Source: Halolamina pelagica (lineage in GTDB: Archaea > Halobacteriota > Halobacteria > Halobacteriales > Haloferacaceae). Taken from it: a stretch of 64,000 nucleotides of DNA. A program made the position numbers and the translations under genes. The stretch is taken from positions 62,001 to 126,000 of the forward strand of contig NZ_FOXI01000003.1 of assembly GCF_900115675.1 (NCBI RefSeq), written 5' to 3'. Shown piece after piece: positions 1 through 64,000 of the stretch. How positions within the stretch are numbered: the first letter of the stretch is position 1; every line of letters begins with the position of its first letter. The notes beneath the pieces are model-generated. The model saw only the letters and a list, made by a program, of their open reading frames with translations. It did not search any database and was not told the origin of the DNA.

Positions 1-900
1 CTCGATTCGGACCTCTCGCTGCGAACGACCGGGAAACACGCGGGAGACATCGGCGCCGCACGCGGGACGACACTCGTCTCGACCGACGACGGCTTCGTCG
101 CCGGGTTCACCGAGTGGCTCCCGAACGCGTTCTGGACGTGGCTGGTCAGCTTTGACGCCGACGGGCAGTACCGCTGGCACCGGGAAGTCAACACCAACGG
201 CTCACAGACACTCGATTTCCTCCTCCCGAACGGCGACGGCGCCGTCGTCGCCGGCGGGACGTTCCCGTGGCTGAGCGAGTTCGGCGCCGACGGTGCGTCC
301 CGACAGATTGAGCTGCCGGACGACCTGCCTGATGGCGTGCTGACCGCCGGTATTCGGGACGGCGATGGGGTTATTCTCTGTAGCGGTACGGACGCCGCAC
401 GACTCGACGCCGCGTACGAAATCGACTGGACACGGGAGTACGACGCGCTCGGGGACGAGTACGCGGAGGACATCATGCCGACCGACGACGGCGGGTTCCT
501 GTTCCGGACGACGCTGGTCGATGAGGGTGACTTTACGCTCGCCAAGGCGGACGCCGAGGGCGAACTCCAGTGGCACCACTCCTATCGGGTCGAAACGGAG
601 AACCCGGCGGAGATTCACACGCTGGCCGAGGTGTCCGCGGGCGAGTATCTGCTCGGCGGCGGCGCGAACCTCTCGGCCGACGGCTGGGCACTCGTGTTCT
701 CCGACGCGCAGACGCCGACGCCGGCCTCGACTGCGACACGAACTTCGACGCCGACAGCAACGGAGCGGACTATTTCGACGCCGACTCCCACGCAGACGAC
801 TGCGGCGTCAACGACGACCGGATCCGGATTCGGTACCGTCGCTGCCGTGGCGGCGCTGGCCGGGACGCTCGTGGCCGCGCTTCGGCGGGCCGATGACTGA
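1..900 (+). CDS. Surface-anchored beta-propeller-like protein, C-terminal 299 residues (5' end outside window)
   Basis: The frame is open from the left edge, so the true start lies outside the window. The visible part has repeated short blades with Gly/Asp-rich turns and 'DGG/DGDG' signatures (for example STDDGF, PTDDGGF), as in secreted propeller or PQQ-like repeat proteins. Near the C-terminus a Thr/Pro-rich stretch of about 35 residues reads as a glycosylated stalk. It is followed by GSGFG, a hydrophobic segment and the basic tail LRRADD. That is the architecture of haloarchaeal archaeosortase (PGF-CTERM-type) substrates, but the tripeptide here is a variant, so lipid anchoring is inferred. 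It probably acts at the cell surface. No enzyme motif is visible. Confidence 0.75.
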   Translation, partial: LDSDLSLRTTGKHAGDIGAARGTTLVSTDDGFVAGFTEWLPNAFWTWLVSFDADGQYRWHREVNTNGSQTLDFLLPNGDGAVVAGGTFPWLSEFGADGASRQIELPDDLPDGVLTAGIRDGDGVILCSGTDAARLDAAYEIDWTREYDALGDEYAEDIMPTDDGGFLFRTTLVDEGDFTLAKADAEGELQWHHSYRVETENPAEIHTLAEVSAGEYLLGGGANLSADGWALVFSDAQTPTPASTATRTSTPTATERTISTPTPTQTTAASTTTGSGFGTVAAVAALAGTLVAALRRADD

Positions 901-912
901 TCGACCCCCGAA

Positions 913-922
913 AACAGATATG
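913..922 (+). promoter_or_regulatory. TATA-like box of the DUF373 gene
   Basis: The AGATATG element lies about 26-30 bases before the ATG at 946, the spacing expected for a leaderless haloarchaeal transcript. Confidence 0.4.
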
Positions 923-945
923 CCCCCGCTGTCTACACACGACTA

Positions 946-2037
946 ATGCTGTTGGTCCTCGCAGTCGACCTCGACGACGACCTCGGTCGCAAGACCGGGA
1001 TCTCCACGCCCGTGCTGGGCCGGGAGAACGTCGAGGACGCCGCCACGCGGCTCGCGACCGCCGATCCCGAGGACTCCGACGTGAACGTGCTGTTCCAGGC
1101 GATCCACACCCGCGACCAGCTCGAACGCGAGGACGAGGAGGTCGCGGTCGCCGCCGTCACGGGCGTCGACGGCAGCGACGTGAAGGCCAACCGTGCCGTG
1201 GGTGAGGAGGTCGACACCGTGCTCGCGGCGCTCTCGACCGGCGAGAACGTGCGTGCGATCGTCATCACCGACGGCGCACAGGACGAGTCGGTCCTCCCGG
1301 TGATCCGCTCCCGCGTGCCCATCGACGGCCTGCGACGGGTCGTCGTCCGACAGGCCCAGGACTTGGAGTCGATCTACTACACGATCAAGCAGGTGCTGGG
1401 CGACAAGGAGACCCGCGGCACCCTGCTGGTCCCGCTCGGCGTCCTCCTGCTCGTCTACCCGATGGTGCTGATCGCCAACGCGTTCGACGTGGCGGGCGTC
1501 TCCGTGCTGGGTGTGCTCTCCGGCGCCCTCGGCCTCTACACGCTGTTCCGCGGGCTCGGGCTGGAGGAGGCCATCGACGACGCCGCGGAGGACGCCCGCC
1601 AACTGCTGTACGCCGGCCGGGTGACGCTGATCACCTACGTCGTCGCCGCCGCGCTGGTCGCCATCGGCGGCTGGCAGGGGTACCAGGCGGTGACCGCCGA
1701 CGCATCGAACCTGTCGCTGCCGACCCAGACCGCCGTCTTCGTCCACGCCGCGGTGAGCTGGGTCGCCGCGGCCGGGGTGACCTCCAGCCTCGGGCAGGTC
1801 ACCGACGAGTACCTCGACGGCGCGTTCCGCTGGCGCTACCTCAACGCCCCCTTCTACGTGCTCGCGATCAGCATCGTCCTCGACGCGGTCTCGGGCTTCT
1901 TCCTCCCCGGCGAGGGGGCGATGGCGATGACTGACCTCGCGCTCGCGCTGACGGCCGGGACGCTGCTCGGCGTGCTGAGTACGCTCACGTTCGCCATCGC
2001 GGAGAACCGGTTCCCGGCGAGCGCGGAGGCGGCCTGA
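946..2037 (+). CDS. DUF373 family membrane protein
   Basis: This is a 363-residue protein. The N-terminal soluble part (about residues 1-150) begins MLLVLAVDLDDDLG, the typical opening of the archaeal DUF373 family. It contains an alpha/beta domain with ITDGAQDE near residue 108. The second half has about six hydrophobic segments (starting near 160, 186, 225, 260, 295 and 325). The family is widespread in Euryarchaeota and has no assigned biochemical role. The gene stands alone, and its end converges on the polyprenyl synthase gene 21 bases away. The start is supported by an upstream TATA-like box at leaderless distance. Confidence 0.85.
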   Translation: MLLVLAVDLDDDLGRKTGISTPVLGRENVEDAATRLATADPEDSDVNVLFQAIHTRDQLEREDEEVAVAAVTGVDGSDVKANRAVGEEVDTVLAALSTGENVRAIVITDGAQDESVLPVIRSRVPIDGLRRVVVRQAQDLESIYYTIKQVLGDKETRGTLLVPLGVLLLVYPMVLIANAFDVAGVSVLGVLSGALGLYTLFRGLGLEEAIDDAAEDARQLLYAGRVTLITYVVAAALVAIGGWQGYQAVTADASNLSLPTQTAVFVHAAVSWVAAAGVTSSLGQVTDEYLDGAFRWRYLNAPFYVLAISIVLDAVSGFFLPGEGAMAMTDLALALTAGTLLGVLSTLTFAIAENRFPASAEAA

Positions 2038-2058
2038 CCGGCGGCGCGGGGCGGTCCC

Positions 2059-2901
2059 CTACCGCTCCCGGCTGACGACGTACTCCGCCAGCTGTTCGAG
2101 GTACTCCCGGGCTTCGCCGTTCTCGACGGTCGCGGTCGCCAGCGCGTCGAGCGCGCGGTCGGACTCCGCCGTCGCCCGCCTGTCGGCCTCCTCGGCGGTG
2201 AGGTCGGTCACCTGGATCAGCGACGGGCGGTCCATCTCCTCGTCCTGGCCGGCGGGCTTACCCAAGTCCGCGGCGTCGGCGGTGGCGTCCAACACGTCGT
2301 CGCGCATCTGGAACGCGACGCCGACGCGCTCGGCGTACTCGCCCATCGACTCGACCGTGAACCCGTCGGCGCCGGCGGCGATGGCGCCGACCTCGGCGGC
2401 GGCACGGAACAGCGCGCCCGTCTTCCGCCGGGCGAGCTCCATGTACTCGGCCTCGTTCTCGGGCTCGGCGACCAGTTCGGTCGCCTCGCCCTCGCCGAGT
2501 TCGACCATCGCCTCGGCGACCACGGTCATCGCGTGCTCGTTCGCCGAAAAGAGCGCGAACGCCTCGCCCAGCAGGCCGTCGCTGGCGACGATGGCCGGGC
2601 CGTAGCCGTACTCCGCCCACGCGCTGGGGTTGCCTCGCCGGAGCTCCGAGCGGTCGATGATGTCGTCGACGACCAGCGAGGCGTTGTGGACCAGTTCGAT
2701 CCCGACGGCGAAGTCGACGGCGTCCTCGGGGTCGCCGCCGGCGGCCTCGCAGGCCAGCAGCGTGACGGCGGGCCGGACGCGCTTCCCCCCAGAGAGCGTG
2801 ACGTGTGACAGTCGCTCGGCCAGCGCGGGTGGCTCCACGGACTCGACGAGCGTCGACAGGCGCTCGTCGACGAGTTCCACCCGGCGGTCGAGCGTCTCCA
2901 T
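2059..2901 (-). CDS. Polyprenyl diphosphate synthase (geranylgeranyl/farnesylgeranyl type)
   Basis: This 280-residue trans-prenyltransferase elongates allylic diphosphates with isopentenyl diphosphate for archaeal lipid and quinone side chains. The family signatures are complete: GGKRVRP at residues 38-44, first aspartate-rich motif DDIID at 79-83 followed by RRG, and second motif DDVLD at 201-205 preceded by FQMR. The length is normal for the family. The frame stays open upstream to 3561, but the homologous protein begins at METLDRR, so the ATG at 2899-2901 was chosen. Haloarchaea make C20 and C25 chains, and product length cannot be read from the sequence with confidence. Confidence 0.9.
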   Translation of the reverse strand: METLDRRVELVDERLSTLVESVEPPALAERLSHVTLSGGKRVRPAVTLLACEAAGGDPEDAVDFAVGIELVHNASLVVDDIIDRSELRRGNPSAWAEYGYGPAIVASDGLLGEAFALFSANEHAMTVVAEAMVELGEGEATELVAEPENEAEYMELARRKTGALFRAAAEVGAIAAGADGFTVESMGEYAERVGVAFQMRDDVLDATADAADLGKPAGQDEEMDRPSLIQVTDLTAEEADRRATAESDRALDALATATVENGEAREYLEQLAEYVVSRER

Positions 2902-3006
2902 TACCGTCGTATCGGGGCGGTTCACCCAAGTACGTGACGATAGCCGCCGGTCTCGCCCCTCTCGAAAAACCGCAGCATTATGCCCCGCGCGCCCGAAGCG
3001 CCGCCA

Positions 3007-3630
3007 ATGGGAGTTCTGGAGGACAAAGCGCGGGCTCGCACCTTCTACAAGTATCTCTCGCGGGTGTACGACACCGTCAACCCGCTGGTCTGGAACGAGG
3101 AGATGCGCGACGAGGCGCTTTCCCGGACCGGGATCGAAGGGGGCGACCGCGTGCTCGACGTGGGCTGTGGCACCGGCTTCGGCACCGAGGGGCTGCTCCA
3201 GTACACCGACGACGTACACGGGCTCGACCAGAGCGTCCACCAACTGGAGAAAGCCTGGGCGAAGTTCGGGAAGACCGACCGGGTGAAGTTCTACCGCGGC
3301 GACGCCGAGCGCCTCCCCTTCGCCGCCGACAGCTTCGACCACTACTGGTCCTCCGGGTCGATCGAGTACTGGCCCAACCCCGTCGACGCCATCGAGGAGG
3401 CCCGCCGCGTCACCAAGCCGGGCGGCACCGTCCTCATCGTGGGTCCCGACGAGCCGAGCAACAGCCTGTTCCACAGGATCGCCGACGCCATCATGCTGTT
3501 CTACGACGCGGACGAGGCCGACCGGATGTTCAGCGAGGCCGGCTTCCCCGAGCGCGAGCACGTCGTGATGCAGGCAAACCCCGGGAGCCCGCGGGCGATC
3601 GTCACGATCGCAACCGTCCCCGAGGAGTAG
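3007..3630 (+). CDS. SAM-dependent methyltransferase, MPBQ/MSBQ-like
   Basis: This is a 207-residue class I methyltransferase. SAM-binding motif I (VLDVGCGTGFG) is at about residues 49-59. The acidic residue after motif II is in HGLDQS, and KPGG (motif III region) follows. The opening RTFYKYLSRVYDTVNPL resembles plastoquinone/menaquinone-pathway methyltransferases, so quinone-ring methylation is a reasonable guess but is not proven. An in-frame ATG at 2980 is possible. The ATG at 3007 was preferred because a TTAT element near 2977-2981 sits at leaderless distance from it. It is divergent from the prenyl synthase gene, which may also serve quinone or lipid synthesis. Confidence 0.75.
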   Translation: MGVLEDKARARTFYKYLSRVYDTVNPLVWNEEMRDEALSRTGIEGGDRVLDVGCGTGFGTEGLLQYTDDVHGLDQSVHQLEKAWAKFGKTDRVKFYRGDAERLPFAADSFDHYWSSGSIEYWPNPVDAIEEARRVTKPGGTVLIVGPDEPSNSLFHRIADAIMLFYDADEADRMFSEAGFPEREHVVMQANPGSPRAIVTIATVPEE

Positions 3631-3652
3631 CCTCGCGAGTCCCCGCCCCCCC

Positions 3653-4153
3653 TCACTCGTCGATGCGCGTCGAGAGCGACGCGAACCGGTGGTCGCCGTA
3701 GAGCAGGTCGACCGTCAGCCGCGCGCCCGCCTCGGGGGCGGGCTCGTTCGTCCCCGCGACCCGGAGCGTCGTCGTCTCCCCGACGGTCCACTCGTCGTCG
3801 GTCTCGGGGTTGAACGCGCCCCCCGGGCCGCCGTGGAACCCCTCGGCGGCGAAGAACGGCACCGGCGGCTGGTGGGCGAGCGGCTCGCCGTTCACGCTGA
3901 TCTCGACCCGGAGCGCGTGCACGTCGACGGCGTCGCCGCCCTCGTGGGAGAGCGTGATGCGGTCGCCCTCGGCCGCCACGTCGAACGACGCCGTCGGCGG
4001 TGAGACCCCGAGTGCGGCGGCTTGGCCGAACAGGACGGTGCCGAGAACGACGGCGACAGCGACGGTGATCCCGACGAGAACCACCGCGCCGAGCGCCGGG
4101 GAGACGGCGCGGTCCGAGTCGGTCGGTGCGGGGATGGCGTCGGTGGGGAGCAC
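3653..4153 (-). CDS. Type IV pilin-like protein (archaeal pilin N-terminal domain)
   Basis: This 166-residue protein has a short polar leader followed by DRAVSPALGAVVLVGITVA and further hydrophobic residues (about 15-45), the classic haloarchaeal pilin/archaellin-like start. The remainder is a beta-rich soluble domain with no Cys and few basic residues. Such proteins are cleaved by a prepilin peptidase and assembled into, or associated with, surface filaments. It stands alone here, away from the pilus operon at 38-45 kb. A role as pilus subunit versus membrane-anchored surface protein cannot be told from sequence. Confidence 0.75.
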   Translation of the reverse strand: MLPTDAIPAPTDSDRAVSPALGAVVLVGITVAVAVVLGTVLFGQAAALGVSPPTASFDVAAEGDRITLSHEGGDAVDVHALRVEISVNGEPLAHQPPVPFFAAEGFHGGPGGAFNPETDDEWTVGETTTLRVAGTNEPAPEAGARLTVDLLYGDHRFASLSTRIDE

Positions 4154-4190
4154 GCCGGGGTTGGTCGCGCTCCCCTACTTCAACTCTCGG

Positions 4191-5459
4191 TCAGCCTTCG
4201 ATCTCCGGCGGCTCGGTCGCGTTCGTCTCGACGTAGGCCGCCGTCGTCTCGTCGCCGACCGCGAGGACGGTGTAGCTCCCCCGCGGGGAGACCGCCCAGA
4301 TCGTGCCGTCGTCGCCGGTTCGGCCGATCTCGGTGCGTTCGGCCTGGCCCTGACTCAGCGTGACCGCGAGGTCGATCGGCTCGCCCGACTCGGCGTCGGT
4401 GACGGTGATCCGCAGCGGCCCGCCGGGGTAGGTGCGGTTCACGCTGACGTTGATCCCGTTGATCGTGTTCGACGCGACCGAGTCCGACCGGTACTGTTCG
4501 AGCGAGAAGCGCTGATACTCCTTGAACACGCGCTCGGAGCCGCTGTCGACGAACGCGGTCAGCGAGCGGCCGCCCCCGGAGACCGTGACGATGTTGGTCG
4601 TCCCGGAGGTCGTCGCCGAGGGATCCCCGTACCGGAAGATATCGGGGTAGCTCTCCCGGGTCACGTTGACTGCCTCGCTCGGCTCCATCGTCGCACCGTT
4701 GTCCCCGGACTTGACTGCACCGCGGAACGCCTCGCGGTGGTAGTAGCCGTCGTCGACGGTCGCCAGTTCGTACCCCTCGGGGCCGGTGGTCACGAAGAAC
4801 TGTGTCGGGTCGTCGACGCCCCGAACCGCGTCGACCGCGCGCTCACGGACGGGCCCGCCGAACGTGCGGAGCTCGTACCGGATCTCGGTCGGCCGGGAGA
4901 GGCTGAACCCGTCGATCCCGTCGGCGAGTTCCGTGAGTCTGACCATCCGGGCCTCGAGCGCGTCGGCTTTCGCGGAGACGGTCGCCAGCTCGATCACGAA
5001 CTCCTCGGCGGTCAGTTCGCCGGCGTTGAACGCGCGGATGGCCTCCTCCTGGCGGTCGCGTAGCGTGATGATCTCGGTCTCGACGGTCGAGGACGCCTGG
5101 ATGATGCGACGACTGCGTTCGCTCTCGTCCTCGGCCGCGCGGATGTACTCGACTACTGCGGCGGTCTCGACCTCGACGGCGGTGACGTTGCCGTTGAACT
5201 CCGCCGCCGGACCCAGGTTCAGCGTCGCGCCGTCGACTTCGCTCCGCTGGACGGCACCGTCGGGCACCACGAGCACCCGGGTCTGGTTGCTCCGGTTGAA
5301 CTCTCCCTCAACCTGTGCCGGCGTGGTCGTGGCGACGGTGTCGCGGGTCTGGAGGCTGTCCGTCGGCGCCGCCGGCGGGGCGCCGGCCGCGCCGATACCC
5401 GCCGGCACGGCGAGAGCCAGGGAGAGGGCGAGTGCGGCGATGATCGCGAGGGACCTCAT
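4191..5459 (-). CDS. Secreted haloarchaeal protein of unknown function
   Basis: This 422-residue protein starts with a clear Sec-type signal peptide (MRSLAIIAALALSLALAVPA). A predicted coiled or helical stretch (about 100-170, rich in Glu/Arg with EAIRAFNAGELTAEEF) follows. The C-terminus carries a beta-sandwich-like domain with SGEPIDLAVTLS and GTIWAVSPRGSYTV, similar to carboxypeptidase regulatory-like folds. No catalytic motif is visible. It is divergently transcribed from the membrane-anchored winged-helix gene at 5556 across a 96-base gap. I recall such pairs as a recurring haloarchaeal arrangement and suspect a functional link, but the role is unknown. Confidence 0.7.
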   Translation of the reverse strand: MRSLAIIAALALSLALAVPAGIGAAGAPPAAPTDSLQTRDTVATTTPAQVEGEFNRSNQTRVLVVPDGAVQRSEVDGATLNLGPAAEFNGNVTAVEVETAAVVEYIRAAEDESERSRRIIQASSTVETEIITLRDRQEEAIRAFNAGELTAEEFVIELATVSAKADALEARMVRLTELADGIDGFSLSRPTEIRYELRTFGGPVRERAVDAVRGVDDPTQFFVTTGPEGYELATVDDGYYHREAFRGAVKSGDNGATMEPSEAVNVTRESYPDIFRYGDPSATTSGTTNIVTVSGGGRSLTAFVDSGSERVFKEYQRFSLEQYRSDSVASNTINGINVSVNRTYPGGPLRITVTDAESGEPIDLAVTLSQGQAERTEIGRTGDDGTIWAVSPRGSYTVLAVGDETTAAYVETNATEPPEIEG

Positions 5460-5555
5460 CAGCGATACCTACCGGGGCCTCTCCCTTAAAACTCGCCGGA
5501 GCGCCCCGGAGGGGTGATAGAAAGCGTTTTGCCCGGGCGCTGTCACGCTGGGAAC

Positions 5556-6587
5556 ATGCGGTACGTCGTCGTCGCCCTCCTGTTAGTCAGCGCACTCTCG
5601 GGCGTAGGGGTGGCCCAGGAGTCGCCCGACGTCGCTGCAGCGACGACGACGTTCGACGTTGACCTCCGGGCCGACGGCGACGCGGACTGGACGGTCCGGA
5701 CGACGATCCCGTTCGACACCGAGGACGAACGGGCGGGGTTCCGGACGTTTGCCGAGGAGTTCGAGGACGGTGAGGCGGCGGCCTCACCGGGGATCGCCTT
5801 CTTCGAGTCGGCCGCCGGGGCGGCGTCGACGGCGGCCGATCGGGAGATGTCGATCACGGGCGTCGAGCGTGACTACACCGTGGGCAACGCTTCCGGCACG
5901 CTGGTGCTCCACTTCCAGTGGACGAACTTCCTCGACCCCACCGGGGACGGCTACGAGCTCAGCGACGCGCTGCTGACCGAGGACGGGACGTGGCTCCGTT
6001 CCCTGGAGTCCGGCCAGGAGGTCCGGATCCGAACGCCGCCGGGCTACGAGATCCAGCGCAGCATCGAGGCCCGACAGGAGAACGACTCGCTGGTCGTCAC
6101 CGGCCCCGAGTCGTTCGATCCCGAGGAGTTCTCGGTCACCTACGCCGCCGAGGAGAGCCCGGGCGAGTCGCCCGACGGTCCCGTCGACCCCGACGAGGGG
6201 GTCGACGCGCTCGCCGCGGCGCTGCTCGGCCTGCTGTTCCTGGTCGTACTCGTGCTGGCAGTGTGGCGCTGGCGCGGTGACGAGCCGATCGCCGCGGACG
6301 GCGACGACTCGTCGCCGACGGAGCCCCCGGTTACCGACGCGGACGAGTCCGACGAGGACGAGGGTGGCGTCGACCCCGAACTCCTCTCGGACGAGGAGCG
6401 CGTCGAGGCGCTGGTCGAGGCCAACGGTGGCCGGATGCGGCAGGCGGATATCGTCGCGGAGACCGACTGGTCGGACGCGAAAGTCTCTCAGCTGCTCTCC
6501 CGGATGGCCGAGGAGGGTCGCGTCGAGAAGCTCCGACTGGGTCGGGAGAACGTCATCTCGCTCCCCGACGACGAGGGCGAGGAGTAG
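5556..6587 (+). CDS. Membrane-anchored winged-helix regulator with extracytoplasmic domain
   Basis: This 343-residue protein has a signal peptide (MRYVVVALLLVSALSGVGVA), an external beta-rich domain (about 25-205), one transmembrane segment (about 222-242, ALLGLLFLVVLVLAVWRW), an acidic linker and a C-terminal winged helix-turn-helix (about 275-335). The helix-turn-helix contains NGGRMRQADIVAETDWSDA and ends in LGRENVISLP. The architecture suggests a one-component regulator that senses the cell surface and binds DNA inside. The start at 5556 was chosen over an in-frame codon at 5514 because it places the signal peptide at the N-terminus. The target is not known; the divergent neighbour is the obvious candidate. 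Confidence 0.8.
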   Translation: MRYVVVALLLVSALSGVGVAQESPDVAAATTTFDVDLRADGDADWTVRTTIPFDTEDERAGFRTFAEEFEDGEAAASPGIAFFESAAGAASTAADREMSITGVERDYTVGNASGTLVLHFQWTNFLDPTGDGYELSDALLTEDGTWLRSLESGQEVRIRTPPGYEIQRSIEARQENDSLVVTGPESFDPEEFSVTYAAEESPGESPDGPVDPDEGVDALAAALLGLLFLVVLVLAVWRWRGDEPIAADGDDSSPTEPPVTDADESDEDEGGVDPELLSDEERVEALVEANGGRMRQADIVAETDWSDAKVSQLLSRMAEEGRVEKLRLGRENVISLPDDEGEE

Positions 6588-6628
6588 GGTCCCTTCGCGG
6601 GCTCATCCGCGTGAAGGCATAGCGAAAG

Positions 6629-6636
6629 GATTTACC
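6629..6636 (+). promoter_or_regulatory. TATA-like box of etfBA
   Basis: The GATTTACC element lies about 28 bases before the etfB ATG at 6661 and fits a leaderless start. Confidence 0.45.
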
Positions 6637-6660
6637 CCCAGCCACGGGAATTTCGTGCCG

Positions 6661-7458
6661 ATGAAGGTTCTGGTAACCGTCAAGGAGGTGGCAGCCGTCG
6701 AGGACGACTTCGAGATCGACGGGCTATCCATCGACGATCGGTACCTCGAGTACGACCTCAACGAGTGGGACGACTACGCCGTGGAGGCGGCGGTCCAGAT
6801 CGCCGAGGCCGCCGACGAGGACGTCGAAGTCGTCGCCGCCACCATCGGCCCCGAGCGCAGCGAGGAAACCATCCGGATGGCGCTGGCGAAGGGGGCCGAC
6901 CGCGCGGTCCGTGTCTGGGACGACGCCATCGCCGACCAGACCCTGCTCGACGTGAACGCGAAGGCGAGCGTGTTCGAGCAGGTGGTCGCCGAGGAAGAGC
7001 CCGATCTGGTGCTGACGGGCGTGCAGGCCGCCGACGACGCCCTCGGCGCCACCGGCGTCGCGCTGGCCAACCGCGTGGGCTACCAGTGGGCGGCGGTCGT
7101 CAACGACCTCGACTACGCGGCGGGCGACGACGTCGCCACGGTTCGGCGCGAACTCGAGGGCGGCGTCGAGGAGATCACCGAGGTCGACCTCCCGGCCGTG
7201 CTATCGATCCAGACCGGGATCAACGAGCCCCGCTACGCCAGCCTCCGCGGGATCCGACAGGCCCAGCAGAAGGAGATCGCGCCCCACGACCTGAGCGACC
7301 TCGGCCTCGACGCCGAAACCGTCGACGGCGCGCTCGAACTGACCGACATGTACGAACCCGAGAGCGAGTCCGACGCGACCATCTTCGAGGGCGGCGCCGA
7401 GGAGACCGCCACGGAGTTGGCCAACGTCCTGCGGGACAAGGGGGTGGTCGGCGAATGA
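6661..7458 (+). CDS. etfB: Electron transfer flavoprotein beta subunit
   Basis: This 265-residue protein forms, with EtfA, the soluble flavoprotein that takes electrons from acyl-CoA and other dehydrogenases. The family opening MKVLVTVKEV is present, as are the AMP/FAD-binding segment LTGVQAADDALGATG and the signature block PAVLSIQTGINEPRYASLRGI near residues 179-200. The ATG at 6661 was chosen because it begins the conserved sequence and has a TATA-like box upstream. Its stop overlaps the etfA start by four bases, so the two subunits are translationally coupled. No fixC or fixX gene is next to it, so the electron acceptor is encoded elsewhere. Confidence 0.95.
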   Translation: MKVLVTVKEVAAVEDDFEIDGLSIDDRYLEYDLNEWDDYAVEAAVQIAEAADEDVEVVAATIGPERSEETIRMALAKGADRAVRVWDDAIADQTLLDVNAKASVFEQVVAEEEPDLVLTGVQAADDALGATGVALANRVGYQWAAVVNDLDYAAGDDVATVRRELEGGVEEITEVDLPAVLSIQTGINEPRYASLRGIRQAQQKEIAPHDLSDLGLDAETVDGALELTDMYEPESESDATIFEGGAEETATELANVLRDKGVVGE

Positions 7459-8408
7459 GCGACGTGCTGTTCGTCGCGGAACACCGCCGCGGCGACCTGC
7501 GCGACGTGAGCTACGAGGGGATCACCGCGGGCCGCGAACTGGCCGACGCGCTCGGGGGCGACCTCCACGTCGCCGTGATCTCCGGCTCCGTCGAGGCGTT
7601 CGCGGAGTCGCTGAACACGCCGGCGGTCGACGCCATCCACACTGTCGAGGCCGGCGAGGAGTTCGACCACGACACGTACGCGGCCGCGACCGAGGCACTC
7701 CACGCCGAGCTCGACCCGGCCGCACTGCTGCTCCCGAACTCGGTCAACGGGCTGGACTACGCCCCCGCAGTCGCCGACTCGCTGGGGCTGCCCTACGCGA
7801 GCGACGCCGTCGACGTCGCGTACGACGACGGGCTGACCGTCACCCGCGAGATGTACGGCTCGAAGGTGGAGACCACCGTCGACGTGGCCGGCGACCAGTT
7901 CGTCGTCAGCATCCGGAGCGGCGAGTGGCCGGCGGCGAGCGGGGCCGGCGAGGCGTCGCTCGAGGCGTTCGAGTTCGACGCCGACTCGGTCGACGACGGC
8001 GCCCGAGTGCAGGGGTACGAGGAGGTCGGCAGCGGCGACGTGGACATCTCCGAGGCCGACTTCCTGGTCTCGATCGGCCGCGGGATCGAGGAGGAGGAGA
8101 ACCTCGACCTGATCCGTGACCTGTGTGACGCGACCGGGGCGACGCTGTCCTCGTCGCGGCCGATCGTCGACAACGGCTGGCTGCCGAAGAACCGACAGGT
8201 CGGGCAGTCCGGGAAGCAGGTGACGCCGGACGTGTACCTCGCGATCGGGATCTCCGGCGCGGTCCAGCACGTCGCCGGGATGAAGGGCGCGGAGACGATC
8301 ATCGCGATCAACACCGACCCGAACGCGCCGATCTTCGACATCGCGGACTACGGGATCGTCGGCGACCTGTTCGACGTGGTGCCGGCGCTGATCGAGGAGT
8401 TCGAGTAG
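7455..8408 (+). CDS. etfA: Electron transfer flavoprotein alpha subunit
   Basis: This 317-residue FAD-binding partner of EtfB has an N-terminal alpha/beta domain and a C-terminal FAD domain. The C-terminal domain carries the family signature YLAIGISGAVQHVAGMKGA and the following AINTDPNAPIFDIADYGIVGD. The SSRPIVDNGW segment contributes the conserved Arg of the flavin site. It overlaps etfB by ATGA, which fixes the start. A strong inverted repeat begins five bases after its stop and probably ends the transcript. Confidence 0.95.
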   Translation: MSDVLFVAEHRRGDLRDVSYEGITAGRELADALGGDLHVAVISGSVEAFAESLNTPAVDAIHTVEAGEEFDHDTYAAATEALHAELDPAALLLPNSVNGLDYAPAVADSLGLPYASDAVDVAYDDGLTVTREMYGSKVETTVDVAGDQFVVSIRSGEWPAASGAGEASLEAFEFDADSVDDGARVQGYEEVGSGDVDISEADFLVSIGRGIEEEENLDLIRDLCDATGATLSSSRPIVDNGWLPKNRQVGQSGKQVTPDVYLAIGISGAVQHVAGMKGAETIIAINTDPNAPIFDIADYGIVGDLFDVVPALIEEFE

Positions 8409-8412
8409 AACC

Positions 8413-8447
8413 TTTTGCTGCGGGCCCCGGAGGGCCCTGGCAAAAGC
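8413..8447 (+). terminator. Inverted repeat directly after etfA
   Basis: The arms CTTTTGC (8413-8419) plus GGGCCC (8423-8428) pair with GGGCCC (8433-8438) plus GCAAAAG (8441-8447), around a CGGA loop and a small internal loop. Placed just after the etfA stop, it is likely a transcript end or processing structure. The same kind of palindrome is scattered in haloarchaeal genomes, so it could instead be a dispersed repeat. Confidence 0.5.
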
Positions 8448-8613
8448 CTTCCTCGCTGCCGTCGGTCGCTCGTCGGCCCGCTCGCTCGGGCGTCGCCCTC
8501 GCTCGCGGTGACCAGTCGGTGACCGGACCGCTTCGCCGCGGTGACCACCTGTCGACCGCGAACCGTTCGACGCCCCGGAACCGGCCTGATCCACCGCTCG
8601 CTTTCGCAAACAC

Positions 8614-8619
8614 CTTATA
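8614..8619 (+). promoter_or_regulatory. TATA-like box of the ATP synthase operon
   Basis: CTTATA lies 32-37 bases before the atpH ATG, in a 242-base gap. The rest of the gap holds only the etfA-distal palindrome and low-complexity CGCTCG-rich sequence. Confidence 0.45.
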
Positions 8620-8650
8620 CGGCCCGGAAAAACCACGAACTGATCAGCTA

Positions 8651-8983
8651 ATGCCCAGACCGGAAGTTCTTGATCGGATCAAGGAGGCGGAGGCCGACGC
8701 CGACGAGATCATCGAGGAGGCTCGCCGGGAGAAGGAGGAGCGGATCGCCGAGGCCCGGGACGAGGCCACCGAGATCCGTGAGACGGCCGAACGGGAGGCC
8801 GACGAACTCGAAGAAGAGCGCCTCGCGGAGGCCCGCGAGGAGATCGAGCGGGAGAAAGCGGAGATCCTCGAGGAGGGCGAGAAAGAGCGCGAAGCCCTGA
8901 CCGAGGCGGCCGAAGAGAACGTCGAGGAGGCCGTGGAGTACGCGGTCGACCAGTTCGAGGAGGCGGTGCATGCTCAGGCCTAA
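8651..8983 (+). CDS. atpH: A-type ATP synthase subunit H (peripheral stalk)
   Basis: This 110-residue protein is almost entirely charged heptads (EEARREKEER, EIEREKAEIL), a long coiled coil. With subunit E it forms the peripheral stalk of the A1AO ATP synthase. It opens the atp operon, the standard position for atpH in Halobacteria. The ATG at 8651 gives the expected length of about 110 residues. Its end overlaps the first possible atpI start. Confidence 0.9.
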   Translation: MPRPEVLDRIKEAEADADEIIEEARREKEERIAEARDEATEIRETAEREADELEEERLAEAREEIEREKAEILEEGEKEREALTEAAEENVEEAVEYAVDQFEEAVHAQA

Positions 8984-11114
8984 ACGGATGAGCAAGCTCT
9001 CGGTGGCCGGCTCCAAGCGGGTGATGGGGTCGGCTATCGAGGTCGTCCACGACGCCAACGTCCTCGACGTCTCCGAGTACGACGGCTCGTGGGACGGGTT
9101 CGAGCCGGGCGATCCGGAGGCCGAAGCCGAACAGGCCTCCGAGAAGCTCGTGACCGTCCGCTCGATCAAGAGCATGCTCGACATCGACGCCGAGTCGGTC
9201 GAGACCGACCGCTCCATCTCCGAGGAGGAACTGGCCACGACGCTCCCCGAGATCCAGGACCGCGTGAACGAGCTCGACGACGAGCGCGACGCGCTCCGGA
9301 ACGAGCTCCGGGGTGTCGAGGAGCGGCTCGACGCCGCACGGCCGTTCGTCGACCTCGGGATCGACATGAACCTGCTCTCGGGCTACGACAGCCTCGAAGT
9401 CGCGGTCGGGCGGGGCGACGCGGACTCCGTCGAGCACGAACTGCTCGAGGCCGACGGCGTCCGCCAGTACGAGATCTTCACCGGCGACGACGTGCTCGCG
9501 GTGTTCGTCTACCCCAGCGAGCACGCCGAGGACGTGCTCGACGAGGCGCTCGTCGGCGCCGCGTTCACGGGCATCGACGTGCCCGACGCCGAGGTCGCGC
9601 CCGAGTCCTACGTCCGCGAACTCGAGAGCGAGAAGGACCGCATCGAGTCCGAGATCGAGGAGGTCGAGGCCGAAATCGCCGAGTTCGAGCGCGAGCACGC
9701 CGAGTTCCTGCTGGCCGCCGAGGAGCACCTCTCGATTCAGGTTCAGAAGGCCGAGGCGCCGCTCTCCTTCGCCACGACGAAGAACACGTTCGTCGCGGAG
9801 GGATGGATCCCGACCGAGGAGTACGAGCGAGTCAACGCCGCGCTGAAGGAGGCGCTCGGCGACCGGATCGAGGTCGAGGAGGTCGAACGCGCCGCGTTCA
9901 AGTCCGACGGCGAGGCCGTCCACGAGCAGGGCGAAGCCGTCGCCGACGGCGGCACCACGATCGGCTCGGACCAACCGCCGGTCGTGCAGGACAACAACGG
10001 GCTGGTCCAGCCCTTCGAGGTGCTGGTCGAGGCGATCGGTCGGCCCAACTACAAGGAGTTCGACCCGACGGCCCTGCTGTTCCTGACGTTCCCGGTGTTC
10101 TTCGGGTTCATGATCGGCGACGTCGGTTACGGGCTCGTGTACACCGCCATCGGCGGCTTCCTCTACACGCAGTACGACAGTCCCGGCTTCAAGAGCATGG
10201 GCGGCGTGACGATCGCGGCGGGGCTGGCGACGGTCGTGTTCGGTTTCCTCTACGGCGAGATATTCGGCCTCCACACCGTCAGCGAGGTCGTCTGGGGTGG
10301 TCACGCACCGCTGCACAAGGGGCTCATCCCCGAGTACAGCTACTGGGTGCCCGCGTGGATCCTGGTGAGCGCCATGGCCGCGCTGGTCCACCTCAACCTC
10401 GGCTACGTGCTGGGCTTCTTCGAGGAGCTCCAGTTCCACGGGCTCGAGGAGGCGGTCACGGAGAAGCTCTCGTGGATCTTCGCCATGAACGGCCTCTGGA
10501 TCTTCATCGCTAGCAAGTGGTTCCAGGGCTCGAAGCCCGGGTTCATCTTCACGGTGTTCGATAGCGGCCCCGAGGCCGCCTTCGAACTCGGCTTCAGCGG
10601 CTTCCCCGTGATCGTCGGGCAGGCCGGGATCGGCCTGTTCCTGCTGGGAGCCGTGCTGCTGTTCCTCGGCGCGCCCGCCGAGGTCGTCGAGATCTTCGAC
10701 GCGCTGGTGAACGTGCTCTCCTACGCCCGACTGGCGGCGGTGCTGCTGGCGAAGGCGGGGATGGCCTTCGCGGTCAACCTGTTCTTCTTCGGCGTCGCCG
10801 TCACCGGCGAGGGCGAGGAGGCGTCGTGGCACTTCATGACCGGCAAGGCCTACGAGGTCGGCGACATGTACCACGGTCACGAGGTGACCGAGGTGCTGTT
10901 CGGCGGCCTGATGCACGGCGGGGTCGCCTCGCTGCTCGGCGGGATCCTCGTGCTCGTGCTCGGCCACATGCTGGTGCTCGCGCTGGGTGTCACCAGCGCC
11001 GGCCTGCAGGCGGTGCGTCTCGAGTACTACGAGTTCTTCTCGAAGTTCTTCGACGGCGGCGGCCGCGAGTACGAGCCGTTCGGCTACGAGCGCGTCCACA
11101 GCCGCGAGGAGTAG
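8970..11114 (+). CDS. atpI: A-type ATP synthase subunit I (a-like membrane stator)
   Basis: This 714-residue protein is the archaeal equivalent of V-ATPase subunit a. It has an N-terminal cytoplasmic half with two long coiled-coil stretches (about 85-120 and 210-260) and a C-terminal half with about seven or eight transmembrane helices from about residue 360 (ALLFLTFPVFFGFMIGDVGYG). The essential proton-path Arg lies in LVNVLSYARLAAVLLAK. The start at 8970 (MLRPKRMSKL) overlaps atpH by 14 bases and matches the family; 8988 is an alternative. It is followed by a T-tract (11124-11129) and a promoter-like element, unlike the tight spacing elsewhere in the operon. Confidence 0.95.
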   Translation: MLRPKRMSKLSVAGSKRVMGSAIEVVHDANVLDVSEYDGSWDGFEPGDPEAEAEQASEKLVTVRSIKSMLDIDAESVETDRSISEEELATTLPEIQDRVNELDDERDALRNELRGVEERLDAARPFVDLGIDMNLLSGYDSLEVAVGRGDADSVEHELLEADGVRQYEIFTGDDVLAVFVYPSEHAEDVLDEALVGAAFTGIDVPDAEVAPESYVRELESEKDRIESEIEEVEAEIAEFEREHAEFLLAAEEHLSIQVQKAEAPLSFATTKNTFVAEGWIPTEEYERVNAALKEALGDRIEVEEVERAAFKSDGEAVHEQGEAVADGGTTIGSDQPPVVQDNNGLVQPFEVLVEAIGRPNYKEFDPTALLFLTFPVFFGFMIGDVGYGLVYTAIGGFLYTQYDSPGFKSMGGVTIAAGLATVVFGFLYGEIFGLHTVSEVVWGGHAPLHKGLIPEYSYWVPAWILVSAMAALVHLNLGYVLGFFEELQFHGLEEAVTEKLSWIFAMNGLWIFIASKWFQGSKPGFIFTVFDSGPEAAFELGFSGFPVIVGQAGIGLFLLGAVLLFLGAPAEVVEIFDALVNVLSYARLAAVLLAKAGMAFAVNLFFFGVAVTGEGEEASWHFMTGKAYEVGDMYHGHEVTEVLFGGLMHGGVASLLGGILVLVLGHMLVLALGVTSAGLQAVRLEYYEFFSKFFDGGGREYEPFGYERVHSREE

Positions 11115-11230
11115 CGGGCCGCTCGGTTTTTCCTTCGCGCTTCGATCAGTCCCGGTGAGCGACGACGCCGTCCCGATTCTCTCCCCACGTGTGTGCCGGT
11201 CTCGCACGCTCTCTTCGGCGCCTTTGGGAA

Positions 11231-11240
11231 GGTTTATGAC
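11231..11240 (+). promoter_or_regulatory. Internal TATA-like box before atpK
   Basis: GGTTTATGAC lies about 65-72 bases before the atpK ATG, inside a 188-base gap that starts with a T-tract. It would give a transcript with a short 5' leader starting with the rotor-ring gene. Confidence 0.35.
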
Positions 11241-11302
11241 CGTCGTGGGGCCAACTACGCCTGTTCGGAGACGACCGACTACGAATCCGAGTGGATACCC
11301 CT

Positions 11303-11557
11303 ATGTTCGAAAACGCACTCCAAGTCGCAAGCCTCGTACTGCAGGACGCAAGTGGTCCGGCCATCACCTCGACGGGTATGGCGGCCCTCGCGGTCGGTCT
11401 CGCCGGTCTCGGTGCCGGGTACGCCGAGCGTGGGATCGGGTCCGCCGCCGTCGGCGCCGTCGCCGAAGACGACGATCTCTTCGTGCAGGCCCTGATCCTG
11501 ACGGTCCTGCCGGAGACGATCCTGATCTTCGCGCTGGTCGCCATGATCCTGGCGTAA
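11303..11557 (+). CDS. atpK: A-type ATP synthase subunit K (proteolipid, rotor ring)
   Basis: This 84-residue proteolipid has two transmembrane helices separated by a short polar loop. The proton-binding Glu is in helix 2 (VLPETILIF). Helix 1 has the Gly-rich packing motif GLAGLGAGYAERGIGSA. Several copies form the membrane ring that turns in AO. The ATG at 11303 was chosen over a GTG at 11291 because it begins the compact N-terminus expected of the family. It is preceded by its own promoter-like sequence and followed 21 bases later by atpE. Confidence 0.95.
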   Translation: MFENALQVASLVLQDASGPAITSTGMAALAVGLAGLGAGYAERGIGSAAVGAVAEDDDLFVQALILTVLPETILIFALVAMILA

Positions 11558-11578
11558 CTTTCCTCTCCCTTTCCGCTC

Positions 11579-12160
11579 ATGAGCTTGGAAACCGTCGTCG
11601 AGGACGTTCGAGACGAAGCCCGCGCGCGTGCCGAGGAGATACGCGAAGCGGGCGAGAGCCGGGTAGAGGAGATCATCTCGGAGGCGGAGGCCGACGCCGA
11701 GGAGATCGTCGAGCAGCGCGAGCAGGAAGTCCAGACACAGATCGACGAGGAGCGCGAACAGGCGCTGTCGAGCGCGAAGCTCACGGCCAAACAGAAGCGC
11801 CTGGAAGCCCGTCGTGACGTGCTGGAGCGGGTCCGCGAACAGCTCGAGGAGCGCGTCGCCGAGATCGACGGCGAGCGCCGCGAGGAGCTGACCCGTTCGC
11901 TGCTGGATGCGGCCGCCGAGGAGTTCGACGACGACGCGGACGTCGAAGTCTACGGCCGCGAGTCGGACGAAGCGATGCTGACGGACCTGCTCTCGGAGTA
12001 CGAGGGCTGGTCGCTCGCCGGCACCGAGGACTGCCTCGGCGGCGTCGTCGTCGAGAGCGAGAGCTCCCGCGTCAGCGTGGACAACACCTTCGACTCCGTG
12101 ATCGCGGAGGTCTGGGACGAGGAGCTCAAACGCATCAGCGAACGCCTCTTCGAAGAATGA
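11579..12160 (+). CDS. atpE: A-type ATP synthase subunit E (peripheral stalk)
   Basis: This 193-residue protein has an N-terminal coiled coil of about 100 residues rich in Glu and Arg and a globular C-terminal domain. The latter includes the family signature GGVVVESESSRVSVDNTFDS. It pairs with AtpH and binds the A1 head through the C-terminal domain. Its stop overlaps atpC by four bases. Confidence 0.95.
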   Translation: MSLETVVEDVRDEARARAEEIREAGESRVEEIISEAEADAEEIVEQREQEVQTQIDEEREQALSSAKLTAKQKRLEARRDVLERVREQLEERVAEIDGERREELTRSLLDAAAEEFDDDADVEVYGRESDEAMLTDLLSEYEGWSLAGTEDCLGGVVVESESSRVSVDNTFDSVIAEVWDEELKRISERLFEE

Positions 12161-13212
12161 GCGCAACCGGCAGTTCCAACCCGGAGTACGTCAACGCTCG
12201 CGTGAGCGCCCGGCGTGCGACGCTGTTCGACGAGGAGGACTACCGGAAGCTGCTGCGGATGAGCCCCGACGAGATCTCCCGCTACATGGAGGAATCGACC
12301 TATCAAGGACCGATCAACCGGCTGGGATCGCGGTTCTCGGGCGTCGACCTGATCGAGTACGCCCTGAACGCGGGACTGGCCGAGACGTTCGACGAACTGC
12401 TCGCGTGGGCGAACGGCCGCCTCTACGAGCAGGTCGCCCGCTACCTGCGGAAGTTCGACGCGTGGAACGTCAAGACCGCCGTCCGCGGCGTCTACGCCGG
12501 AACCGACCCCGAGGCGGTCGAGGACGACCTCATCCGTGCCGGCGAGTTCGACGACGCGCTGCTCGACCAACTGGTCGAGGCGGAGAGCGTCGACGCGATC
12601 GTCGACCTGCTCGACGGCACCATCTTCGGCGACCCGCTCGCCGCGGCCGCCGAGGAGTACGACGAGTCCGGCATGCTCGTCCCGCTGGAGAACGCCATCG
12701 ACCGGGCGTACTACGAGAACCTGTTCGAGGGCGTGACAAGCGCCAGCGGCGCGGGGCCGGAGTCGGCCTACGCCGAGTACCTGCAGGCCGAGATCGACTT
12801 CCGCAACGTGCGCAACGCGCTGCGACTCGCACGGAGCGGCGCGGAGGTCGACCCGGCCGAGTACTTCATCGAGGGCGGCACGCTGTTCACCCCCGAGGAG
12901 CTCTCGACGCTCTCCCGGAACCGCGACCAGCTGGTCGAGCACATCCGCGAGAGCCGCTACGGCGACGAACTCGCCGGCGCGCTGGACGAGATGGCCGAAG
13001 CGGACAGCCTCATCGGCTTCGAGCACGCCATCGACGCCGCGCTGGTCGAGCACGCCCGCAACGCCGGTCACGCCCACCCGATGTCGGTGTGTCCGGTGAT
13101 CGCGTTCGTGCTCGCGAAGGAGCGTGAGGTAGACAACATCCGTGCCATCGCCCGAGGCACGCAGGCGGGGCTCGACCCCGAGGAGATTCGGGCGGAACTG
13201 GTGGTAGAATGA
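12157..13212 (+). CDS. atpC: A-type ATP synthase subunit C (rotor-axle socket, V-ATPase d homologue)
   Basis: This 351-residue, mostly helical protein is made of three related domains. It has [14 protein letters not shown] at the N-terminus, [15 protein letters not shown] in the middle and the C-terminal block [22 protein letters not shown], all typical of the subunit C/d family. It connects the central stalk to the K ring. It overlaps atpE and atpF by four bases each, so translation is coupled through this part of the operon. Confidence 0.95.
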
Positions 13213-13535
13213 GTCAGGAGATCGCCGTGATCGGGAGCCCGGAGTTCACGACCGGGTTCCGCCTCGCCGGCGTCCGGAAGTTCGAGGACGTCCCCGACGA
13301 GGAGAAGGCGGATCGGCTCGACGACGCCGTCGCGTCGACGATGACCGACGACGACGTGGGCATCATCGTGATGCACGACGACGACCTCGACTACCTCTCG
13401 CGGGGGACCCGCGAGGACGTCGAGACGAGCGTCGAACCGACGCTCGTGACGCTCGGCGGTGGCGCCGGCAGCGGCGGACTGCGCGACCAGATCAAACGAG
13501 CCATCGGGATCGACCTGATGGACGACGAGGACTAA
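13209..13535 (+). CDS. atpF: A-type ATP synthase subunit F (central stalk)
   Basis: This is a 108-residue Rossmann-like small subunit. The opening [18 protein letters not shown] and the segment [16 protein letters not shown] are characteristic of the archaeal F / V-ATPase F family. It normally binds the rotor axle subunit D, whose gene is not found in this operon. The start overlaps the atpC stop by four bases and the stop lies two bases before atpA. Confidence 0.95.
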
Positions 13536-13537
13536 TA

Positions 13538-15304
13538 ATGAGTCAGGCAACAGACGTCGCCGCGGAAGACCGCGGCCAGATCGAGAGCGTGAGTGGTCCG
13601 GTCGTGACCGCCGTCGACCTCGACGCCCGGATGAACGACGTCGTCTACGTGGGCGACGAAGGACTGATGGGCGAGGTTATCGAGATCGAGGGCAACGTCA
13701 CGACGGTCCAAGTGTACGAGGAGACCTCGGGGGTCGGCCCCGGCGAACCCGTCGTCAACACGGGCGAGCCGCTGACGGTCGACCTGGGTCCGGGGATGCT
13801 GGACTCCATCTACGACGGCGTCCAGCGCCCGCTGGACGTGCTGGAGGAGAAGATGGGGTCGCCGTTCCTCGACCGCGGGGTCGACGCCCCCGGGATCGAC
13901 ATGGAGCAGACGTGGGAGTTCGAGCCCACCGTCGAGGAAGGCGACACCGTCGAACCCAGCGACATCGTCGGCGAGGTCCCCGAGACCCAGACCATCGACC
14001 ACAAGGTCATGGTCCCGCCGGACTACGAGGGCGGCGAGGTCGCCGCCGTCGAGGCCGGCGAGTTCACCGTCGAGGAGACGGTCGTCGAACTCGCAAACGG
14101 CGAGGAGATCCAGATGCACCAGGAGTGGCCGGTGCGTGAGGCCCGCCCGGTGGAGGAGAAGCAGACCCCGACCGAGCCGCTGATCTCCGGCCAGCGCATC
14201 CTCGACGGCCTGTTCCCGCTCGCGAAGGGCGGGACGGCGGCGATTCCGGGGCCGTTCGGTTCCGGGAAGACCGTCACCCAGCAGAGCCTCGCGAAGTTCG
14301 CCGACGCCGACATCGTCGTCTACATCGGCTGTGGCGAGCGTGGCAACGAGATGACCGAGGTCATCGAGGACTTCCCGGAACTCCCCGACCCCCAGACCGG
14401 GAACCCGCTGATGGAGCGGACGACGCTCATCGCGAACACCTCGAACATGCCGGTGGCCGCACGGGAGTCCTGTGTGTACACCGGGATCACCATCGGGGAG
14501 TTCTACCGCGACATGGGGTACGACGTGGCGCTGATGGCCGACTCCACCTCCCGGTGGGCCGAGGCCATGCGCGAGATCTCCTCCCGACTGGAGGAGATGC
14601 CCGGCGAGGAGGGGTACCCGGCCTACCTGGCCGCGCGCCTCTCCCAGTTCTACGAGCGAGCCGGCTACTTCGAGAACATCAACGGCAGCGAGGGGTCGAT
14701 CTCGGTGATCGGCGCCGTCTCGCCGCCGGGCGGTGACTTCTCGGAGCCGGTGACCCAGAACACGCTGCGTATCGTCAAGACGTTCTGGGCGCTCGATGCC
14801 GACCTGGCCGAGCGCCGGCACTTCCCGGCGATCAACTGGGACGACTCCTACTCGCTGTACCGGGATCAGCTCGACGAGTGGTTCGAGGAGAACGTCTCGG
14901 CCGAGTGGCCCGACCGGCGACAGTGGGCCGTCGACATCCTCGACGAGGAGGGCGAACTCCAGGAGATCGTTCAGCTCGTCGGGGAGGACGCCCTGCCCGA
15001 CGACCAGCGACTCACGCTGGAGGTCGCCCGCTACATCCGTGAGGGCTGGCTCCAGCAGAACGCCTTCATCGAGGTGGACCAGTACTGTCCGCCCGAGAAG
15101 ACGTTCAAGATGCTGGGCGCGATCAAGACGTTCGACGACGAGGCGTTCGAGGCGCTCGAAGCCGGCGTCCCGATCGACGAGATCACCGCCATCGACGCCG
15201 CGCCGAAGCTCAACCGCATCGCAACCACTCCCGACGACGAGGTCGACGAACACGTCGAGGAGCTGAAAGAGGAGATCGAAACCCAGCTTCGCGAGCTCTA
15301 CTGA
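13538..15304 (+). CDS. atpA: A-type ATP synthase catalytic subunit A
   Basis: This 588-residue catalytic subunit has the phosphate-binding loop GPFGSGKT at about residues 238-245 and catalytic Glu in the GCGERGNEM block. The [18 protein letters not shown] and [11 protein letters not shown] signatures are those of the A/V-type family. The family-specific non-homologous insert (about residues 115-185) is present, containing [15 protein letters not shown]. No intein interrupts the P-loop. The stop shares one base with the atpB start. Confidence 0.97.
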
Positions 15305-16734
15305 TGAAAGAGTACAAAACAATCACCGAGATTTCGGGCCCGCTCGTCTTCGCGGAGGTCGACGAGTCCATCGGGTACGACGAGATGGTCGAGATCGAGA
15401 CTGCCGACGGGGACACGCTCCGTGGGCAGGTGCTCGAGTCCGCCGACGATCTCGTCGCGATCCAGGTGTTCGAGGGCACGAGCGGTATCGACCGCAACGC
15501 GTCCGTGCGGTTCACGGGCGAGACGCTGAAGATGCCCGTCACCGAGGACCTCCTCGGGCGGGTGCTCGACGGCTCGGGCAACCCCATCGACGGCGGTCCC
15601 GACATCGTCCCCGACGAGCGACACGACATCGTCGGCGAGGCGATCAACCCCGTCTCCCGGGAGTACCCCGAGGAGTTCATCCAGACCGGCGTCTCCGCCA
15701 TCGACGGCATGAACACGCTGGTCCGGGGCCAGAAGCTCCCGATCTTCTCCGCCTCGGGGCTGCCCCACAGCGAGCTCGCGCTCCAGATCGCCCGGCAGGC
15801 GACCGTCCCCGAGGAGGACGAGGCCGGCGAGGAGTCGGAGTTCGCCGTGGTGTTCGGCGCCATGGGGATCACCCAGGAGGAGGCGAACGAGTTCATGGAC
15901 GACTTCGAGCGCACCGGCGCGCTGGAGCGCTCGGTCGTGTTCATGAACCTCGCCGACGACCCGGCGGTCGAGCGGACGGTCACGCCGCGGATGGCGCTGA
16001 CCACCGCCGAGTACCTCGCCTTCGAGAAGGGGTACCACGTCCTGACGATCCTGACGGACATGACCAACTACTGCGAGGCGCTCCGGCAGATCGGTGCCGC
16101 GCGGGAGGAGGTCCCCGGTCGGCGTGGCTACCCCGGGTACATGTACACCGACCTGGCCCAGCTCTACGAGCGGGCCGGCCGCATCGACGGCCGCGAGGGC
16201 TCGGTGACCCAGATCCCGATCCTCACCATGCCCGGCGAGGACGACACCCACCCGATCCCGGACCTGACGGGGTACATCACCGAGGGGCAGATCGTGATGG
16301 ACCGCGACCTCGACAGCAAGGGAATGGAGCCGCCGGTCAACGTCCTGCCCAGCCTCTCCCGGCTGATGGACGACGGGATCGGCGAGGGGCTCACCCGCGA
16401 GGACCACGGCGACCTCAAGGACCAGCTGTTCGCGGCGTACGCACAGGGTGAGGACCTGCGCGACCTCGTGAACATCGTCGGTCGCGAGGCGCTTTCCGAG
16501 ACCGACAACAAGTACCTCGACTTCGCCGACCGCTTCGAGTCCGAGTTCGTCGATCAGGGGTTCCGAACCAACCGCGACATCGACCGGACGCTCGATATCG
16601 GCTGGGAGCTCATCTCGCTGCTACCGAAGACGGAGCTCAACCGTATCGGCGAGGACCTCATCGAGGAGTACTACGTCGAGGACGCCGACGTCGACGACGA
16701 CGCCGGCTCCGAGGAAGCACCCGCGGACGACTAA
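15304..16734 (+). CDS. atpB: A-type ATP synthase regulatory subunit B
   Basis: This is the 476-residue non-catalytic partner of AtpA in the A1 head. It lacks a canonical P-loop ([11 protein letters not shown] replaces it), as expected for subunit B. It carries the family blocks [42 protein letters not shown] (spanning about 260-285) and [21 protein letters not shown]. The C-terminus is very acidic. It is the last gene of the operon here; no subunit D gene follows. Confidence 0.97.
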
Positions 16735-17090
16735 GCCCGATCGCGGCGCGTGCCCGCGAGCGACCGCCGTATCGCTCGTCGGAACCGATGCCGCGATCGT
16801 GTAGACAGTCCCGTGCGACGACGGTTTCTCCCCTCCGCGTTTCTCTCCCCGTTCTCACTCGGCAAAGCGCGACCCCGTCCTTCGCGCGTGTGCGAGGAAC
16901 GATCGAGCGGCGCCGACGACCGCGTCGACCCGGCGACCGCTGGTCCTTCGGTCGAAGCGCGGGGCCTCAGCAGGTTACTTAAACAACCGCGTGATACACG
17001 TTAGCAAACCGCTGAATCGGTTACGTGCGGCGGTCTCTCACGGGGTGACCACAACATCTTTATAGAACCACGGACAATCTATCGGTGAAC
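16735..17090. other. 356-base gap between atpB and the thermosome gene
   Basis: No gene is supported here. The position is where subunit D is usually found, but none of the short frames resembles it. The first part has pyrimidine runs (around 16828-16860) that could end atp transcription. The second part has TTACTTAAAC (about 16976-16985) and then the thermosome TATA box at 17058-17064. Confidence 0.6.
17058..17064 (+). promoter_or_regulatory. TATA box of the thermosome gene
   Basis: CTTTATA lies 27-33 bases before the ATG at 17091. It is the clearest TATA box in the window and fits a strongly expressed, heat-inducible leaderless gene. Confidence 0.65.
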
Positions 17091-18773
17091 ATGAGTCAGC
17101 GACAGCGCATGGGTAACCAGCCCATGATCGTACTTTCCGAGGACAGCCAGCGAACCTCCGGGCAGGACGCCCAGGAGATGAACATCACGGCCGGGAAGGC
17201 CGTCGCCGAGTCGGTCCGCACCACGCTCGGACCCAAAGGCATGGACAAGATGCTCGTCGACTCCTCGGGCGGCGTCGTCGTCACGAACGACGGCGTGACC
17301 ATTCTCAAGGAGATGGACATCGATCACCCCGCGGCCAACATGATCGTCGAAGTCTCCGAGACCCAGGAGGAGGAGGTCGGCGACGGCACCACGACGGCCG
17401 TCGTCGTCGGCGGTGAACTCCTCGACCAGGCCGAGGAGCTCGTCGAGTCCGACGTGCACCCGACCACGATCGCGCAGGGCTACCGCGCGGCCGCCGAGAA
17501 GGCCAAGGAGATCCTCAACGAGGAGGCCATCGAGGTCACCGCGGACGACTACGACACGCTGACCAAGATCGCCGAGACGGCGATGACCGGCAAGGGCGCC
17601 GAGACGGCCAAGGACCAGCTGGCCGAGCTCGTCGTCGACGCCGTCCTCGCGGTGCAGGACGACACCGGCATCGACACGGACAACGTCTCCATCGAGAAGG
17701 TCGTCGGCGGCTCCATCGAGAACTCCGAGCTGATCGAGGGCGTCATCGTCGACAAGGAGCGCGTCAACGAGAACATGCCCTACGCCGTCGAGGACGCGGA
17801 CGTCGCGCTGTTCGACGGCGCCATCGAGGTCAAGGAGACCGAGATCGACGCCGAGGTCAACGTCACCGACCCCGACCAGCTCCAGCAGTTCATGGAGCAG
17901 GAGGAGGAGCAGCTCCGCGAGATGGTCGACCACCTCGTCGACGTTGGCGCCGACGTGGTGTTCGTCGGCGACGGCATCGACGACATCGCCCAGCACTACC
18001 TCGCACAGGAGGGCATCCTCGCGGTCCGTCGTGCCAAGAACGACGACCTGAAGGGGCTCGCCCGATCCACCGGCGCGACGGCCGTCTCCGCGCTCGAGGA
18101 CATCGAGGAGGATGACCTCGGCTTCGCCGGCAGCGTCGCCCAGAAGGACATCGGCGGCGACGAGCGCATCTTCGTCGAGGACGTCGAGGAGGCCCGCTCG
18201 GTCACGCTGGTGCTCCGCGGCGGGACCGACCACGTGGTCGACGAGCTCGAGCGCGCCATTGACGACTCCATCGGCGTCGTGGGCACGACGCTGCTCGACG
18301 GGCAGGTGCTGCCCGGCGGCGGCGCGCCCGAGGTCGAACTCGCGCTCCAGCTCCGCCAGTTCGCCGACTCCGTCGGCGGCCGCGAGCAACTGGCCGTCGA
18401 GGCCTTCGCCGACGCGCTGGAAGTCATCCCGCGCACGCTCGCCGAGAACGCGGGTCTCGACCCGATCGACTCGCTGGTCGACCTGCGCGCCAGCCACGAC
18501 GGCGGTGACTTCACCTCCGGCCTCAACGCCTACACGGGCGAGGTCGTCGACATGGAGGAGGAGGGCGTCGTCGAGCCCCTCCGAGTGAAGACCCAGGCCG
18601 TCGAATCCGCCACCGAGGCGGCGACGATGATCCTGCGCATCGACGACGTGATCGCCGCGGGCGACCTCGCCGGCGGTCAGGTCGGCGACGACGACGGCGG
18701 CGACGAGATGCCGCCGGGCGGCGGCGGCATGGGCGGCATGGGCGGCATGGGTGGCATGGGCGGCGCCATGTAA
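17091..18773 (+). CDS. thsA: Thermosome (group II chaperonin) subunit
   Basis: This 560-residue group II chaperonin forms the double-ring ATP-driven folding chamber. It has the N-terminal ATP-binding block [33 protein letters not shown] and the catalytic [15 protein letters not shown]. The apical and protrusion region is in the middle, [14 protein letters not shown] follows later, and the C-terminus ends in a run of GGM repeats typical of haloarchaeal thermosomes. A GTG at 17085 is possible, but the ATG at 17091 has the correct distance from the TATA box. Haloarchaea usually have two or three paralogues; which one this is was not determined. Confidence 0.95.
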
Positions 18774-18886
18774 GATCGGTCCCCGCCGTTCCCACCACTG
18801 CACCGCTGTCCGACCGGGGTCGGATCGGTTCCCCGATCGCGCGACGACTCCCCGAACCTTTCTGCACTTCCGCTGCGCTCGGCCCG

Positions 18887-18897
18887 GTATTTATTTG
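18887..18897 (+). promoter_or_regulatory. TATA-like box of a possible small RNA
   Basis: GTATTTATTTG stands out as A/T-rich in very GC-rich surroundings and is followed by a series of hairpins rather than by a reading frame on the same strand. Confidence 0.4.
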
Positions 18898-18909
18898 TGA
18901 GTCCCGCGC

Positions 18910-19015
18910 CTCCTCTCAACCACCCGACTGGTCCGTCGGGTTGTCAGAGGCAGGCCGGCGGGTCCTTCCGGCCCCGCTGTGTTCGATCTGGTGCAGTGCC
19001 CGTCCAGGGCACACG
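18910..19015 (+). ncRNA. Candidate small structured RNA with three hairpins
   Basis: Hairpin 1 has an outer stem CCTCT (18912-18916) with AGAGG (18946-18950) and an inner stem ACCCGAC (18922-18928) with GTCGGGT (18935-18941). Hairpin 2 is GGCCGG (18953-18958) with CCGGCC (18968-18973). Hairpin 3 is GTGCCC (18996-19001) with GGGCAC (19007-19012). A TATA-like element lies about 20 bases upstream and no protein frame uses the stretch. I could not match it to SRP RNA, RNase P RNA or C/D or H/ACA guide RNAs. It could also be the shared 3' region of the two converging genes. Confidence 0.35.
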
Positions 19016-19018
19016 CTT

Positions 19019-19804
19019 TCACTCGTGAACCGTCCGGAGCAGCGCCTCGAGCTCGTCGACGAACCCCTCGAACATCGCTTCCCCCTTCGCCGCACTGACG
19101 GCGCTCACGTCGCCCATCGCCCCGGAGTCGGACCACTCGGCCACGTCGAGGGTGACGTTCAGCGGCCCGGAGCCCAGTAGGTCTCCGGGCGCCTGTTCGT
19201 ACTCGGTCTCCCACTCGGTCGCCTGCATGCGCTCCTCGTCGACGAGTTCCGGGTGCAGGTGGAGCATCATCGAGGTCTCCAACTCGCCGCCGTGAGCCAT
19301 CCCCCCGAGGTCGCTCTCCCGTACGTCGTCGAGGAAGTACTCGCCGAGTTCGAAGTACGTCAGCCCTAGCACTTCCGTATCCGGCTGTTCGGCGCCGACG
19401 CGCTGGGTCGCCGCCGCGATCAGCGGGCGGTTGCCCCCGTGGCCGTTCAGGAAGAGCACCGTGTCGAACGCGTTCCCCAGTGCGCTGTCGGCGATCTCGG
19501 AGAGCGTGTCGCTGAGCGTGTCGAACTCGGCGCTGACGGTGCCGCCGAAGGGGAGGTGGTGCGGCGAGTGGCCCAGCCACAGCGGCGGCGTCGTCAGCAC
19601 GGGAACCTCGTCGGAAACGCGCTCGGCGCCGGCGGTGGCGACGGCGTCGACGAGGACCGTGTCGGTGCCGGTCGGGAGGTGGTGGCCGTGCTGTTCGAGG
19701 GCGCCGACGGGGACGATCAGGACCGATCCCTCGCGGTCGGCGATCTCGGCGATTTCGGGGTACGGCTTGGCGGCCCACGCGACGGAGCTGGTGGTGTCGA
19801 CCAT
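19019..19804 (-). CDS. Creatininase family amidohydrolase (possibly ArfB-type deformylase)
   Basis: This 261-residue metal-dependent amidohydrolase carries the metal-binding signatures of the creatininase fold: VPVGALEQHGHHLPTGTDT near residues 32-50, FLNGHGGN near 120, and MAHGGELETSMML in the C-terminal third. In archaea the family includes the formamide hydrolase ArfB of flavin/F420 synthesis as well as other amidases, and I cannot choose between them. The start at 19804 was taken at MVDTTSS. Upstream of it the frame runs into tRNA sequence. It converges on the candidate small RNA region. Confidence 0.85.
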   Translation of the reverse strand: MVDTTSSVAWAAKPYPEIAEIADREGSVLIVPVGALEQHGHHLPTGTDTVLVDAVATAGAERVSDEVPVLTTPPLWLGHSPHHLPFGGTVSAEFDTLSDTLSEIADSALGNAFDTVLFLNGHGGNRPLIAAATQRVGAEQPDTEVLGLTYFELGEYFLDDVRESDLGGMAHGGELETSMMLHLHPELVDEERMQATEWETEYEQAPGDLLGSGPLNVTLDVAEWSDSGAMGDVSAVSAAKGEAMFEGFVDELEALLRTVHE

Positions 19805-19861
19805 GGGGTGAGTTAGCAAAGGAGTGAGAAGTAGGTGTGGGTGGCGGCGACAGAAGGGATA

Positions 19862-19876
19862 GGTGGGATTCGAACC
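19862..19876 (-). repeat. Partial copy of the tRNA-Arg T-arm
   Basis: Fifteen bases are identical to 19993-20007 within tRNA-Arg, in the same orientation and 131 bases downstream of it. The intervening DNA is low-complexity and rich in CGAAGTGAGCG-like words. No full tRNA surrounds the copy. Confidence 0.7.
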
Positions 19877-19985
19877 ACGGAATCCGCTGTGTGCGTCGAA
19901 CGACACGTCCCGCTGCTCGCGGCTTCGCCGCTCGCTTCCCGAGGCGCTCACTTCGTTCGCGTCTCGCTGTCGCTCGACGGTCGTA

Positions 19986-20085
19986 CGGGCACGGTGGGAT
20001 TCGAACCCACGACCACCGGATGGCTCCCCCCGCGGGACCGCCGGGGTTAGAAGTCCGACGCTCTGTCCAACTGAGCTACGCGCCC
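19986..20085 (-). tRNA. tRNA-Arg (anticodon TCT) with a 26-base intron
   Basis: Read on the minus strand, the acceptor GGGCGCG pairs with CGTGCCC, with discriminator G at 19986. The D-arm GCTC/GAGC, the anticodon stem TCGGA/TCCGG and the T-arm GTGGG/CCCAC with TTCGAAT are all intact. The anticodon TCT is at 20051-20049. After A37 a 26-base insert (20047-20022) separates it from the rest of the loop, so the mature tRNA is 74 bases. CCA is not encoded. The intron can fold as CCCCG/CGGGG near the splice sites, as expected for the archaeal bulge-helix-bulge endonuclease. Confidence 0.92.
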
Positions 20086-20138
20086 TCACCGGACAATCTG
20101 CCTCCGAGCGCAAAAACGGTCGGGTTCGTCCCGTAGCC

Positions 20139-20145
20139 CTTAACC
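20139..20145 (+). promoter_or_regulatory. TATA-like box of the UPF0200-UPF0201 operon
   Basis: CTTAACC lies about 28 bases before the ATG at 20171. Confidence 0.4.
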
Positions 20146-20170
20146 CCGATAGCCGAGAACCTCGACCCGA

Positions 20171-20797
20171 ATGCGAATCATCGGCACCGTCGGGCTACCG
20201 GGCAGCGGCAAGGGCGAAGCCGCCACGGTCGCCCAGGAGGCGGGCATCCCGGTCGTGACGATGGGCGACGTGATCCGGGAGGAGACCCGCCGCCGCGGGC
20301 TCGACCCGAGCGAACACCACGGCGAGATCGCCAAGCAGCTCCGCGAGGAGGAGGGCGAGACCGCCATCGCCGACCGCTGTATCCCGATGGTCCGGGACGC
20401 CGCCGAGGGGCAGGACGGCGAACCCGTCGTGCTCGTCGACGGCCTGCGCTCGATGGCGGAGGTCGAGCGCTTCGTCGACGCCTTCGGCGAGGACTTCCTC
20501 CTGCTCTCCATCGAGGCCCCCTTCGACCTGCGGGCGAAGCGGCTGGGCGATCGCGGGCGCGAGGCGACCGACCTCGACCGCGAGAAGCTCCGCGAGCGCG
20601 AGGAGCGCGAACTCGGCTTCGGGATGGGCGAGGTGATGGACGCCGCCGACCTCACCATCGAGAACGACGACACGCTGGAGGCGTTCCGGGAGCAGGTCGA
20701 GGCAGTGCTCGAGCGGGGTGCGGCCGCGATCGACGAGCGGGACTCGGCCGGCAGCCGGACGCAGTCCGGCGACGTCACCCGGGGTGAACAGCGATGA
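20171..20797 (+). CDS. UPF0200 family P-loop kinase-like protein
   Basis: This 208-residue protein has the P-loop GLPGSGKGE at residues 8-16 and a nucleoside/dephospho-CoA kinase-like fold. VVTMGDVIREE, an Arg-rich lid (RLGDRGREATD) and REERELGFGMGEVMDAAD are family signatures. The physiological substrate of the archaeal UPF0200 family is not established. Its stop overlaps the next gene by ATGA, a pairing with UPF0201 that I recognise from archaea and that implies a common process. Confidence 0.85.
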   Translation: MRIIGTVGLPGSGKGEAATVAQEAGIPVVTMGDVIREETRRRGLDPSEHHGEIAKQLREEEGETAIADRCIPMVRDAAEGQDGEPVVLVDGLRSMAEVERFVDAFGEDFLLLSIEAPFDLRAKRLGDRGREATDLDREKLREREERELGFGMGEVMDAADLTIENDDTLEAFREQVEAVLERGAAAIDERDSAGSRTQSGDVTRGEQR

Positions 20798-21210
20798 TCT
20801 ACAGCGTCGACGTGACCATCGAGGCGCCGGTACAGGGCACCGAGGTCGCCGACCGCGTCGAGGACGCCGTCACCAACCTCTTCCCCGACGCCGAGTTCCG
20901 GCGCGAACCCGACCGGTTCGTCGCCGAGAGCCACTCCCTGGACGCCTTCTCGGACGTGCTCCACGAACAGGAGATCCTCGACACCGCCCGCCGGGAGTTC
21001 CTCAACGGGATGGACGGGGAGGGGTTCGCGTTCTCACTGAAGAAACAGCCCGCCTTCGAGGGCGTGGTCAACTTCGCGGTCGGCTCCGCGGACGAACTCG
21101 GCGACATCCGGGTCCGCGTCGACGTGCGCGAACCCGACGTGGAGTCGTTCGTCGACCACGTCGCCCCGCCGACCGAGGAGGGGCGCCCGGTCGACCCCGA
21201 CGAGCGGTGA
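20794..21210 (+). CDS. UPF0201 family RNA-binding-like protein
   Basis: This 138-residue protein belongs to the archaeal DUF54/UPF0201 family, predicted to bind RNA. The recognisable parts are the alternating alpha/beta opening with RVEDAVTNLFPDAEF, the block ILDTARREFLNGMDGEGFAFSLKKQPA and the final GDIRVRVDVREPDVESFVDHV. It has no catalytic motif. It is translationally coupled to the kinase-like gene before it and sits four bases before the HPP gene. Confidence 0.85.
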   Translation: MIYSVDVTIEAPVQGTEVADRVEDAVTNLFPDAEFRREPDRFVAESHSLDAFSDVLHEQEILDTARREFLNGMDGEGFAFSLKKQPAFEGVVNFAVGSADELGDIRVRVDVREPDVESFVDHVAPPTEEGRPVDPDER

Positions 21211-21214
21211 ACCG

Positions 21215-21688
21215 ATGGACGGGTCGGTCGAGGCCGGCGCCCGCGCCGGCGCGCTGCTCGCGGCGACCGGCGTCGCCGCCGTATTGACCGGGAGCCCGTT
21301 CCTGTTCCCGAGTCTCGGCCCCTCCGCGTACCTGCTGGCGACGGCGCCCGACGCGCCGGCCAGTCGGCCGCGGAACGTCCTCGGCGGCCACGCGGTCGGC
21401 GTCGTCGCGGGGCTGCTGGCCACGCACCTGATATCGCCCGGCCTGGTCGTGATCGAGCCGTTACCGGCGTTCTCGCCCGGGATGTTCCGCCTCGGCGCCA
21501 GCGCGATCGTCTCGGTCGCGCTGACGACCGGCGGGATGCTGGCGACGGGGTACGAGCACGCGCCGGCGTGTGCGACGACGCTCATCGTCGCGCTGGGCCT
21601 GCTCTCGACGCCGATCGAGGGGGCGATCGTGCTCGCCGCGGTACTGCTGTTGGTTGGCACGGACGCGCTGTTACCGGTCAGAGCGTGA
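21215..21688 (+). CDS. HPP family integral membrane protein
   Basis: This 157-residue membrane protein has four hydrophobic segments. The FPSLGPSAYLLATAPDAPAS block followed by RPRNVLGGHAVGVVAG matches the HPP family, members of which include nitrite transporters in cyanobacteria and plastids. Its function in haloarchaea is unknown. It follows UPF0201 by four bases, and its 3' end overlaps the convergent MgtE-like gene by 11 bases. Confidence 0.75.
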   Translation: MDGSVEAGARAGALLAATGVAAVLTGSPFLFPSLGPSAYLLATAPDAPASRPRNVLGGHAVGVVAGLLATHLISPGLVVIEPLPAFSPGMFRLGASAIVSVALTTGGMLATGYEHAPACATTLIVALGLLSTPIEGAIVLAAVLLLVGTDALLPVRA

Positions 21689-22235
21689 GTTCGACGACCG
21701 CGAGCAACACCACGACGCCGAGCACGTCGCAGGTGTTCGTGACGACCGGGATCACCACGTCGTCGGGATCCAGCCCGTAGCGGTACGCGCCGTAGGTCGC
21801 GACGAGCGTGACTGCCACCGCGAGCACCGCCAGCGTCACGCCGCTGGCGAGCGAGATCCAGACGACCGTCCCCACGGCCAACCGAGCCCCGCCGAGCAGC
21901 GAGCGCAGCGCCCACGCGCCGGCGCCGACGGCCGGGAACAGCGTCCCCGCGAGCGCGACGGTGGCGACGGCGTTGCCCGCGAGCATCTCGTCGGTCGGCG
22001 AGAAGGAGAGCGTCCCGAGGTGGAAGGCCGTCGAGAGCCGCGAGGCGAGGACGCTCCCGAGGTTGCCCGCCGTGCCGATGGTGACGGGGACGAGCACCAG
22101 CAGCGTCGGGTAGCGGTAGAGGTCGGCCTCGAACGCGCCCAGCACCAGCCCCGACCCGACTTCGACCATCGTCAGCACGAGCAACACGGGCAGCATCGCC
22201 CGGGTGATCGCCCGGACCGACCACTCGGTCGTCAC
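21678..22235 (-). CDS. MgtE/SLC41-type divalent cation transporter domain protein (second half)
   Basis: This 185-residue protein consists only of the five-helix MgtE membrane domain. It has LVLVPVTIGTAGNLGSVLASRLSTAFHLG, the conserved pore region with the family's GN-x(n)-S/R pattern, and DPDDVVIPVVTNTCDVLG near the end. It lacks the cytoplasmic N and CBS domains that gate bacterial MgtE. The start overlaps the stop of the preceding paralogue by four bases, so the two are co-translated and probably form a heterodimer. Confidence 0.8.
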   Translation of the reverse strand: MTTEWSVRAITRAMLPVLLVLTMVEVGSGLVLGAFEADLYRYPTLLVLVPVTIGTAGNLGSVLASRLSTAFHLGTLSFSPTDEMLAGNAVATVALAGTLFPAVGAGAWALRSLLGGARLAVGTVVWISLASGVTLAVLAVAVTLVATYGAYRYGLDPDDVVIPVVTNTCDVLGVVVLLAVVELTL

Positions 22236-22813
22236 GCGCCACCCCCGGCGGCGAGCACCAGCCGCACCGCCAGCAGCAGGAAGGCGAGGCCGAACACGTC
22301 GCCGGTCGTCGTCACCACGGGGCCGACCAGCGTGTCGGGGTCACGCCCGCGGCGGTAGCCCGCGAACACGACGACCACCACCACCGCGGTCAGCGCGACG
22401 CCCGAGAGCAGCCCGGTGACGAGGCTGATCGCGACCAGCGTCGCCACCGGTGCCACGTCGTCGCCCAGCGCAGTGAGGATCAGGAACACCGCGACGGCGG
22501 CGACGACGCTGGCGAGCAGCCCGTTTGCCAGCGCGGCGGCCATCGCCCCGCGCAGCCGTCGGTTCCCGAGGTCGACGCGCGGTTCGACCAACCCCTGGTG
22601 GAGCCCGGTCGAGAGCCGTGCGCCGAGGCTGCCGTAGACGTTCCCCCGCGTCGCCAGCAGCGCCGGGACGAGCACCAACAGCCCCGGTACCGCCCGGAGT
22701 TCGGCCTGCATCCCGCCGAGGACAAGCCCCGCTAGCAGGCCGCCGACGAGGCTCACGACCAGTGCGGGTAGCGCCGCCTCGTAGGCCTCGCGGGCGACAG
22801 CGAGGAGGGTCAT
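22232..22813 (-). CDS. MgtE/SLC41-type divalent cation transporter domain protein (first half)
   Basis: This 193-residue five-helix membrane protein is paralogous to the gene that follows. It has LLVLVPALLATRGNVYGSLGARLSTGLHQG and RDPDTLVGPVVTTTGDVFGLAF, the same pair of signatures at matching positions. There is no CBS or N domain. The adjacent coupled copies resemble eukaryotic SLC41 proteins, which carry two MgtE domains in one chain. Magnesium is the likely substrate, but the selectivity is inferred from the family only. Confidence 0.8.
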   Translation of the reverse strand: MTLLAVAREAYEAALPALVVSLVGGLLAGLVLGGMQAELRAVPGLLVLVPALLATRGNVYGSLGARLSTGLHQGLVEPRVDLGNRRLRGAMAAALANGLLASVVAAVAVFLILTALGDDVAPVATLVAISLVTGLLSGVALTAVVVVVVFAGYRRGRDPDTLVGPVVTTTGDVFGLAFLLLAVRLVLAAGGGA

Positions 22814-22856
22814 CGACCGGAGACACGACGCCGCGGGTGAAAAAGCTCCGCCGGCG

Positions 22857-24095
22857 CTACTCCTCGCCGCGCATCACCGCGATCGCGCCGAGCAGGGCGA
22901 GCGCGACCACGAGCCCGCCCCCGAGCGTCGCGAAGGCGGCGTCGTACCCCCGCGTGTCGATCAGGTAGCCGGTCACGCCCGGGGCGACGGCGCCGGCGGT
23001 CATCAGCACGGTCCGCACCACGCCCAGTCCCCCGCCGGCGGCGTCGTCGGGCAGCAGCGACATCAGGAACGCGCTCCGGACCGGCCGGAACCCGTGGGCG
23101 CCGAGGCCGAACACCACGACGGCGGCGGCGACGGCGACGACGCCCTGCACCGAGAGCAGCAGCGCCGCGCCGGCGACGGCGGCGCCGACGGTGACGAAGA
23201 GCATCGGCAGTCGCCCCACGCGGTCGGTGAGTTCGCCCGTGCCCAACTGGATCAACGAGACGACGAACAGCCCGGAGTAGAGCGTGTTCGCGACGCCCGG
23301 CTCCAGTTCGGCGGCCTCGGTCAGGTAGAGCGGGAGGAACGCCACCACGCCGTTGTACGCGAACGCGAACGCGACGGTGACGCCGACGAACAGTCCGACT
23401 CTCGGGACCGTCATCAGCTGCAGGTAGCCCGCCACCGACCCGTCGATCCCGCCGTCGCCCGACGGCGCCGTCGTTCCCTCGTCCTCGAGGTGTCTGGGAG
23501 TCCGGCGGACGAACAGCACCGTCAGCGCGGCGACGATCAGCGCGCTGGCGAGGAAGAGGCCGCGCCAGTCCGGCAGCGCGTAGGTGACCGCGAGGGGCGC
23601 GACGACGCCGCCGAAGGCGGCGACCGTGTCGAGCACCCCCAGCGCCCGCCCCGTGCGATCCCGGTGGACGGCCGCGAGCAGGCGCACGGCGACGGTCTTG
23701 TGGGCGCCGGTCCCCACGCCGATCAGTAACATCCCGCCGACGATCGCGAGGAACTCGCCCGGCACCGACCTGACGGGGCCGGCCGGAAGCGAGAGGTCCG
23801 GCAGCGGGACCGGCACCACGAGCGCGAGCGAGCCGACGGCGGCGACGACGGCGCCGCCGGCGATCACCCGGACCGGCCCCTGCCGGTCGGCGATCACGCC
23901 GGAGGGGAACTGCATCAGCGCGTAGAGGGTCATCAGCGCCGAGAACGCCAGCCCGGCCGCGGTGTTCGAGACGCCGAAGGCGGCCTGGAACGGTTCGAAC
24001 AGCGGCGGGAACAGGTAGCGCACGAACTTCGCCATGAACCACAGCAGCGAGGTGAGAATCAGCGCGTCGTAGCGCGCGAGGCGGCGAAGCTCCAT
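22857..24095 (-). CDS. Major facilitator superfamily transporter
   Basis: This 412-residue permease has 12 predicted membrane helices. It has the MFS motif between helices 2 and 3 (MQFPSGVIADRQGPV) and a matching segment in the second half (GTGELTDRVGRLPMLF). The central loop is acidic. The substrate cannot be deduced. It stands alone between the MgtE-like pair and SRP54, all on the minus strand. Confidence 0.85.
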   Translation of the reverse strand: MELRRLARYDALILTSLLWFMAKFVRYLFPPLFEPFQAAFGVSNTAAGLAFSALMTLYALMQFPSGVIADRQGPVRVIAGGAVVAAVGSLALVVPVPLPDLSLPAGPVRSVPGEFLAIVGGMLLIGVGTGAHKTVAVRLLAAVHRDRTGRALGVLDTVAAFGGVVAPLAVTYALPDWRGLFLASALIVAALTVLFVRRTPRHLEDEGTTAPSGDGGIDGSVAGYLQLMTVPRVGLFVGVTVAFAFAYNGVVAFLPLYLTEAAELEPGVANTLYSGLFVVSLIQLGTGELTDRVGRLPMLFVTVGAAVAGAALLLSVQGVVAVAAAVVVFGLGAHGFRPVRSAFLMSLLPDDAAGGGLGVVRTVLMTAGAVAPGVTGYLIDTRGYDAAFATLGGGLVVALALLGAIAVMRGEE

Positions 24096-24152
24096 CCCGT
24101 CGGCGCTACCCCGGCCGCGGGGAAAAAGCGCGCGGATGCGGCGAGTCTCTAC

Positions 24153-25538
24153 CTATCCGAACGGCCCCATGCCGCCCATCCCGCCGCCGCCGTCGCCGCC
24201 CTGCATCTTCTTCATCATCCGCTGCATGTCGCCGTCGCCCATCCCCTGGAACTGGTTCAGGGTCTGGTCCATCATCTTGTGCTGCTGGAGCAGTTCCTGG
24301 ACCGTCTCCTCGTCGGTGCCGGAGCCGCGGGCGATGCGCCGGACCTGCTGGGCGCCGATGGAGCGGGGGTTCTCCAGTTCCTCGTCGGTCATCGAGTCCA
24401 TGATGACCTCGAAGTTGCGCATCCGGTCCTGGGTCACGTCCATCGCGTCGTCGGGGAGCTGGTCCATCATCCCGCCGCCCATCCCGGGGATCATGTCCAT
24501 CACCTGGTCGAGCGGCCCCATCTTGTTCATCGCGTCCATCTGGCGCTGCATGTCCTTCAGGGTGAAGTTCCCCTCCAGCATGTCCTCGGGCTCCCAGTCG
24601 TCCTCCTCGTCGCCGGTCTCCTGCATCGCGCGCTCGACGCGCTCGGAGAGCTGTTTGAGGTCGCCCATCCCGAGCAGCCGGGAGATGAACCCGTCGGGCT
24701 CGAAGCGCTCGATGTCCTGGACGGTCTCGCCGGTCCCGAGGAAGGCGATGGAGGAGTCGGTCTCGTTGACCGCGGTCAGGGCGCCCCCACCCTTCGCGGT
24801 CCCGTCGAGTTTGGTGATCGTGACGCCGTCGATGCCGATCGCGTCGTCGAACTCCCGGGCCTGCTCCTTGGCGCCCTGCCCGATGGCGGCGTCGAGCACC
24901 AGCAGGTTGCGGTCGGGGTCGACCGTGCGCTCGATCTCCTCGATCTCGTCGATGAGTTCGGTCTCCAGCGCGTGTCGACCCGCGGTGTCGACGATGCGCA
25001 CGTCGGCGTCCTCCGTCGCTTCGAGGCCGTCGCGGGCGATCTTGACGGGGTCCTCGGCGTCGGGGTCGCCGTAGAACTGCACCTCGGCGTTCTCGGCCAT
25101 CTGCTTGGCCTGCTGGTAGGAGCCCGGCCGGAACGTGTCGGTCTGGATGACCGCCGGGCGCAGCCCCTTCTTCGCGAACCACCAGGCGATCTTGGCGGCG
25201 GTCGTCGTCTTCCCCGACCCCTGGAGGCCGGCGAGCATGATCGTCTGGGGTTCGAGGGGGATCTCGGTGGAGTCGCCGACGACCTCGACCATCTCCTCGT
25301 AGACGATCTTGAGGATGTGGTCCCGCGCGGAGGTGCCGCCCGGCGGCTCCTCGTTCAGCGCGCGCTCCTCGATGTTGGAGGAGAGATCCATCACCAGGTC
25401 GACTTCGACGTCGGCCTGCAGCAGCGAGCGCTGGATCTCCTTGACGATCTCCTGGACGTCGTCCTCGTCCAGGCGGGACTTCCCGCGGAGCTTGTCCATC
25501 GTGCCCCGCAGAGAGCTCCCGAGATTGTCGAGTACCAT
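24153..25538 (-). CDS. srp54: Signal recognition particle GTPase SRP54
   Basis: This 461-residue GTPase binds signal sequences as they leave the ribosome and docks with FtsY. It has an N-domain (1-85), a G-domain with P-loop [13 protein letters not shown] near residue 104, [22 protein letters not shown] and [13 protein letters not shown]. The M-domain from about 305 is rich in Met, ends in a GGM tail, and carries the RNA-binding block [23 protein letters not shown]-like CGTTTATG (minus strand, 25564-25571) lies about 28 bases before the start. Confidence 0.97.
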
Positions 25539-25610
25539 CTTACCCCTCCCTTGACGGCCGATCCATAAACGCTTGTCCGTCCGAACGGAGCCGCGTCGGC
25601 TTCCCCGTCG

Positions 25611-26132
25611 CTACGCGTCAGCGAGCGTCCACACGTCGGCGTCCTCGCCCGTGCGCGTGTCGCGCTCGGCGACGCCGTCGATCAGCTCCCTGGCGAACGT
25701 CTCGGCCTCGTCGAGGGCTGCGGGAACGCCGGCCTCCAGCCGGCCGAACGCCAGCTCCGCACCCGTCCCCAGCGCGACCGGCGAGTCGTCGATGACGCTC
25801 CCGTCGGCGTACACCGCCCGAACCTGCGCCCGGCCGTCGGCGTCGCGGGCGAGCACGGCGGCGTCGGTTCCGACCGCCCCGGCGACCTCGGTAGCCAGCC
25901 GCGTGAACGGCTCGATCCCCGGGTTCCCGCCGTGGTCGACCTCGTAGCCCCGGCGCTTCCCGTCGAGTTCGCGCCGGAACTCGTCGGGGTCGCCGACGGC
26001 CGCGCCGCCGCAGTCGCCGAACGCGGCGATCCGCTCGGCGTGCTTGCTGCTGACGGTGTCGTTGCTGACGACGAGGCGGTCGGCGGCGACGACGGCGCCG
26101 CCTTCGGTCTCGAACGCGACGACGGTGGGCAT
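25611..26132 (-). CDS. Proteasome-like Ntn-hydrolase-fold protein, probably non-proteolytic
   Basis: This 173-residue protein opens MPTVVAFETEGGAVVAADRL, with SSKHAERI and GAAVGDPDEF after it. These correspond to the start, the Asp17 region, the Lys33 region and the following strand of proteasome beta subunits. The usual catalytic N-terminal Thr with its processed propeptide is not evident: the only early Thr is residue 3, and alignment places the first two residues before it at the catalytic position. It is shorter than a true beta subunit. The start was set at 26132 because MPTVV begins the fold. Confidence 0.6.
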   Translation of the reverse strand: MPTVVAFETEGGAVVAADRLVVSNDTVSSKHAERIAAFGDCGGAAVGDPDEFRRELDGKRRGYEVDHGGNPGIEPFTRLATEVAGAVGTDAAVLARDADGRAQVRAVYADGSVIDDSPVALGTGAELAFGRLEAGVPAALDEAETFARELIDGVAERDTRTGEDADVWTLADA

Positions 26133-26213
26133 GGGGGCGGATTGGGCCCCCGACGTGAAAACCTCCACCCTGCGTCGGAGTTCCCAAGTGTGCCCGCCGC
26201 CAACCCCGACCGA

Positions 26214-27368
26214 ATGCCCTCCCGACGCGAACTGCTCGCGACGATCGGCGCCGGCGCGGCGGTCGGTTTCGCGGGCTGTACCGGCAGCGACTGCACGCCG
26301 ACCGAGCCCGCGGGGATCGACTGGCCCCAGCCGGGCGGCGATCCGGGGAACACCGCCGCCGTCCCCGACGGCTCGGTCCCCGGCCGCGTCGGCGACCGCT
26401 GGCGCACGCCGATCGTCCCCGACGCCGACCTGCTCGCCTTCGCGGGCGCGGTCGTCGACGGCGACCGGATCGTCGGCCTCGCCCGGATCGCCGAGACGGG
26501 CCTCTACACCGAGTACGACCTCGGGGACGGGAGTACGGGAACGCGGGTTACCGTCCCCGAGCGGATCGCCAGTCCGCCCGTCGCCGTCGCCGGCTCCACC
26601 GCGGTCGTCTCCGCGACCGACGACGGCGCGGAGCTACGGCTACTCGGCAACGGCACGGGGGCCGGTCGATACGCGCTCGGCGACGCCCCGGCCACCCCCC
26701 GGGCCGCCGGGACGACGCTGTTCGGCGGCGACGCCGACGGCGCGTTCGCCTACGAGGTGACGGGCGGGGGGGAGCGCTGGCGCCGCGAGTTCGGCGACGA
26801 GGTCGAGGGCGGCGCGGTGTCGTTCTCGCCGGCCGTCGACGACCGGCGGGCCTACGTCGCCGTCACCAGTTCGAGCGACCGCGGGATCTACGCGCTGAAC
26901 CGGTCCCATGGGGAGGTCAACTGGTCGATCGCGGGCCCGCGCGCGACCCGGGCGCCCGTGCGAACCGGCTCGCTGCTACTCGTTCCGACACCGTACGAAC
27001 TACTCGCGTTCGACGCCGAAACCGGGGAACGGCAGTGGTCGACGCCGACGCCGGCGGATCGGCGGACGTTCCGATCGCCCGCGGGAACCGGGGCGGGCCC
27101 GGTCGTCGCCGACGGCGCGGCGATCCACCGGCTCGATCCGGAGACGGGCGACCTCGGCTGGTCGGTCGACTTCGACGGGGTCGGTCGCCCCGCCGTCGTC
27201 GGCGACGCCGTGCTCGCGTCGAACGGCGAGGCGACTCGGGCGCTCGAACTCGGGGACGGCAGCGAGCGCTGGCGGCTCGACGACGTGTCGCTGGTCGCGC
27301 CGCTTGGCAACGGGGTACTCGTGCGTCGCGAGGACGAACTGATCGCGTGTACGGCCTGCGAGAACTGA
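26214..27368 (+). CDS. PQQ-type beta-propeller lipoprotein
   Basis: This 384-residue protein has a twin-arginine-style leader (MPSRRELLATIGAGAAVGFAGC) with a lipobox ending in Cys, so it should be exported folded and anchored by lipid. The rest is a repeated-blade propeller. Blade motifs such as GIYALNRSHGEVNWS, LLAFDAETGERQWS and IHRLDPETGDLGWS match the PQQ-like/BamB-type WD-like repeat. No enzymatic residues are evident. A scaffold or binding role at the outer face is likely. It is flanked by unrelated genes and is transcribed divergently from the proteasome-like gene. Confidence 0.8.
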   Translation: MPSRRELLATIGAGAAVGFAGCTGSDCTPTEPAGIDWPQPGGDPGNTAAVPDGSVPGRVGDRWRTPIVPDADLLAFAGAVVDGDRIVGLARIAETGLYTEYDLGDGSTGTRVTVPERIASPPVAVAGSTAVVSATDDGAELRLLGNGTGAGRYALGDAPATPRAAGTTLFGGDADGAFAYEVTGGGERWRREFGDEVEGGAVSFSPAVDDRRAYVAVTSSSDRGIYALNRSHGEVNWSIAGPRATRAPVRTGSLLLVPTPYELLAFDAETGERQWSTPTPADRRTFRSPAGTGAGPVVADGAAIHRLDPETGDLGWSVDFDGVGRPAVVGDAVLASNGEATRALELGDGSERWRLDDVSLVAPLGNGVLVRREDELIACTACEN

Positions 27369-27383
27369 GGACGGGACCCGGGG

Positions 27384-28457
27384 CTACTCCTCGTCGGCGA
27401 GCAGCTCCGCGACCAGCGCCTCGGGGTCGAACTCCTGGAGGTCCTCGTACCCCTGCCCGGTGCCGAGGAAGAGCACGGGCCTGCCCGTGACGTGGGCGAT
27501 GGAGATCGCCGCGCCGCCCGAGGAGTCGGCGTCGGCCTTCGTCAGGATCGCGCCGTCGATCTCGGCGGCGTCGTCGAATTCCTTGGCGCGCTCGACCGCG
27601 TCCTGCCCGGCGACTGCCTCGTCGACGAACAGCGTCATCTCGGGGTCGACCACGCGGTGGATCTTCTCCAACTGGGTCATCAGGTCGTTGGAGGTGTGCA
27701 GGCGACCGGCGGTGTCGCCGAGCACCACGTCCACGTCGTTGGCCTCGGCGTACTCGACGCCGTCGTAGATGACCGCGGCGGGGTCACCCCCCTGCTCGTG
27801 GGCGATCACCTTCCGGCCGACGTTCTCGGCGTGCTCGCTGATCTGCTCGCTGGCGCCGGCGCGGTAGGTGTCGCCGTTGGCCAGCACCGAGCTGTAGCCG
27901 CGCTCGCCCAGCCACTCGCTCATCTTGGCGATGGAGGTGGTCTTGCCGACGCCGTTGACGCCCGTGAACACGATCGTCACGGGCTTGTCGGCCTCGGCGA
28001 TGCGCCGCTCGAAGTCGAACTGGCCGACGGAGATCACGTCAACCAGCGCGTCGTGGAGCGCGTCCTCGACCAGTTCGGCGGTCGTGTCGACCTGTTTACG
28101 GCTCTCGCCGATCAGTCGCTCCCGGACTGAGTCGAGGATTTCCTCGGCGACGCTCATCTCCACGTCGCTCTCGAGTAGCGCCATCTCCAGCGACCAGAGC
28201 GGCTCCTCGAGGTCTTCCTCCTCGATGATGACCCGCCCGGTCGCGAGGGCGGCGGCCTGGCGTAGGCGGCCGGGACCGCCGTCGTCGTCCGTCTCCTCGC
28301 TCGGCTTGCGGTCGGGCGCCGCGGCGGGCGTCGAGGACTCGTCTTCGTCGTCGGCTGCCGCTTCCGCCTCGGCGGCGGCTTCGGCCTCCTTCTCCTCGAC
28401 TTCCTCCTCGACGTCCTCGCGGAACGAGCCGAGCTTATCCTTCAGTCCGTCGAACAT
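27384..28457 (-). CDS. ftsY: Signal recognition particle receptor FtsY
   Basis: This is the 357-residue receptor GTPase for SRP. It has a highly acidic N-terminal A-domain (about 1-70), an N-domain, and a G-domain with P-loop GVNGVGKTTSIAKM near residue 165. DTYRAGASEQ, DTAGRLHTSNDLM and TKADADSSGGAA follow. It overlaps no gene, but prefoldin alpha ends six bases upstream on the same strand. This forms the widespread archaeal L18Ae-prefoldin-FtsY operon. Confidence 0.97.
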   Translation of the reverse strand: MFDGLKDKLGSFREDVEEEVEEKEAEAAAEAEAAADDEDESSTPAAAPDRKPSEETDDDGGPGRLRQAAALATGRVIIEEEDLEEPLWSLEMALLESDVEMSVAEEILDSVRERLIGESRKQVDTTAELVEDALHDALVDVISVGQFDFERRIAEADKPVTIVFTGVNGVGKTTSIAKMSEWLGERGYSSVLANGDTYRAGASEQISEHAENVGRKVIAHEQGGDPAAVIYDGVEYAEANDVDVVLGDTAGRLHTSNDLMTQLEKIHRVVDPEMTLFVDEAVAGQDAVERAKEFDDAAEIDGAILTKADADSSGGAAISIAHVTGRPVLFLGTGQGYEDLQEFDPEALVAELLADEE

Positions 28458-28463
28458 GGGGCC

Positions 28464-28931
28464 TTACTGGTCGTCTTCCGCCTGCTGCTGCATCTGCTGC
28501 ATCTGCTGTTGCTGCATCTGCTGTTGCATCTGCTGGGCGCGCTGTTCGAGCTCCTGGCTCTCCTGCTCGAGGTCGGCGATCTCCGAGCGAACCTCGCTGA
28601 TGCGGTCGTCGAGGGACTCCTTCTTCGACTTCAGGGCGTCGATGGCGTCGGTACTGTCCTGCTCGGCCGCGTAGCCGCCGCCGAGGTCGACGATGATCTC
28701 GTCGATGTCCTGAACCTCCGCGCGGAGGTACGCGCCGCCGCCGAGGGGGACCTGGACCGTGGAGCCGGAGTCGAGCGTCTCGATCGCCTCGATGGCGTCG
28801 TCGACGCCCTCCTTCTCCGCCTGGAACTCCTCGATCTCGGCTTCCTTCTCCTCGATCTCGACGTCGAGCTCCTCGAGCTCCTGGGAGAGCTGCTGCAGCT
28901 GCTGCTGCTGCTGCTGGCCACCACCCATCAT
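28464..28931 (-). CDS. pfdA: Prefoldin alpha subunit
   Basis: This 155-residue chaperone subunit has two long coiled-coil helices joined by a beta hairpin. The hairpin contains VQVPLGGGAYLRAEV and DEIIVDLGGGYAAE, the alpha-subunit signature. Both ends are Gln-rich. Prefoldin hands unfolded chains to the thermosome, encoded at 17 kb in this window. The start at 28931 gives MMGGG and overlaps the L18Ae stop as ATGA; the next Met is an alternative. A longer frame to 29171 is contradicted by the L18Ae gene. Confidence 0.93.
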   Translation of the reverse strand: MMGGGQQQQQQLQQLSQELEELDVEIEEKEAEIEEFQAEKEGVDDAIEAIETLDSGSTVQVPLGGGAYLRAEVQDIDEIIVDLGGGYAAEQDSTDAIDALKSKKESLDDRISEVRSEIADLEQESQELEQRAQQMQQQMQQQQMQQMQQQAEDDQ

Positions 28932-29104
28932 GCGGCGGTCACCTCCGAGATCTCGATCTCGGTGCGTGCGAGGTTGTGCTCGGCGCCGAACTGCGAGAGC
29001 ACGTGCTCCTGGGCGACCGATTCGTTCTCCGCGTCGACGCTCCGCTCGAAGGCCTGGCGACCGTCCCGGGCCTCGAACGTACCGCTCACAGTAAACTGAC
29101 TCAT
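28928..29104 (-). CDS. rplX: 50S ribosomal protein L18Ae (LX)
   Basis: This 58-residue protein was read directly from the minus strand: MSQFTVSGTFEARDG, FERSVDAENESVAQEHVLSQ and HNLARTEIEISEV. It matches the archaeal LX/L18Ae family, a small component of the large ribosomal subunit. Length, start and the ATGA overlap with prefoldin alpha agree with the arrangement in other archaea. Confidence 0.92.
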   Translation of the reverse strand: MSQFTVSGTFEARDGRQAFERSVDAENESVAQEHVLSQFGAEHNLARTEIEISEVTAA

Positions 29105-29245
29105 ACCCGAGAATGGCCGGGCGAGCGGGAAGTAGCTTCCGAAAGGGTACTCCCGGGCTCACCACAGCCACGGCATCGAGCGCCGCGGGAGTGACACGGC
29201 GGTCACTCCGGTCACTCGCCGTTGTCGGACTACGTCCGGCTGGCA

Positions 29246-29266
29246 GACGAGAGCTTTGCTCTCGTC
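29246..29266 (-). terminator. Perfect hairpin behind the aIF6 gene
   Basis: GACGAGAGC and GCTCTCGTC form a nine-base-pair stem around a three-base loop, 15 bases after the aIF6 stop and before the L18Ae operon on the same strand. It is a candidate end or processing site of the L39e-L31e-aIF6 transcript. The remaining 29105-29245 holds no gene. Confidence 0.45.
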
Positions 29267-29280
29267 GACGTGGCTTCGGC

Positions 29281-29946
29281 TCAGTCCAGGTAGCCCAGCG
29301 TGTCCTCGATACGCCCGAGTTCGGGTCCGGTGGTGTCGCGGCCGACGACGTAGCCCGCGTCGTTCGCGACCAGCCCCGAGCCGACCAGCGGGGCGCCGTA
29401 GTTGATCGTCCCCACGTCGGCGTACACGTCGAGCAGGTCCTCGACGACCTCCAGTTCGGGCTCGCGGGCGCCGGGCTGACAGAGCACGCCCTCGTTCGTC
29501 GCCACCGCGGCGGTGCCCACCGTGTCCACGTCGCCGAGCGAGCCGCGCTCGACCGGGACCGAGAGCGCCTCCGCGACCGCGTCGACCTGCTCGTCGGTCA
29601 GGTCCGGGTGGACGTAGGCGCCGCTGTCGTTCGCGAGCACGACGTTGCCGGCGGCGTTGATCCGGCCGGGCAGCCCGTAGACGGGCCGCTCGGTCGCCGA
29701 CTCGATGCGCTCGTGCTCGCGTTCGGTGACCCGCCCGGAGACCAGCAGGCCGTTCTCGTTCCCGACCGAGAGCGCGCCGACGGTGTTGGAACCGGCGACG
29801 GTGGTCGGCAGGGCGTCGACGCCGAGCTCGTCGCTCATCCCCTCGATGACGTCCTCCTCGGCGTCGGGGCGGATCAGCAGACAGTCCTCGGTCGCTCGCG
29901 CGAACACCCCGACGTACGAGGAGCCGGCGAAAGCCGCGCGGAACAC
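29281..29946 (-). CDS. eif6: Translation initiation factor aIF6
   Basis: This 221-residue five-fold pseudosymmetric factor binds the large ribosomal subunit and keeps the subunits apart. Family blocks visible are [59 protein letters not shown] and [14 protein letters not shown], each corresponding to one repeat. Translation appears to start at a GTG (29944-29946), six bases after the L31e stop. It is the last gene of L39e-L31e-aIF6, a conserved archaeal order. Confidence 0.95.
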
Positions 29947-29952
29947 AGCGTG

Positions 29953-30231
29953 TTACTCCGCCGGCTCCGCCTCGACGACCGTCTCGCCGTCCTCGTCGAA
30001 GCGCGCGGCGCGAACCCGAATCGAGCTCGGGGGCTTGCTACGGCCGCGCTCCCAGACGGTCTCGTTGACGGCCGGGTCCAGACGGACCTCGTCCTCATCG
30101 ACGGAGAACTGGGTCGCGAGGTGCTCGGTGACGATCGCCATCGCGGCGTCGGCCCGCTCCTGCTTGGGCGCGTTCTTGGCGTCTCGCAGCGGGACGGTGA
30201 CGACCCGCTCCTCGAAATCACTCGCGCTCAT
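29953..30231 (-). CDS. rpl31e: 50S ribosomal protein L31e
   Basis: This 92-residue protein of the large subunit is located near the peptide exit tunnel. The opening ERVVTVPLRDAKNAPKQERADAA is the L31e signature, and VRLDPAVNETVWERGRSKPPSSIRVRA completes it. The acidic tail is typical of haloarchaea. It overlaps the L39e stop by one base. Confidence 0.96.
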   Translation of the reverse strand: MSASDFEERVVTVPLRDAKNAPKQERADAAMAIVTEHLATQFSVDEDEVRLDPAVNETVWERGRSKPPSSIRVRAARFDEDGETVVEAEPAE

Positions 30232-30383
30232 TACTCGTCGATGTTAGACCGCCGCCAGTTACGCCGCTTCGGGTTGCGGGTGACTTCCATGTCCGTCTTC
30301 ATCATCACCCACGCGGGCACGCGGGAGTTCTGTCGCTCCTTCTTCCCGAGTCGCTTCTTCTGTGCTTTCGACTTCTTCCCCAT
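30231..30383 (-). CDS. rpl39e: 50S ribosomal protein L39e
   Basis: This 50-residue basic protein lines the ribosomal exit tunnel. [20 protein letters not shown] followed by VPAWVMMKT and [10 protein letters not shown] is the complete L39e family sequence. It is far more basic than its neighbours, as expected for a buried rRNA-binding protein. A TATA-like GTTTTA (minus strand, 30411-30416) lies about 28-33 bases before the start. Confidence 0.96.
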
Positions 30384-30433
30384 AGTGGCCGTGAGTTCCC
30401 TCGCTCGACGTAAAACGCTGTCCATCCACGCGC

Positions 30434-30967
30434 TCAGGGGAGTGACTCGTACCCCAGATGCAGTTCGAGTGTGACCCCTTCGCCCTCGCGGGCGGCACGG
30501 TGGGCACCACAGGCCCGGTGGTTCCCGTCGAGCAGTACCGGCGGCCACTCGTCGGTCTGCTGCCACGCGACCGCGGCACCGAACTCCTCGTCGGCGTGCT
30601 CGGCGAACCACGCGATCTTTTCGGCGGCGTCCGGGAAGTCGTCGACGACCACGGGATCGTCCAGACGGGTGACCGCGCCCGCGACGGTGCCGTCGCCGGC
30701 GAGGTGGTCCCACGCGGGTTCCGGAAACGTGCCGAGTTCGCCGAGTTCGCCGCCGGTCAGTTCGACTGCACGCCAGTCGAGTCGGCCGTCGACGACCGGC
30801 TCTGCCGGCTCTCCGTAGGTGTCGGTCAGTTCTCGACGGAGTCGTTCGCGGTCCCAGTCGGTCGGGTCGGCGTCGGGATACTGCTCCTTCCGGGCCTCCC
30901 GCTCGATCCACTCGCGGAGGACGGTCTCGACGGCGACGGACGCACCGCGCTCGATCCAGTCGGTCAC
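30434..30967 (-). CDS. Hypothetical protein with ParB/sulfiredoxin-like DGNHR motif
   Basis: This is a 177-residue acidic protein. Most of it is unrecognised. Near the C-terminus [20 protein letters not shown] resembles the GxHR motif of ParB/sulfiredoxin-like nucleotide-binding domains, and [18 protein letters not shown] precedes it. That would suggest a nucleotide-dependent enzyme or a DNA-linked protein, but the support is a single motif. It is in the same orientation as the ribosomal genes but separated by 50 bases. Confidence 0.55.
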
Positions 30968-31019
30968 GGGCTACGTGCTGTCGGGAGAACGACCAAAGCG
31001 ATTGCGGTCGGGCAGCGGT

Positions 31020-31709
31020 TCAGTTCCGCGTCGACTTGGAGCTGCCCTCGTTGTCGGGCGAGGAGAACTCCGCTCCCTCGACGGCCTCGGCGGTCTCGAC
31101 CTGCTTCTCGATGTCGACGTGCCAGCGGTCGACCTCGTCGTCGTACTCGGCCAGCCGGTCGCTGACCTCCGCTTTCAGCTCGTCGTCGTTGACGTTGACC
31201 TCGAAGACGAACTCGGTCTCGCCGCCCCGGGAGCTCCGCTGGATGTTGGCGCTGATGAGCTCGTTGTCGAAGTAGTACGGCGCGAGCTGGGTCATCACCT
31301 TCCGGTAGACGGTGTCCTCGACGGTCCGGATCGCCTTCCGGCCCGCGGAGTCCGCGGCGCGGGTCGCGTAGTCGATCGAGTCCTGCCAGCGCTGCAGCGC
31401 GCCGTCGTTGTCGCCCTTCTCGACCTTCTCGTAGGACTCGGTCAGCTTCTCGCCCGCCGACTTGATGTCCTCCTCGGGGCCTTTCCCTTCCCGCTCGCCG
31501 GGCCCCTCGTTGATGCTCGCCTGCTCCGAGGTCTTCTCCTCGACGTCCTCGCCGAGTCGCTCGTGGGCCTTGGGACGCCACTCGTCCCACGCCTCGAACG
31601 CCTCGCCCTCGACACCGGCCTCCCGGAGCGCGCGGGTGATCCGTTCGCCGTGTTCGACGATGTCGCCCCACGAGCCACGCTGCTTGAAGCCCGCGATGCT
31701 CTCCTCCAT
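31020..31709 (-). CDS. Haloarchaeal conserved protein (DUF5828-like)
   Basis: This is a 229-residue hydrophilic protein. It has MEESIAGFKQRGSWGDIVEHG at the start, a charged middle region, and a C-terminal alpha/beta domain (KVMTQLAPYYFDNELISANI and VFEVNVNDDELKAEV). I recognise the opening as that of a Halobacteria-only family of unknown function. The start at 31709 was preferred over 31739, because the extra residues are basic and atypical. No motif points to a role. Confidence 0.65.
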   Translation of the reverse strand: MEESIAGFKQRGSWGDIVEHGERITRALREAGVEGEAFEAWDEWRPKAHERLGEDVEEKTSEQASINEGPGEREGKGPEEDIKSAGEKLTESYEKVEKGDNDGALQRWQDSIDYATRAADSAGRKAIRTVEDTVYRKVMTQLAPYYFDNELISANIQRSSRGGETEFVFEVNVNDDELKAEVSDRLAEYDDEVDRWHVDIEKQVETAEAVEGAEFSSPDNEGSSKSTRN

Positions 31710-31890
31710 CTTGGTGGAGCGAACGGCGCGACGACACATAAGTCCACGTAGTCCCTGTGCACGTACCGCACGGCGGTGATGCCGGTCGTACGCCCCCGTT
31801 CGGCTCGCCCGCGACGGCGCGCCACGAGCGACGGGCCGTCGACGACGAACGGCGGCCCACTTTTCTCCCCCGCGCCCCCAGCCACGGTCG

Positions 31891-33228
31891 ATGACCGACG
31901 CGCTCTCGCTCGACGCCCCGGCGCCGGCCCGGCCCGACGGCGTCGACGCCGACTGCTGGCTGGCCTGTATCGACTGCGGCGAGACGTACCCGCCGTTCGC
32001 GGCGGTGCGCTACGCCTGCGACGACTGCGGCGGCCTGCTCGAAGTCCGCTACGCCGACCTCCCCGACTGGGACGCGTTCGACGGCCGCGGCGTCTGGCGC
32101 TACGCCGCCGCGCTGCCGTTCGAAACCGGCCGAACCGGCCCACTCGACCTCGACGAACCGGCCGGCGACGGCGGCCGACAGGGCGCCGCCGACCCCTGCG
32201 GCGTCAGTCTCCCCGAGGGCGACACGCCGCTCTACGAGGTTCCCCGGCTCGAGGACGAACTCGGGGTCGACCGCCTGCGCGTCAAACACGAGGGGATGAA
32301 CCCCACCGGGAGCTTCAAGGACCGCGGGATGACCGTCGGCGTCGGCGCCGCCGCCGCGGTGGGCGTCGACCGCCTCGCCTGCGCGTCGACGGGCAACACC
32401 TCCGCCGCGCTCGCGGCCTACGGCGCCCGCGCCGGCCTCGAGACGCTCGTCCTCCTGCCCGCGGGCAAGGTCGCCGCCGGCAAGGTCGCCCAGGCCGCGC
32501 TCCACGACGCCCGCATCCTCGAGGTCGACGGCAACTTCGACGACTGCCTCGACCTCGTCCAGGAGCTCGCCAACCGGGGCGAGGCGTACCTGCTCAACTC
32601 GCTCAACCCGTTCCGCCTGGAGGGCCAGAAGACGATCGGCCTCGAGATCCTCGAACAGTTCCGTGACGAGGAGGGTGGGTTCCCCGACCGCATCGTGCTC
32701 CCGGTCGGGAACGCCGGCAACACCGCGGCGCTGTACAAGTGTTTCCGCGAACTCGTCCAGGCGGGCGCGCTCCCCCGCGAGGACGTGCCGAAACTCACCG
32801 GCGTGCAGGCCGCCGGCGCCGCGCCCTTCGTCGAGGCGATCGAGAACGGGGCGGAGACGGTCGAGCGCTGGGAGACCGTCGAGACGCTCGCGACCGCGAT
32901 CCGGATCGGCGAGCCCGTAAACGCCCCGAAAGCGCTCCCGGGCGTCCGAGAGACCGGGGGCACCGCCGTCGCCGTCGACGACGCGGCGATCACCGAGGCC
33001 CAGCGCGACCTCGCTCGGGAGGGGATCGGCGTCGAACCAGCCTCCGCGGCCTCGATCGCCGGTCTGCGGGAACTCCGCGACCGGGGCGTCGTCGACGCCG
33101 ACGAGCGCGTGGTCTGTCTGACGACCGGCCACCTGCTGAAGGATCCCGACGCGGCGACCGCGGCGGGCGACGACCCCGAACCGGTCGGCGCCGACGTGGA
33201 CGCGGTGCTCGAACTGGTGGGGGAGTAG
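31891..33228 (+). CDS. thrC: Threonine synthase
   Basis: This 445-residue PLP enzyme converts O-phosphohomoserine to threonine. An N-terminal zinc-ribbon-like segment (CIDCGETYPPFAAVRYACDDCGG) precedes the fold-type II domain. The PLP lysine is in NPTGSFKDRGM near residue 142, with the substrate loop ASTGNTSAALAAYGA and the phosphate-binding LPVGNAGNTAALYKC. Length and domain order are normal. It is transcribed alone. I see no clear TATA box in the 181 bases upstream. Confidence 0.93.
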   Translation: MTDALSLDAPAPARPDGVDADCWLACIDCGETYPPFAAVRYACDDCGGLLEVRYADLPDWDAFDGRGVWRYAAALPFETGRTGPLDLDEPAGDGGRQGAADPCGVSLPEGDTPLYEVPRLEDELGVDRLRVKHEGMNPTGSFKDRGMTVGVGAAAAVGVDRLACASTGNTSAALAAYGARAGLETLVLLPAGKVAAGKVAQAALHDARILEVDGNFDDCLDLVQELANRGEAYLLNSLNPFRLEGQKTIGLEILEQFRDEEGGFPDRIVLPVGNAGNTAALYKCFRELVQAGALPREDVPKLTGVQAAGAAPFVEAIENGAETVERWETVETLATAIRIGEPVNAPKALPGVRETGGTAVAVDDAAITEAQRDLAREGIGVEPASAASIAGLRELRDRGVVDADERVVCLTTGHLLKDPDAATAAGDDPEPVGADVDAVLELVGE

Positions 33229-33297
33229 TCGGAACGACGGCTCGCGAGGGTAGCGCTCGCGCTGGCCGGTCGTGAAAAACGGGAGAACGGACCCGCG

Positions 33298-34497
33298 TTA
33301 GCGGATGACGTCGACGTTGCTGTCCCTGTCGTCGGGCTCGTGCCCGCCGCCGTCGCGCGCCGCACCGCCGCGCTGGGTCGCGGTCTGGGCGTTGCTCTTG
33401 GCGTCGAAGTCGACGTCCTCGAGGTCGTCGTCCCCGAGCGCGCGCCGGGACTCGTTGGCCTGCTTCTGGGTGCTCGAGCCGAGCACCTGTGCGGACTGGA
33501 CGCCGGTCATGATGGCCATGACTCGCACCTTGCCCTTGTACTCGTCCTGGATCCGGGCGCCCCAGATGACGTTGGCGCTGGCTTCCAGTCGCTCGGTGAT
33601 GTTGTCGGCGATCCCCTCAGCCTCTTTCAGCGTGAGGTCGGGACCGCCGGTGATGTGGACGAGGCCGCCGGTGGCACCGCGGTAGTCCACGTCCAGCAGC
33701 GGGTGGTTCATCGCGTCGTTGACCACCTCTTCGGTCTTGTTGGAGTCCTGCGTCTCGCCGACGAGCATCACGGCGACGCCGCCCTGATTCATGATCGTGG
33801 ACATGTCCGCGTAGTCCAGGTTGATCAGCGACGGCTGCGTGATGGTCTCGGAGATACCCTTGACGGTCTCGGCGATGATCTGGTCCATCACCGAGAACGC
33901 CTTCCCGATCGGGAGGTTGGGCACGTAGTCGAGCAGTCGGTTGTTGTCAAGGACGATGATCGAGTCGGCCTCCTCGCGGAGCTTCTCCAGCCCCTCCTCG
34001 GCCTTGACCGTGCGGGCGCGCTCGACGTTGAACGGCGTCGAGACCATCCCGACGACGATGGCGCCCTGCTCTTTGGCGATGTTGGAGACGACCGGCGCCG
34101 CGCCGGTGCCGGTACCGCCGCCCATCCCGGCGGTCACGAACACCAGGTCCGCGTCGCCCAGCACCTCCTTGATCGTCCCCTGGGCCATCTCGGTGGCGCG
34201 CTCGCCCATCTCGGGGTCGCCACCCGCACCGAGCCCCTGCGTGAGGGATTTGCCGACGAGGATCTTCGTGTCGGCCTCGATCATCTTGAGGTGCTGTTTG
34301 TCCGTGTTGATCGCGACCGTCTCGGCGCCGTCGACGCCGATGTTGTAGAGCCGGTTGACCGTGTTGTTACCGGCGCCGCCGGCGCCGACGATGACGATTC
34401 GGGGGTCCCCGAACTCGTCGTCGTCGCTTTCGACGTCCTCCATCGACCGCTGCTCGGCCTCCGCGTTGTCGAGTGCGTCTTGAACGATGTCCTGCAT
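33298..34497 (-). CDS. ftsZ2: Cell division protein FtsZ2
   Basis: This 399-residue tubulin-like GTPase has the nucleotide-binding blocks [22 protein letters not shown] and the tubulin signature [12 protein letters not shown]. The T7 loop region contains [12 protein letters not shown] disordered acidic tail ends in SNVDVIR. In haloarchaea FtsZ1 and FtsZ2 have distinct roles, with FtsZ2 needed for constriction. The call as FtsZ2 rests on the immediately preceding cdrS gene, its known operon partner, and on the MQDIVQDAL start. The gap to cdrS is three bases. Confidence 0.9.
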
Positions 34498-34500
34498 GTA

Positions 34501-34677
34501 TTACACCTTGGCCCAGCTGCGATCGCGACTCGTCCCCTCGGACGCGTCGCTCTCGTTGATCATTTCGCGGACGGCCGACCGGATCGCCTCGCTCCGGTTC
34601 GGGAACTCCCCGGTCTCGACCATCTGTTCGACCTCTTCCACCTGTTGTCGCGGTATTCGCAGTGTGACACGCTCCAT
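34501..34677 (-). CDS. cdrS: Ribbon-helix-helix regulator CdrS
   Basis: This 58-residue protein was read directly from the minus strand. It opens with beta strand [20 protein letters not shown] and continues [19 protein letters not shown], a textbook ribbon-helix-helix DNA-binding domain with a short hydrophilic tail. In Halobacterium salinarum CdrS is the cell-division regulator encoded directly upstream of ftsZ2, the same arrangement as here. It starts 178 bases downstream of the cdrL stop, with several GTAAGACG elements between. Confidence 0.92.
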
Positions 34678-34692
34678 TGTTGGTTTCCCCCG

Positions 34693-34700
34693 GTAAGACG
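34693..34700. promoter_or_regulatory. GTAAGACG half-site in the cdrS leader
   Basis: The same eight bases form each arm of the palindrome at 34762-34779. This copy lies 16 bases before the cdrS start codon, inside the predicted 5' leader. Confidence 0.5.
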
Positions 34701-34761
34701 AACCGGCGCGAGCCGTCGTCCACAGTCCCGTCCGGCCGGGGTCCCCGCCCCGTCCGGCGCT

Positions 34762-34779
34762 GTAAGACGACCGTCTTAC
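34762..34779. promoter_or_regulatory. Palindromic operator of cdrS-ftsZ2
   Basis: GTAAGACG AC CGTCTTAC is a perfect eight-base inverted repeat with a two-base centre. It lies just downstream of the predicted cdrS transcription start, as expected for a repressor or autoregulator site. A ribbon-helix-helix dimer (CdrL or CdrS) is the likely reader; this is inferred. Confidence 0.6.
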
Positions 34780-34804
34780 GCGTACCTACCAACGTAGCTA
34801 TCCA

Positions 34805-34812
34805 TTAAAAAG
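34805..34812 (-). promoter_or_regulatory. TATA-like box of cdrS-ftsZ2
   Basis: CTTTTTAA on the minus strand predicts initiation near 34780-34785, which leaves a 5' leader of about 105 bases before cdrS, unusually long for a haloarchaeal gene. Confidence 0.45.
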
Positions 34813-34834
34813 CTACCGCCGATTTCACCGGAAT

Positions 34835-34841
34835 GTAAGAC
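34835..34841. promoter_or_regulatory. GTAAGAC half-site upstream of the cdrS TATA box
   Basis: This is a seven-base match to the operator arm, upstream of the TATA element and about 20 bases past the cdrL stop codon. Confidence 0.4.
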
Positions 34842-34859
34842 ACATCCGTCGGACAGCGA

Positions 34860-35324
34860 CTACGGGCGATCGAACACGTCGGAGTTCGGGTTGCGGCGCC
34901 CACACCCCGGACAGAACGTCCAGTCCGCCTGGATCTCCTCCCCACACTCGCAGTGAGCCCGGCGTTCACGCTCCTCGCCGCAGTTCGGACAGAACGAGTG
35001 TCCGGGTTCCAAGCTCTCTCCGCACTGTTTACACACGTTCTCCTCTTCGCCCCTCGTCTCGTCGTCGGCAGTCCGACGCGCCGCCCCGTCGACGGCTGTC
35101 GGCGCGGCGCCGTCGAAGCTGATGTTGACGGTGAGCTCCGGCGTTCCGGGCTCGTCGTCGACGCGCACCTCCGGTGTCGCCGCCACCTCCCGCCCGTTCC
35201 CCACCTCGGGGTGCCGGTCGAGGAACTCCCGTAGCGCCTCGCGCATCACCTCGCTCTTCGAGGCGTCGAGCACGTCCAACTGCTCGACGAGCGCGTCGTC
35301 GGCGCGGAAGGTGATCTTGCTCAT
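34860..35324 (-). CDS. cdrL: Ribbon-helix-helix / double zinc ribbon regulator CdrL
   Basis: This 154-residue protein has an N-terminal ribbon-helix-helix domain (MSKITFRADDALVEQLDVLD, then SKSEVMREALREFLDRH), a linker, and a C-terminal double zinc ribbon with four CxxC pairs (CKQCGES, CPNCGEE, CECGEE, CPGCGRR). CdrL of other haloarchaea has the same layout and controls cdrS-ftsZ2, which follow here. The start at 35324 has a TATA-like TACTTAACG (minus strand) at leaderless distance. Confidence 0.85.
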   Translation of the reverse strand: MSKITFRADDALVEQLDVLDASKSEVMREALREFLDRHPEVGNGREVAATPEVRVDDEPGTPELTVNISFDGAAPTAVDGAARRTADDETRGEEENVCKQCGESLEPGHSFCPNCGEERERRAHCECGEEIQADWTFCPGCGRRNPNSDVFDRP

Positions 35325-35345
35325 GGCCCGAGGTTGACAGGGACG

Positions 35346-35354
35346 CGTTAAGTA
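35346..35354 (-). promoter_or_regulatory. TATA-like box of cdrL
   Basis: TACTTAACG on the minus strand lies about 26 bases before the cdrL ATG. Confidence 0.45.
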
Positions 35355-35422
35355 GTTTCCCCAGCGCGTGCATCCGTCGCGCTCGCGCACGCGTAAAAGA
35401 ACGATAGCGTCCCCTCGGAAGC

Positions 35423-35430
35423 CATAAACC
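35423..35430 (+). promoter_or_regulatory. TATA-like box of the aIF2-beta gene
   Basis: CATAAACC lies about 26 bases before the ATG at 35453, fitting a leaderless start. Confidence 0.45.
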
Positions 35431-35452
35431 CCCTGCGCCGATTACTACGGGT

Positions 35453-36064
35453 ATGGAGTACGAGGAGCAACTCGACCGGGCACTCGAGAACGTGCCCGAA
35501 CTCGGGGGGAGCGACGACCGTCTCAGCGTCCCCGACCCGGAAGTACAGAAAGACGGGGCGTTCACCCGACTCACCAACCTGAAGGAGATCGCCGACGCGC
35601 TCTCGCGGGACGCCGAACACCTCCACCGCGAGATCCAGGGCGAACTCGGCACCGCCGGCCAGCTCGGCGAGGGCCGCTCGCGCTACAACGGGAGCTTCTC
35701 CGCGAAGGAGTTCCAGGCGGCCATCGACAGCTACATCGAGGAGTTCGTCCGCTGTTCGGAGTGTGGCCTGCCCGACACCCGGCTGGTCAACGAGGACGGC
35801 ACGATGATGCTGCGGTGTGAGGCCTGTGGGGCGTTCCGCCCGGTCTCCAAACAGTCCACCTCCAGCAGCCAGCAGACCTCCACCGAGATCGAGGAGGGCG
35901 AGACCTACGAGGTCGAGATCACCGACACCGGCCGGAAGGGCGACGGCGTCGCCAAGCGCGGCGACTACACCATGTTCGTCACCGGCGCCGAGGAGGGCGA
36001 GACCGTCCGCGCCCGTGTCAACAACGTCTCGGGCAACCTCGTGTTCGCGCGGAAAGTGAACTGA
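35453..36064 (+). CDS. Translation initiation factor aIF2-beta with C-terminal TRAM domain
   Basis: This 203-residue protein contains the aIF2-beta/eIF5 domain (about 1-135) with NLKEIADALSRDAEHLHREIQGELGT, the YIEEFVRCSECGLPDTRLV segment and a four-Cys zinc ribbon (CSEC and CEAC). A Ser/Thr/Gln linker follows. The last 60 residues form a TRAM domain (GETYEVEITDTGRKGDGVAKRGDYTMFV), an RNA-binding fold fused to this factor in haloarchaea. It joins the aIF2 complex that brings initiator tRNA to the ribosome. Confidence 0.92.
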   Translation: MEYEEQLDRALENVPELGGSDDRLSVPDPEVQKDGAFTRLTNLKEIADALSRDAEHLHREIQGELGTAGQLGEGRSRYNGSFSAKEFQAAIDSYIEEFVRCSECGLPDTRLVNEDGTMMLRCEACGAFRPVSKQSTSSSQQTSTEIEEGETYEVEITDTGRKGDGVAKRGDYTMFVTGAEEGETVRARVNNVSGNLVFARKVN

Positions 36065-36125
36065 TCCGGCGCTCCCGGTCACGCTGGCCGCCACTCCCTT
36101 GTCCGTCGGCCCCCGAACTCCTCGC

Positions 36126-36497
36126 ATGGCCGACGATATTCCCGCAGACGAGAAGGCGAAGCGCCGCCAGCGCGAGCGCCACGAGCGCCAGGCCGAGATC
36201 CTGGAGGAGTTCGAGGAGGCCGTCGACGACGTGAAGTTCCCGGTCCACTCCGCCGAAATCCGGGCGGAGCTCCGGGACGCCCCGGACGAAGTCGTCGGCG
36301 AGGGGGAGTCGCTCGGAAGCGTGCTCGATCGTCTCGACGACGAGTACGAGGACCCACAGGCCGCCCGCGAGGCGATCCTCGAAGAACTCGGCGAGGCCGA
36401 GCACGCGAAACCCGCCGAGACCGAGCGCAAGGAAGCCGCCGAGACCGAGCGCGAGACTACGGGCGTCGTCGACGAGATCGACGACGACGAGTTCTGA
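36126..36497 (+). CDS. DUF5789-like haloarchaeal protein
   Basis: This is a 123-residue, strongly charged protein. Its core, VKFPVHSAEIRAELRD followed by SLGSVLDRLDDEYEDPQAAREAIL, resembles the DUF5789 family of small Halobacteria proteins. The ends are low-complexity and Glu-rich. The function is unknown. It follows aIF2-beta by 61 bases on the same strand and may be co-transcribed. Confidence 0.65.
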   Translation: MADDIPADEKAKRRQRERHERQAEILEEFEEAVDDVKFPVHSAEIRAELRDAPDEVVGEGESLGSVLDRLDDEYEDPQAAREAILEELGEAEHAKPAETERKEAAETERETTGVVDEIDDDEF

Positions 36498-36515
36498 ACC
36501 CGCTGCAGCCTGTTT

Positions 36516-37220
36516 TCACCTACTTTCGACGACGGCACGCCGCTGGAGCACGACCGTCGCGACGGCGACGACGACGACGGCGACCAGATGGCCGACCACC
36601 GCGGCCACGAGCACCGGGTGATCGAGCACGAACGGGACCAGCATCACCTGCACGCCGGCGAACAGGACGTTGAGCGTGTCCAGTCGGGTGAGCTTCCGGG
36701 TGGTCCCCGCGTCGAAGCCGTACCGGATCGCACGCCAGAACCCCACCACCGTCGCCCACCAGCAGGCGCCGATGCGGTAGATCACGTCCCAGCTGATCAA
36801 CAGCAGCAGTACGACCGCCACCACGGGCGGCTCCGACCCCAGCAGGTCGGTCAGCAGCGACCCGCCGTCACCCGGGTCGACGACGAACAGGTAGGTGACG
36901 AACAGCACGAACGCGAGCACGCTGAGCGCCAGTTCGATGCTGGAGCCGAACAGCAACCGACGGTACCCCTCGGGTGGCTGAAGCTGGCGGACCGTCCGAC
37001 TGAACGTCAGCATCAGCCAACTCCCCGCGACGGCGACGGCGATGGCTGCGGTGGCGGCCGGCACCGCGGTCCAGCGGTCGTAGACCCCGGCCACGACGAG
37101 GACGATCGCCTCGAACACGACGAACTGAGTGACCAGCGCGGCCCGGTCCGAGAGGTCGAGTCCCGGCACCGCACCGATGAGGCTCTCGTACACCCACGTC
37201 TCCCCGTACTGTGGCGCCAT
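36516..37220 (-). CDS. Haloarchaeal membrane protein of unknown function
   Basis: This 234-residue protein has about six hydrophobic segments (near 33-50, 58-78, 97-117, 135-155, 180-200 and 205-225). MAPQYGETWVYESLIGAVPGL precedes the first. No transporter or enzyme motif is visible. Its start codon shares one base with the stop of the NAD-binding gene, so the two are coupled. I do not recognise a function. Confidence 0.65.
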   Translation of the reverse strand: MAPQYGETWVYESLIGAVPGLDLSDRAALVTQFVVFEAIVLVVAGVYDRWTAVPAATAAIAVAVAGSWLMLTFSRTVRQLQPPEGYRRLLFGSSIELALSVLAFVLFVTYLFVVDPGDGGSLLTDLLGSEPPVVAVVLLLLISWDVIYRIGACWWATVVGFWRAIRYGFDAGTTRKLTRLDTLNVLFAGVQVMLVPFVLDHPVLVAAVVGHLVAVVVVAVATVVLQRRAVVESR

Positions 37221-38128
37221 CAGCGACCGCCCGGGGCGGCCGCCTCTCCCCCGATCGCCCGCTCGACGGCCGTCTCGAACGGCGTGAGTTCGACCGGCAC
37301 TAGCGACCGAATGCGGTCGTCGGTCACCACCACGTCCGTCGCCATCCCGTCGATCAGGGGGTAGGCCACCCCGGCCGGCACGTCGGTGACGAGGTCGACC
37401 CAGTACGCCGAGAGCCGCGGCGTGAGGACGGGAATCGGGATGATGATCGGCTCTCGTCCCGTGAGGATCTCCCCGACCGTCGCGAGCATCTCGCGGTAGG
37501 TCAGCACCTCCGGGCCGCCGATCTCGAACGTGTCGCCGGCCGTCTCGGGGGCGTCGAGGACCCCCACCAGATACGCGATCACGTCGGCGATCGCGATGGG
37601 CTGGACCCGCGTCGAGACCCAGCGCGGCGTGGTCATCACCGGGAGCCGGGAGCTGAGCTGCCGGACGATCCGGAAGCTCGCGCTCCCCTCGCCGATGATC
37701 ACGGCCGCACGGAGTACGGTCAGGTCGTGCGCGCCGCGGCCGAGCACCGTCTCGACCTCCCGGCGCGAGCGGAGGTGGGCCGAGAGGTCGTCGCTGTCGA
37801 CCCCGAGGCCGCTGAGGTAGACCACTCGCTCGACGCCGGCCCGTTCGGCCGCGTTGGCGAAGTTGTGTGCGCCCCGTCTGTCGCGTTCCTCGAAGCCGTG
37901 ACCGCCGCCCATCGCGTGGATGAGGTAGTAGGCGGCGTCGACGCCGGCCAGCGCGTCCGCGAGTCCCGCAGGTTCGAGCACGTCGCCCTCGAACACGGTG
38001 ACGCCGTCCGGCGGGTCGTACCCCGTTCGGTCCCTGACGAGTACGGACACGTCGTGTCCGGCGTCCAGCAGCGCCGGAACCAGCCGTTGCCCGACGAAAC
38101 CGGTGGCGCCCGTGACGAGAACGTCCAT
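37220..38128 (-). CDS. NAD(P)-binding atypical SDR family protein
   Basis: This 302-residue protein opens MDVLVTGATGFVGQRLVPALL with the GxxGxxG dinucleotide-binding loop. It also has VFEGDVLEP, YYLIHAMGGGHGFEERD and the PIAIADVIAYLVGVLDAPET segment. This is the NmrA/complex-I-associated branch of the SDR superfamily, which lacks the catalytic Tyr-x-x-x-Lys; none is visible here. Members often act as redox sensors or assembly factors. It is coupled to the membrane protein downstream. Confidence 0.85.
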   Translation of the reverse strand: MDVLVTGATGFVGQRLVPALLDAGHDVSVLVRDRTGYDPPDGVTVFEGDVLEPAGLADALAGVDAAYYLIHAMGGGHGFEERDRRGAHNFANAAERAGVERVVYLSGLGVDSDDLSAHLRSRREVETVLGRGAHDLTVLRAAVIIGEGSASFRIVRQLSSRLPVMTTPRWVSTRVQPIAIADVIAYLVGVLDAPETAGDTFEIGGPEVLTYREMLATVGEILTGREPIIIPIPVLTPRLSAYWVDLVTDVPAGVAYPLIDGMATDVVVTDDRIRSLVPVELTPFETAVERAIGGEAAAPGGR

Positions 38129-38181
38129 ACGACCGAGAGGTCGCCGTGGTGCTTAGGTGCTGTGACGGTAGCGACACCCCA

Positions 38182-38706
38182 TCACCCGCCGTCCGCTCGA
38201 ACGACCACCGTCAGCGCCGTCTCGCCGCGGTCGTCGACGACCCGGAGGTCGTACGCCACCGCGAGCAGGTGGGTCTCGTCGGCCCGTTCCTGCACCACGA
38301 TCCCGCCGATCGCTTCGCAGTCGCCGAACAGCCGCCCCGGCCCGGCGGGACAGTTCGCCGCCGCCCACGCGCTCGCGGCGCTGCCGTTGCGCTCGATCCG
38401 GACGGCGACGCCGCGCTCGACCTGTGCGGTCTCGATATTCCGCTCTCGATCCGTGAGCGACGCGTTTACGAGCCGAACCGCGCCGTCGCGTCCCGCCCAC
38501 GGATGGCCCGTCACCTCGCCGCCGGCGTCGTACACCGCCCGTTCGAGCAGCCGGACCGTCTCGCTTCCGGGCGTCTCGGGCTCGGTCGACGCCGCCACGT
38601 CCCCGTGGTAGCCCAGTTGGAGGTACGCGAACCCGAGCGGAACCAGCGCGAGCGCGAGCACCGCCGCCGCGGCGAGCACCATCTGCCCCCGGTTCTCGCG
38701 GCTCAC
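38182..38706 (-). CDS. Pilin-like protein of the pilus cluster (DUF7261-like)
   Basis: This 174-residue protein is the last gene of the minus-strand pilus operon. An N-terminal RENRGQMVLAAAAVLALALV segment leads into a single membrane helix, followed by a soluble domain with two Cys (NCPAG and GDCEAI). A GTG start at 38706 was chosen because it overlaps the previous stop as GTGA, matching the other genes of this operon; a GTG at 38715 is also possible. The family is Halobacteria-specific. The family number is from memory. Confidence 0.7.
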   Translation of the reverse strand: MSRENRGQMVLAAAAVLALALVPLGFAYLQLGYHGDVAASTEPETPGSETVRLLERAVYDAGGEVTGHPWAGRDGAVRLVNASLTDRERNIETAQVERGVAVRIERNGSAASAWAAANCPAGPGRLFGDCEAIGGIVVQERADETHLLAVAYDLRVVDDRGETALTVVVRADGG

Positions 38707-39110
38707 ACGTACCACACCCAGATCGTGACTCGGCCGCCGACGGTGGGCACCGTCGCCCGGCCGGTCGGCACGTCGGTCGGTCGCTGGAACCCCACCGCAC
38801 CGTGTGGCGTCAGCACCCTGTACATGAGGTTCCCCGGCAGGATCCGCTCGATGCGGTGAGCCAGGGCGTCGCGCTCGCGTTCGAACGCGCTCGCCGATCG
38901 AGTCACCTCCGAGAGCCGAGTCAGCCCGTCGTGACGCGGCGGCTCGCGGGAGAGCACCGTCCCGGCGTCGTCGGCGTACCGGTCGAGTTGGGCCTCGTCG
39001 ACGCCGGCGGCGGGGAGACCGAGCGCGAAGGTCGCGGTCGCCGCGAACAGGAGGAGCACCCCCACCCCCGCCTCGACCATCGTGAGCGAGAGCTGGCCGC
39101 GATCAGTCAT
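38703..39110 (-). CDS. Pilin-like protein of the pilus cluster (DUF7262-like)
   Basis: This 135-residue protein opens MTDRGQLSLTMVEAGVGVLL with one N-terminal membrane helix. An Arg-rich middle and a short beta-rich end (GRATVPTVGGRVTIWVWYV) follow. The Gly-Gln-Leu-Ser before the hydrophobic segment resembles a class III signal peptide region. It overlaps both neighbours, by eight bases upstream and by a few bases downstream. Confidence 0.7.
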   Translation of the reverse strand: MTDRGQLSLTMVEAGVGVLLLFAATATFALGLPAAGVDEAQLDRYADDAGTVLSREPPRHDGLTRLSEVTRSASAFERERDALAHRIERILPGNLMYRVLTPHGAVGFQRPTDVPTGRATVPTVGGRVTIWVWYV

Positions 39111-39759
39111 CGACGGTCACCCGGAGCGTCGCCTTCTCAGTTCGCAACGGCGTCGACTCGATCCCGACCTGTGCGGTGCCGCCCTCGAAGCCGAGCGTCG
39201 TCGTCTCGTCCCGCGAGGGCTCGACGACGAACTGGCCGGCGAGGCCGCCGGGGTCGTGGAGCACGATCCGCCCGTTCACCCGGACCGTCTCGACGGTCGA
39301 TCCGGCGGCGAAGGTCAGTTCCACGCGGTCGGTCCGACGGGGGAGCGTGAGGTCGTCGCCGTTGTCGACGGCCACTGACCGCGAGCGTGTGGTTCGCTCG
39401 GCGACGAGCACCACGCGCTCGACAGTCGCGCCTGTGGGGTCGCCGCGTTCGACCAGCGTCTCGCCGCCGAGTTGAACTCGCACGGATCGGTTCGCGGTCG
39501 GCGGCGCCAGCGAGTCGAGCGCGGCGGGCGAAAGCTCCGCGACCGCTTCGCCGTCGAGGACGTTCTCCCGAACCGTCGTGGCCTCGGCGCTCACCAACCG
39601 TTCGGCGGCGACGCCGGCGACGCGGCGGTCGCCCGGGTCCCGGTCGGCACCAGCCAGCGCGCCGTCGGCGACCACCAGCCCCAGCGTCGCGGCCGACACC
39701 AGCGCGGTCAGCGCGACCGCCAGCGAGAGCAGGTTCGCCTGCGCCCGCGTGCCGTTCAT
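39103..39759 (-). CDS. Pilin-like protein of the pilus cluster (DUF7263-like)
   Basis: This 218-residue protein has GTRAQANLLSLAVALTALVS as its N-terminal hydrophobic start, then a soluble domain with many short strands and acidic turns. It has no Cys. The start at 39759 was chosen because it overlaps the stop of the preceding gene as ATGA. It is probably a minor pilin or a surface component of the same filament. Confidence 0.7.
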   Translation of the reverse strand: MNGTRAQANLLSLAVALTALVSAATLGLVVADGALAGADRDPGDRRVAGVAAERLVSAEATTVRENVLDGEAVAELSPAALDSLAPPTANRSVRVQLGGETLVERGDPTGATVERVVLVAERTTRSRSVAVDNGDDLTLPRRTDRVELTFAAGSTVETVRVNGRIVLHDPGGLAGQFVVEPSRDETTTLGFEGGTAQVGIESTPLRTEKATLRVTVDD

Positions 39760-40238
39760 CGCTCCCCTCCGAGCTCCTCGCGCGCGGTGAGTTCGACGTG
39801 CAGTCCGTCCGCGGTGTCGGTCACCAGCACCACCGCGTCGTCGCTGCTCCGCCACGCGCCGTCGACGCGGTCGACGCGTTTCGGGAGTGCGAGGCGGGCG
39901 CTGGCGTCGACGGCCGACGACGGATGATCGAGTACCAGCGTCCGGTTCTCGACGACGATATCGTAGTTCTCGCCCCGGATCGACCGCGGCAGATCGACGC
40001 GATGGACCGTCCGAACGGCTCTCGCGCTCGGCGGAACGGCGTTCTCGACGCGCTCGGCCGCAGCGACGACGGCGCGGTCGCCGACTTCCCCGCCGACCGC
40101 GTCGCGGTAGTCCGGGACCGCGCCGCCGTAGAGCGCGGTCGTGAGCACGCCGACGAACAGCACGACGACGCCGACCTCGAGCGCCTTCCCGACCGCCGGG
40201 GTGAGCGCGCGGTCGTCACCGCCGAGATCGCGGCTCAC
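39756..40238 (-). CDS. Pilin-like protein of the pilus cluster (DUF7266-like)
   Basis: This 160-residue protein is read from a GTG that overlaps the previous stop as GTGA. DDRALTPAVGKALEVGVVVL begins a single membrane helix with the Leu-Thr-Pro before it typical of haloarchaeal pilin cleavage regions. A soluble beta-rich domain containing IRGENYDIVVENRTLVLDHP follows. Confidence 0.7.
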   Translation of the reverse strand: MSRDLGGDDRALTPAVGKALEVGVVVLFVGVLTTALYGGAVPDYRDAVGGEVGDRAVVAAAERVENAVPPSARAVRTVHRVDLPRSIRGENYDIVVENRTLVLDHPSSAVDASARLALPKRVDRVDGAWRSSDDAVVLVTDTADGLHVELTAREELGGER

Positions 40239-40957
40239 GTCTCCACCTCCAGTTCCGTCTCGTGGAGCACCAGGTATCCCGTCCGCTCGCCGGGGAACCG
40301 TGCGACGACGCTCGGGTACGTGTCGCCGTCGAACGTCCGACGGCGCACGCTGGCGTTCCCCTCGGCGAAGTAGTCCGCCCACGCGCCGGGGGTCGCGGTC
40401 TCGATCGCGAGGCGGTACGCGCCCTCACCGAGCGCTCGCCGGTCGTGGCTCGTGTCGGTCCGCAGCGTCGCCGTAACGCCCTCCCCACCGACCGAGACGG
40501 TGTCGCCGGTTCTCAGCACGGGTAGCCCGAGGAGCAGTAACCCGTCCCCGGTCGCGATCGGCGGCGCCTCGTCCAGTACCGACGCGTTCCCGCTGCCGCG
40601 GGCGACGCCGCCGGCGAGGAACGTGACCCGGCGATCGCCGGCCTCGAACACGAGCGCGTTCGCCCGGTGTTCGGCCACGACGCCGTCGTCGTCGAGCACG
40701 CGGACCGTGCGCGGTTCGACCGTCAGGCGTCCCTCGCCGAACGCGAGTTCGTGGCGGTGGATCCCCGTCGACTCCGAGGGCTCGATCGCGGCCAGCGAGT
40801 CGGCGACGCGGTCGGTGTCAACGGCCGCGGCGTTGCTCTCGATCACGGTGCCGACCCCCGCCGTGAGCGCGCCCATCGAGACCGTCGTGATGGCCAACAG
40901 GAGCGCGACGCCGACGACGTGGGACTGCGCGCGCCCTTCCGGTCCGTTCTCGCTCAC
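40235..40957 (-). CDS. Pilin-like protein of the pilus cluster (DUF7289-like)
   Basis: This is a 240-residue protein from a GTG start overlapping the PilC-like stop as GTGA. The start EGRAQSHVVGVALLLAITTV looks most like a genuine archaeal type IV pilin leader. A long soluble beta-rich domain follows. It is the largest pilin-like protein here and the first after the motor genes, so it is the best candidate for the main filament subunit, though this is inferred. Confidence 0.72.
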   Translation of the reverse strand: MSENGPEGRAQSHVVGVALLLAITTVSMGALTAGVGTVIESNAAAVDTDRVADSLAAIEPSESTGIHRHELAFGEGRLTVEPRTVRVLDDDGVVAEHRANALVFEAGDRRVTFLAGGVARGSGNASVLDEAPPIATGDGLLLLGLPVLRTGDTVSVGGEGVTATLRTDTSHDRRALGEGAYRLAIETATPGAWADYFAEGNASVRRRTFDGDTYPSVVARFPGERTGYLVLHETELEVET

Positions 40958-42864
40958 GCCAGCCCCACCCCCGCGAACACCGCGGCCGCGAGCGCGCCGA
41001 GCAGGCTGGAGTGCAGTAGCGCGTCGTAGGGACCGCGGCTGGCCATCCCCGCGAACCAGCCCGCGGCGATCGCGGTGGCGACGGCCACGACGGCGAAGCG
41101 GAAGCGCTCCCGCTCCGGCCGGATCGCGTCGGGGTCGAGCGCGAACCCCGCGGAGCCCGGCATCGCCGACAGCTGTGCGAACCCGTCGAGGACGTAGAGG
41201 TCGACAGCGACGACGATCCCGACGACCAGCAGCGCGGTCACCCAGCCCACCGCGACGTACACCGCGAGGTCGCTCCGCAGCGCGCGTTTCTCGTGGTAGA
41301 GCTGGCCCACTTCGGTCTGAAGCGTCTCGAACACGGCCTCGGTGTCGCTGCCGGCGTTGAGCGCGCCCGTCACCAGCCCCATCGTCTGGGCCGCGAGCGG
41401 CGTCCCGACGCGATCGACGAACCGGGAGAGCGCTGCGGTGCGGCGGTCGGTCCCGTTCGGACTGTCCGACAGCGAGAGGTCGAACGCCAGCGACGCCACG
41501 TCCGGCCCGAGCGGGCCGAGGTCCACGTCCTCGGCGACTCGCGCGACGGCTTCGCCGAAGGGGCGGCCGAGCCCGACGTGGCCCGAGACGACGTGGACGA
41601 ACTCCTGGATCTCCCGGTCTTTCGCGTCGTCGATCCGCGCGCGTCGGAGGGCGACGGTGCCGACCGGCACGCCCCACGCCACGTAGCCCGCGAGCAGGGC
41701 GGCCAGGGGGTGGATCCCGGCGACGTGGCCCGCACTGACCCCGACGGCGGCGAGCGGCGCGAGCACGACGCTGGCACTGGCGGGGTTCGTCGGCGTCGAA
41801 CGGATGGTCTCGACTGCGCTCTCGGGGCGGCCGTAGGTCACCTGTCGCTCGGTCGGGCGGAGGTGGCCGACCGTCGACGCCGCGCCGGCGCCGACGAGCA
41901 GTACGAACCCGGCGGCGCCGTAGATCAGCACCGCACGCAGGGTGATCGAGCCCAGCGGCGTCGAGACCGGCCGCGAGAGCCCCGGCGCGAGCACGCTCAT
42001 CACGGTGAGCACGACCACCAGCAGCGCCGGCATCACCAGCAGCACGACGAACAGCTCCGCGATCAGTTCGAGGAAGCCCTCGTTGCGCCGCTGGGCCTGG
42101 GAGCGCTGGTGGCCGAGCATCCGCGCCTCCAGGTCGAGGTAGTTCGCCAGCGCGTCGCCGCCCTGCTCGCTGTGCTCGCGGAACTTCAGCAGGAACGGCG
42201 CGAGCGTGTCTCTCGACGGCGTGTCGCGGGCGACCCGGCGCAGTCCCTCGTTCAGGCTTCCGGTGAGCGCGGCGGTGTTGAGCACCTTCCGCGCCGCGAC
42301 GGCGGTCTCGCCGTAGGCGTCGTTCTCGGCGACTTTTCGCAGCATCGCCCGCGGGCCGTCGGCGCCCGAGGAGAGCGCGTGGAGGTACCGGGCCGCGCCG
42401 GGGAGCGTGCGCTCGATGTCGGCCTGCCGGGCGCTCGCCAGCCAGCCGAGGTAGCGACCGCCGAGCGCGACCACTGCCCGCCGGGTGACGAACCCGACCG
42501 CACTACCGACGACGATGCCGACGACTAGGCGGGGCGGGCGCGGCGCCACACCCACGGGTGCGACGCGGGCGAGCAGGCGCGCAACCCCGTCGTACGCGCC
42601 GGACGGCGCCGCCAGCGCGATCGCGAGCGTGGGGACGACCACGAGCACTGCCGTCACCCACGCCAGCCCGTGGAGTCGCGCGACGTACACGTCGAAGCCG
42701 ATCCCCAGATCCGTCCCGCGGTACTGTTCGCGGTGTGCGCTGTGGCGCGCGGCGTCGGCCTCGCTCGCGAACAGCGTGTACAGCGTCCGGTCGAGCACCG
42801 AGAGTCGGGGGCCGGCGTCTCGCGTCCCCGTCTCGCCGGTTCGGGCGCCTCGTTCGAGACTCAT
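40954..42864 (-). CDS. Type II/IV secretion system F family membrane platform (PilC/TadC-like)
   Basis: This is a 636-residue membrane protein with two T2SSF domains. The first has LHALSSGADGPRAMLRKVAE and FREHSEQGGDALANYLDLEA, and the second has FVHVVSGHVGLGRPFGEAVARVA with LVTGALNAGSDTEAVFETL. Eight or more hydrophobic segments are visible. It is the inner-membrane platform on which the ATPase drives pilus assembly. It overlaps the ATPase gene by four bases. Confidence 0.9.
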   Translation of the reverse strand: MSLERGARTGETGTRDAGPRLSVLDRTLYTLFASEADAARHSAHREQYRGTDLGIGFDVYVARLHGLAWVTAVLVVVPTLAIALAAPSGAYDGVARLLARVAPVGVAPRPPRLVVGIVVGSAVGFVTRRAVVALGGRYLGWLASARQADIERTLPGAARYLHALSSGADGPRAMLRKVAENDAYGETAVAARKVLNTAALTGSLNEGLRRVARDTPSRDTLAPFLLKFREHSEQGGDALANYLDLEARMLGHQRSQAQRRNEGFLELIAELFVVLLVMPALLVVVLTVMSVLAPGLSRPVSTPLGSITLRAVLIYGAAGFVLLVGAGAASTVGHLRPTERQVTYGRPESAVETIRSTPTNPASASVVLAPLAAVGVSAGHVAGIHPLAALLAGYVAWGVPVGTVALRRARIDDAKDREIQEFVHVVSGHVGLGRPFGEAVARVAEDVDLGPLGPDVASLAFDLSLSDSPNGTDRRTAALSRFVDRVGTPLAAQTMGLVTGALNAGSDTEAVFETLQTEVGQLYHEKRALRSDLAVYVAVGWVTALLVVGIVVAVDLYVLDGFAQLSAMPGSAGFALDPDAIRPERERFRFAVVAVATAIAAGWFAGMASRGPYDALLHSSLLGALAAAVFAGVGLA

Positions 42865-45110
42865 CGCTCACCCTCCCGCGGCCCGTCGTCGCCGCCGTCG
42901 GCGACCGCGGTGCGCTGGAGGCGCTCGACGGTCGCGGCCTCGTCGGTTCGGAGGTTCGCGAGCAGGTCGAACAGGGCGTCGAACTCGGTCACCCCCTCGT
43001 CGTCCAGGAACTCGACGTAGCGCCGTTTGCGACGGAACTCCCCCTCGACGGCGTCGGCCGAGCGGTCCGTCGCGGCCGCGATCCGGTGGAACAGCCGGAA
43101 GCCGCGCTCGTCGGGGGTCGCCGGGTCGGACGGGCCGGCAAGCGAGAACGAGCCGTCGACGTCCCGGCTGAACACCTCGTTGCAGTGGATCGTGGTGTCG
43201 CCCTTCTCGATCACCTCGCCCGCGCCGGGCGGGAGCCGCTCGGCCTGTTCGGGCGAGAGGAACTCCACCGCGCGGGCCACGTAGCGCTCGCCGTTGGAGT
43301 GGTGCGGGAAGACGACGAGGTCGATCTCCTCGAGGAGGTAGGCCGGAACGTCCTGCTCGACGACGCGGTTCACGAGCGTCCGGACGTCCTCGGCGTGGGT
43401 GGTGCCGACGACGCCGTGGCCCGTGTTCACCGTCTCGGCGAACGTCTCGAAGCTCCCGGGCGTGTTGATCTCCGCGATGACCTCGGTATCGGGGTTGAGG
43501 TAGTTGGACTCGGTCATGAGGTCCGCCATCGTCACGCGCTTGTACTCGCTCTCGTGATCCCGCGTCGTCAGGGAAACGCCGGTCTCGTGGGGGAGTCTGA
43601 CCTCACGGCTCCCCTCGTCGATGGAGACCGGGCGGTCGTCGAAGGGGACAAAGGGCATGTGGGCGTTCATCAGCGTCGTCTTCCCGACCCCGGTCGGCCC
43701 GGAGAACAGCACCACACCCTGATGCTCGTAGCAGAGCCACAGCAACGCCACGAGGTCGACAGAGAGCGTGCCCCTCCGGAGCAGATCGACCGGCGTCATC
43801 GCCTCGGCGGCCTGCTTCCGGATGGAGACGTACGGGCCGCCCTCGCTGATGACCGGGAGCGCGACCGCACAGCGAACCGTCTCCTCGATGCCCGGCGGGT
43901 CGAGGTTGACCTTCGCACTGGGGTTCGAGGCGTCGAGTTCGACGCCGTCGCCCGCCGCGAGCTGGGTGACGACGTTGACGAAGGAGCTCTCGGCGTCGAA
44001 CGCCAGGTTCGTCGGCACCCGGGCGCCGTCGGCGATGTCGCTGCGCGGTACGACTTTCACGCGCTCGCCGACGCGGTTGGCCTCGATGTCCTCGAGGTTC
44101 GGGTCACGGATCGGCACCGTCAGCGGCCCCTCGCCGACGTAATCCCGGAGGACGTGGTAGACGAGGTCGTCCAGCCGGTCCTCGGCGTAGCGGTCGTCGA
44201 CGGGCGGGATCCCGACACCCAGATCCGCGAGCGCCGAGCGAACCCGATATCGGGCTGAGGCCAGCCACTCCCGGGTGTTCCGCCCCGTCAGTCGGCGGGA
44301 GAGCAGCCGGCGGGCGCGCTCGGCGACGAACGCGCGCCGGTCGGTGCCGTCGCCGATCACGTCCTCGGTGCTCGCCTCCCAGACGCGTTTCTTACACTCC
44401 GCGATGAGTTCCTCGTCGCCCGGCAAGAGGTCGGGCTCCAAAACGGCGTAGCGCGTCGCGAACCGATCGCTCCCCAGCAACCCGTCGCGGTAGACGACCA
44501 CCGGGACCGGGTAGCCCGCGAACGCGACCTCGTAGCGCCGCAGCCGCTCGGCGGCGACGCGGTCGACGAACTCGCTGTCGGCGTCGAGATCGGTCACTGC
44601 GGGGGCGAAGTCGGTCGTGTGGACGACCAGCTTCCCGTCGGCGGCGGCCTCGCTGTCGGCGACGCCCACGTCGTCGTCCAGCGCCAGCGGTGTCGCGTCG
44701 CCCAGGAGGCGCAGCTCCCGGAGTGCGTGGTAGTTCAGCCGTCGCCGCGCACCCGGGCCGCCCGAGAGCAGGCGGTCGAGCGTACGCTCGTACTTCGGCG
44801 AGAACCCCGACTCGGCACGTTCGACGGCGCCCTGCCGAGTGAGGGGACGCCGGCGCTGTGTGTCGGCGAAGTGTTCGCGAACCCGGTCGAGGATCGCACA
44901 CTCGCTCGGTGAGAGCGGCGGTTCGCGAGCGTCGTAGGCGAACTCGGTCGCTCCCTCGCCGTGTTCGGCGGCGTCGCGCCGGGAGACGGTGGCGACGACG
45001 CCGGGGGCGCTCTCGTATTGGGCGAGCGTCTCGGGCGCGTACCACGCGTCGGCGTCCTGCGGCGGCGTCGGCGCCGGCACGCGGTCGAAACCTGTCGATG
45101 GCGCGGACAT
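42861..45110 (-). CDS. Type II/IV secretion ATPase (PilB/GspE/VirB11 superfamily)
   Basis: This 749-residue assembly motor has a long N-terminal region of about 250 residues. The ATPase core has P-loop SGPTGVGKTTLMNA near residue 475, the Asp box VSIDEGSREVRLPHETG, Walker B-like EVIAEINTPGSFETF and the His box NTGHGVVGTTHAEDV. The usual Arg of the Walker B block (IRGE in many relatives) is Asn-Thr-Pro here. It is the first gene of the seven-gene operon and is preceded by a TATA-like element. Confidence 0.9.
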   Translation of the reverse strand: MSAPSTGFDRVPAPTPPQDADAWYAPETLAQYESAPGVVATVSRRDAAEHGEGATEFAYDAREPPLSPSECAILDRVREHFADTQRRRPLTRQGAVERAESGFSPKYERTLDRLLSGGPGARRRLNYHALRELRLLGDATPLALDDDVGVADSEAAADGKLVVHTTDFAPAVTDLDADSEFVDRVAAERLRRYEVAFAGYPVPVVVYRDGLLGSDRFATRYAVLEPDLLPGDEELIAECKKRVWEASTEDVIGDGTDRRAFVAERARRLLSRRLTGRNTREWLASARYRVRSALADLGVGIPPVDDRYAEDRLDDLVYHVLRDYVGEGPLTVPIRDPNLEDIEANRVGERVKVVPRSDIADGARVPTNLAFDAESSFVNVVTQLAAGDGVELDASNPSAKVNLDPPGIEETVRCAVALPVISEGGPYVSIRKQAAEAMTPVDLLRRGTLSVDLVALLWLCYEHQGVVLFSGPTGVGKTTLMNAHMPFVPFDDRPVSIDEGSREVRLPHETGVSLTTRDHESEYKRVTMADLMTESNYLNPDTEVIAEINTPGSFETFAETVNTGHGVVGTTHAEDVRTLVNRVVEQDVPAYLLEEIDLVVFPHHSNGERYVARAVEFLSPEQAERLPPGAGEVIEKGDTTIHCNEVFSRDVDGSFSLAGPSDPATPDERGFRLFHRIAAATDRSADAVEGEFRRKRRYVEFLDDEGVTEFDALFDLLANLRTDEAATVERLQRTAVADGGDDGPREGER

Positions 45111-45141
45111 ACCAGTTGGCCAGCGTTGGCTCGTTCTCCGA

Positions 45142-45149
45142 CATAAGGA
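45142..45149 (-). promoter_or_regulatory. TATA-like element of the pilus operon
   Basis: TCCTTATG on the minus strand lies 32-39 bases before the ATPase start and is the only A/T-rich element in the 116-base gap besides AATAAACC next to it. Confidence 0.35.
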
Positions 45150-45226
45150 TTTGGTTTATTCGAACATTCTCCGAAAGGAGTGTCCGGAGGGCCGGCCGGG
45201 GCACCGAAACCGACCGATCAGCCTGC

Positions 45227-46426
45227 TTAGGCGTCGCCCACCTTCTCGGTCACCCGGAAGTCCTCGGGCGGGTCGAGGATGCCGGCGATCGTCCCCATCG
45301 AGTGGACGAGCGTCACGACCGGCGCCAGCGGCACGGCCGCCGCCCACGTCAGCTTCCCCTCGCCATAGTAGGCCACGCCGCGGAGGTACCAGAACGCCGT
45401 CAGCAGCCCCAGCGAGATCGAGAGCAGGGTTACGGCGTCGGTCGCGGCGACGCCGACGCCCAGTATCGCCAGCGGGAGGACGACCAGCGTGACGATCGGC
45501 GAGAGCGCCCACGCGTAGTTCCGGACGCGGGTCAGCAGCTGGTAGCCGGGCGGCAGTTCGGCGGCGGCGCGGACGTTGCCCGCGGCCCAGCGGCGTCGCT
45601 GCTGGGTGATCTCGCTAAGCGACGGCGGCGCCTCGTTGGCACACGTCGCCGTCGCGAGTTCGAACGTGAAGTCGGGGAGCTGCTGGGCGGCCGCCCAGAC
45701 GAACGCCGTGTCCTCGACGAGCGTCTCGCGGTTCCACGTCACCTCGTCCTCGACCTCGCGCCGGACGGCGATGCCGCCGCCCCACGCGAACAGCGGAACC
45801 GAGAGCCGTGCGAACGCCCGCTGCTCGATCTGGACGCCCATCCGGTACACGTCGCCGAGGTAGGAGAGCACCGAGTCGGTCCGGCGCGGGCGCTCGCGGA
45901 GTTGGACCACGTCGGCGTCCGGCAGCCCCTCGAAGGACTCCAGCAGGCTGTCCTCGTCGAGGTAGAGTACGAACTCCCGGTCGGTCCCGAGTCGCTGCCG
46001 GGCCCACTCGATCGCGCGCCCCTTCCGGACGGCCTCGGCCTCGAACTCGTCGGGAACGACGTGGACGTCGGCGCCGGCAACGTCGATGGACTCCTCGGCG
46101 ATCACGTGCACGTCGTCGAAGTCGGCGGGCAGGGAGTCGACCGTCTTCTGCACCACCGATTCGGCGTCGACGGTCAGGATCCGGACGTGGATGTCGTCGG
46201 CGCCGTGGACGGGCGCGGGCGACTCGTAGCCCGCGCCGATGACGTAGGTCAGGACGACCCACGTCAGCGCGGTCGCCGAGAACAGCAGCGTCGTCCCGGC
46301 GACCAGGAGCTCGAACAGGCCGCCCCAGTCGATCAGACCGAGGGTGAGCCACGGGGCCACCGTCGCGACCGCGGTCACGACGAGCACCACCGCCCCGCCG
46401 CCGAGACCGATGCGTTCCGGGTTCAT
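45227..46426 (-). CDS. Family 2 membrane glycosyltransferase
   Basis: This 399-residue protein has two N-terminal membrane helices, a GT-A catalytic domain and three or more C-terminal helices. In the catalytic domain the acidic motif is FVLYLDEDSLLE, the ED motif is LVEDTAFVWA, and the processive-type QQRRRWAAGN motif follows. It probably transfers a sugar to a lipid carrier or a surface polymer. The start at 46426 was chosen over 46459 because MNPERIGLGG directly precedes the first helix. It lies upstream of the pilus operon in the same direction, with a 116-base gap. Confidence 0.85.
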   Translation of the reverse strand: MNPERIGLGGGAVVLVVTAVATVAPWLTLGLIDWGGLFELLVAGTTLLFSATALTWVVLTYVIGAGYESPAPVHGADDIHVRILTVDAESVVQKTVDSLPADFDDVHVIAEESIDVAGADVHVVPDEFEAEAVRKGRAIEWARQRLGTDREFVLYLDEDSLLESFEGLPDADVVQLRERPRRTDSVLSYLGDVYRMGVQIEQRAFARLSVPLFAWGGGIAVRREVEDEVTWNRETLVEDTAFVWAAAQQLPDFTFELATATCANEAPPSLSEITQQRRRWAAGNVRAAAELPPGYQLLTRVRNYAWALSPIVTLVVLPLAILGVGVAATDAVTLLSISLGLLTAFWYLRGVAYYGEGKLTWAAAVPLAPVVTLVHSMGTIAGILDPPEDFRVTEKVGDA

Positions 46427-46678
46427 CTCACTCGGAAGACGCGCCTTGACCCACTTCAACGGGGGAAACGCTGGAGCCGCCTTGGCCGCGGTTAACCCCG
46501 ATTAATCCGAGTAACGGCCGGGTTTGGCGGTGATACGCCGGTCCTGCTCTCGGGCGGCGTCGAACGACGGTCCCGACCCGGGAGCGACGGCTGGCGCGAC
46601 ACCGCTGCGCGAGTCGCCCCAGGCGGTGACCGCCCCCACCGACAACCATACCCACACCCCACCCCAACCCCGGGCCAA

Positions 46679-47734
46679 ATGCGCGCCGCAGTCCTCCGCG
46701 AGTACGGCGAACCGCTCGACGTGACCGAGGTACCCGACCCCGAACCGGACCCCGACGGCGCCGTCGTCGCCGTCGAGGCCTGCGGCATCTGTCGGAGCGA
46801 CTGGCACGCCTGGCAGGGCCACGGCGAGTGGGCCGACGACCAGGTGCCGCTCGACTACGTGTTGGGCCACGAGCCGGCGGGTCGGGTCATCGGGATCGGC
46901 GATGACGTGGACCGATTCAGCGAGGGCGACCGCGTCGTCGTCCCGTTCAGCCTCGGCTGCGGGGTCTGCGGGGAGTGCCGGACCGGCCACGGCAACACCT
47001 GCGAGGACGGCCACGCGCTGGGGTTCGAGCGCGATGTGCCCGGCGCGTTCGCCGAGAAAGTGGGCGTGCCCCACGCCGACCACAACCTCCAGACCCTCCC
47101 TGCGGGAGTGAGCTTCCGCGACGTGGCCGCCGTCGGCTGTCGGTACATGACCGCGTTCCACGCGCTCGCCCACCGCGCCGACGTGGGCGGCGGCGACTGG
47201 GTCGCGGTCCACGGCTGCGGCGGGGTGGGACTCTCGGCGATCCAGATCGCCGACGCGCTCGGGGCTCGACCCATCGCCGTCGACGTGAACGACGACGCGC
47301 TCGCGCGGGCGGCGGACGTGGGCGCGAGCGAGGTCGTCGACGGCAGCGAGGCCGACGTGGTCGAGGAAATCCAAGATCTCACCGACGGCGGCGCCGCGGT
47401 CAGCGTCGACGCGCTCGGCCGTGCCGAGACCGCCCGCAACTCGGTGCGCTGCCTGCGCTCGCGGGGGACGCACGTCCAGGTGGGGCTCACGACCGACGCC
47501 GAGAGGGGGGAGATCCCGCTCCCGACCGACTGGATGACCCGCTGGGAGATCGACTGGCTCGGCTCCCGGGGGATGCCGCCCGCGCGGTTCGACGAACTGC
47601 TGGCGATGGTCGACGACGGGACGCTCGACCCGGGCGCGCTCGTCGGCCGGGAGGTCGGGCTCGAGGCCGTTTCGGATCGACTGGCGGCGATGACCACCTA
47701 CGACACCGACGGCATCGAGATACTCACGTTCTAG
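46679..47734 (+). CDS. Zinc-dependent alcohol dehydrogenase family protein
   Basis: This 351-residue medium-chain dehydrogenase has the catalytic zinc Cys in EACGICRSDWHAW and the His in VLGHEPAGRV. The structural zinc cluster has four Cys (GCGVCGECRTGHGNTC), and the NAD(P) loop is VHGCGGVGLSAIQIA. The substrate is not predictable. A TATA-like CCATACC (about 46647-46653) lies about 28 bases before the ATG. Its stop overlaps that of the convergent oxidoreductase within a CTAG palindrome. Confidence 0.92.
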   Translation: MRAAVLREYGEPLDVTEVPDPEPDPDGAVVAVEACGICRSDWHAWQGHGEWADDQVPLDYVLGHEPAGRVIGIGDDVDRFSEGDRVVVPFSLGCGVCGECRTGHGNTCEDGHALGFERDVPGAFAEKVGVPHADHNLQTLPAGVSFRDVAAVGCRYMTAFHALAHRADVGGGDWVAVHGCGGVGLSAIQIADALGARPIAVDVNDDALARAADVGASEVVDGSEADVVEEIQDLTDGGAAVSVDALGRAETARNSVRCLRSRGTHVQVGLTTDAERGEIPLPTDWMTRWEIDWLGSRGMPPARFDELLAMVDDGTLDPGALVGREVGLEAVSDRLAAMTTYDTDGIEILTF

Positions 47735-48774
47735 AGCCCGAACGCCATCTTCTCGCCGACTTCGAGCCCGTTCTCCAGCGCGGCGTGGACTCGCGCCTCG
47801 CCGGCGACCCAGTCACCGGTGCAGTAGAGCCCCTCGCTCGCGGCCGAATCCAGCGGCCCACCGAGCGCGCCACCCTTCGTCAGCGCGTAGCGCCAGCCCT
47901 GGTGGTCGGTCCAGTCCGGGTCGGTCAGTCGGTCGTCGCCGACGATCCCGGCGGCGTGCGCGGCGAGCGCGTCGACGTTCGCTTCGGGGTGGTCGTCGTA
48001 GTGCTCGACGGACCACTCGTGGTTGGCCTGCACCACCAGCAGCGACTCGCCGTCGGGCACGTGGCCGGGCTTGCACTCCTCGCGGGAGATCCACCCAACC
48101 TCGTGTTCCTTGTCGGCGTTGACCAACGCGTAGTAGGGCAGGTGCAGTTCGAAGGGGTAGTGCAACACGGCCGTCCAGATCGTGCGGTAGGGCACGTCAG
48201 CGACGGCGTCGACGAGGGGGGCTTTCACCGGCGAGTCCCACGCGGATTCGCGGAGCAGTTCGGCCGTCTGTGGCGCTGGCGGGTTCAACACGACGGCGTC
48301 GAACGGCCCCCACGCCTCCCCGTCGTCGTCGACGAGCGTCCACGTCGCCGCGGCCGGATCGCGCCGGAGGGTCTCCACTCGGGTCCGCCGGTGGATCTCG
48401 GCGTCGGTCCGACTGAACAGTCGCTTGGCGATCTGTGTCAGTCCCGCCCGGTAGGACCACTTGTGGCCGTCCGGCTCCCGCCCCGGCGTCACCTCGCCGC
48501 CTTCGTCGAAGGTGTACACCCGTTCCGCGATGTCGACGATCCCGTCGTCGTCGAGCTGTTGAGTCAACAGGTCCGAGACACGTTCGCTATCCGACTTGAC
48601 GTAGTTCGCCCCGTAGTCGTAGGTCAGGTCGCCGTGGCGGCGGGTGGCCGCGCGGCCACAGAGCCCGCCGGACTTCTCCAGGACGGTCACGTCGGCGTTC
48701 GGGAGCGCCTCGTCGACGACGAACGTCGCCGCGGCTGCCGCGGCGCCGGCGCCGACGACTCCGATGGTGGCCAT
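47731..48774 (-). CDS. FAD-dependent amine-oxidase-like oxidoreductase
   Basis: This 347-residue flavoprotein starts MATIGVVGAGAAAAAATFVV with the dinucleotide loop, then VTVLEKSGGLCGRAATR and DYGANYV. It ends with GLYCTGDWVAGEARVHAALENG, the FAD ribose/isoalloxazine block of the NAD(P)-binding amine oxidase (renalase-like) family. The length is short, as in renalase-type proteins. The start at 48774 was chosen because upstream codons lack family similarity. Confidence 0.85.
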   Translation of the reverse strand: MATIGVVGAGAAAAAATFVVDEALPNADVTVLEKSGGLCGRAATRRHGDLTYDYGANYVKSDSERVSDLLTQQLDDDGIVDIAERVYTFDEGGEVTPGREPDGHKWSYRAGLTQIAKRLFSRTDAEIHRRTRVETLRRDPAAATWTLVDDDGEAWGPFDAVVLNPPAPQTAELLRESAWDSPVKAPLVDAVADVPYRTIWTAVLHYPFELHLPYYALVNADKEHEVGWISREECKPGHVPDGESLLVVQANHEWSVEHYDDHPEANVDALAAHAAGIVGDDRLTDPDWTDHQGWRYALTKGGALGGPLDSAASEGLYCTGDWVAGEARVHAALENGLEVGEKMAFGL

Positions 48775-48840
48775 ACGTGGACTCGGGACGCGTGGGGCAT
48801 CAAACGCCCCGGTGGCGGCACGAATCGTCAACGAAACCAC

Positions 48841-48846
48841 TATACC
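48841..48846 (+). promoter_or_regulatory. TATA-like box of the DUF4129-DUF58 operon
   Basis: TATACC lies 23-28 bases before the GTG start at 48869. Confidence 0.45.
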
Positions 48847-48868
48847 TCGGTTGTGATTAGCACACGTC

Positions 48869-49822
48869 GTGCAGCGGGACACCGCGGTCGCAGTCGTCCT
48901 CGCCCTCCTCGCCCTCCTCGCGATCGGCGCCGCGGGCGCCACGCTCGAGAACCCCGCCGCGGCCGACGCCGGATCCGGCTTCGGCGACGGGAGCGGCGGC
49001 GGGCTCGGGAGCGGTGACGGGAGCGACGCCGCAAGCAACTCGAGTGTCGGCGGCGGCGGGGGGATGCAGTGGACCGGCGAGATCAGCGGTGCCTGTATGA
49101 GCGTCCTCCAGACGCTGCCGGCGAAACTGCTGATCGCCGGGAGCGTCGCCGCGCTCGGGGGCTACGTCTGGTGGCGTACGGGATCGCTGGGAATGGGGGT
49201 CTTGACGGGGTTACTCTACGGCCCGATCGTCTACCTGATGTGGTTCGCGCTCGCGGGCTGTCAGACCATCCAGGAGGGGATTTCGCCGGCCCAGCCGACG
49301 AACCGGACGAGCACCGCCAACGAGACTGGCGGCGGCAGCCTCGGCGCCGCCGCGGAGACGGCGACCAGCCAGCCGTCGGTCCTGCTCGTGATCGTGCTCG
49401 GCGTGCTGGTGCTCGCGGCGATCGTGCTGCTCTACGTCGCCTCCGCCGACGACGTCGTCGCCTCGCAGGTGGACCGCGAACGCGACGCCGACGACGAGGA
49501 GACCGACATCGCCGCGGTCGGCCGTGTCGCGGGCGAGGCGGCCGACCGCATCGAGACCGGCGACGCCTTCGACAACGAGGTGTTCCGGGCGTGGGCCGAG
49601 ATGACCGAACACCTCGCGGTCGAGCATCCGGAGTCCTCGACGCCCGCTGAGTTCGCGACGGCGGCCGTCGACGCCGGGATGGCCCCCGACGACGTGAACG
49701 AACTCACCGACCTGTTCGAGGAAGTCCGGTACGGGAACCGTGAGGTGACCGCGGACCGCGAACAGCGGGCGACGGCGGCGCTGCGCCGGATCGAGGAGAG
49801 CTACGCGGAGGCCGAGGAATGA
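48869..49822 (+). CDS. DUF4129 domain membrane protein
   Basis: This is a 317-residue protein with a GTG start at leaderless distance from a TATA-like box. It has a signal-anchor helix, a Gly/Ser-rich external stretch, membrane helices near 84-105, 108-128 and 170-190, and a C-terminal cytoplasmic DUF4129 domain (AWAEMTEHLAVEHPESSTPAEFA). DUF4129 proteins accompany DUF58 and MoxR in many prokaryotes, possibly in envelope stress or assembly. It overlaps the next gene by ATGA. Confidence 0.8.
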   Translation: MQRDTAVAVVLALLALLAIGAAGATLENPAAADAGSGFGDGSGGGLGSGDGSDAASNSSVGGGGGMQWTGEISGACMSVLQTLPAKLLIAGSVAALGGYVWWRTGSLGMGVLTGLLYGPIVYLMWFALAGCQTIQEGISPAQPTNRTSTANETGGGSLGAAAETATSQPSVLLVIVLGVLVLAAIVLLYVASADDVVASQVDRERDADDEETDIAAVGRVAGEAADRIETGDAFDNEVFRAWAEMTEHLAVEHPESSTPAEFATAAVDAGMAPDDVNELTDLFEEVRYGNREVTADREQRATAALRRIEESYAEAEE

Positions 49823-50382
49823 GGCGCCGGCTCGCCGCCTTCGGCGCGGTCGCCGTGCTCGTGGGGCTGTTCGTCTCCTTCCGGCAGGAGTTCGCCGGCC
49901 TGATCCCCGCGAGCTGGGTGTTCGTGCTCCTGATCGCGGTCGCGGCCGGCGTCCAGTCCGTCACGACTGCCCTCTCCCGCCGCCGAACGGCGCTCCGGGA
50001 GGAGGAGACCGGCGACCCCGAGCGCCGCTACGAGGCGCCGACGCCGGGCGACGACCTGACCGAGACGCTACGGTTCGCGCGTCGCTCCTCCCGCCGGGGT
50101 GACCGCCCACGCGAGCAGCTCCGCGAGCGGATCGCGGAGGTCGCCGTCGCGGGCGTCGCCGACGCCGCCGACTGCAGCGAGGCGGAGGCACGCGAGCGAC
50201 TCCGGACGGGCGAGTGGACCGACGACCCGGTCGCGGCGTGGTTCCTGGGCGAGGCGGTCCGACTCCACCCGGCCGAGCGGGCACGCCTGCTCGCGACGGC
50301 GCCGTTCTCGCAGTACGAGGCGGCGTTCGATCGGACGGTTCGGGTCGTCGACGACCTCGTCGCCCACGGGGGTGAGCGATGA
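49819..50382 (+). CDS. Two-helix membrane protein of the DUF58 operon (DUF7269-like)
   Basis: This 187-residue protein has two N-terminal membrane helices (about 5-22 and 30-50) and a helical cytoplasmic domain. RERIAEVAVAGVADAADCSE and SQYEAAFDRTVRVVDDL are its clearest parts. The position between DUF4129 and DUF58 is standard in haloarchaea. The function is unknown. It overlaps both neighbours by four bases. Confidence 0.75.
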   Translation: MRRRLAAFGAVAVLVGLFVSFRQEFAGLIPASWVFVLLIAVAAGVQSVTTALSRRRTALREEETGDPERRYEAPTPGDDLTETLRFARRSSRRGDRPREQLRERIAEVAVAGVADAADCSEAEARERLRTGEWTDDPVAAWFLGEAVRLHPAERARLLATAPFSQYEAAFDRTVRVVDDLVAHGGER

Positions 50383-51653
50383 GCTACGTCGACGCCGTCG
50401 ACACGGAACACTGGGCGGGGATCGGCGCGCTGGCGTTCGCGGCGTTCGCCCTCGGCCTGCCGTTCCAGCGCCCCGGCCTGTTCCTCGTCGCGCTTGTGGG
50501 CGTCGGCTTCGCGGCCTACGCCCGGTTCGGCGACGCGCCGGCGGCCGACCTCACCGTCGATCGCGACCTCTCCGAAACCTCGCCGGCCCCGGATTCGGAG
50601 GTGACGGTGACCGTCACCGTCGAGAACACCGGCTCGGCGACCCTGCCGGACCTGCGGCTGATCGACGGCGTCCCCCCGGGGCTCTCGGTCACTGAGGGCA
50701 CCGCCCGGTTGGGGACCGCGCTCCGCCCGGGCAAGCGGGCGACGTTCAGTTACACGGTGACGGCGACGCGTGGCAGCCACGAGTGGGAGCCGCTGACGGC
50801 GGTGGTTCGCAACGCCAGCGGCTCGCGGGAGCGCACCGTCGAGGTAGACAGCGGGACGACGCTGCGCTGTCTCCCAACCCTCGAAGCCAGCAGCGACCTG
50901 CCGCTGCGCGGGCTGACGACGCCGTACTCCGGCCGGGTCGCGACCGACGTGGCGGGCTCGGGGCTGGAGTTCCACTCGACTCGTGAGTACCGACGGGGCG
51001 ACCCGCTCTCCCGGGTGGACTGGAACCGCTACGCCCGCAGCGGCGAGCTCTCGACGGTCTCGTTCCGGGAGGAGCGGGCGGCGACGGTAGTGCTGCTGAT
51101 CGACTCCCGCGAGGCGGCCTACCGCGCGCCGGACGAGGAGACGCCCAACGCCGTCGAGCGCAGCGTCGACGCCGCGGGCGAGGCGTTCTCGGCGCTGCTC
51201 TCGACGGGCGACCGGGTCGGGATCGCCAGCTACGGCCCCGAAGCGTGCTGGCTCGCGCCCGCGACGGGCGAGCGGCACCGCGCGACGGCCCGGCGCCTGC
51301 TCGCGGATCACCCGGCCTTCTCGGTGTCCCCCTCCGAGGAGCCGTTCTACCCCTCGATCGCGCTGCGCCGGCTCCGGCGCCGACTGCCCGCGGACGCCCA
51401 GATCGTGCTGTTCAGCCCCGTCACCGACGACTACATCGCGACGGTCGCGGAGCGACTGGACGCCTACGGCCACCAACTCACGCTGATCAGCCCCGACCCG
51501 ACGGTCGACGACGCAGCGCCCCACCGGCTCGCCCGGCTCGAACGCGACACGCGGCTCCGCCGGCTCCGGAGTCACGGGATCCGGGTGATCGACTGGGGCG
51601 AGCGCCCGCTCGCGGTCGAACTCGCCCGGGCGACCCGGAGGTGGTCCCGATGA
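50379..51653 (+). CDS. DUF58 domain-containing protein
   Basis: This 424-residue protein has two N-terminal helices, a beta-sandwich repeat (about 55-140, VTVTVTVENTGSATLPDLRL) and a DUF58/vWA-like domain. The DUF58 signature GLEFHSTREYRRGDPLSRVDW and the metal-site-like LLIDSREAAY are present. DUF58 proteins usually work with a MoxR AAA ATPase, which is not encoded in this window. The 3' end lies in a 59-base duplication that separates it from the next gene. Confidence 0.88.
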   Translation: MSYVDAVDTEHWAGIGALAFAAFALGLPFQRPGLFLVALVGVGFAAYARFGDAPAADLTVDRDLSETSPAPDSEVTVTVTVENTGSATLPDLRLIDGVPPGLSVTEGTARLGTALRPGKRATFSYTVTATRGSHEWEPLTAVVRNASGSRERTVEVDSGTTLRCLPTLEASSDLPLRGLTTPYSGRVATDVAGSGLEFHSTREYRRGDPLSRVDWNRYARSGELSTVSFREERAATVVLLIDSREAAYRAPDEETPNAVERSVDAAGEAFSALLSTGDRVGIASYGPEACWLAPATGERHRATARRLLADHPAFSVSPSEEPFYPSIALRRLRRRLPADAQIVLFSPVTDDYIATVAERLDAYGHQLTLISPDPTVDDAAPHRLARLERDTRLRRLRSHGIRVIDWGERPLAVELARATRRWSR

Positions 51654-51714
51654 CCTGCGCTCTTCGACCCCACGAGACCGACTGCCGGCGCGGTCGGAGG
51701 TGGTCTCGATGACC
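51636..51714 (+). repeat. 59-base tandem duplication with a 20-codon mini-frame
   Basis: CGGAGGTGGTCCCGATGACC at 51636-51655 recurs with one change at 51695-51714. The first copy contains the DUF58 stop and a new ATG at 51650; the resulting frame ends at 51712 and closes with the same Arg-Arg-Trp-Ser-Arg as DUF58. Both junctions are ATGA overlaps. The peptide is probably a by-product of the duplication rather than a real gene. Confidence 0.7.
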
Positions 51715-52203
51715 GAAATCACCCGCGAGCCGTCCCGCTTCGGCATCGCCGTCGCGGCCGGGTTCGCGCTGCTCTCGGTCGCGACGACGGCCGTGGTCGC
51801 GACGGCCGGCGGCGCCATCTCGGGGCTGGGGCTGGTCGTGCTGCTCGCCGGGCTCGCAGTCGCGTCGCGTCGATTGATCACCAACGGCGGCGGGATCCTG
51901 TTGCTCGGCGCGCTGTACGTGGGGTATACGGGCGCGCCGCCGCTGCTGGTGCTCGTCGGCGCCCTGACGGGGGTGCTCGCGTGGGACGCCGCCAGCAACG
52001 CCGTCTCGGTGGGCGAGCAGCTGGGGAAGGAGACCGACACGATGCGGGGCGAGGTCGTCCACGTCGTCTCGTCGGTGCTCGTCGGCAGTCTCGCCGTCGC
52101 CGTCGGCTACGCGGTGTATCTCGCCGCGGCCGGGGGCCAGCCTATCGCGTCGGTGTTCCTGCTGGTGGTCGGCGCCGTCGCGCTGGTGAACGCGCTGCGC
52201 TGA
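51709..52203 (+). CDS. Small membrane protein of the DUF58 operon (DUF7519-like)
   Basis: This 164-residue protein has five hydrophobic segments (near 13-30, 35-52, 57-78, 105-125 and 135-155). The start at 51709 follows a Shine-Dalgarno-like GGAGGTGG at a suitable distance. It is the last gene of the DUF4129-DUF58 operon. The family is haloarchaeal and has no assigned role. Confidence 0.7.
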   Translation: MTEITREPSRFGIAVAAGFALLSVATTAVVATAGGAISGLGLVVLLAGLAVASRRLITNGGGILLLGALYVGYTGAPPLLVLVGALTGVLAWDAASNAVSVGEQLGKETDTMRGEVVHVVSSVLVGSLAVAVGYAVYLAAAGGQPIASVFLLVVGAVALVNALR

Positions 52204-52212
52204 ACCGTAACC

Positions 52213-52220
52213 GATTAACC
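52213..52220 (+). promoter_or_regulatory. TATA-like box of tRNA-Ser
   Basis: GATTAACC lies 25-32 bases before the mature 5' end at 52245. Confidence 0.5.
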
Positions 52221-52244
52221 GGAGCACGTCCCACGATCGGATGA

Positions 52245-52329
52245 GCCGAGGTAGCCTAGCCTGGCCAAGGCGGTAGATTCGAAATCTACTGTCCTCACGG
52301 ACTCGAGGGTTCAAATCCCTCCCTCGGCG
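52245..52329 (+). tRNA. tRNA-Ser (anticodon CGA)
   Basis: This is an 85-base class II tRNA. The acceptor GCCGAGG pairs with CCTCGGC with discriminator G. The anticodon stem is GTAGA/TCTAC around TTCGAAA, so the anticodon is CGA. The long variable arm TGTCCTCACGGACTC is diagnostic for serine, and the T-arm is GAGGG/CCCTC with TTCAAAT. There is no intron and CCA is not encoded. Confidence 0.95.
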
Positions 52330-52417
52330 CTTCTGAAGTACAACGTCGACCAGCGCCGCGTTTGATCGCGGCGCGTCGTCGACCGTGCCGAACCGGAGCC
52401 GGGTCGAGGGATTTGAA
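52310..52417 (+). repeat. tRNA-Ser tail hairpin unit A
   Basis: TTCAAATCCCTC (52310-52321, inside the tRNA T-arm) has a perfect inverted copy at 52406-52417. Between them is a strong hairpin, GCGCCGCG (52353-52360) with CGCGGCGC (52367-52374), extended by GTCGAC at 52345-52350 and 52378-52383. Confidence 0.8.
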
Positions 52418-52449
52418 CGAGACCGGACGAGCGAAGCGAGTCCGGGCGT

Positions 52450-52560
52450 GGTTCAACATCCCTCCCTCGGCACTTCTCGAACTGTAAGCCGGCGAGCGCC
52501 GCGTCTCGTCGCAGCGCGACGCCGGCCCTGTCGACTCGAAGCCGTGCCGAGGGGTTTGAA
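52450..52560 (+). repeat. tRNA-Ser tail hairpin unit B
   Basis: The unit begins with a copy of the tRNA 3' end (ATCCCTCCCTCGG at 52458). CCCTCGGCAC (52464-52473) has a perfect inverted copy at 52544-52553, and GCCGGCG (52488-52494) pairs with CGCCGGC (52520-52526). Confidence 0.8.
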
Positions 52561-52598
52561 TCAGGGAGTGAAGCGAACGGAGAGAGCGGAACGACCGT

Positions 52599-52702
52599 GG
52601 TTCAACATCCCTCCCTCGACGCTTCTCGAACTGCGAGTTGGCGAGCGCCGCGTCTCGCCACGGCGATCGGTCGCCTGACCCGGCACGGCGGGGTTTGATA
52701 GT
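52599..52702 (+). repeat. tRNA-Ser tail hairpin unit C (degenerate)
   Basis: A third copy of the tRNA 3' end begins at 52607, 149 bases after the second. TGGCGAG (52639-52645) pairs with CTCGCCA (52654-52660). The outer arm has decayed to GGGGTTTGATAG. No gene lies in 52330-52723. Confidence 0.75.
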
Positions 52703-52723
52703 CCCACCCCGAGAACGGCGGGT

Positions 52724-52960
52724 ATGAGCACCGAAGAGCCAACCGAACGATGCTACTCCGAGATCGTCACCCGGCTCGATGAGGGGGAGCGGGAGACGGT
52801 CGCCGAGGCGGCGGCGCTGCTCGCCAGCACCGCCGACCGCATGGCCCAGGTCGAGAGCGACGGCGACGCCGAGGGGATGGCGGTCGAACTCCGACGTATC
52901 GCGGACGAACAGGCCCGGATCGAGGAGATCGCCCTCGCTCCTGGCTCCGGCACGAACTGA
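52724..52960 (+). CDS. Small helical hypothetical protein
   Basis: This is a 78-residue acidic protein predicted to be two helices (TRLDEGERETVAEAAALLAS and AVELRRIADEQARIEEIALA). I do not recognise the family. A TATA-like GTTTGATA at about 52693-52700, 24-31 bases before the ATG, lies in the decayed end of the third tRNA-tail unit. The downstream trkH gene begins 25 bases after its stop, so the two may form an operon. Confidence 0.55.
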   Translation: MSTEEPTERCYSEIVTRLDEGERETVAEAAALLASTADRMAQVESDGDAEGMAVELRRIADEQARIEEIALAPGSGTN

Positions 52961-52985
52961 GCCCGCCCACTGAGCCGCCCACTCG

Positions 52986-54530
52986 ATGGTTTCACTCCGA
53001 AACATGCACGTCGATTACCGGGTGAGCGTCGGCTTCGTCGGCCGTGTCCTGAAGTACCTCGGCATCACCCCGCTGGTCCCGCTGCTGGCCGCGTTCTACT
53101 ACGGTGAGAGCCCCGTGCCCTTCGTCGCCACGAGCGCGGTGATGCTCGGGGTGGGCCTGCTGTTCGAGTTCCTCGGCCGCGAGGACGAACTGGGCCGGCG
53201 CGAGGCGTTCCTGCTGGTGAGCCTCGCGTGGCTGGTCGTCCCGCTCGCGGGCACCGTCCCGTACCTCGTCGCCGGCACCGGGACGGTCGCCGGGCCGATC
53301 AACGCGCTGTTCGAGAGCATGAGCGGGTTCACGACCACCGGCGCGACCGTGCTGGGCGAGATCTCCGTCGAGCGCCACGGCCACGCGATGCTGCTGTGGC
53401 GACAGCTCACCCAGTGGCTCGGCGGCATGGGGATCCTCGTCCTGATGGTGGCGATCCTGCCCGAGATGTCCGTCGGCGGCGCGCAGGTGATGGACCAGGA
53501 GGCGCCGGGGCTCTCACTCGACAAACTCACCCCCCGGATCCAGGAGACCGCCCGCGCGCTCTGGGGGATCTACGCGGGGTTCACCCTGCTCGCGGCGCTG
53601 GTCTACTTCGGGCTCGGCGTCGCCGACGTCGCGCCGAACATGGGCCTCTACAACGCCGTCGCCCACGCGCTCACCACGCTCCCGACGGGCGGGTTCTCGC
53701 CCGAAGCTCGCAGCACCGAGGCGTTCGCGCCGGCGATCCAGTGGGCGATGATGCCGTTCATGCTGATCGCGGGGACCAACTTCGCGCTGTTCTGGCACGT
53801 CTTCCGGGGCGACCCCCGCCACCTGACCGACAACGCCGAGTTCCGGGCGTACCTGCTCGTCGTCGCAGGGTTCGGCGCGGTCGTCTCGGCGCTCCTGTTC
53901 GCCGGCGTCGGGATCGCCGAGACGCCGTCGAACGTCGACGCGATCGCGGGGAACGTCGAGAACGCGCTCCGGCAGGGGCTCTTCCAGGTGGTCGCGATCG
54001 TCACCACCACCGGCTACGCGAGCATGGACGTCAACACGTGGGACGCCTCCGCGCAGACGATCCTGCTGTTCGCGTACTTCCTCGGCGGCTCCGCGGGCTC
54101 GGCGGCCGGCTCGATCAAGATCGTGCGCTGGGTGATCGCGAAGCGGGCGGCCGGCCGCTCGCTGTTCGTCGCCGCCCACCCCGAAGCCGTCAGGCCGGTT
54201 CGACTGAACGACGAGGTCGTCGACGAGGACACGATCCGCGAGGTGTTCGTGTTCGTGACGGTGTTCGTGGTGCTGTTCGCCGTCTCGACGATGCTGCTCT
54301 ACCTCGACAGCGTCCGGACCGGCCTCTCGCTCTCGGGGCTGGAGGCGATGAGCGTCGCCATCGCGACGCTGGGCAACGTCGGGCCGGGCTTCGGCCCCGT
54401 CGGCCCGATGAACAGCTTCCTCCCGTTCTCCGACGCCGCGAAGCTGTACATGGTGTTCCTGATGTGGATCGGTCGACTGGAGGTCCTCTCGGTGCTCGTG
54501 ATCTTCACGTCGTCGTTCTGGACGCGCTAG
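52986..54530 (+). CDS. trkH: TrkH family potassium uptake protein
   Basis: This 514-residue membrane subunit of the Trk potassium system carries four pore loops with the filter-like signatures SMSGFTTTGAT, LTTLPTGGFS, IVTTTGYAS and ATLGNVGPGFG. An intramembrane Gly-rich loop (GGSAGSAAGSIKIVRW) is typical of TrkH. Potassium import is central to the salt-in strategy of haloarchaea. No TrkA gene is adjacent. ATG codons at 52986 and 53004 are both possible; the first was used. The stop overlaps the convergent kinase gene inside CTAG. Confidence 0.93.
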   Translation: MVSLRNMHVDYRVSVGFVGRVLKYLGITPLVPLLAAFYYGESPVPFVATSAVMLGVGLLFEFLGREDELGRREAFLLVSLAWLVVPLAGTVPYLVAGTGTVAGPINALFESMSGFTTTGATVLGEISVERHGHAMLLWRQLTQWLGGMGILVLMVAILPEMSVGGAQVMDQEAPGLSLDKLTPRIQETARALWGIYAGFTLLAALVYFGLGVADVAPNMGLYNAVAHALTTLPTGGFSPEARSTEAFAPAIQWAMMPFMLIAGTNFALFWHVFRGDPRHLTDNAEFRAYLLVVAGFGAVVSALLFAGVGIAETPSNVDAIAGNVENALRQGLFQVVAIVTTTGYASMDVNTWDASAQTILLFAYFLGGSAGSAAGSIKIVRWVIAKRAAGRSLFVAAHPEAVRPVRLNDEVVDEDTIREVFVFVTVFVVLFAVSTMLLYLDSVRTGLSLSGLEAMSVAIATLGNVGPGFGPVGPMNSFLPFSDAAKLYMVFLMWIGRLEVLSVLVIFTSSFWTR

Positions 54531-55369
54531 TACCCCAGTTCCGCCAGCGTTTCCCGAACCGGATCGAGGTACTCCGAACCGAAGTGGCGCAGGTGCACCA
54601 ACAGCGGCAGCAGCCGGTAGACCGGTCGCCGACTCGCGGCGCCGTGGGGGATCCCGGCACGCGCCCGGTAGCGCTCGAAGAACGCTTCCCCGCCCGTGTC
54701 GGTCCAGTCGACGTAGGCCAGTTCGACCTCCGGGTCGGCGTAGTAGCAGGCCGGATCCAGGAACGTCCGCACCGACTCGCCGTCGGTGAGCAGGTTGGCT
54801 CGCCACACGTCGCCGTGGATCAGCGACGGCTCCGGGTCGTGATCGAGCAGCGCCGGCAGGTCGTCGACGAGTGCGTCGACGCGCTCCGCGCCGTTTGCCG
54901 GGAGCAGGCCCTCCTTCTCGGCGCGGTCGGCCATGTAGCCGAGTCGGTGTTCGCCGAAGAACGTCGACCAGTCCGCCTCGCGGGGGTTCGGCAGGTCGAG
55001 CTCCCCGGTGAGCGTGTCGAACGGGAAGCCAAAGGTCGGCGCAGAGTTCGCGTGCAGCGCGGCGAGTCGGTCCGCGAGGTCGCGCTCGACAGCGGGGGTG
55101 ATCCTCGACTCGCCGTCGACGTACGCGATCACGAGCAGGTCCTCGGCGGCGTGGTGGACCGCGGGCACCGCGAGGCCGTGCTCGGCGAGGTGGCGGAGCA
55201 TCCGCGCCTCGATCCGGAGGTCGGCCTCGGCGGTCTTGGCGACGACCCGTCGGTCGTCCCCGAGGTCGACGCGGTGGACGCTGCCGACCTCGCCGCCGTC
55301 GAGTTCGGCGGCGTCGACGATCGACGCGTCGGCCCACGCCTCGACGGCCGCCCGGGTCGCGGCGTCCAT
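54527..55369 (-). CDS. Fructosamine-3-kinase family protein
   Basis: This 280-residue protein has an aminoglycoside-phosphotransferase fold. The ATP-binding Lys is in RRVVAKTAEAD, followed by the catalytic loop LIHGDVWRANLLTD with Asp and Asn and the metal motif FLDPACYYADPEVELAYVD. Relatives phosphorylate sugar adducts on proteins so that they fall off. The gene ends against trkH and starts directly after the deoxyhypusine synthase stop is read on the same strand. Confidence 0.88.
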   Translation of the reverse strand: MDAATRAAVEAWADASIVDAAELDGGEVGSVHRVDLGDDRRVVAKTAEADLRIEARMLRHLAEHGLAVPAVHHAAEDLLVIAYVDGESRITPAVERDLADRLAALHANSAPTFGFPFDTLTGELDLPNPREADWSTFFGEHRLGYMADRAEKEGLLPANGAERVDALVDDLPALLDHDPEPSLIHGDVWRANLLTDGESVRTFLDPACYYADPEVELAYVDWTDTGGEAFFERYRARAGIPHGAASRRPVYRLLPLLVHLRHFGSEYLDPVRETLAELGY

Positions 55370-56452
55370 CTACTCGCCCAGTTTCTCGAGGGCGTTCGCG
55401 ACCAGCATCGGCAGGAACACGGTCGCGTCGCCGACGATCGTCGCGTTGCGCGCGTCGGGTTCGAACTTGCCCCACGACCGGGCCTCGTCCAGCGTCGCCC
55501 CCGAGAGCCCGCCGGTCGCCTCGGGGTCCATGGTGATCTGGACGCCGTAGTCGTACGCGCCCGGGGTCACGAGCATCGTCTGGAGAGTGAAGTTCTTCGG
55601 CACGCCGCCGCCGACCAGCAGACAGCCCGCGCGTTCGGACTCGAAGGCGCGATCGGTCAGGCCGGTCATGTCCGCCAGCGCGTCCAGCGAGAACTCGGAG
55701 GTCTGGGAGTACACCCACGCCTGCAGCCCCAGCACGGAGTCCTGTACCGCGGGGCAGTAGATCGGCACGTCGTTCTCGTAGGCCGCGGCCGCGATGCCCG
55801 GCCCCTCGTCGATCCCCTCGTCGGCGTTCACCTCGCTGTTCGCGCGGCCGAGTTCGCGGGTGAACCGCTCGATGCTGACGATCCCCTCCTCCTCCAGCGG
55901 CGGGAACACGTGCTCGCGAAGGTGCTCCTCGAACAGCGCGAAGTGCTCCTGGGGCAGGTAGACGTTGTAGATGCGGTCGACGCCCTCCTCGCGCAGGCGC
56001 TCGTCGTGGTCGCGCGTGCCCGACCCCGAGGCGTGGTCCTCGTCGTGGCCGTGTTCGCCGTCGCCGCCATGGTCGCCCTCGCCGTGCCCGTGGACGCTGC
56101 CGTGGTGGTGTTTGCCGCCGATGGCCTCGATCGCGTCGTGGGTCAGGTTCGCGCCGGTGGTGACCAGCGCGTCGACGTGGCCCTCCCGGATCAGGCCGGC
56201 GACGACCTCCCGCATCCCGGCGGGCACCATCGCCCCCGCCAGCGAGAGGAACACGGCGCAGTCGTCGTCCTCGAGCATCTCGGTGTACACGTCGGCGGCC
56301 TCGTGGACTGCGGCGGCGCCGATGCCGGCGTCGCCGTACTGCTCGACCAGCTCGCCCACGCTCATCCCCGCGCTGACGGAGGCGTGGCCGATGGGGTCGT
56401 GCTGGAACTCCCGGCGTTCGGTCTCCTCCTCGTGGTCGGCGTCCTCGCTCAT
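55370..56452 (-). CDS. dys: Deoxyhypusine synthase with a His-rich insert
   Basis: This is a 360-residue NAD-dependent enzyme that transfers an aminobutyl group from spermidine to a lysine of aIF5A, or may use agmatine in haloarchaea. The family blocks are VFLSLAGAMVPAGMREVV, LVTTGANLTHDAIEAIGGKHH, VPIYCPAVQDSVLG and GGGVPKNFTLQT, the last with the active-site Lys. Residues about 114-152 form an insert of His, Asp, Gly and Glu with no counterpart in the fold. The start at 56452 was chosen as the first Met with acidic haloarchaeal character; upstream codons are basic. Confidence 0.93.
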   Translation of the reverse strand: MSEDADHEEETERREFQHDPIGHASVSAGMSVGELVEQYGDAGIGAAAVHEAADVYTEMLEDDDCAVFLSLAGAMVPAGMREVVAGLIREGHVDALVTTGANLTHDAIEAIGGKHHHGSVHGHGEGDHGGDGEHGHDEDHASGSGTRDHDERLREEGVDRIYNVYLPQEHFALFEEHLREHVFPPLEEEGIVSIERFTRELGRANSEVNADEGIDEGPGIAAAAYENDVPIYCPAVQDSVLGLQAWVYSQTSEFSLDALADMTGLTDRAFESERAGCLLVGGGVPKNFTLQTMLVTPGAYDYGVQITMDPEATGGLSGATLDEARSWGKFEPDARNATIVGDATVFLPMLVANALEKLGE

Positions 56453-56511
56453 GCTCCCGTCTCGTGTCGGTGCGGGCTTGAAGGACCCGATACGCGGGTG
56501 CCCCCGTCGAC

Positions 56512-57279
56512 TCAGAGCCCCGTCGGGTGGTCGACGAAGACGGTGTCCAACCCCCACTCCTCGGCCAACGCCTGGAGCGAGCGCACGCCGAAGGTCTCCG
56601 TCGCGTAGTGGCCCGCCAGCAGCACGTTGATGCCGGCTTCGCGGGCCTCGTGGTAGGCCTGCTGTTTCCCTTCACCCGTGATCAGCACGTCGACGCCGGC
56701 GTCGACGGCCTCGTCCAACCAGTCGGCGCCGCTGCCCGTCAGAACGGCGACGCGCTCGATCTCCTCGGGCCCGAACGCGAGCGTCTGCACGCCCTCGCCC
56801 CCCGTTTCGAGCTCGTCGGCCAGGAGCTCCGAGAGGGCGCCGGGTCGGATCGGGTCGTCGCGCTCGCCCAGCAGGCCCACCGTCTCCGGGCCGACCTCGC
56901 CGAACGGTTCCTGCGCGTGGAGGTCGAGCAGGTCGGCGATCCCGGCCGCGTTCCCGAGCGTCGGGTGGCCGTCCAGCGGCAGGTGGGAGACGTACAACGG
57001 GAGGTCGTTCGAGACGAGCGGCTCGAGCCGCTCGTACTCGCGGCCGGTCACGCGGTCAAGCCCGCCCCAGACGAGGCCGTGGTGGGTGACCAGCGCGTCG
57101 GCGCCGGCGTCGAGGGCCGCCTCGATGGTCGCCTCGGCGGCGTCGACGGCGAACGCGACGGTCTCCACCTCGCCCTCCCGGCGCCCGACCTGCAGGCCGT
57201 TGGGGCTCGCGTCCACGTCGGCGTAGTCGTCGGTGCGGAGCTCCTCGTCGAGTCGGTCGACGAAGTCGGCGCGGTCCAT
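56512..57279 (-). CDS. Nif3-like dinuclear metal-centre protein
   Basis: This 255-residue protein belongs to the Nif3/GTP cyclohydrolase I type 2 family, hexamers with a two-metal site. Signature residues are in SPNGLQVGR, ADALVTHHGLVWGG, VSHLPLDGHPTLGN and LLAGHYATETFGV. The biological role is unsettled. The start at 57279 (MDRADFVDRLDEEL) was preferred over one 105 bases upstream. It is divergent from nosL. Confidence 0.9.
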   Translation of the reverse strand: MDRADFVDRLDEELRTDDYADVDASPNGLQVGRREGEVETVAFAVDAAEATIEAALDAGADALVTHHGLVWGGLDRVTGREYERLEPLVSNDLPLYVSHLPLDGHPTLGNAAGIADLLDLHAQEPFGEVGPETVGLLGERDDPIRPGALSELLADELETGGEGVQTLAFGPEEIERVAVLTGSGADWLDEAVDAGVDVLITGEGKQQAYHEAREAGINVLLAGHYATETFGVRSLQALAEEWGLDTVFVDHPTGL

Positions 57280-57368
57280 GGCCGGGGGGTGGGGCGCGGA
57301 CGGTTTGTACCCCCCGGCTCGGGGCGGCGTTCGACTCCCGCACCAATACCCCTTTGCGCCGGTGGCAC

Positions 57369-57382
57369 GTACGTTCACGTAC
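57369..57382. promoter_or_regulatory. Palindrome upstream of nosL
   Basis: GTACGT TC ACGTAC is a perfect inverted repeat 44 bases before the nosL ATG and near the predicted transcription start (a CCAATACC element lies at about 57341-57348). It may be an operator for the nos genes. It does not match the CGAAC-N4-GTTCG pattern known for haloarchaeal denitrification regulators. Confidence 0.35.
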
Positions 57383-57425
57383 ACGAAGCGGCGTCGCCAT
57401 GTGGAGGCGTCGCGACTGCCCCCCC

Positions 57426-58031
57426 ATGACTCCCCACGAACACGATCACGGTGACCACTCGTCCGCGGCGTCGACCGACGCGAGTTGTACCCGCCGCCAC
57501 GCCATCGCGGCGTCGGTCGGACTCACCGTCGGCCTCGCCGGTTGTCTCGGCGGCGACGGCGACGCGCCCGCGGCGGTGACGCTGCCCGAGGACGCCACCT
57601 GCGACGTGTGCGGCATGGTCATCTCCCAACACCCCGGCCCGACCGCGGAGGTCTTCTACGCCGACCAGCGCCCGGGCGGTCACGACAACCCCGCCCGGTT
57701 CGACAGCACGTGGGAGGCGTTCCAGTTCGACTTCGAACACGAGGACTGGTCGCGCGAGGCGTTCTACGTGACCGACTACTCCGTGGTCGACTACGAGATC
57801 CGGACCGACGGGGACCAGCAGGTCATCTCGACGCACTACGGCGCCGAATCGTTCGTCGACGCCACCACGGTCACGTTCGTCGCCGGTTCGTCGGTCGTCG
57901 GCGCGATGGGGGAGGACCTGATCGGCTTCGCCGACGAGGGGGACGCCGAGTCGTTCCAGGCCGAACACGGCGGCGATATCGTCACCTTCGACGAGGTCAC
58001 CCCCGAACTCCTCTCGACGCTCGGGCGGTGA
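57426..58031 (+). CDS. nosL: NosL-like copper lipoprotein
   Basis: This 201-residue protein has a twin-arginine-like leader (TRRHAIAASVGLTVGLAGC) with lipobox Cys. The NosL core follows: CDVCGMVI (the copper-binding Cys/Met region), a substrate-like RFDSTWEAFQFDFEHEDW and the final FAEV-type end (GFADEGDAESFQAEHGGDIVTF). It delivers copper to nitrous oxide reductase. The N-terminus is His-rich (HEHDHGDHSS). The ATG at 57426 was used; 57399 is an alternative. Confidence 0.85.
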   Translation: MTPHEHDHGDHSSAASTDASCTRRHAIAASVGLTVGLAGCLGGDGDAPAAVTLPEDATCDVCGMVISQHPGPTAEVFYADQRPGGHDNPARFDSTWEAFQFDFEHEDWSREAFYVTDYSVVDYEIRTDGDQQVISTHYGAESFVDATTVTFVAGSSVVGAMGEDLIGFADEGDAESFQAEHGGDIVTFDEVTPELLSTLGR

Positions 58032-58032
58032 G

Positions 58033-59970
58033 ATGGTCGGCCGAACCCTCCCGCTGACCGCGTTCGCCGCGGTGTTCGTCGTCGCCGTGGTGGTCCTGAG
58101 CGCCACGCTCGTCGTCCCCGTCGGCGCGACCGACGACGTCGAGCCCGTGCCGTTCGAGGACACGTTCACCCTCGGCCTCACCGACGAGACGGTTCGGCAG
58201 ACCGAAGCCCGAGGGTTCTCGATCCCCCGGGTGGAGGTGTACTACTCGGCCTACAAGTACGTGGTCGGCTTCAACAGCGTGGGCTCCTACGTCGCCGAGC
58301 AGGGCCGCACCGGCCACGAACAGCGCTTCGGCCAGCCCGTCGCGGCGTTCGTCTCGGACTACGCGGGCGCCAACGCCTCGCTCACCGAGGACGGGTACCT
58401 GACCGCCGACGGGGAGGTGGGCTTCGCCCCCGCCGAGGAGACCGTCGTCGTCGTCGACAGCCGCGCCCGGCTGCCGAGCGGTCCCGTCGCGGTCCCGTTC
58501 TCCGACCGCGACGCCGCGGCCGCGTTCGCCGACGCCTACGGCGGGGAGGTCGTCCCGTGGGAGGCGGTCACCGAGCGGGTCACGGCCCGCGATCCGGCCT
58601 CCGCGTCGGCGCTCCGGGGCGCGGTCGAGAACCGCTCGGCGTGGGCGAACCAGTCCGTCGCCGCGACGACCGACCGCGAGCGATCCACCTCGATCGTCGT
58701 CGGCGAGGACGCCGAGAGCCTCGACGCGGCCGTCGCGGCCGCCCCGCCGAACACGACTGTCGAACTCCCGCCGGGCACGTACCGTACGGACGGCCTGGTC
58801 GTGAACAAGTCGCTGACGATCGCCGGCGCCGGGAACGCGACGACGATCCGGGGCGACGGCAACGGGACCGTGCTCACGATCGCGGCGCCCCGAACCACCC
58901 TGCGGGACCTCCGGATCGACGGCGTCGGCGACGTGGGGAGCCGTCGCAGCATGCTCAACACCTCGGAGATCGAGGGGCTGAACTGGTCGAAGAACGTCGA
59001 GCTCGCCTACGGTCGGGGCGACGCCGCGGTCCGGCTGCTCGACGCCGAGCGCTCGCTCGTCGAGCACGTCTCGGTCGAGACGCCGGCCTCCGGCATCGTC
59101 ACGCTCGACAGCCGGGGCGCGGTGATCCGCGAGTCGGCGGTCGCGGTTTCCGGCGGCACCCAGGAGGGGTTCATGGGGCTGGTCGCGATGTACGAGCCGA
59201 TCGTCGTCGAACGGAGCCGGTTCGCCGGCGGCCGCGACGGGATCTACACCCACCGCGCCGACGGGATCGTCGTCCGGGACAACGAGTTCACCGACCACCG
59301 CTTCGGGATCCACGAGATGTACACCTCCGACTCGCTGCTGCGGAACAACACCGCCCGGGACTCGAACGCCGGCATCTTCCTGATGACGCGGCCCTCGGGC
59401 AACCTCCTCGTCGGCAACGACGTGCGTGACTCTCGCGTCGGCATCTCCACCGCGGGCTCGCGGTCGTACTTCGCGTCGAACGTCGTCGCCGACAACGGCC
59501 GGGGGTTCAACGTCTACAGCTCGCAGTCGCTGTACACCCACAACACCGTCGTCGGCAACGACGTGGGGCTCCGTGCCGGCGACGCGCTCGCGACCAACCT
59601 CCTGACCGCCAACGACATCGTCGGCAACGACCAGGCGGCGACGGCCAGCATCGGCCCGCTGCGCGTCTGGACCGTCGGCGACCGGGGCAACTACTGGGGG
59701 CCGGTCCCGGGCACCGACACCGACGCCGACGGCCACTACGAACGCGCGTTCCGGCCGACCGGCTCGGTCGACGCGCGCGTCCGGACGACCCCCGGCGCGT
59801 GGACGCTCGCGCGCTCGCCGGCGGTCGACCTCGTCCGGACGGTCCAGGAGACCGTCCCGGGCCTGCGTGCGACCGGCGTCGTCGACGTGGCGCCGCGGAC
59901 CACCCCTGCCCGCCCGGAGACGCTCGAAACGCTGCGCGAGCCGGGGAACACGACGGAGGTGGCGGGATGA
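58033..59970 (+). CDS. nosD: NosD beta-helix protein with N-terminal NosL-like domain
   Basis: This is a 645-residue exported protein. After a signal peptide (about 1-34), residues about 40-190 contain two segments resembling NosL (RVEVYYSAYKYVVGFNSVGS and VPFSDRDAAAAFADAYGGEV). From about 225 a right-handed parallel beta-helix of short repeats runs to about 570 (GIYTHRADGIVVRDNEFTDH, NNTARDSNAGIFLM). A longer N-terminal half than classical NosD explains the size. It starts two bases after nosL. Confidence 0.88.
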   Translation: MVGRTLPLTAFAAVFVVAVVVLSATLVVPVGATDDVEPVPFEDTFTLGLTDETVRQTEARGFSIPRVEVYYSAYKYVVGFNSVGSYVAEQGRTGHEQRFGQPVAAFVSDYAGANASLTEDGYLTADGEVGFAPAEETVVVVDSRARLPSGPVAVPFSDRDAAAAFADAYGGEVVPWEAVTERVTARDPASASALRGAVENRSAWANQSVAATTDRERSTSIVVGEDAESLDAAVAAAPPNTTVELPPGTYRTDGLVVNKSLTIAGAGNATTIRGDGNGTVLTIAAPRTTLRDLRIDGVGDVGSRRSMLNTSEIEGLNWSKNVELAYGRGDAAVRLLDAERSLVEHVSVETPASGIVTLDSRGAVIRESAVAVSGGTQEGFMGLVAMYEPIVVERSRFAGGRDGIYTHRADGIVVRDNEFTDHRFGIHEMYTSDSLLRNNTARDSNAGIFLMTRPSGNLLVGNDVRDSRVGISTAGSRSYFASNVVADNGRGFNVYSSQSLYTHNTVVGNDVGLRAGDALATNLLTANDIVGNDQAATASIGPLRVWTVGDRGNYWGPVPGTDTDADGHYERAFRPTGSVDARVRTTPGAWTLARSPAVDLVRTVQETVPGLRATGVVDVAPRTTPARPETLETLREPGNTTEVAG

Positions 59971-60707
59971 GCGACCCCGTGCTCGAGTTCGAGGACGCCT
60001 CGTTCTCCTTCGGCGAGGTGACGATCCTCGACGACGCGAGCCTCGCACTCGACGGCGGGACGTTCGTCGCGCTGGTCGGGGCGAACGGCTCCGGGAAGAC
60101 CACGGCCCTCGAACTGCTCGCCGGCCTGCGACCCCTCGACGCCGGGACTGTCACGCGGCCGACGACGGCCGGCCGGACCGTCGCGTACCTGCCGCAGTCG
60201 CCGCGGTTCCGGCCCGGCTTCACCGTCCGCGAGGTCGTCGAGTTCTACGGCTCGCTGGTCGAGGGCGAGGTCGACACTGACGCGATCCTCGCCCGCGTTG
60301 GACTGGGCGGCGCCGCCGACCGGCGCGTCGACGAGCTCTCCGGCGGGATGGCGCGGCTGCTGGGGCTCGCACAGGCGCTGATCGGCGACCCCCCGGTCGT
60401 CGTCCTCGACGAGCCGACGAGCGGGCTCGACCCGGACATCGCCGACCACATCTTCGAGGCCGCGGCGGCGATGGCCGCCGACGACCGGCTCGTGCTCACG
60501 ACCAGCCACGACCTCGAGGCCGTCTCGCGGTACGCCGATCGAGTGGTCCTGATCGCCAACGGCGAGTTCGTCCTCGACGGCTCGCCCGCGGCGCTGCTCG
60601 AACAGGCCGGTGAGGAGCGCCTCCGCGACGTGTTCTCGGCTGCAGTCGCAGGTCGCGGCCGGGAGGCGGTCGACATCGACGCGCCGACCGACGGGGGTGG
60701 GAAGTGA
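59967..60707 (+). CDS. nosF: ABC transporter ATP-binding protein NosF
   Basis: This is a 246-residue ATPase. The P-loop is GANGSGKTTALELL (about residues 38-51), the Q-loop lies in YLPQSPRF, the ABC signature is LSGGMARL, Walker B is VVVLDEPTSGLDPD, and the switch His is in TTSHDLEAVS. With NosY and NosD it forms the NosDFY transporter that moves sulfur or copper-site components to the outside. It overlaps nosD by ATGA. Confidence 0.9.
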   Translation: MSDPVLEFEDASFSFGEVTILDDASLALDGGTFVALVGANGSGKTTALELLAGLRPLDAGTVTRPTTAGRTVAYLPQSPRFRPGFTVREVVEFYGSLVEGEVDTDAILARVGLGGAADRRVDELSGGMARLLGLAQALIGDPPVVVLDEPTSGLDPDIADHIFEAAAAMAADDRLVLTTSHDLEAVSRYADRVVLIANGEFVLDGSPAALLEQAGEERLRDVFSAAVAGRGREAVDIDAPTDGGGK

Positions 60708-61531
60708 TGCGGGCTCGCCCCGTCGTCGCCGTCGCGAGTCGGGAGGTCCGGACGCTGCTGCGGAACCGGGCGCTGCTTGCGGTCGCGGCGGTGTTCGCGA
60801 TCGTCGTAGTCGGGCTCGGCGGCGCCTCGATGGGCTCGCCCGGCGGCTACGTCTCGCTGACGTACGACCTGCTGCTGCCGGTCGAACTGCTCGTCCCGGT
60901 GCTCGCCTTCGCCGTCGCCTTCCAGTCGATCCGGGGCGACGACGAGCGCGGCACGCTGGCGATCCTCCGGACGTACTCGGTCTCGCGGCTCGAGTACGTT
61001 TTCGGGGTGTTCGTCGGCCGCGCGCTCCCCGCCTTCGTCGTCGTCGTCGCGGCGCTGTCGGCCGCCGGCGTCGTCGCGAGCCTCGGCGCCCCGGAACCGT
61101 CGTCGTTCCTGGCGACGCACTCGGCCGGGGACACGCCGCTGATCTACGGCCGGTTCGTGCTCTTCGCCGGCTGGTACGCCCTCGCGACGGTCGCGTTCGT
61201 GCTCGCGGGCTCAGCGCTCGCCCGGACCGATCGCGAGGCGCTGGCGGCGGGCGTCGGCGTCGTCGTGGTCGTGGCCTTCGTCGCCGACCTCGCGCTCGTG
61301 GCGCTGCTCACGACGGGGTTCGTCGGCGACCTGATCGGCGTGCTGGTCGGACTGGCGCCCGCCAGCGCGTTCCGCGGGCTCGTGCTCGAACTGGCGATCC
61401 GCCCCGCGATCGCGACGGATCCGGGGGTCGCGACGGCCCACCCGCTGGTCAGCGTGATCGGGCTCGCCGGCTGGACCGTGACAGCGTTGGCCGTCGCCGC
61501 TGTGGCGGTCTGGCGGCCGGTCGAACGCTGA
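60707..61531 (+). CDS. nosY: ABC transporter permease NosY
   Basis: This 274-residue permease has six hydrophobic segments. SREVRTLLRNRALLAVAAVF opens it, and FQSIRGDDERGTLAILRTYSVSRLEYVFGV is the coupling-helix region typical of NosY/ABC-2 permeases. Its ATG shares one base with the nosF stop; an in-frame GTG three bases earlier is possible. It ends the nos cluster, and no nosZ follows. Confidence 0.88.
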   Translation: MRARPVVAVASREVRTLLRNRALLAVAAVFAIVVVGLGGASMGSPGGYVSLTYDLLLPVELLVPVLAFAVAFQSIRGDDERGTLAILRTYSVSRLEYVFGVFVGRALPAFVVVVAALSAAGVVASLGAPEPSSFLATHSAGDTPLIYGRFVLFAGWYALATVAFVLAGSALARTDREALAAGVGVVVVVAFVADLALVALLTTGFVGDLIGVLVGLAPASAFRGLVLELAIRPAIATDPGVATAHPLVSVIGLAGWTVTALAVAAVAVWRPVER

Positions 61532-61559
61532 AGCGGGACCGTCGCCAGGGCGCCCGCCG

Positions 61560-61647
61560 TCGAGGCGAGTCGGCGTCAGCGGCCCTGATGCCGAGAAGCA
61601 GTGGCGTCAGTGGGGCTGCTGTCGAGAGGAGCCGGCGTCAGTGGTCG
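61560..61647. repeat. Three degenerate 31-base tandem repeats between convergent genes
   Basis: GGCGTCAG recurs at 61572, 61603 and 61634, exactly 31 bases apart, within partially conserved units that also share CTG-x-TG-x-CGA. The last unit covers the stop codon of the AAA ATPase gene. Confidence 0.6.
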
Positions 61648-62984
61648 TGATCGCCGTGGCTGTGGCCGTGCTCGTGCTCCTGCCCGCCGTCGCCGGCGAT
61701 CGCGGCACCCTCGCCGTCGATCATGTCCATGTTCTTGAGGTTGTCCCGCTCCTCGAACCCCTGGACGGCGTTCATCACGTCGTCCTGGGTGAGTTCGCGG
61801 CGGCCCTCGGTGAGCGCTTGGAGCACTGCCTCCCGCAGCACCATCCGGAGGTCGGAGCCGGTGAGTCCCTCGGTCTCCTCGGCGATGGCCTCGGGGTCGA
61901 ACTCCGCCATCTGCATGTCCCGCGTGACGATGCGGAGGATGTCCGCGCGCATCTGGCGGTCGGGCTTGGGGAAGTTCACGACCTCGTCGAAGCGCCGCCA
62001 GGCGGCGGCGTCGAGCTGGTCGGGGTGGTTGGTCGCGGCCACCGTGAGCACCTCGTCGCGCACCAGCGAGATGTCGTCGATGCTCTTGAGGAGGGTGTTG
62101 ACCGCGCGCTTGAGCGCGGCGTGCTCGTCGGACTTCCGGGTCTTGGCGACGGAGTCGAACTCGTCGATGAACAGGATACACGGCGAGAGCCGCTTGGCGA
62201 CCTCGAACGTCTTCTCGACGTTCTTGGCCGTCTCGCCGAGGTACTGGCTGGTCACCATCGAGAGCTTCACCTCGACGAACGGGAGCCCCAGCTCGTGGGC
62301 CAGCCCCCGGGAGATGGTGGTCTTCCCGGTGCCGGGCGGGCCGACGAAGAGGATCTTCCCGATCTCGCTCAGGCCGATGCTGGCGAGGTAGTCGCGGTTC
62401 TCGATCGCGGTGACGATCTTCTCGACCTCGTCGTTCTGGTCGTTCGTGAGCACCAGATCGTCGAGGGTCGTCTCGATCTCCTCGGGCGCGAGGATGTGGA
62501 CGAGGTCGAGCATCTCGGCGTCGTCGTCCTCGTCGAAGTACTCGTCGAGCAGGGAGTCGATCCAGACGCGGTCGGCCTGGATGGGCTGGTTGTCCTCGCG
62601 GGCCGCCTCGCGACTGACGTCGACGTCGACGTCGCCGGCGTTCTCGGCGGCGTAGGCCAGCGTCGGGTTGGCGGCGAGGCGGTCCTCGTCGCCGTGATCG
62701 AGGTACCACTCGAGCGCCATGTCGGGCTGGGTCAGCGAGATCTCGCCGGAGAACTCCGTCCGCTGGGTGAAGAGCAGATCCGAGACGGCGTCCCACGGGT
62801 GATCGACGCTGGTGGCGGTGCGCGCGCGGTCCTGCGTGACCGTCAGCGGGCGCTCGATCGACCCGTCGGACCAGAACACCTGCCGGTAGCGGGGCGGGAG
62901 GTCGTCCTCGTCGAGGTCGTCCTCCTCGGTGTACGTGTGTGCAGTCAACAGGAACTCTACGACGTCGACGGCGGGGTCGCTCAT
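61638..62984 (-). CDS. AAA family ATPase with His-rich C-terminus
   Basis: This is a 448-residue single-AAA-domain protein. The N-terminal 170 residues are acidic and have no recognised motif. The ATPase core has P-loop GPPGTGKTTISRGLA near residue 216, the Walker B region CILFIDEFDSVAKTR, sensor 1 LTVAATNHPD and arginine-finger region AAWRRFDEVVNFPKPDR. The last 16 residues are GQEHEHGHSHGDHDH-like. Substrate and partners are unknown. Its TATA-like CTTAACC (minus strand, 63009-63015) overlaps the stop codon of the next gene. Confidence 0.85.
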   Translation of the reverse strand: MSDPAVDVVEFLLTAHTYTEEDDLDEDDLPPRYRQVFWSDGSIERPLTVTQDRARTATSVDHPWDAVSDLLFTQRTEFSGEISLTQPDMALEWYLDHGDEDRLAANPTLAYAAENAGDVDVDVSREAAREDNQPIQADRVWIDSLLDEYFDEDDDAEMLDLVHILAPEEIETTLDDLVLTNDQNDEVEKIVTAIENRDYLASIGLSEIGKILFVGPPGTGKTTISRGLAHELGLPFVEVKLSMVTSQYLGETAKNVEKTFEVAKRLSPCILFIDEFDSVAKTRKSDEHAALKRAVNTLLKSIDDISLVRDEVLTVAATNHPDQLDAAAWRRFDEVVNFPKPDRQMRADILRIVTRDMQMAEFDPEAIAEETEGLTGSDLRMVLREAVLQALTEGRRELTQDDVMNAVQGFEERDNLKNMDMIDGEGAAIAGDGGQEHEHGHSHGDHDH

Positions 62985-63008
62985 CCCGATAATGTTGCCG
63001 CCCCAGTC

Positions 63009-63015
63009 GGTTAAG
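63009..63015 (-). promoter_or_regulatory. TATA-like box of the AAA ATPase gene
   Basis: CTTAACC on the minus strand lies 25-31 bases before the start at 62984 and includes the stop codon of the upstream gene. Confidence 0.4.
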
Positions 63016-64000
63016 CGCGTCGGACCCCCACCACTGATCGGGAGTGGACGGACCTGTTCGTTCCGCCACGGTCCAGTCGGGACTCGTCGACGAACATCAC
63101 GACCGCCTGCTCGTGGTAGAGCCCGAGGTCGTAGCGCGTCCGCTCGTAGCCCCGTTCTCCCAGCACCGCCGCCGCCGCCTCGGCCTCGCTGGGGTCGGCG
63201 AACACGACCGGCGGGATCGACGCCCGATCGTCCAGCGCGTCGGCGCCGCGGGCGTACGACGACGGCGCGTCGGCGCGCTCGACGTACCACGCCATCGGCA
63301 GGCGGTTCAGCCACCACCCGAGCCAGTTCTCGCCCTCGCCGGGGGGCGCCGTGTCGATGGACTCGTTGGGCAGGTAGTACTCCTCGCCGTAGAACAGCAC
63401 GCCGTCGTCGGCGGCGGCGTCGACGGTCGCCCGCATCGGCGACAGATCGTCGGACGGCTGGGCCGACTGTGCGAGCACGTTCACGTACAGCGGCGGCGTG
63501 ATCGAGGAGACAGCCAGCACCAGCGGCACCTGCACCGCCGAGAGCACCACCAGCGCGGCGAGCGCGTAGCGGGCGTACCGCCGGCGGGCGTCGGCGTCCG
63601 GGAGGTCGAAACCGAACTCCCACGCCCGTCCGCGAACGAGCGCGACCCACCCGACGGCGGCGGGGACGAGCAGCGGCACCGCGAGGTGGATCGAGATCCA
63701 CGGCGCGGGGATGTCCGTCGCCAGCGGGTAGCCGAGCATCGACGCGGCGCCCCACGCGACCAGCGGGACGACCAGCGGCCGCGACGGCGAGCGGAGCTCC
63801 CGGACGAACGCGTAGCCGGCGCCGACGGCGACGGGGAGCGCGCCCACGAGCAGGTAGCCCCAGAGCTTCCCTGCGTAGATCGGGTAGGAGTGGCTCCGAC
63901 CGCCGGTCCAGAGGCTCGAACTGAACGTCTCCCACGTGCCGACGGTGGCGCGCTCGATCAGCGCGACCCAGCCGACGTCACCCGCCAACGCGGCGCTGAG
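63011..64000 (-). CDS. Polytopic membrane protein, C-terminal part (Agl23/TIGR03663-like?), runs off the right edge
   Basis: The frame is open to the end of the window, so the N-terminus is missing. The visible 329 residues have about four membrane helices (around SYPIYAGKLWGYLLVGALPV, PLVAWGAASMLGY, AVPLLVPAAVGWVALV and YALAALVVLSAVQVPLVL). A C-terminal extracytoplasmic domain contains YVNVLAQSAQPSDDL and ENWLGWWLNRLPMAWYVER. This layout resembles the dolichyl-phosphate sugar transferase-like family TIGR03663 (Agl23) of haloarchaea, recalled with limited certainty. Confidence 0.6.
   Translation of the reverse strand, partial: LSAALAGDVGWVALIERATVGTWETFSSSLWTGGRSHSYPIYAGKLWGYLLVGALPVAVGAGYAFVRELRSPSRPLVVPLVAWGAASMLGYPLATDIPAPWISIHLAVPLLVPAAVGWVALVRGRAWEFGFDLPDADARRRYARYALAALVVLSAVQVPLVLAVSSITPPLYVNVLAQSAQPSDDLSPMRATVDAAADDGVLFYGEEYYLPNESIDTAPPGEGENWLGWWLNRLPMAWYVERADAPSSYARGADALDDRASIPPVVFADPSEAEAAAAVLGERGYERTRYDLGLYHEQAVVMFVDESRLDRGGTNRSVHSRSVVGVRRA

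Follow-up and report, generated by a model that had tools for sequence, protein, structure and literature searches.

The array of short hairpin units behind the tRNA-Ser(CGA) gene of Halolamina pelagica, found in a 64,000 nt stretch of contig NZ_FOXI01000003.1 (the window), is best explained as a member of a haloarchaeal family of small, gene-less cassettes that are anchored at tRNA 3' ends and may come and go through DNA recombination, perhaps in the form of folded single strands, a reading which we adopt tentatively. The family has a common structure and a set place and orientation at tRNA ends, each unit carries a local copy of the tRNA end while core hairpins are shared between loci, structure lies on the tRNA-sense strand, and whole units bounded by copies of the tRNA end have been gained or lost; the recombining enzyme and the mechanism acting on the strand we infer from these features.

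We refer to the tRNA's last 20 nt, which run from T-loop to discriminator, as F, to the inverted T-loop copy as R, and to the hairpins as h and c, so that the array 3' of the tRNA gene (52245–52329/30, plus strand; ARAGORN, and Rfam RF00005 with 59 bits) reads F1-h1-R1-c1-F2-h2-R2-c2-F3-h3(truncated). F1 (52310–52329, plus; read from the sequence as TTCAAATCCCTCCCTCGGCG) spans T-loop position 54 to discriminator 73 and is the block that is copied. It is followed by h1 (52330–52405, plus; from sequence and fold), a T-rich trailer and two-level hairpin with the inner stem GCGCCGCG..CGCGGCGC, of a type also present in other genera, then by the inverted T-loop/T-stem copy R1 (52406–52418, minus; repeat search) and the core hairpin c1 (52418–52451, plus; CGGAC-GA-GCGAAGC-GA-GTCCG, from sequence and core families). 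The second unit begins with the direct copy F2 (52452–52472, plus; repeat search), whose T-loop holds an extra C (TTCAACATCC), and continues with the trailer hairpin h2 (52473–52543, plus; sequence and fold), with R2 (about 52544–52560, minus), an inverted copy of the acceptor end and T-loop in which the middle 4–5 nt are gone when compared with the tRNA, and with c2 (52561–52600, plus), a family I core (TCAGGGAGTG...ACGACCGTGG) recognised by its recurrence: this genome has it again after tRNA-His, and other genera have it after other tRNAs. F3 (52601–52621, plus; repeat search) has the same extra C (TTCAACATCC) and leads into h3 (52622–52653, plus), a truncated hairpin joined to the final codons of a deleted PCNA-like gene (sequence and comparison with relatives). 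An earlier note on this DNA had described three tandem hairpin units, of which the third is a truncated remnant comprising F3 and a partial hairpin without R.

The direct and inverted copies of the tRNA 3' end reported in the earlier note are real, as the repeat search also finds three direct copies spaced 143 and 149 nt apart and a 13-bp inverted pair (52309–52321 / 52406–52418), and both exceed chance. The best direct match to F was 16/20, compared with no more than 14/20 in approximately 500 randomly drawn 400-bp pieces of the window; for inverted matches the longest was 13, compared with no more than 10 in such pieces. The stretch also folds better than 100 of 100 shuffles (z = -4.7). At its far border (52653–52680) the array is fused to the last codons of the PCNA-like gene (RRSVA stop), which is intact beside the same tRNA region in genomes G002 and G003 (L011, L012); since the only PCNA encoded elsewhere in the window's genome is 47% identical, this paralogue seems to have been deleted at the array border. 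We note that a second ARAGORN tRNA-Ser(CGA) call (58111–58192, minus) is probably false, lying inside a coding region and missing from the genome's Rfam tRNA list.

Like arrangements stand behind many other tRNA genes throughout the order, which bears out the suggestion of a tRNA-derived repeat family. Of the 41 tRNA genes in the window's genome, 13 are followed within 1 kb by a sequence that matches their own 3' end at 15/20 or better, compared with 1 of 41 upstream, and in the same genus the core is met again behind tRNA-Ser, His, Thr, Lys, Asp, Gly and Met. We searched genomes (one per species) with a generic R-c-F pattern, GGATTTGAA-N(20–50)-TTCAAATCC, using the reversed pattern as the control. 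It occurred in 212 of 293 genomes and 74 of 87 genera of the order, these counts being lower bounds as the arms had to match exactly and units with other T-loops were missed; the control gave none. An even draw of 197 genomes across the phylum yielded 26 positives, all 26 within the order, and a scan of named genomes gave, among the matches listed, haloarchaea including Halorubrum, Natrinema, Haloarcula and Halolamina. Among the genomes searched, the family is restricted to Halobacteria. A literature search of open-access papers found no description of a repeat family of tRNA-end hairpins, and the units look like a previously undescribed one. Viral origin was considered and rejected, as a scan of viral contigs for R-c-F turned up matches due to chance and a bacterial look-alike, and no haloviral copies. 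Near-perfect inverted repeats, GGATTTGAACCGTGGACCTCTGG...CCAGAGGTCCACGGTTCAAATCC and its relatives, occur in seven GC-rich, non-haloarchaeal viral contigs (L134, L146, L150, L165, L167, L194 and L205); one of them overlaps a predicted tRNA-Gln, and the type is perhaps an independent T-loop hairpin.

Over 363 loci, 242 cases were assigned to a tRNA, and 238 of these lie within 600 bp downstream of the 3' end, with two farther away and two upstream. Six loci had more than 1 kb of flanking sequence and no recognised tRNA: four (L024, L098, L405 and L412) adjoin a tyrosine integrase gene, the printed sequence of another (L428) shows a tRNA end that had gone unrecognised, and the last (L418) resembles a chance match in a low-GC gene.

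F is a copy of the local tRNA, with an identity of 0.917 to it compared with 0.435 to other tRNAs. In 215 units this identity was 0.90–0.96 at positions 63–72 and 0.85 at position 73, and fell to approximately 0.45 one or two bases beyond, ending at the mature 3' end. It includes positions 63–68, which R does not complement. Behind tRNA-Ser(CGA), where the T-stem varies among genera, 27 of 34 F copies match the variable core of their own species, compared with an average of 16% for other genera. F is therefore either a recent copy of the local tRNA end or one that keeps being renewed, and is not retained solely for pairing with R. A second type of copy was seen behind some Gly and Arg tRNAs (L034, L232 and L236), in which GGGAGTCCC or CTCCCGG replaces the T-loop before the local acceptor sequence, and the last F behind one tRNA-Arg(TCG) (L243) has a non-local acceptor end (CGACCGACGCA), possibly that of another tRNA.

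R and the complement of the acceptor end also match the local tRNA, and R and F pair at both ends with a mismatched middle. When the c core was searched for without the T-loop, tRNA-like T-loop arms were found to flank 28 of 30 loci, and these arms follow the local tRNA with both sides changing together (e.g. GGATTCGAA/TTCGAATCC and GGAATTGAA/TTCAATTCC); all nine of nine arm positions are paired in 85 of 124 cores. The core families themselves are common to different tRNAs and many genera. The claim in the earlier note that the stems vary and still pair was upheld when compensatory changes were counted against controls: in two core families 35 and 15 cells were altered on both sides, which none of 500 shuffles reached in either case and which exceeded both controls, these counts treating related sequences as independent.

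Whole units come and go. In the taxonomic family, a strict F copy lies within 600 bp downstream of tRNA-Ser(CGA) in 31 of 70 genomes and in none at the same distance upstream, and presence is patchy inside genera. At the locus in the window, a tRNA-proximal unit of 148 bp is present in G001 and G004 and missing from the window's genome, a difference which on a tree of seven species may be a gain or a loss; elsewhere a 135-bp unit is present in G173 and not in G493, a 146-bp whole-unit difference separates G486 from G206, and 123-bp steps separate G470 from G192. Upstream identity to G173 is 93% for G487, 78% for G479 and 69% for G493, and from this divergence one gain of the G173/G487 unit next to the tRNA is simpler than two losses. 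Across arrays the h and c modules are mixed, with F remaining local, and in the 20 arrays we read the units are about 90–150 bp long and gene-free. Gene-carrying cassettes were looked for in the same 20 arrays and none were found; a 1.1-kb gap at L230, considered as a gene cassette, is actually a duplicated tRNA-Asp gene.

The most serious rival to our reading is that these are old attachment scars, with past integrations having duplicated the tRNA end and the arrays since having been expanded, trimmed and homogenised by ordinary homologous recombination and gene conversion without a dedicated enzyme, and this we regard as rather unlikely. The 3' ends of tRNA genes are favourite docking sites of archaeal mobile elements. 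F shares the limits of the tRNA attachment block, near-identical tandem units occur (for example, seven of 111 bp behind tRNA-Gly), F follows species-specific changes in the tRNA as would be expected of gene conversion, and across genera the h types recur in a shared order-of-two pattern. Archaeal tyrosine integrases (SNJ2, pNOB8 and related enzymes) use attachment sites at tRNA 3' ends (reviewed in PMC8371274), and likewise the tRNA 3' end is directly repeated here up to the end of the gene and elements with tyrosine integrases use the same tRNAs. The units described here differ from such sites in being tandem and gene-free at 100–150 bp, with no genes or integrase between the repeats inside units in the 20 arrays read, and in having an inverted T-loop and hairpin which are absent from the element ends examined.

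The integrated elements themselves can be seen at displaced units. The four units adjoining integrase genes mentioned above, together with L072, stand without a tRNA beside a tyrosine integrase gene (Pfam PF00589), in some cases one from an element that had used the same tRNA end for integration, and a tblastn search with two haloarchaeal integrases as queries found genes at displaced units only. In the window's genome, a tRNA-Met unit lies approximately 38 kb from its tRNA, following an integrase gene and a tRNA-end copy. Integrated elements thus went in at F1 and displaced the older units. The tyrosine integrase of this ~38-kb element adjoins the right attachment site (L072, the genome's own contig C20:1–12000, and L066), and on reading, the element includes an ORF resembling a type I restriction-related protein. 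Four of the five elements we looked at have no R-like sequence in their final 300 bp, and the fifth has only a weak and distant one. As R-c is missing from the right ends of all five, the units are not simply leftover element ends, and element scars would account for F and not for R and c. The suggestion of nested integration scars in the earlier note therefore holds for the limits of F, which are those of the integrase attachment block whose ends integrated elements also use, and fails for R-c. The same c families behind different tRNAs in many genera, and the covariation of the stems, are likewise unexpected of plain scars.

A second rival would place the function in RNA, with read-through from the tRNA promoter producing sense-strand hairpins that act in termination, in 3' processing or in an alternative fold of the T-arm. 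We consider this unlikely, and an RNA role has less support than the readings based on DNA recombination. It would fit the placing of structure on the tRNA-sense strand of almost every unit, the T-runs after each F, and the compensatory changes. In 192–195 of 217 units the c hairpin of the tRNA-sense strand exceeds its complement in stability, an advantage which is partly due to purine-rich composition, yet the real difference is greater than in shuffles, and the motif GA-NN-GNA-NN-GA was found in 85 sense strands and no antisense strands (1.3 in shuffles). Against this, F2 copies positions 63–68, which R leaves unpaired; G-T is not favoured over A-C among mismatches (19 to 15 in arms and 39 to 68 in stems); triloops, mostly GNA, outnumber RNA tetraloops in the c loops; and a strict F copy within 600 bp is lacking at 39 of 70 tRNA-Ser(CGA) orthologs. 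Among the Rfam 15 covariance models, tRNA alone reached threshold and no other structured RNA family did. The idea in the earlier note of a device that traps the T-arm is not supported, on these grounds and on the patchy absence of units in related species. The GNA triloop is known as a very stable loop in DNA, and the bias to the sense strand, the GNA triloops and the lack of a G-T preference point to, without proving, a folded DNA strand rather than RNA; here the triloops favour DNA only on general grounds of hairpin stability.

A third possibility is a mobile repeat of the insertion type, in which a non-autonomous h-R-c would be inserted by a transposase or Cas1-like enzyme and the tRNA end would be a long target-site duplication. 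F duplicates the local sequence precisely and stops where the mature tRNA ends, which would be expected of a target duplication, and short mobile repeats that enter palindromes are known in haloarchaea (SMR-A, PMC3119063). SMR-A and the PATEs of Haloquadratum walsbyi are short mobile repeats of ~110 bp, hairpin-linked and without a transposase, whose means of mobilisation is unknown (PMC3119063), and our units resemble SMR-A in being haloarchaeal and hairpin-linked, of about that length (~110 bp) and without a transposase. In contrast, SMR-A has its own inverted terminal repeats, targets the palindromes of IS605-type elements and makes no target duplication (PMC3119063), whereas the units here target the tRNA 3' end and each is flanked by a copy of it. 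R and the acceptor-end complement are also local, which would not be expected of an inserted element, and no transposase is linked to the units, making this explanation improbable. Finally, chance local duplication, with which the earlier note would have left us had no similar arrangement stood behind other tRNA genes, is ruled out by its recurrence at many tRNAs across the order.

Returning to recombining cassettes as our preferred reading, one unit (~100–150 bp) consists of the trailer hairpin h, the inverted T-loop R, the core hairpin c and a new F (positions 54–73 of the host tRNA), and units would be gained and lost through recombination between F copies. The most likely agent would be site-specific recombination by the tyrosine integrases which already use these tRNA ends. 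The site may be the folded sense strand, with R paired with F and c at the tip, comparable to integron attC or the folded attP of CTX phage, and an exchange of c modules at the universal T-loop arms would leave the acceptor part of F local and the tRNA intact.

An attC site has a fixed orientation, an imperfect inverted repeat with an unpaired middle and a bulged base, a variable tip and strand-specific folding. By sequence and predicted fold the units described here are alike in their fixed orientation, outer and inner pairing, unpaired middle, bulged G, variable tip and sense-strand folding, the bulged G position lying outside the stem in two core alignments (A1 and A3). However, the arms here are tRNA sequence anchored at tRNA genes, and the 20 arrays read contain no gene cassettes. 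The consensus boxes of attC are GTTRRRY / RYYYAAC, and these were not found in the unit arms, (G)GTTCAAATCC and GGATTTGAA(C), in which the base after GTT is C. Missing consensus boxes and missing gene cassettes rule out an integron, and a paper on archaeal integrons (PMC9668308) mentions neither haloarchaea nor tRNA.

It should be noted that several observations weigh against our preferred reading. No recombinase is tied to the units themselves, neither circular nor single-stranded intermediates were seen, and no gene cassette turned up in any array. The identity of F could stem from gene conversion, just as unit gain and loss could stem from ordinary homologous recombination between F copies. 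R-c is missing from the right ends of integrated elements, and in several genera the h types alternate behind tRNA-Ser(CGA), which suggests old arrays eroded by deletion.

We consider it somewhat unlikely, and offer it as a conjecture, that Halobacteria have a new recombination system in which tRNA genes would anchor gene-less cassettes, the folded sense strand of DNA would be the site, the tRNA 3' end would be rebuilt in each event and hairpin modules would be exchanged among tRNA loci across the order. An order-wide family of units which carry copies of tRNA ends, whose hairpins are kept by compensatory change and which differ between close relatives, would record recombination at tRNA genes directly and would allow the idea of single-strand recombination sites to be tested in archaea. 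The family also explains some confusing features of haloarchaeal genomes, namely the tRNA fragments and spurious small reading frames found behind tRNA genes.
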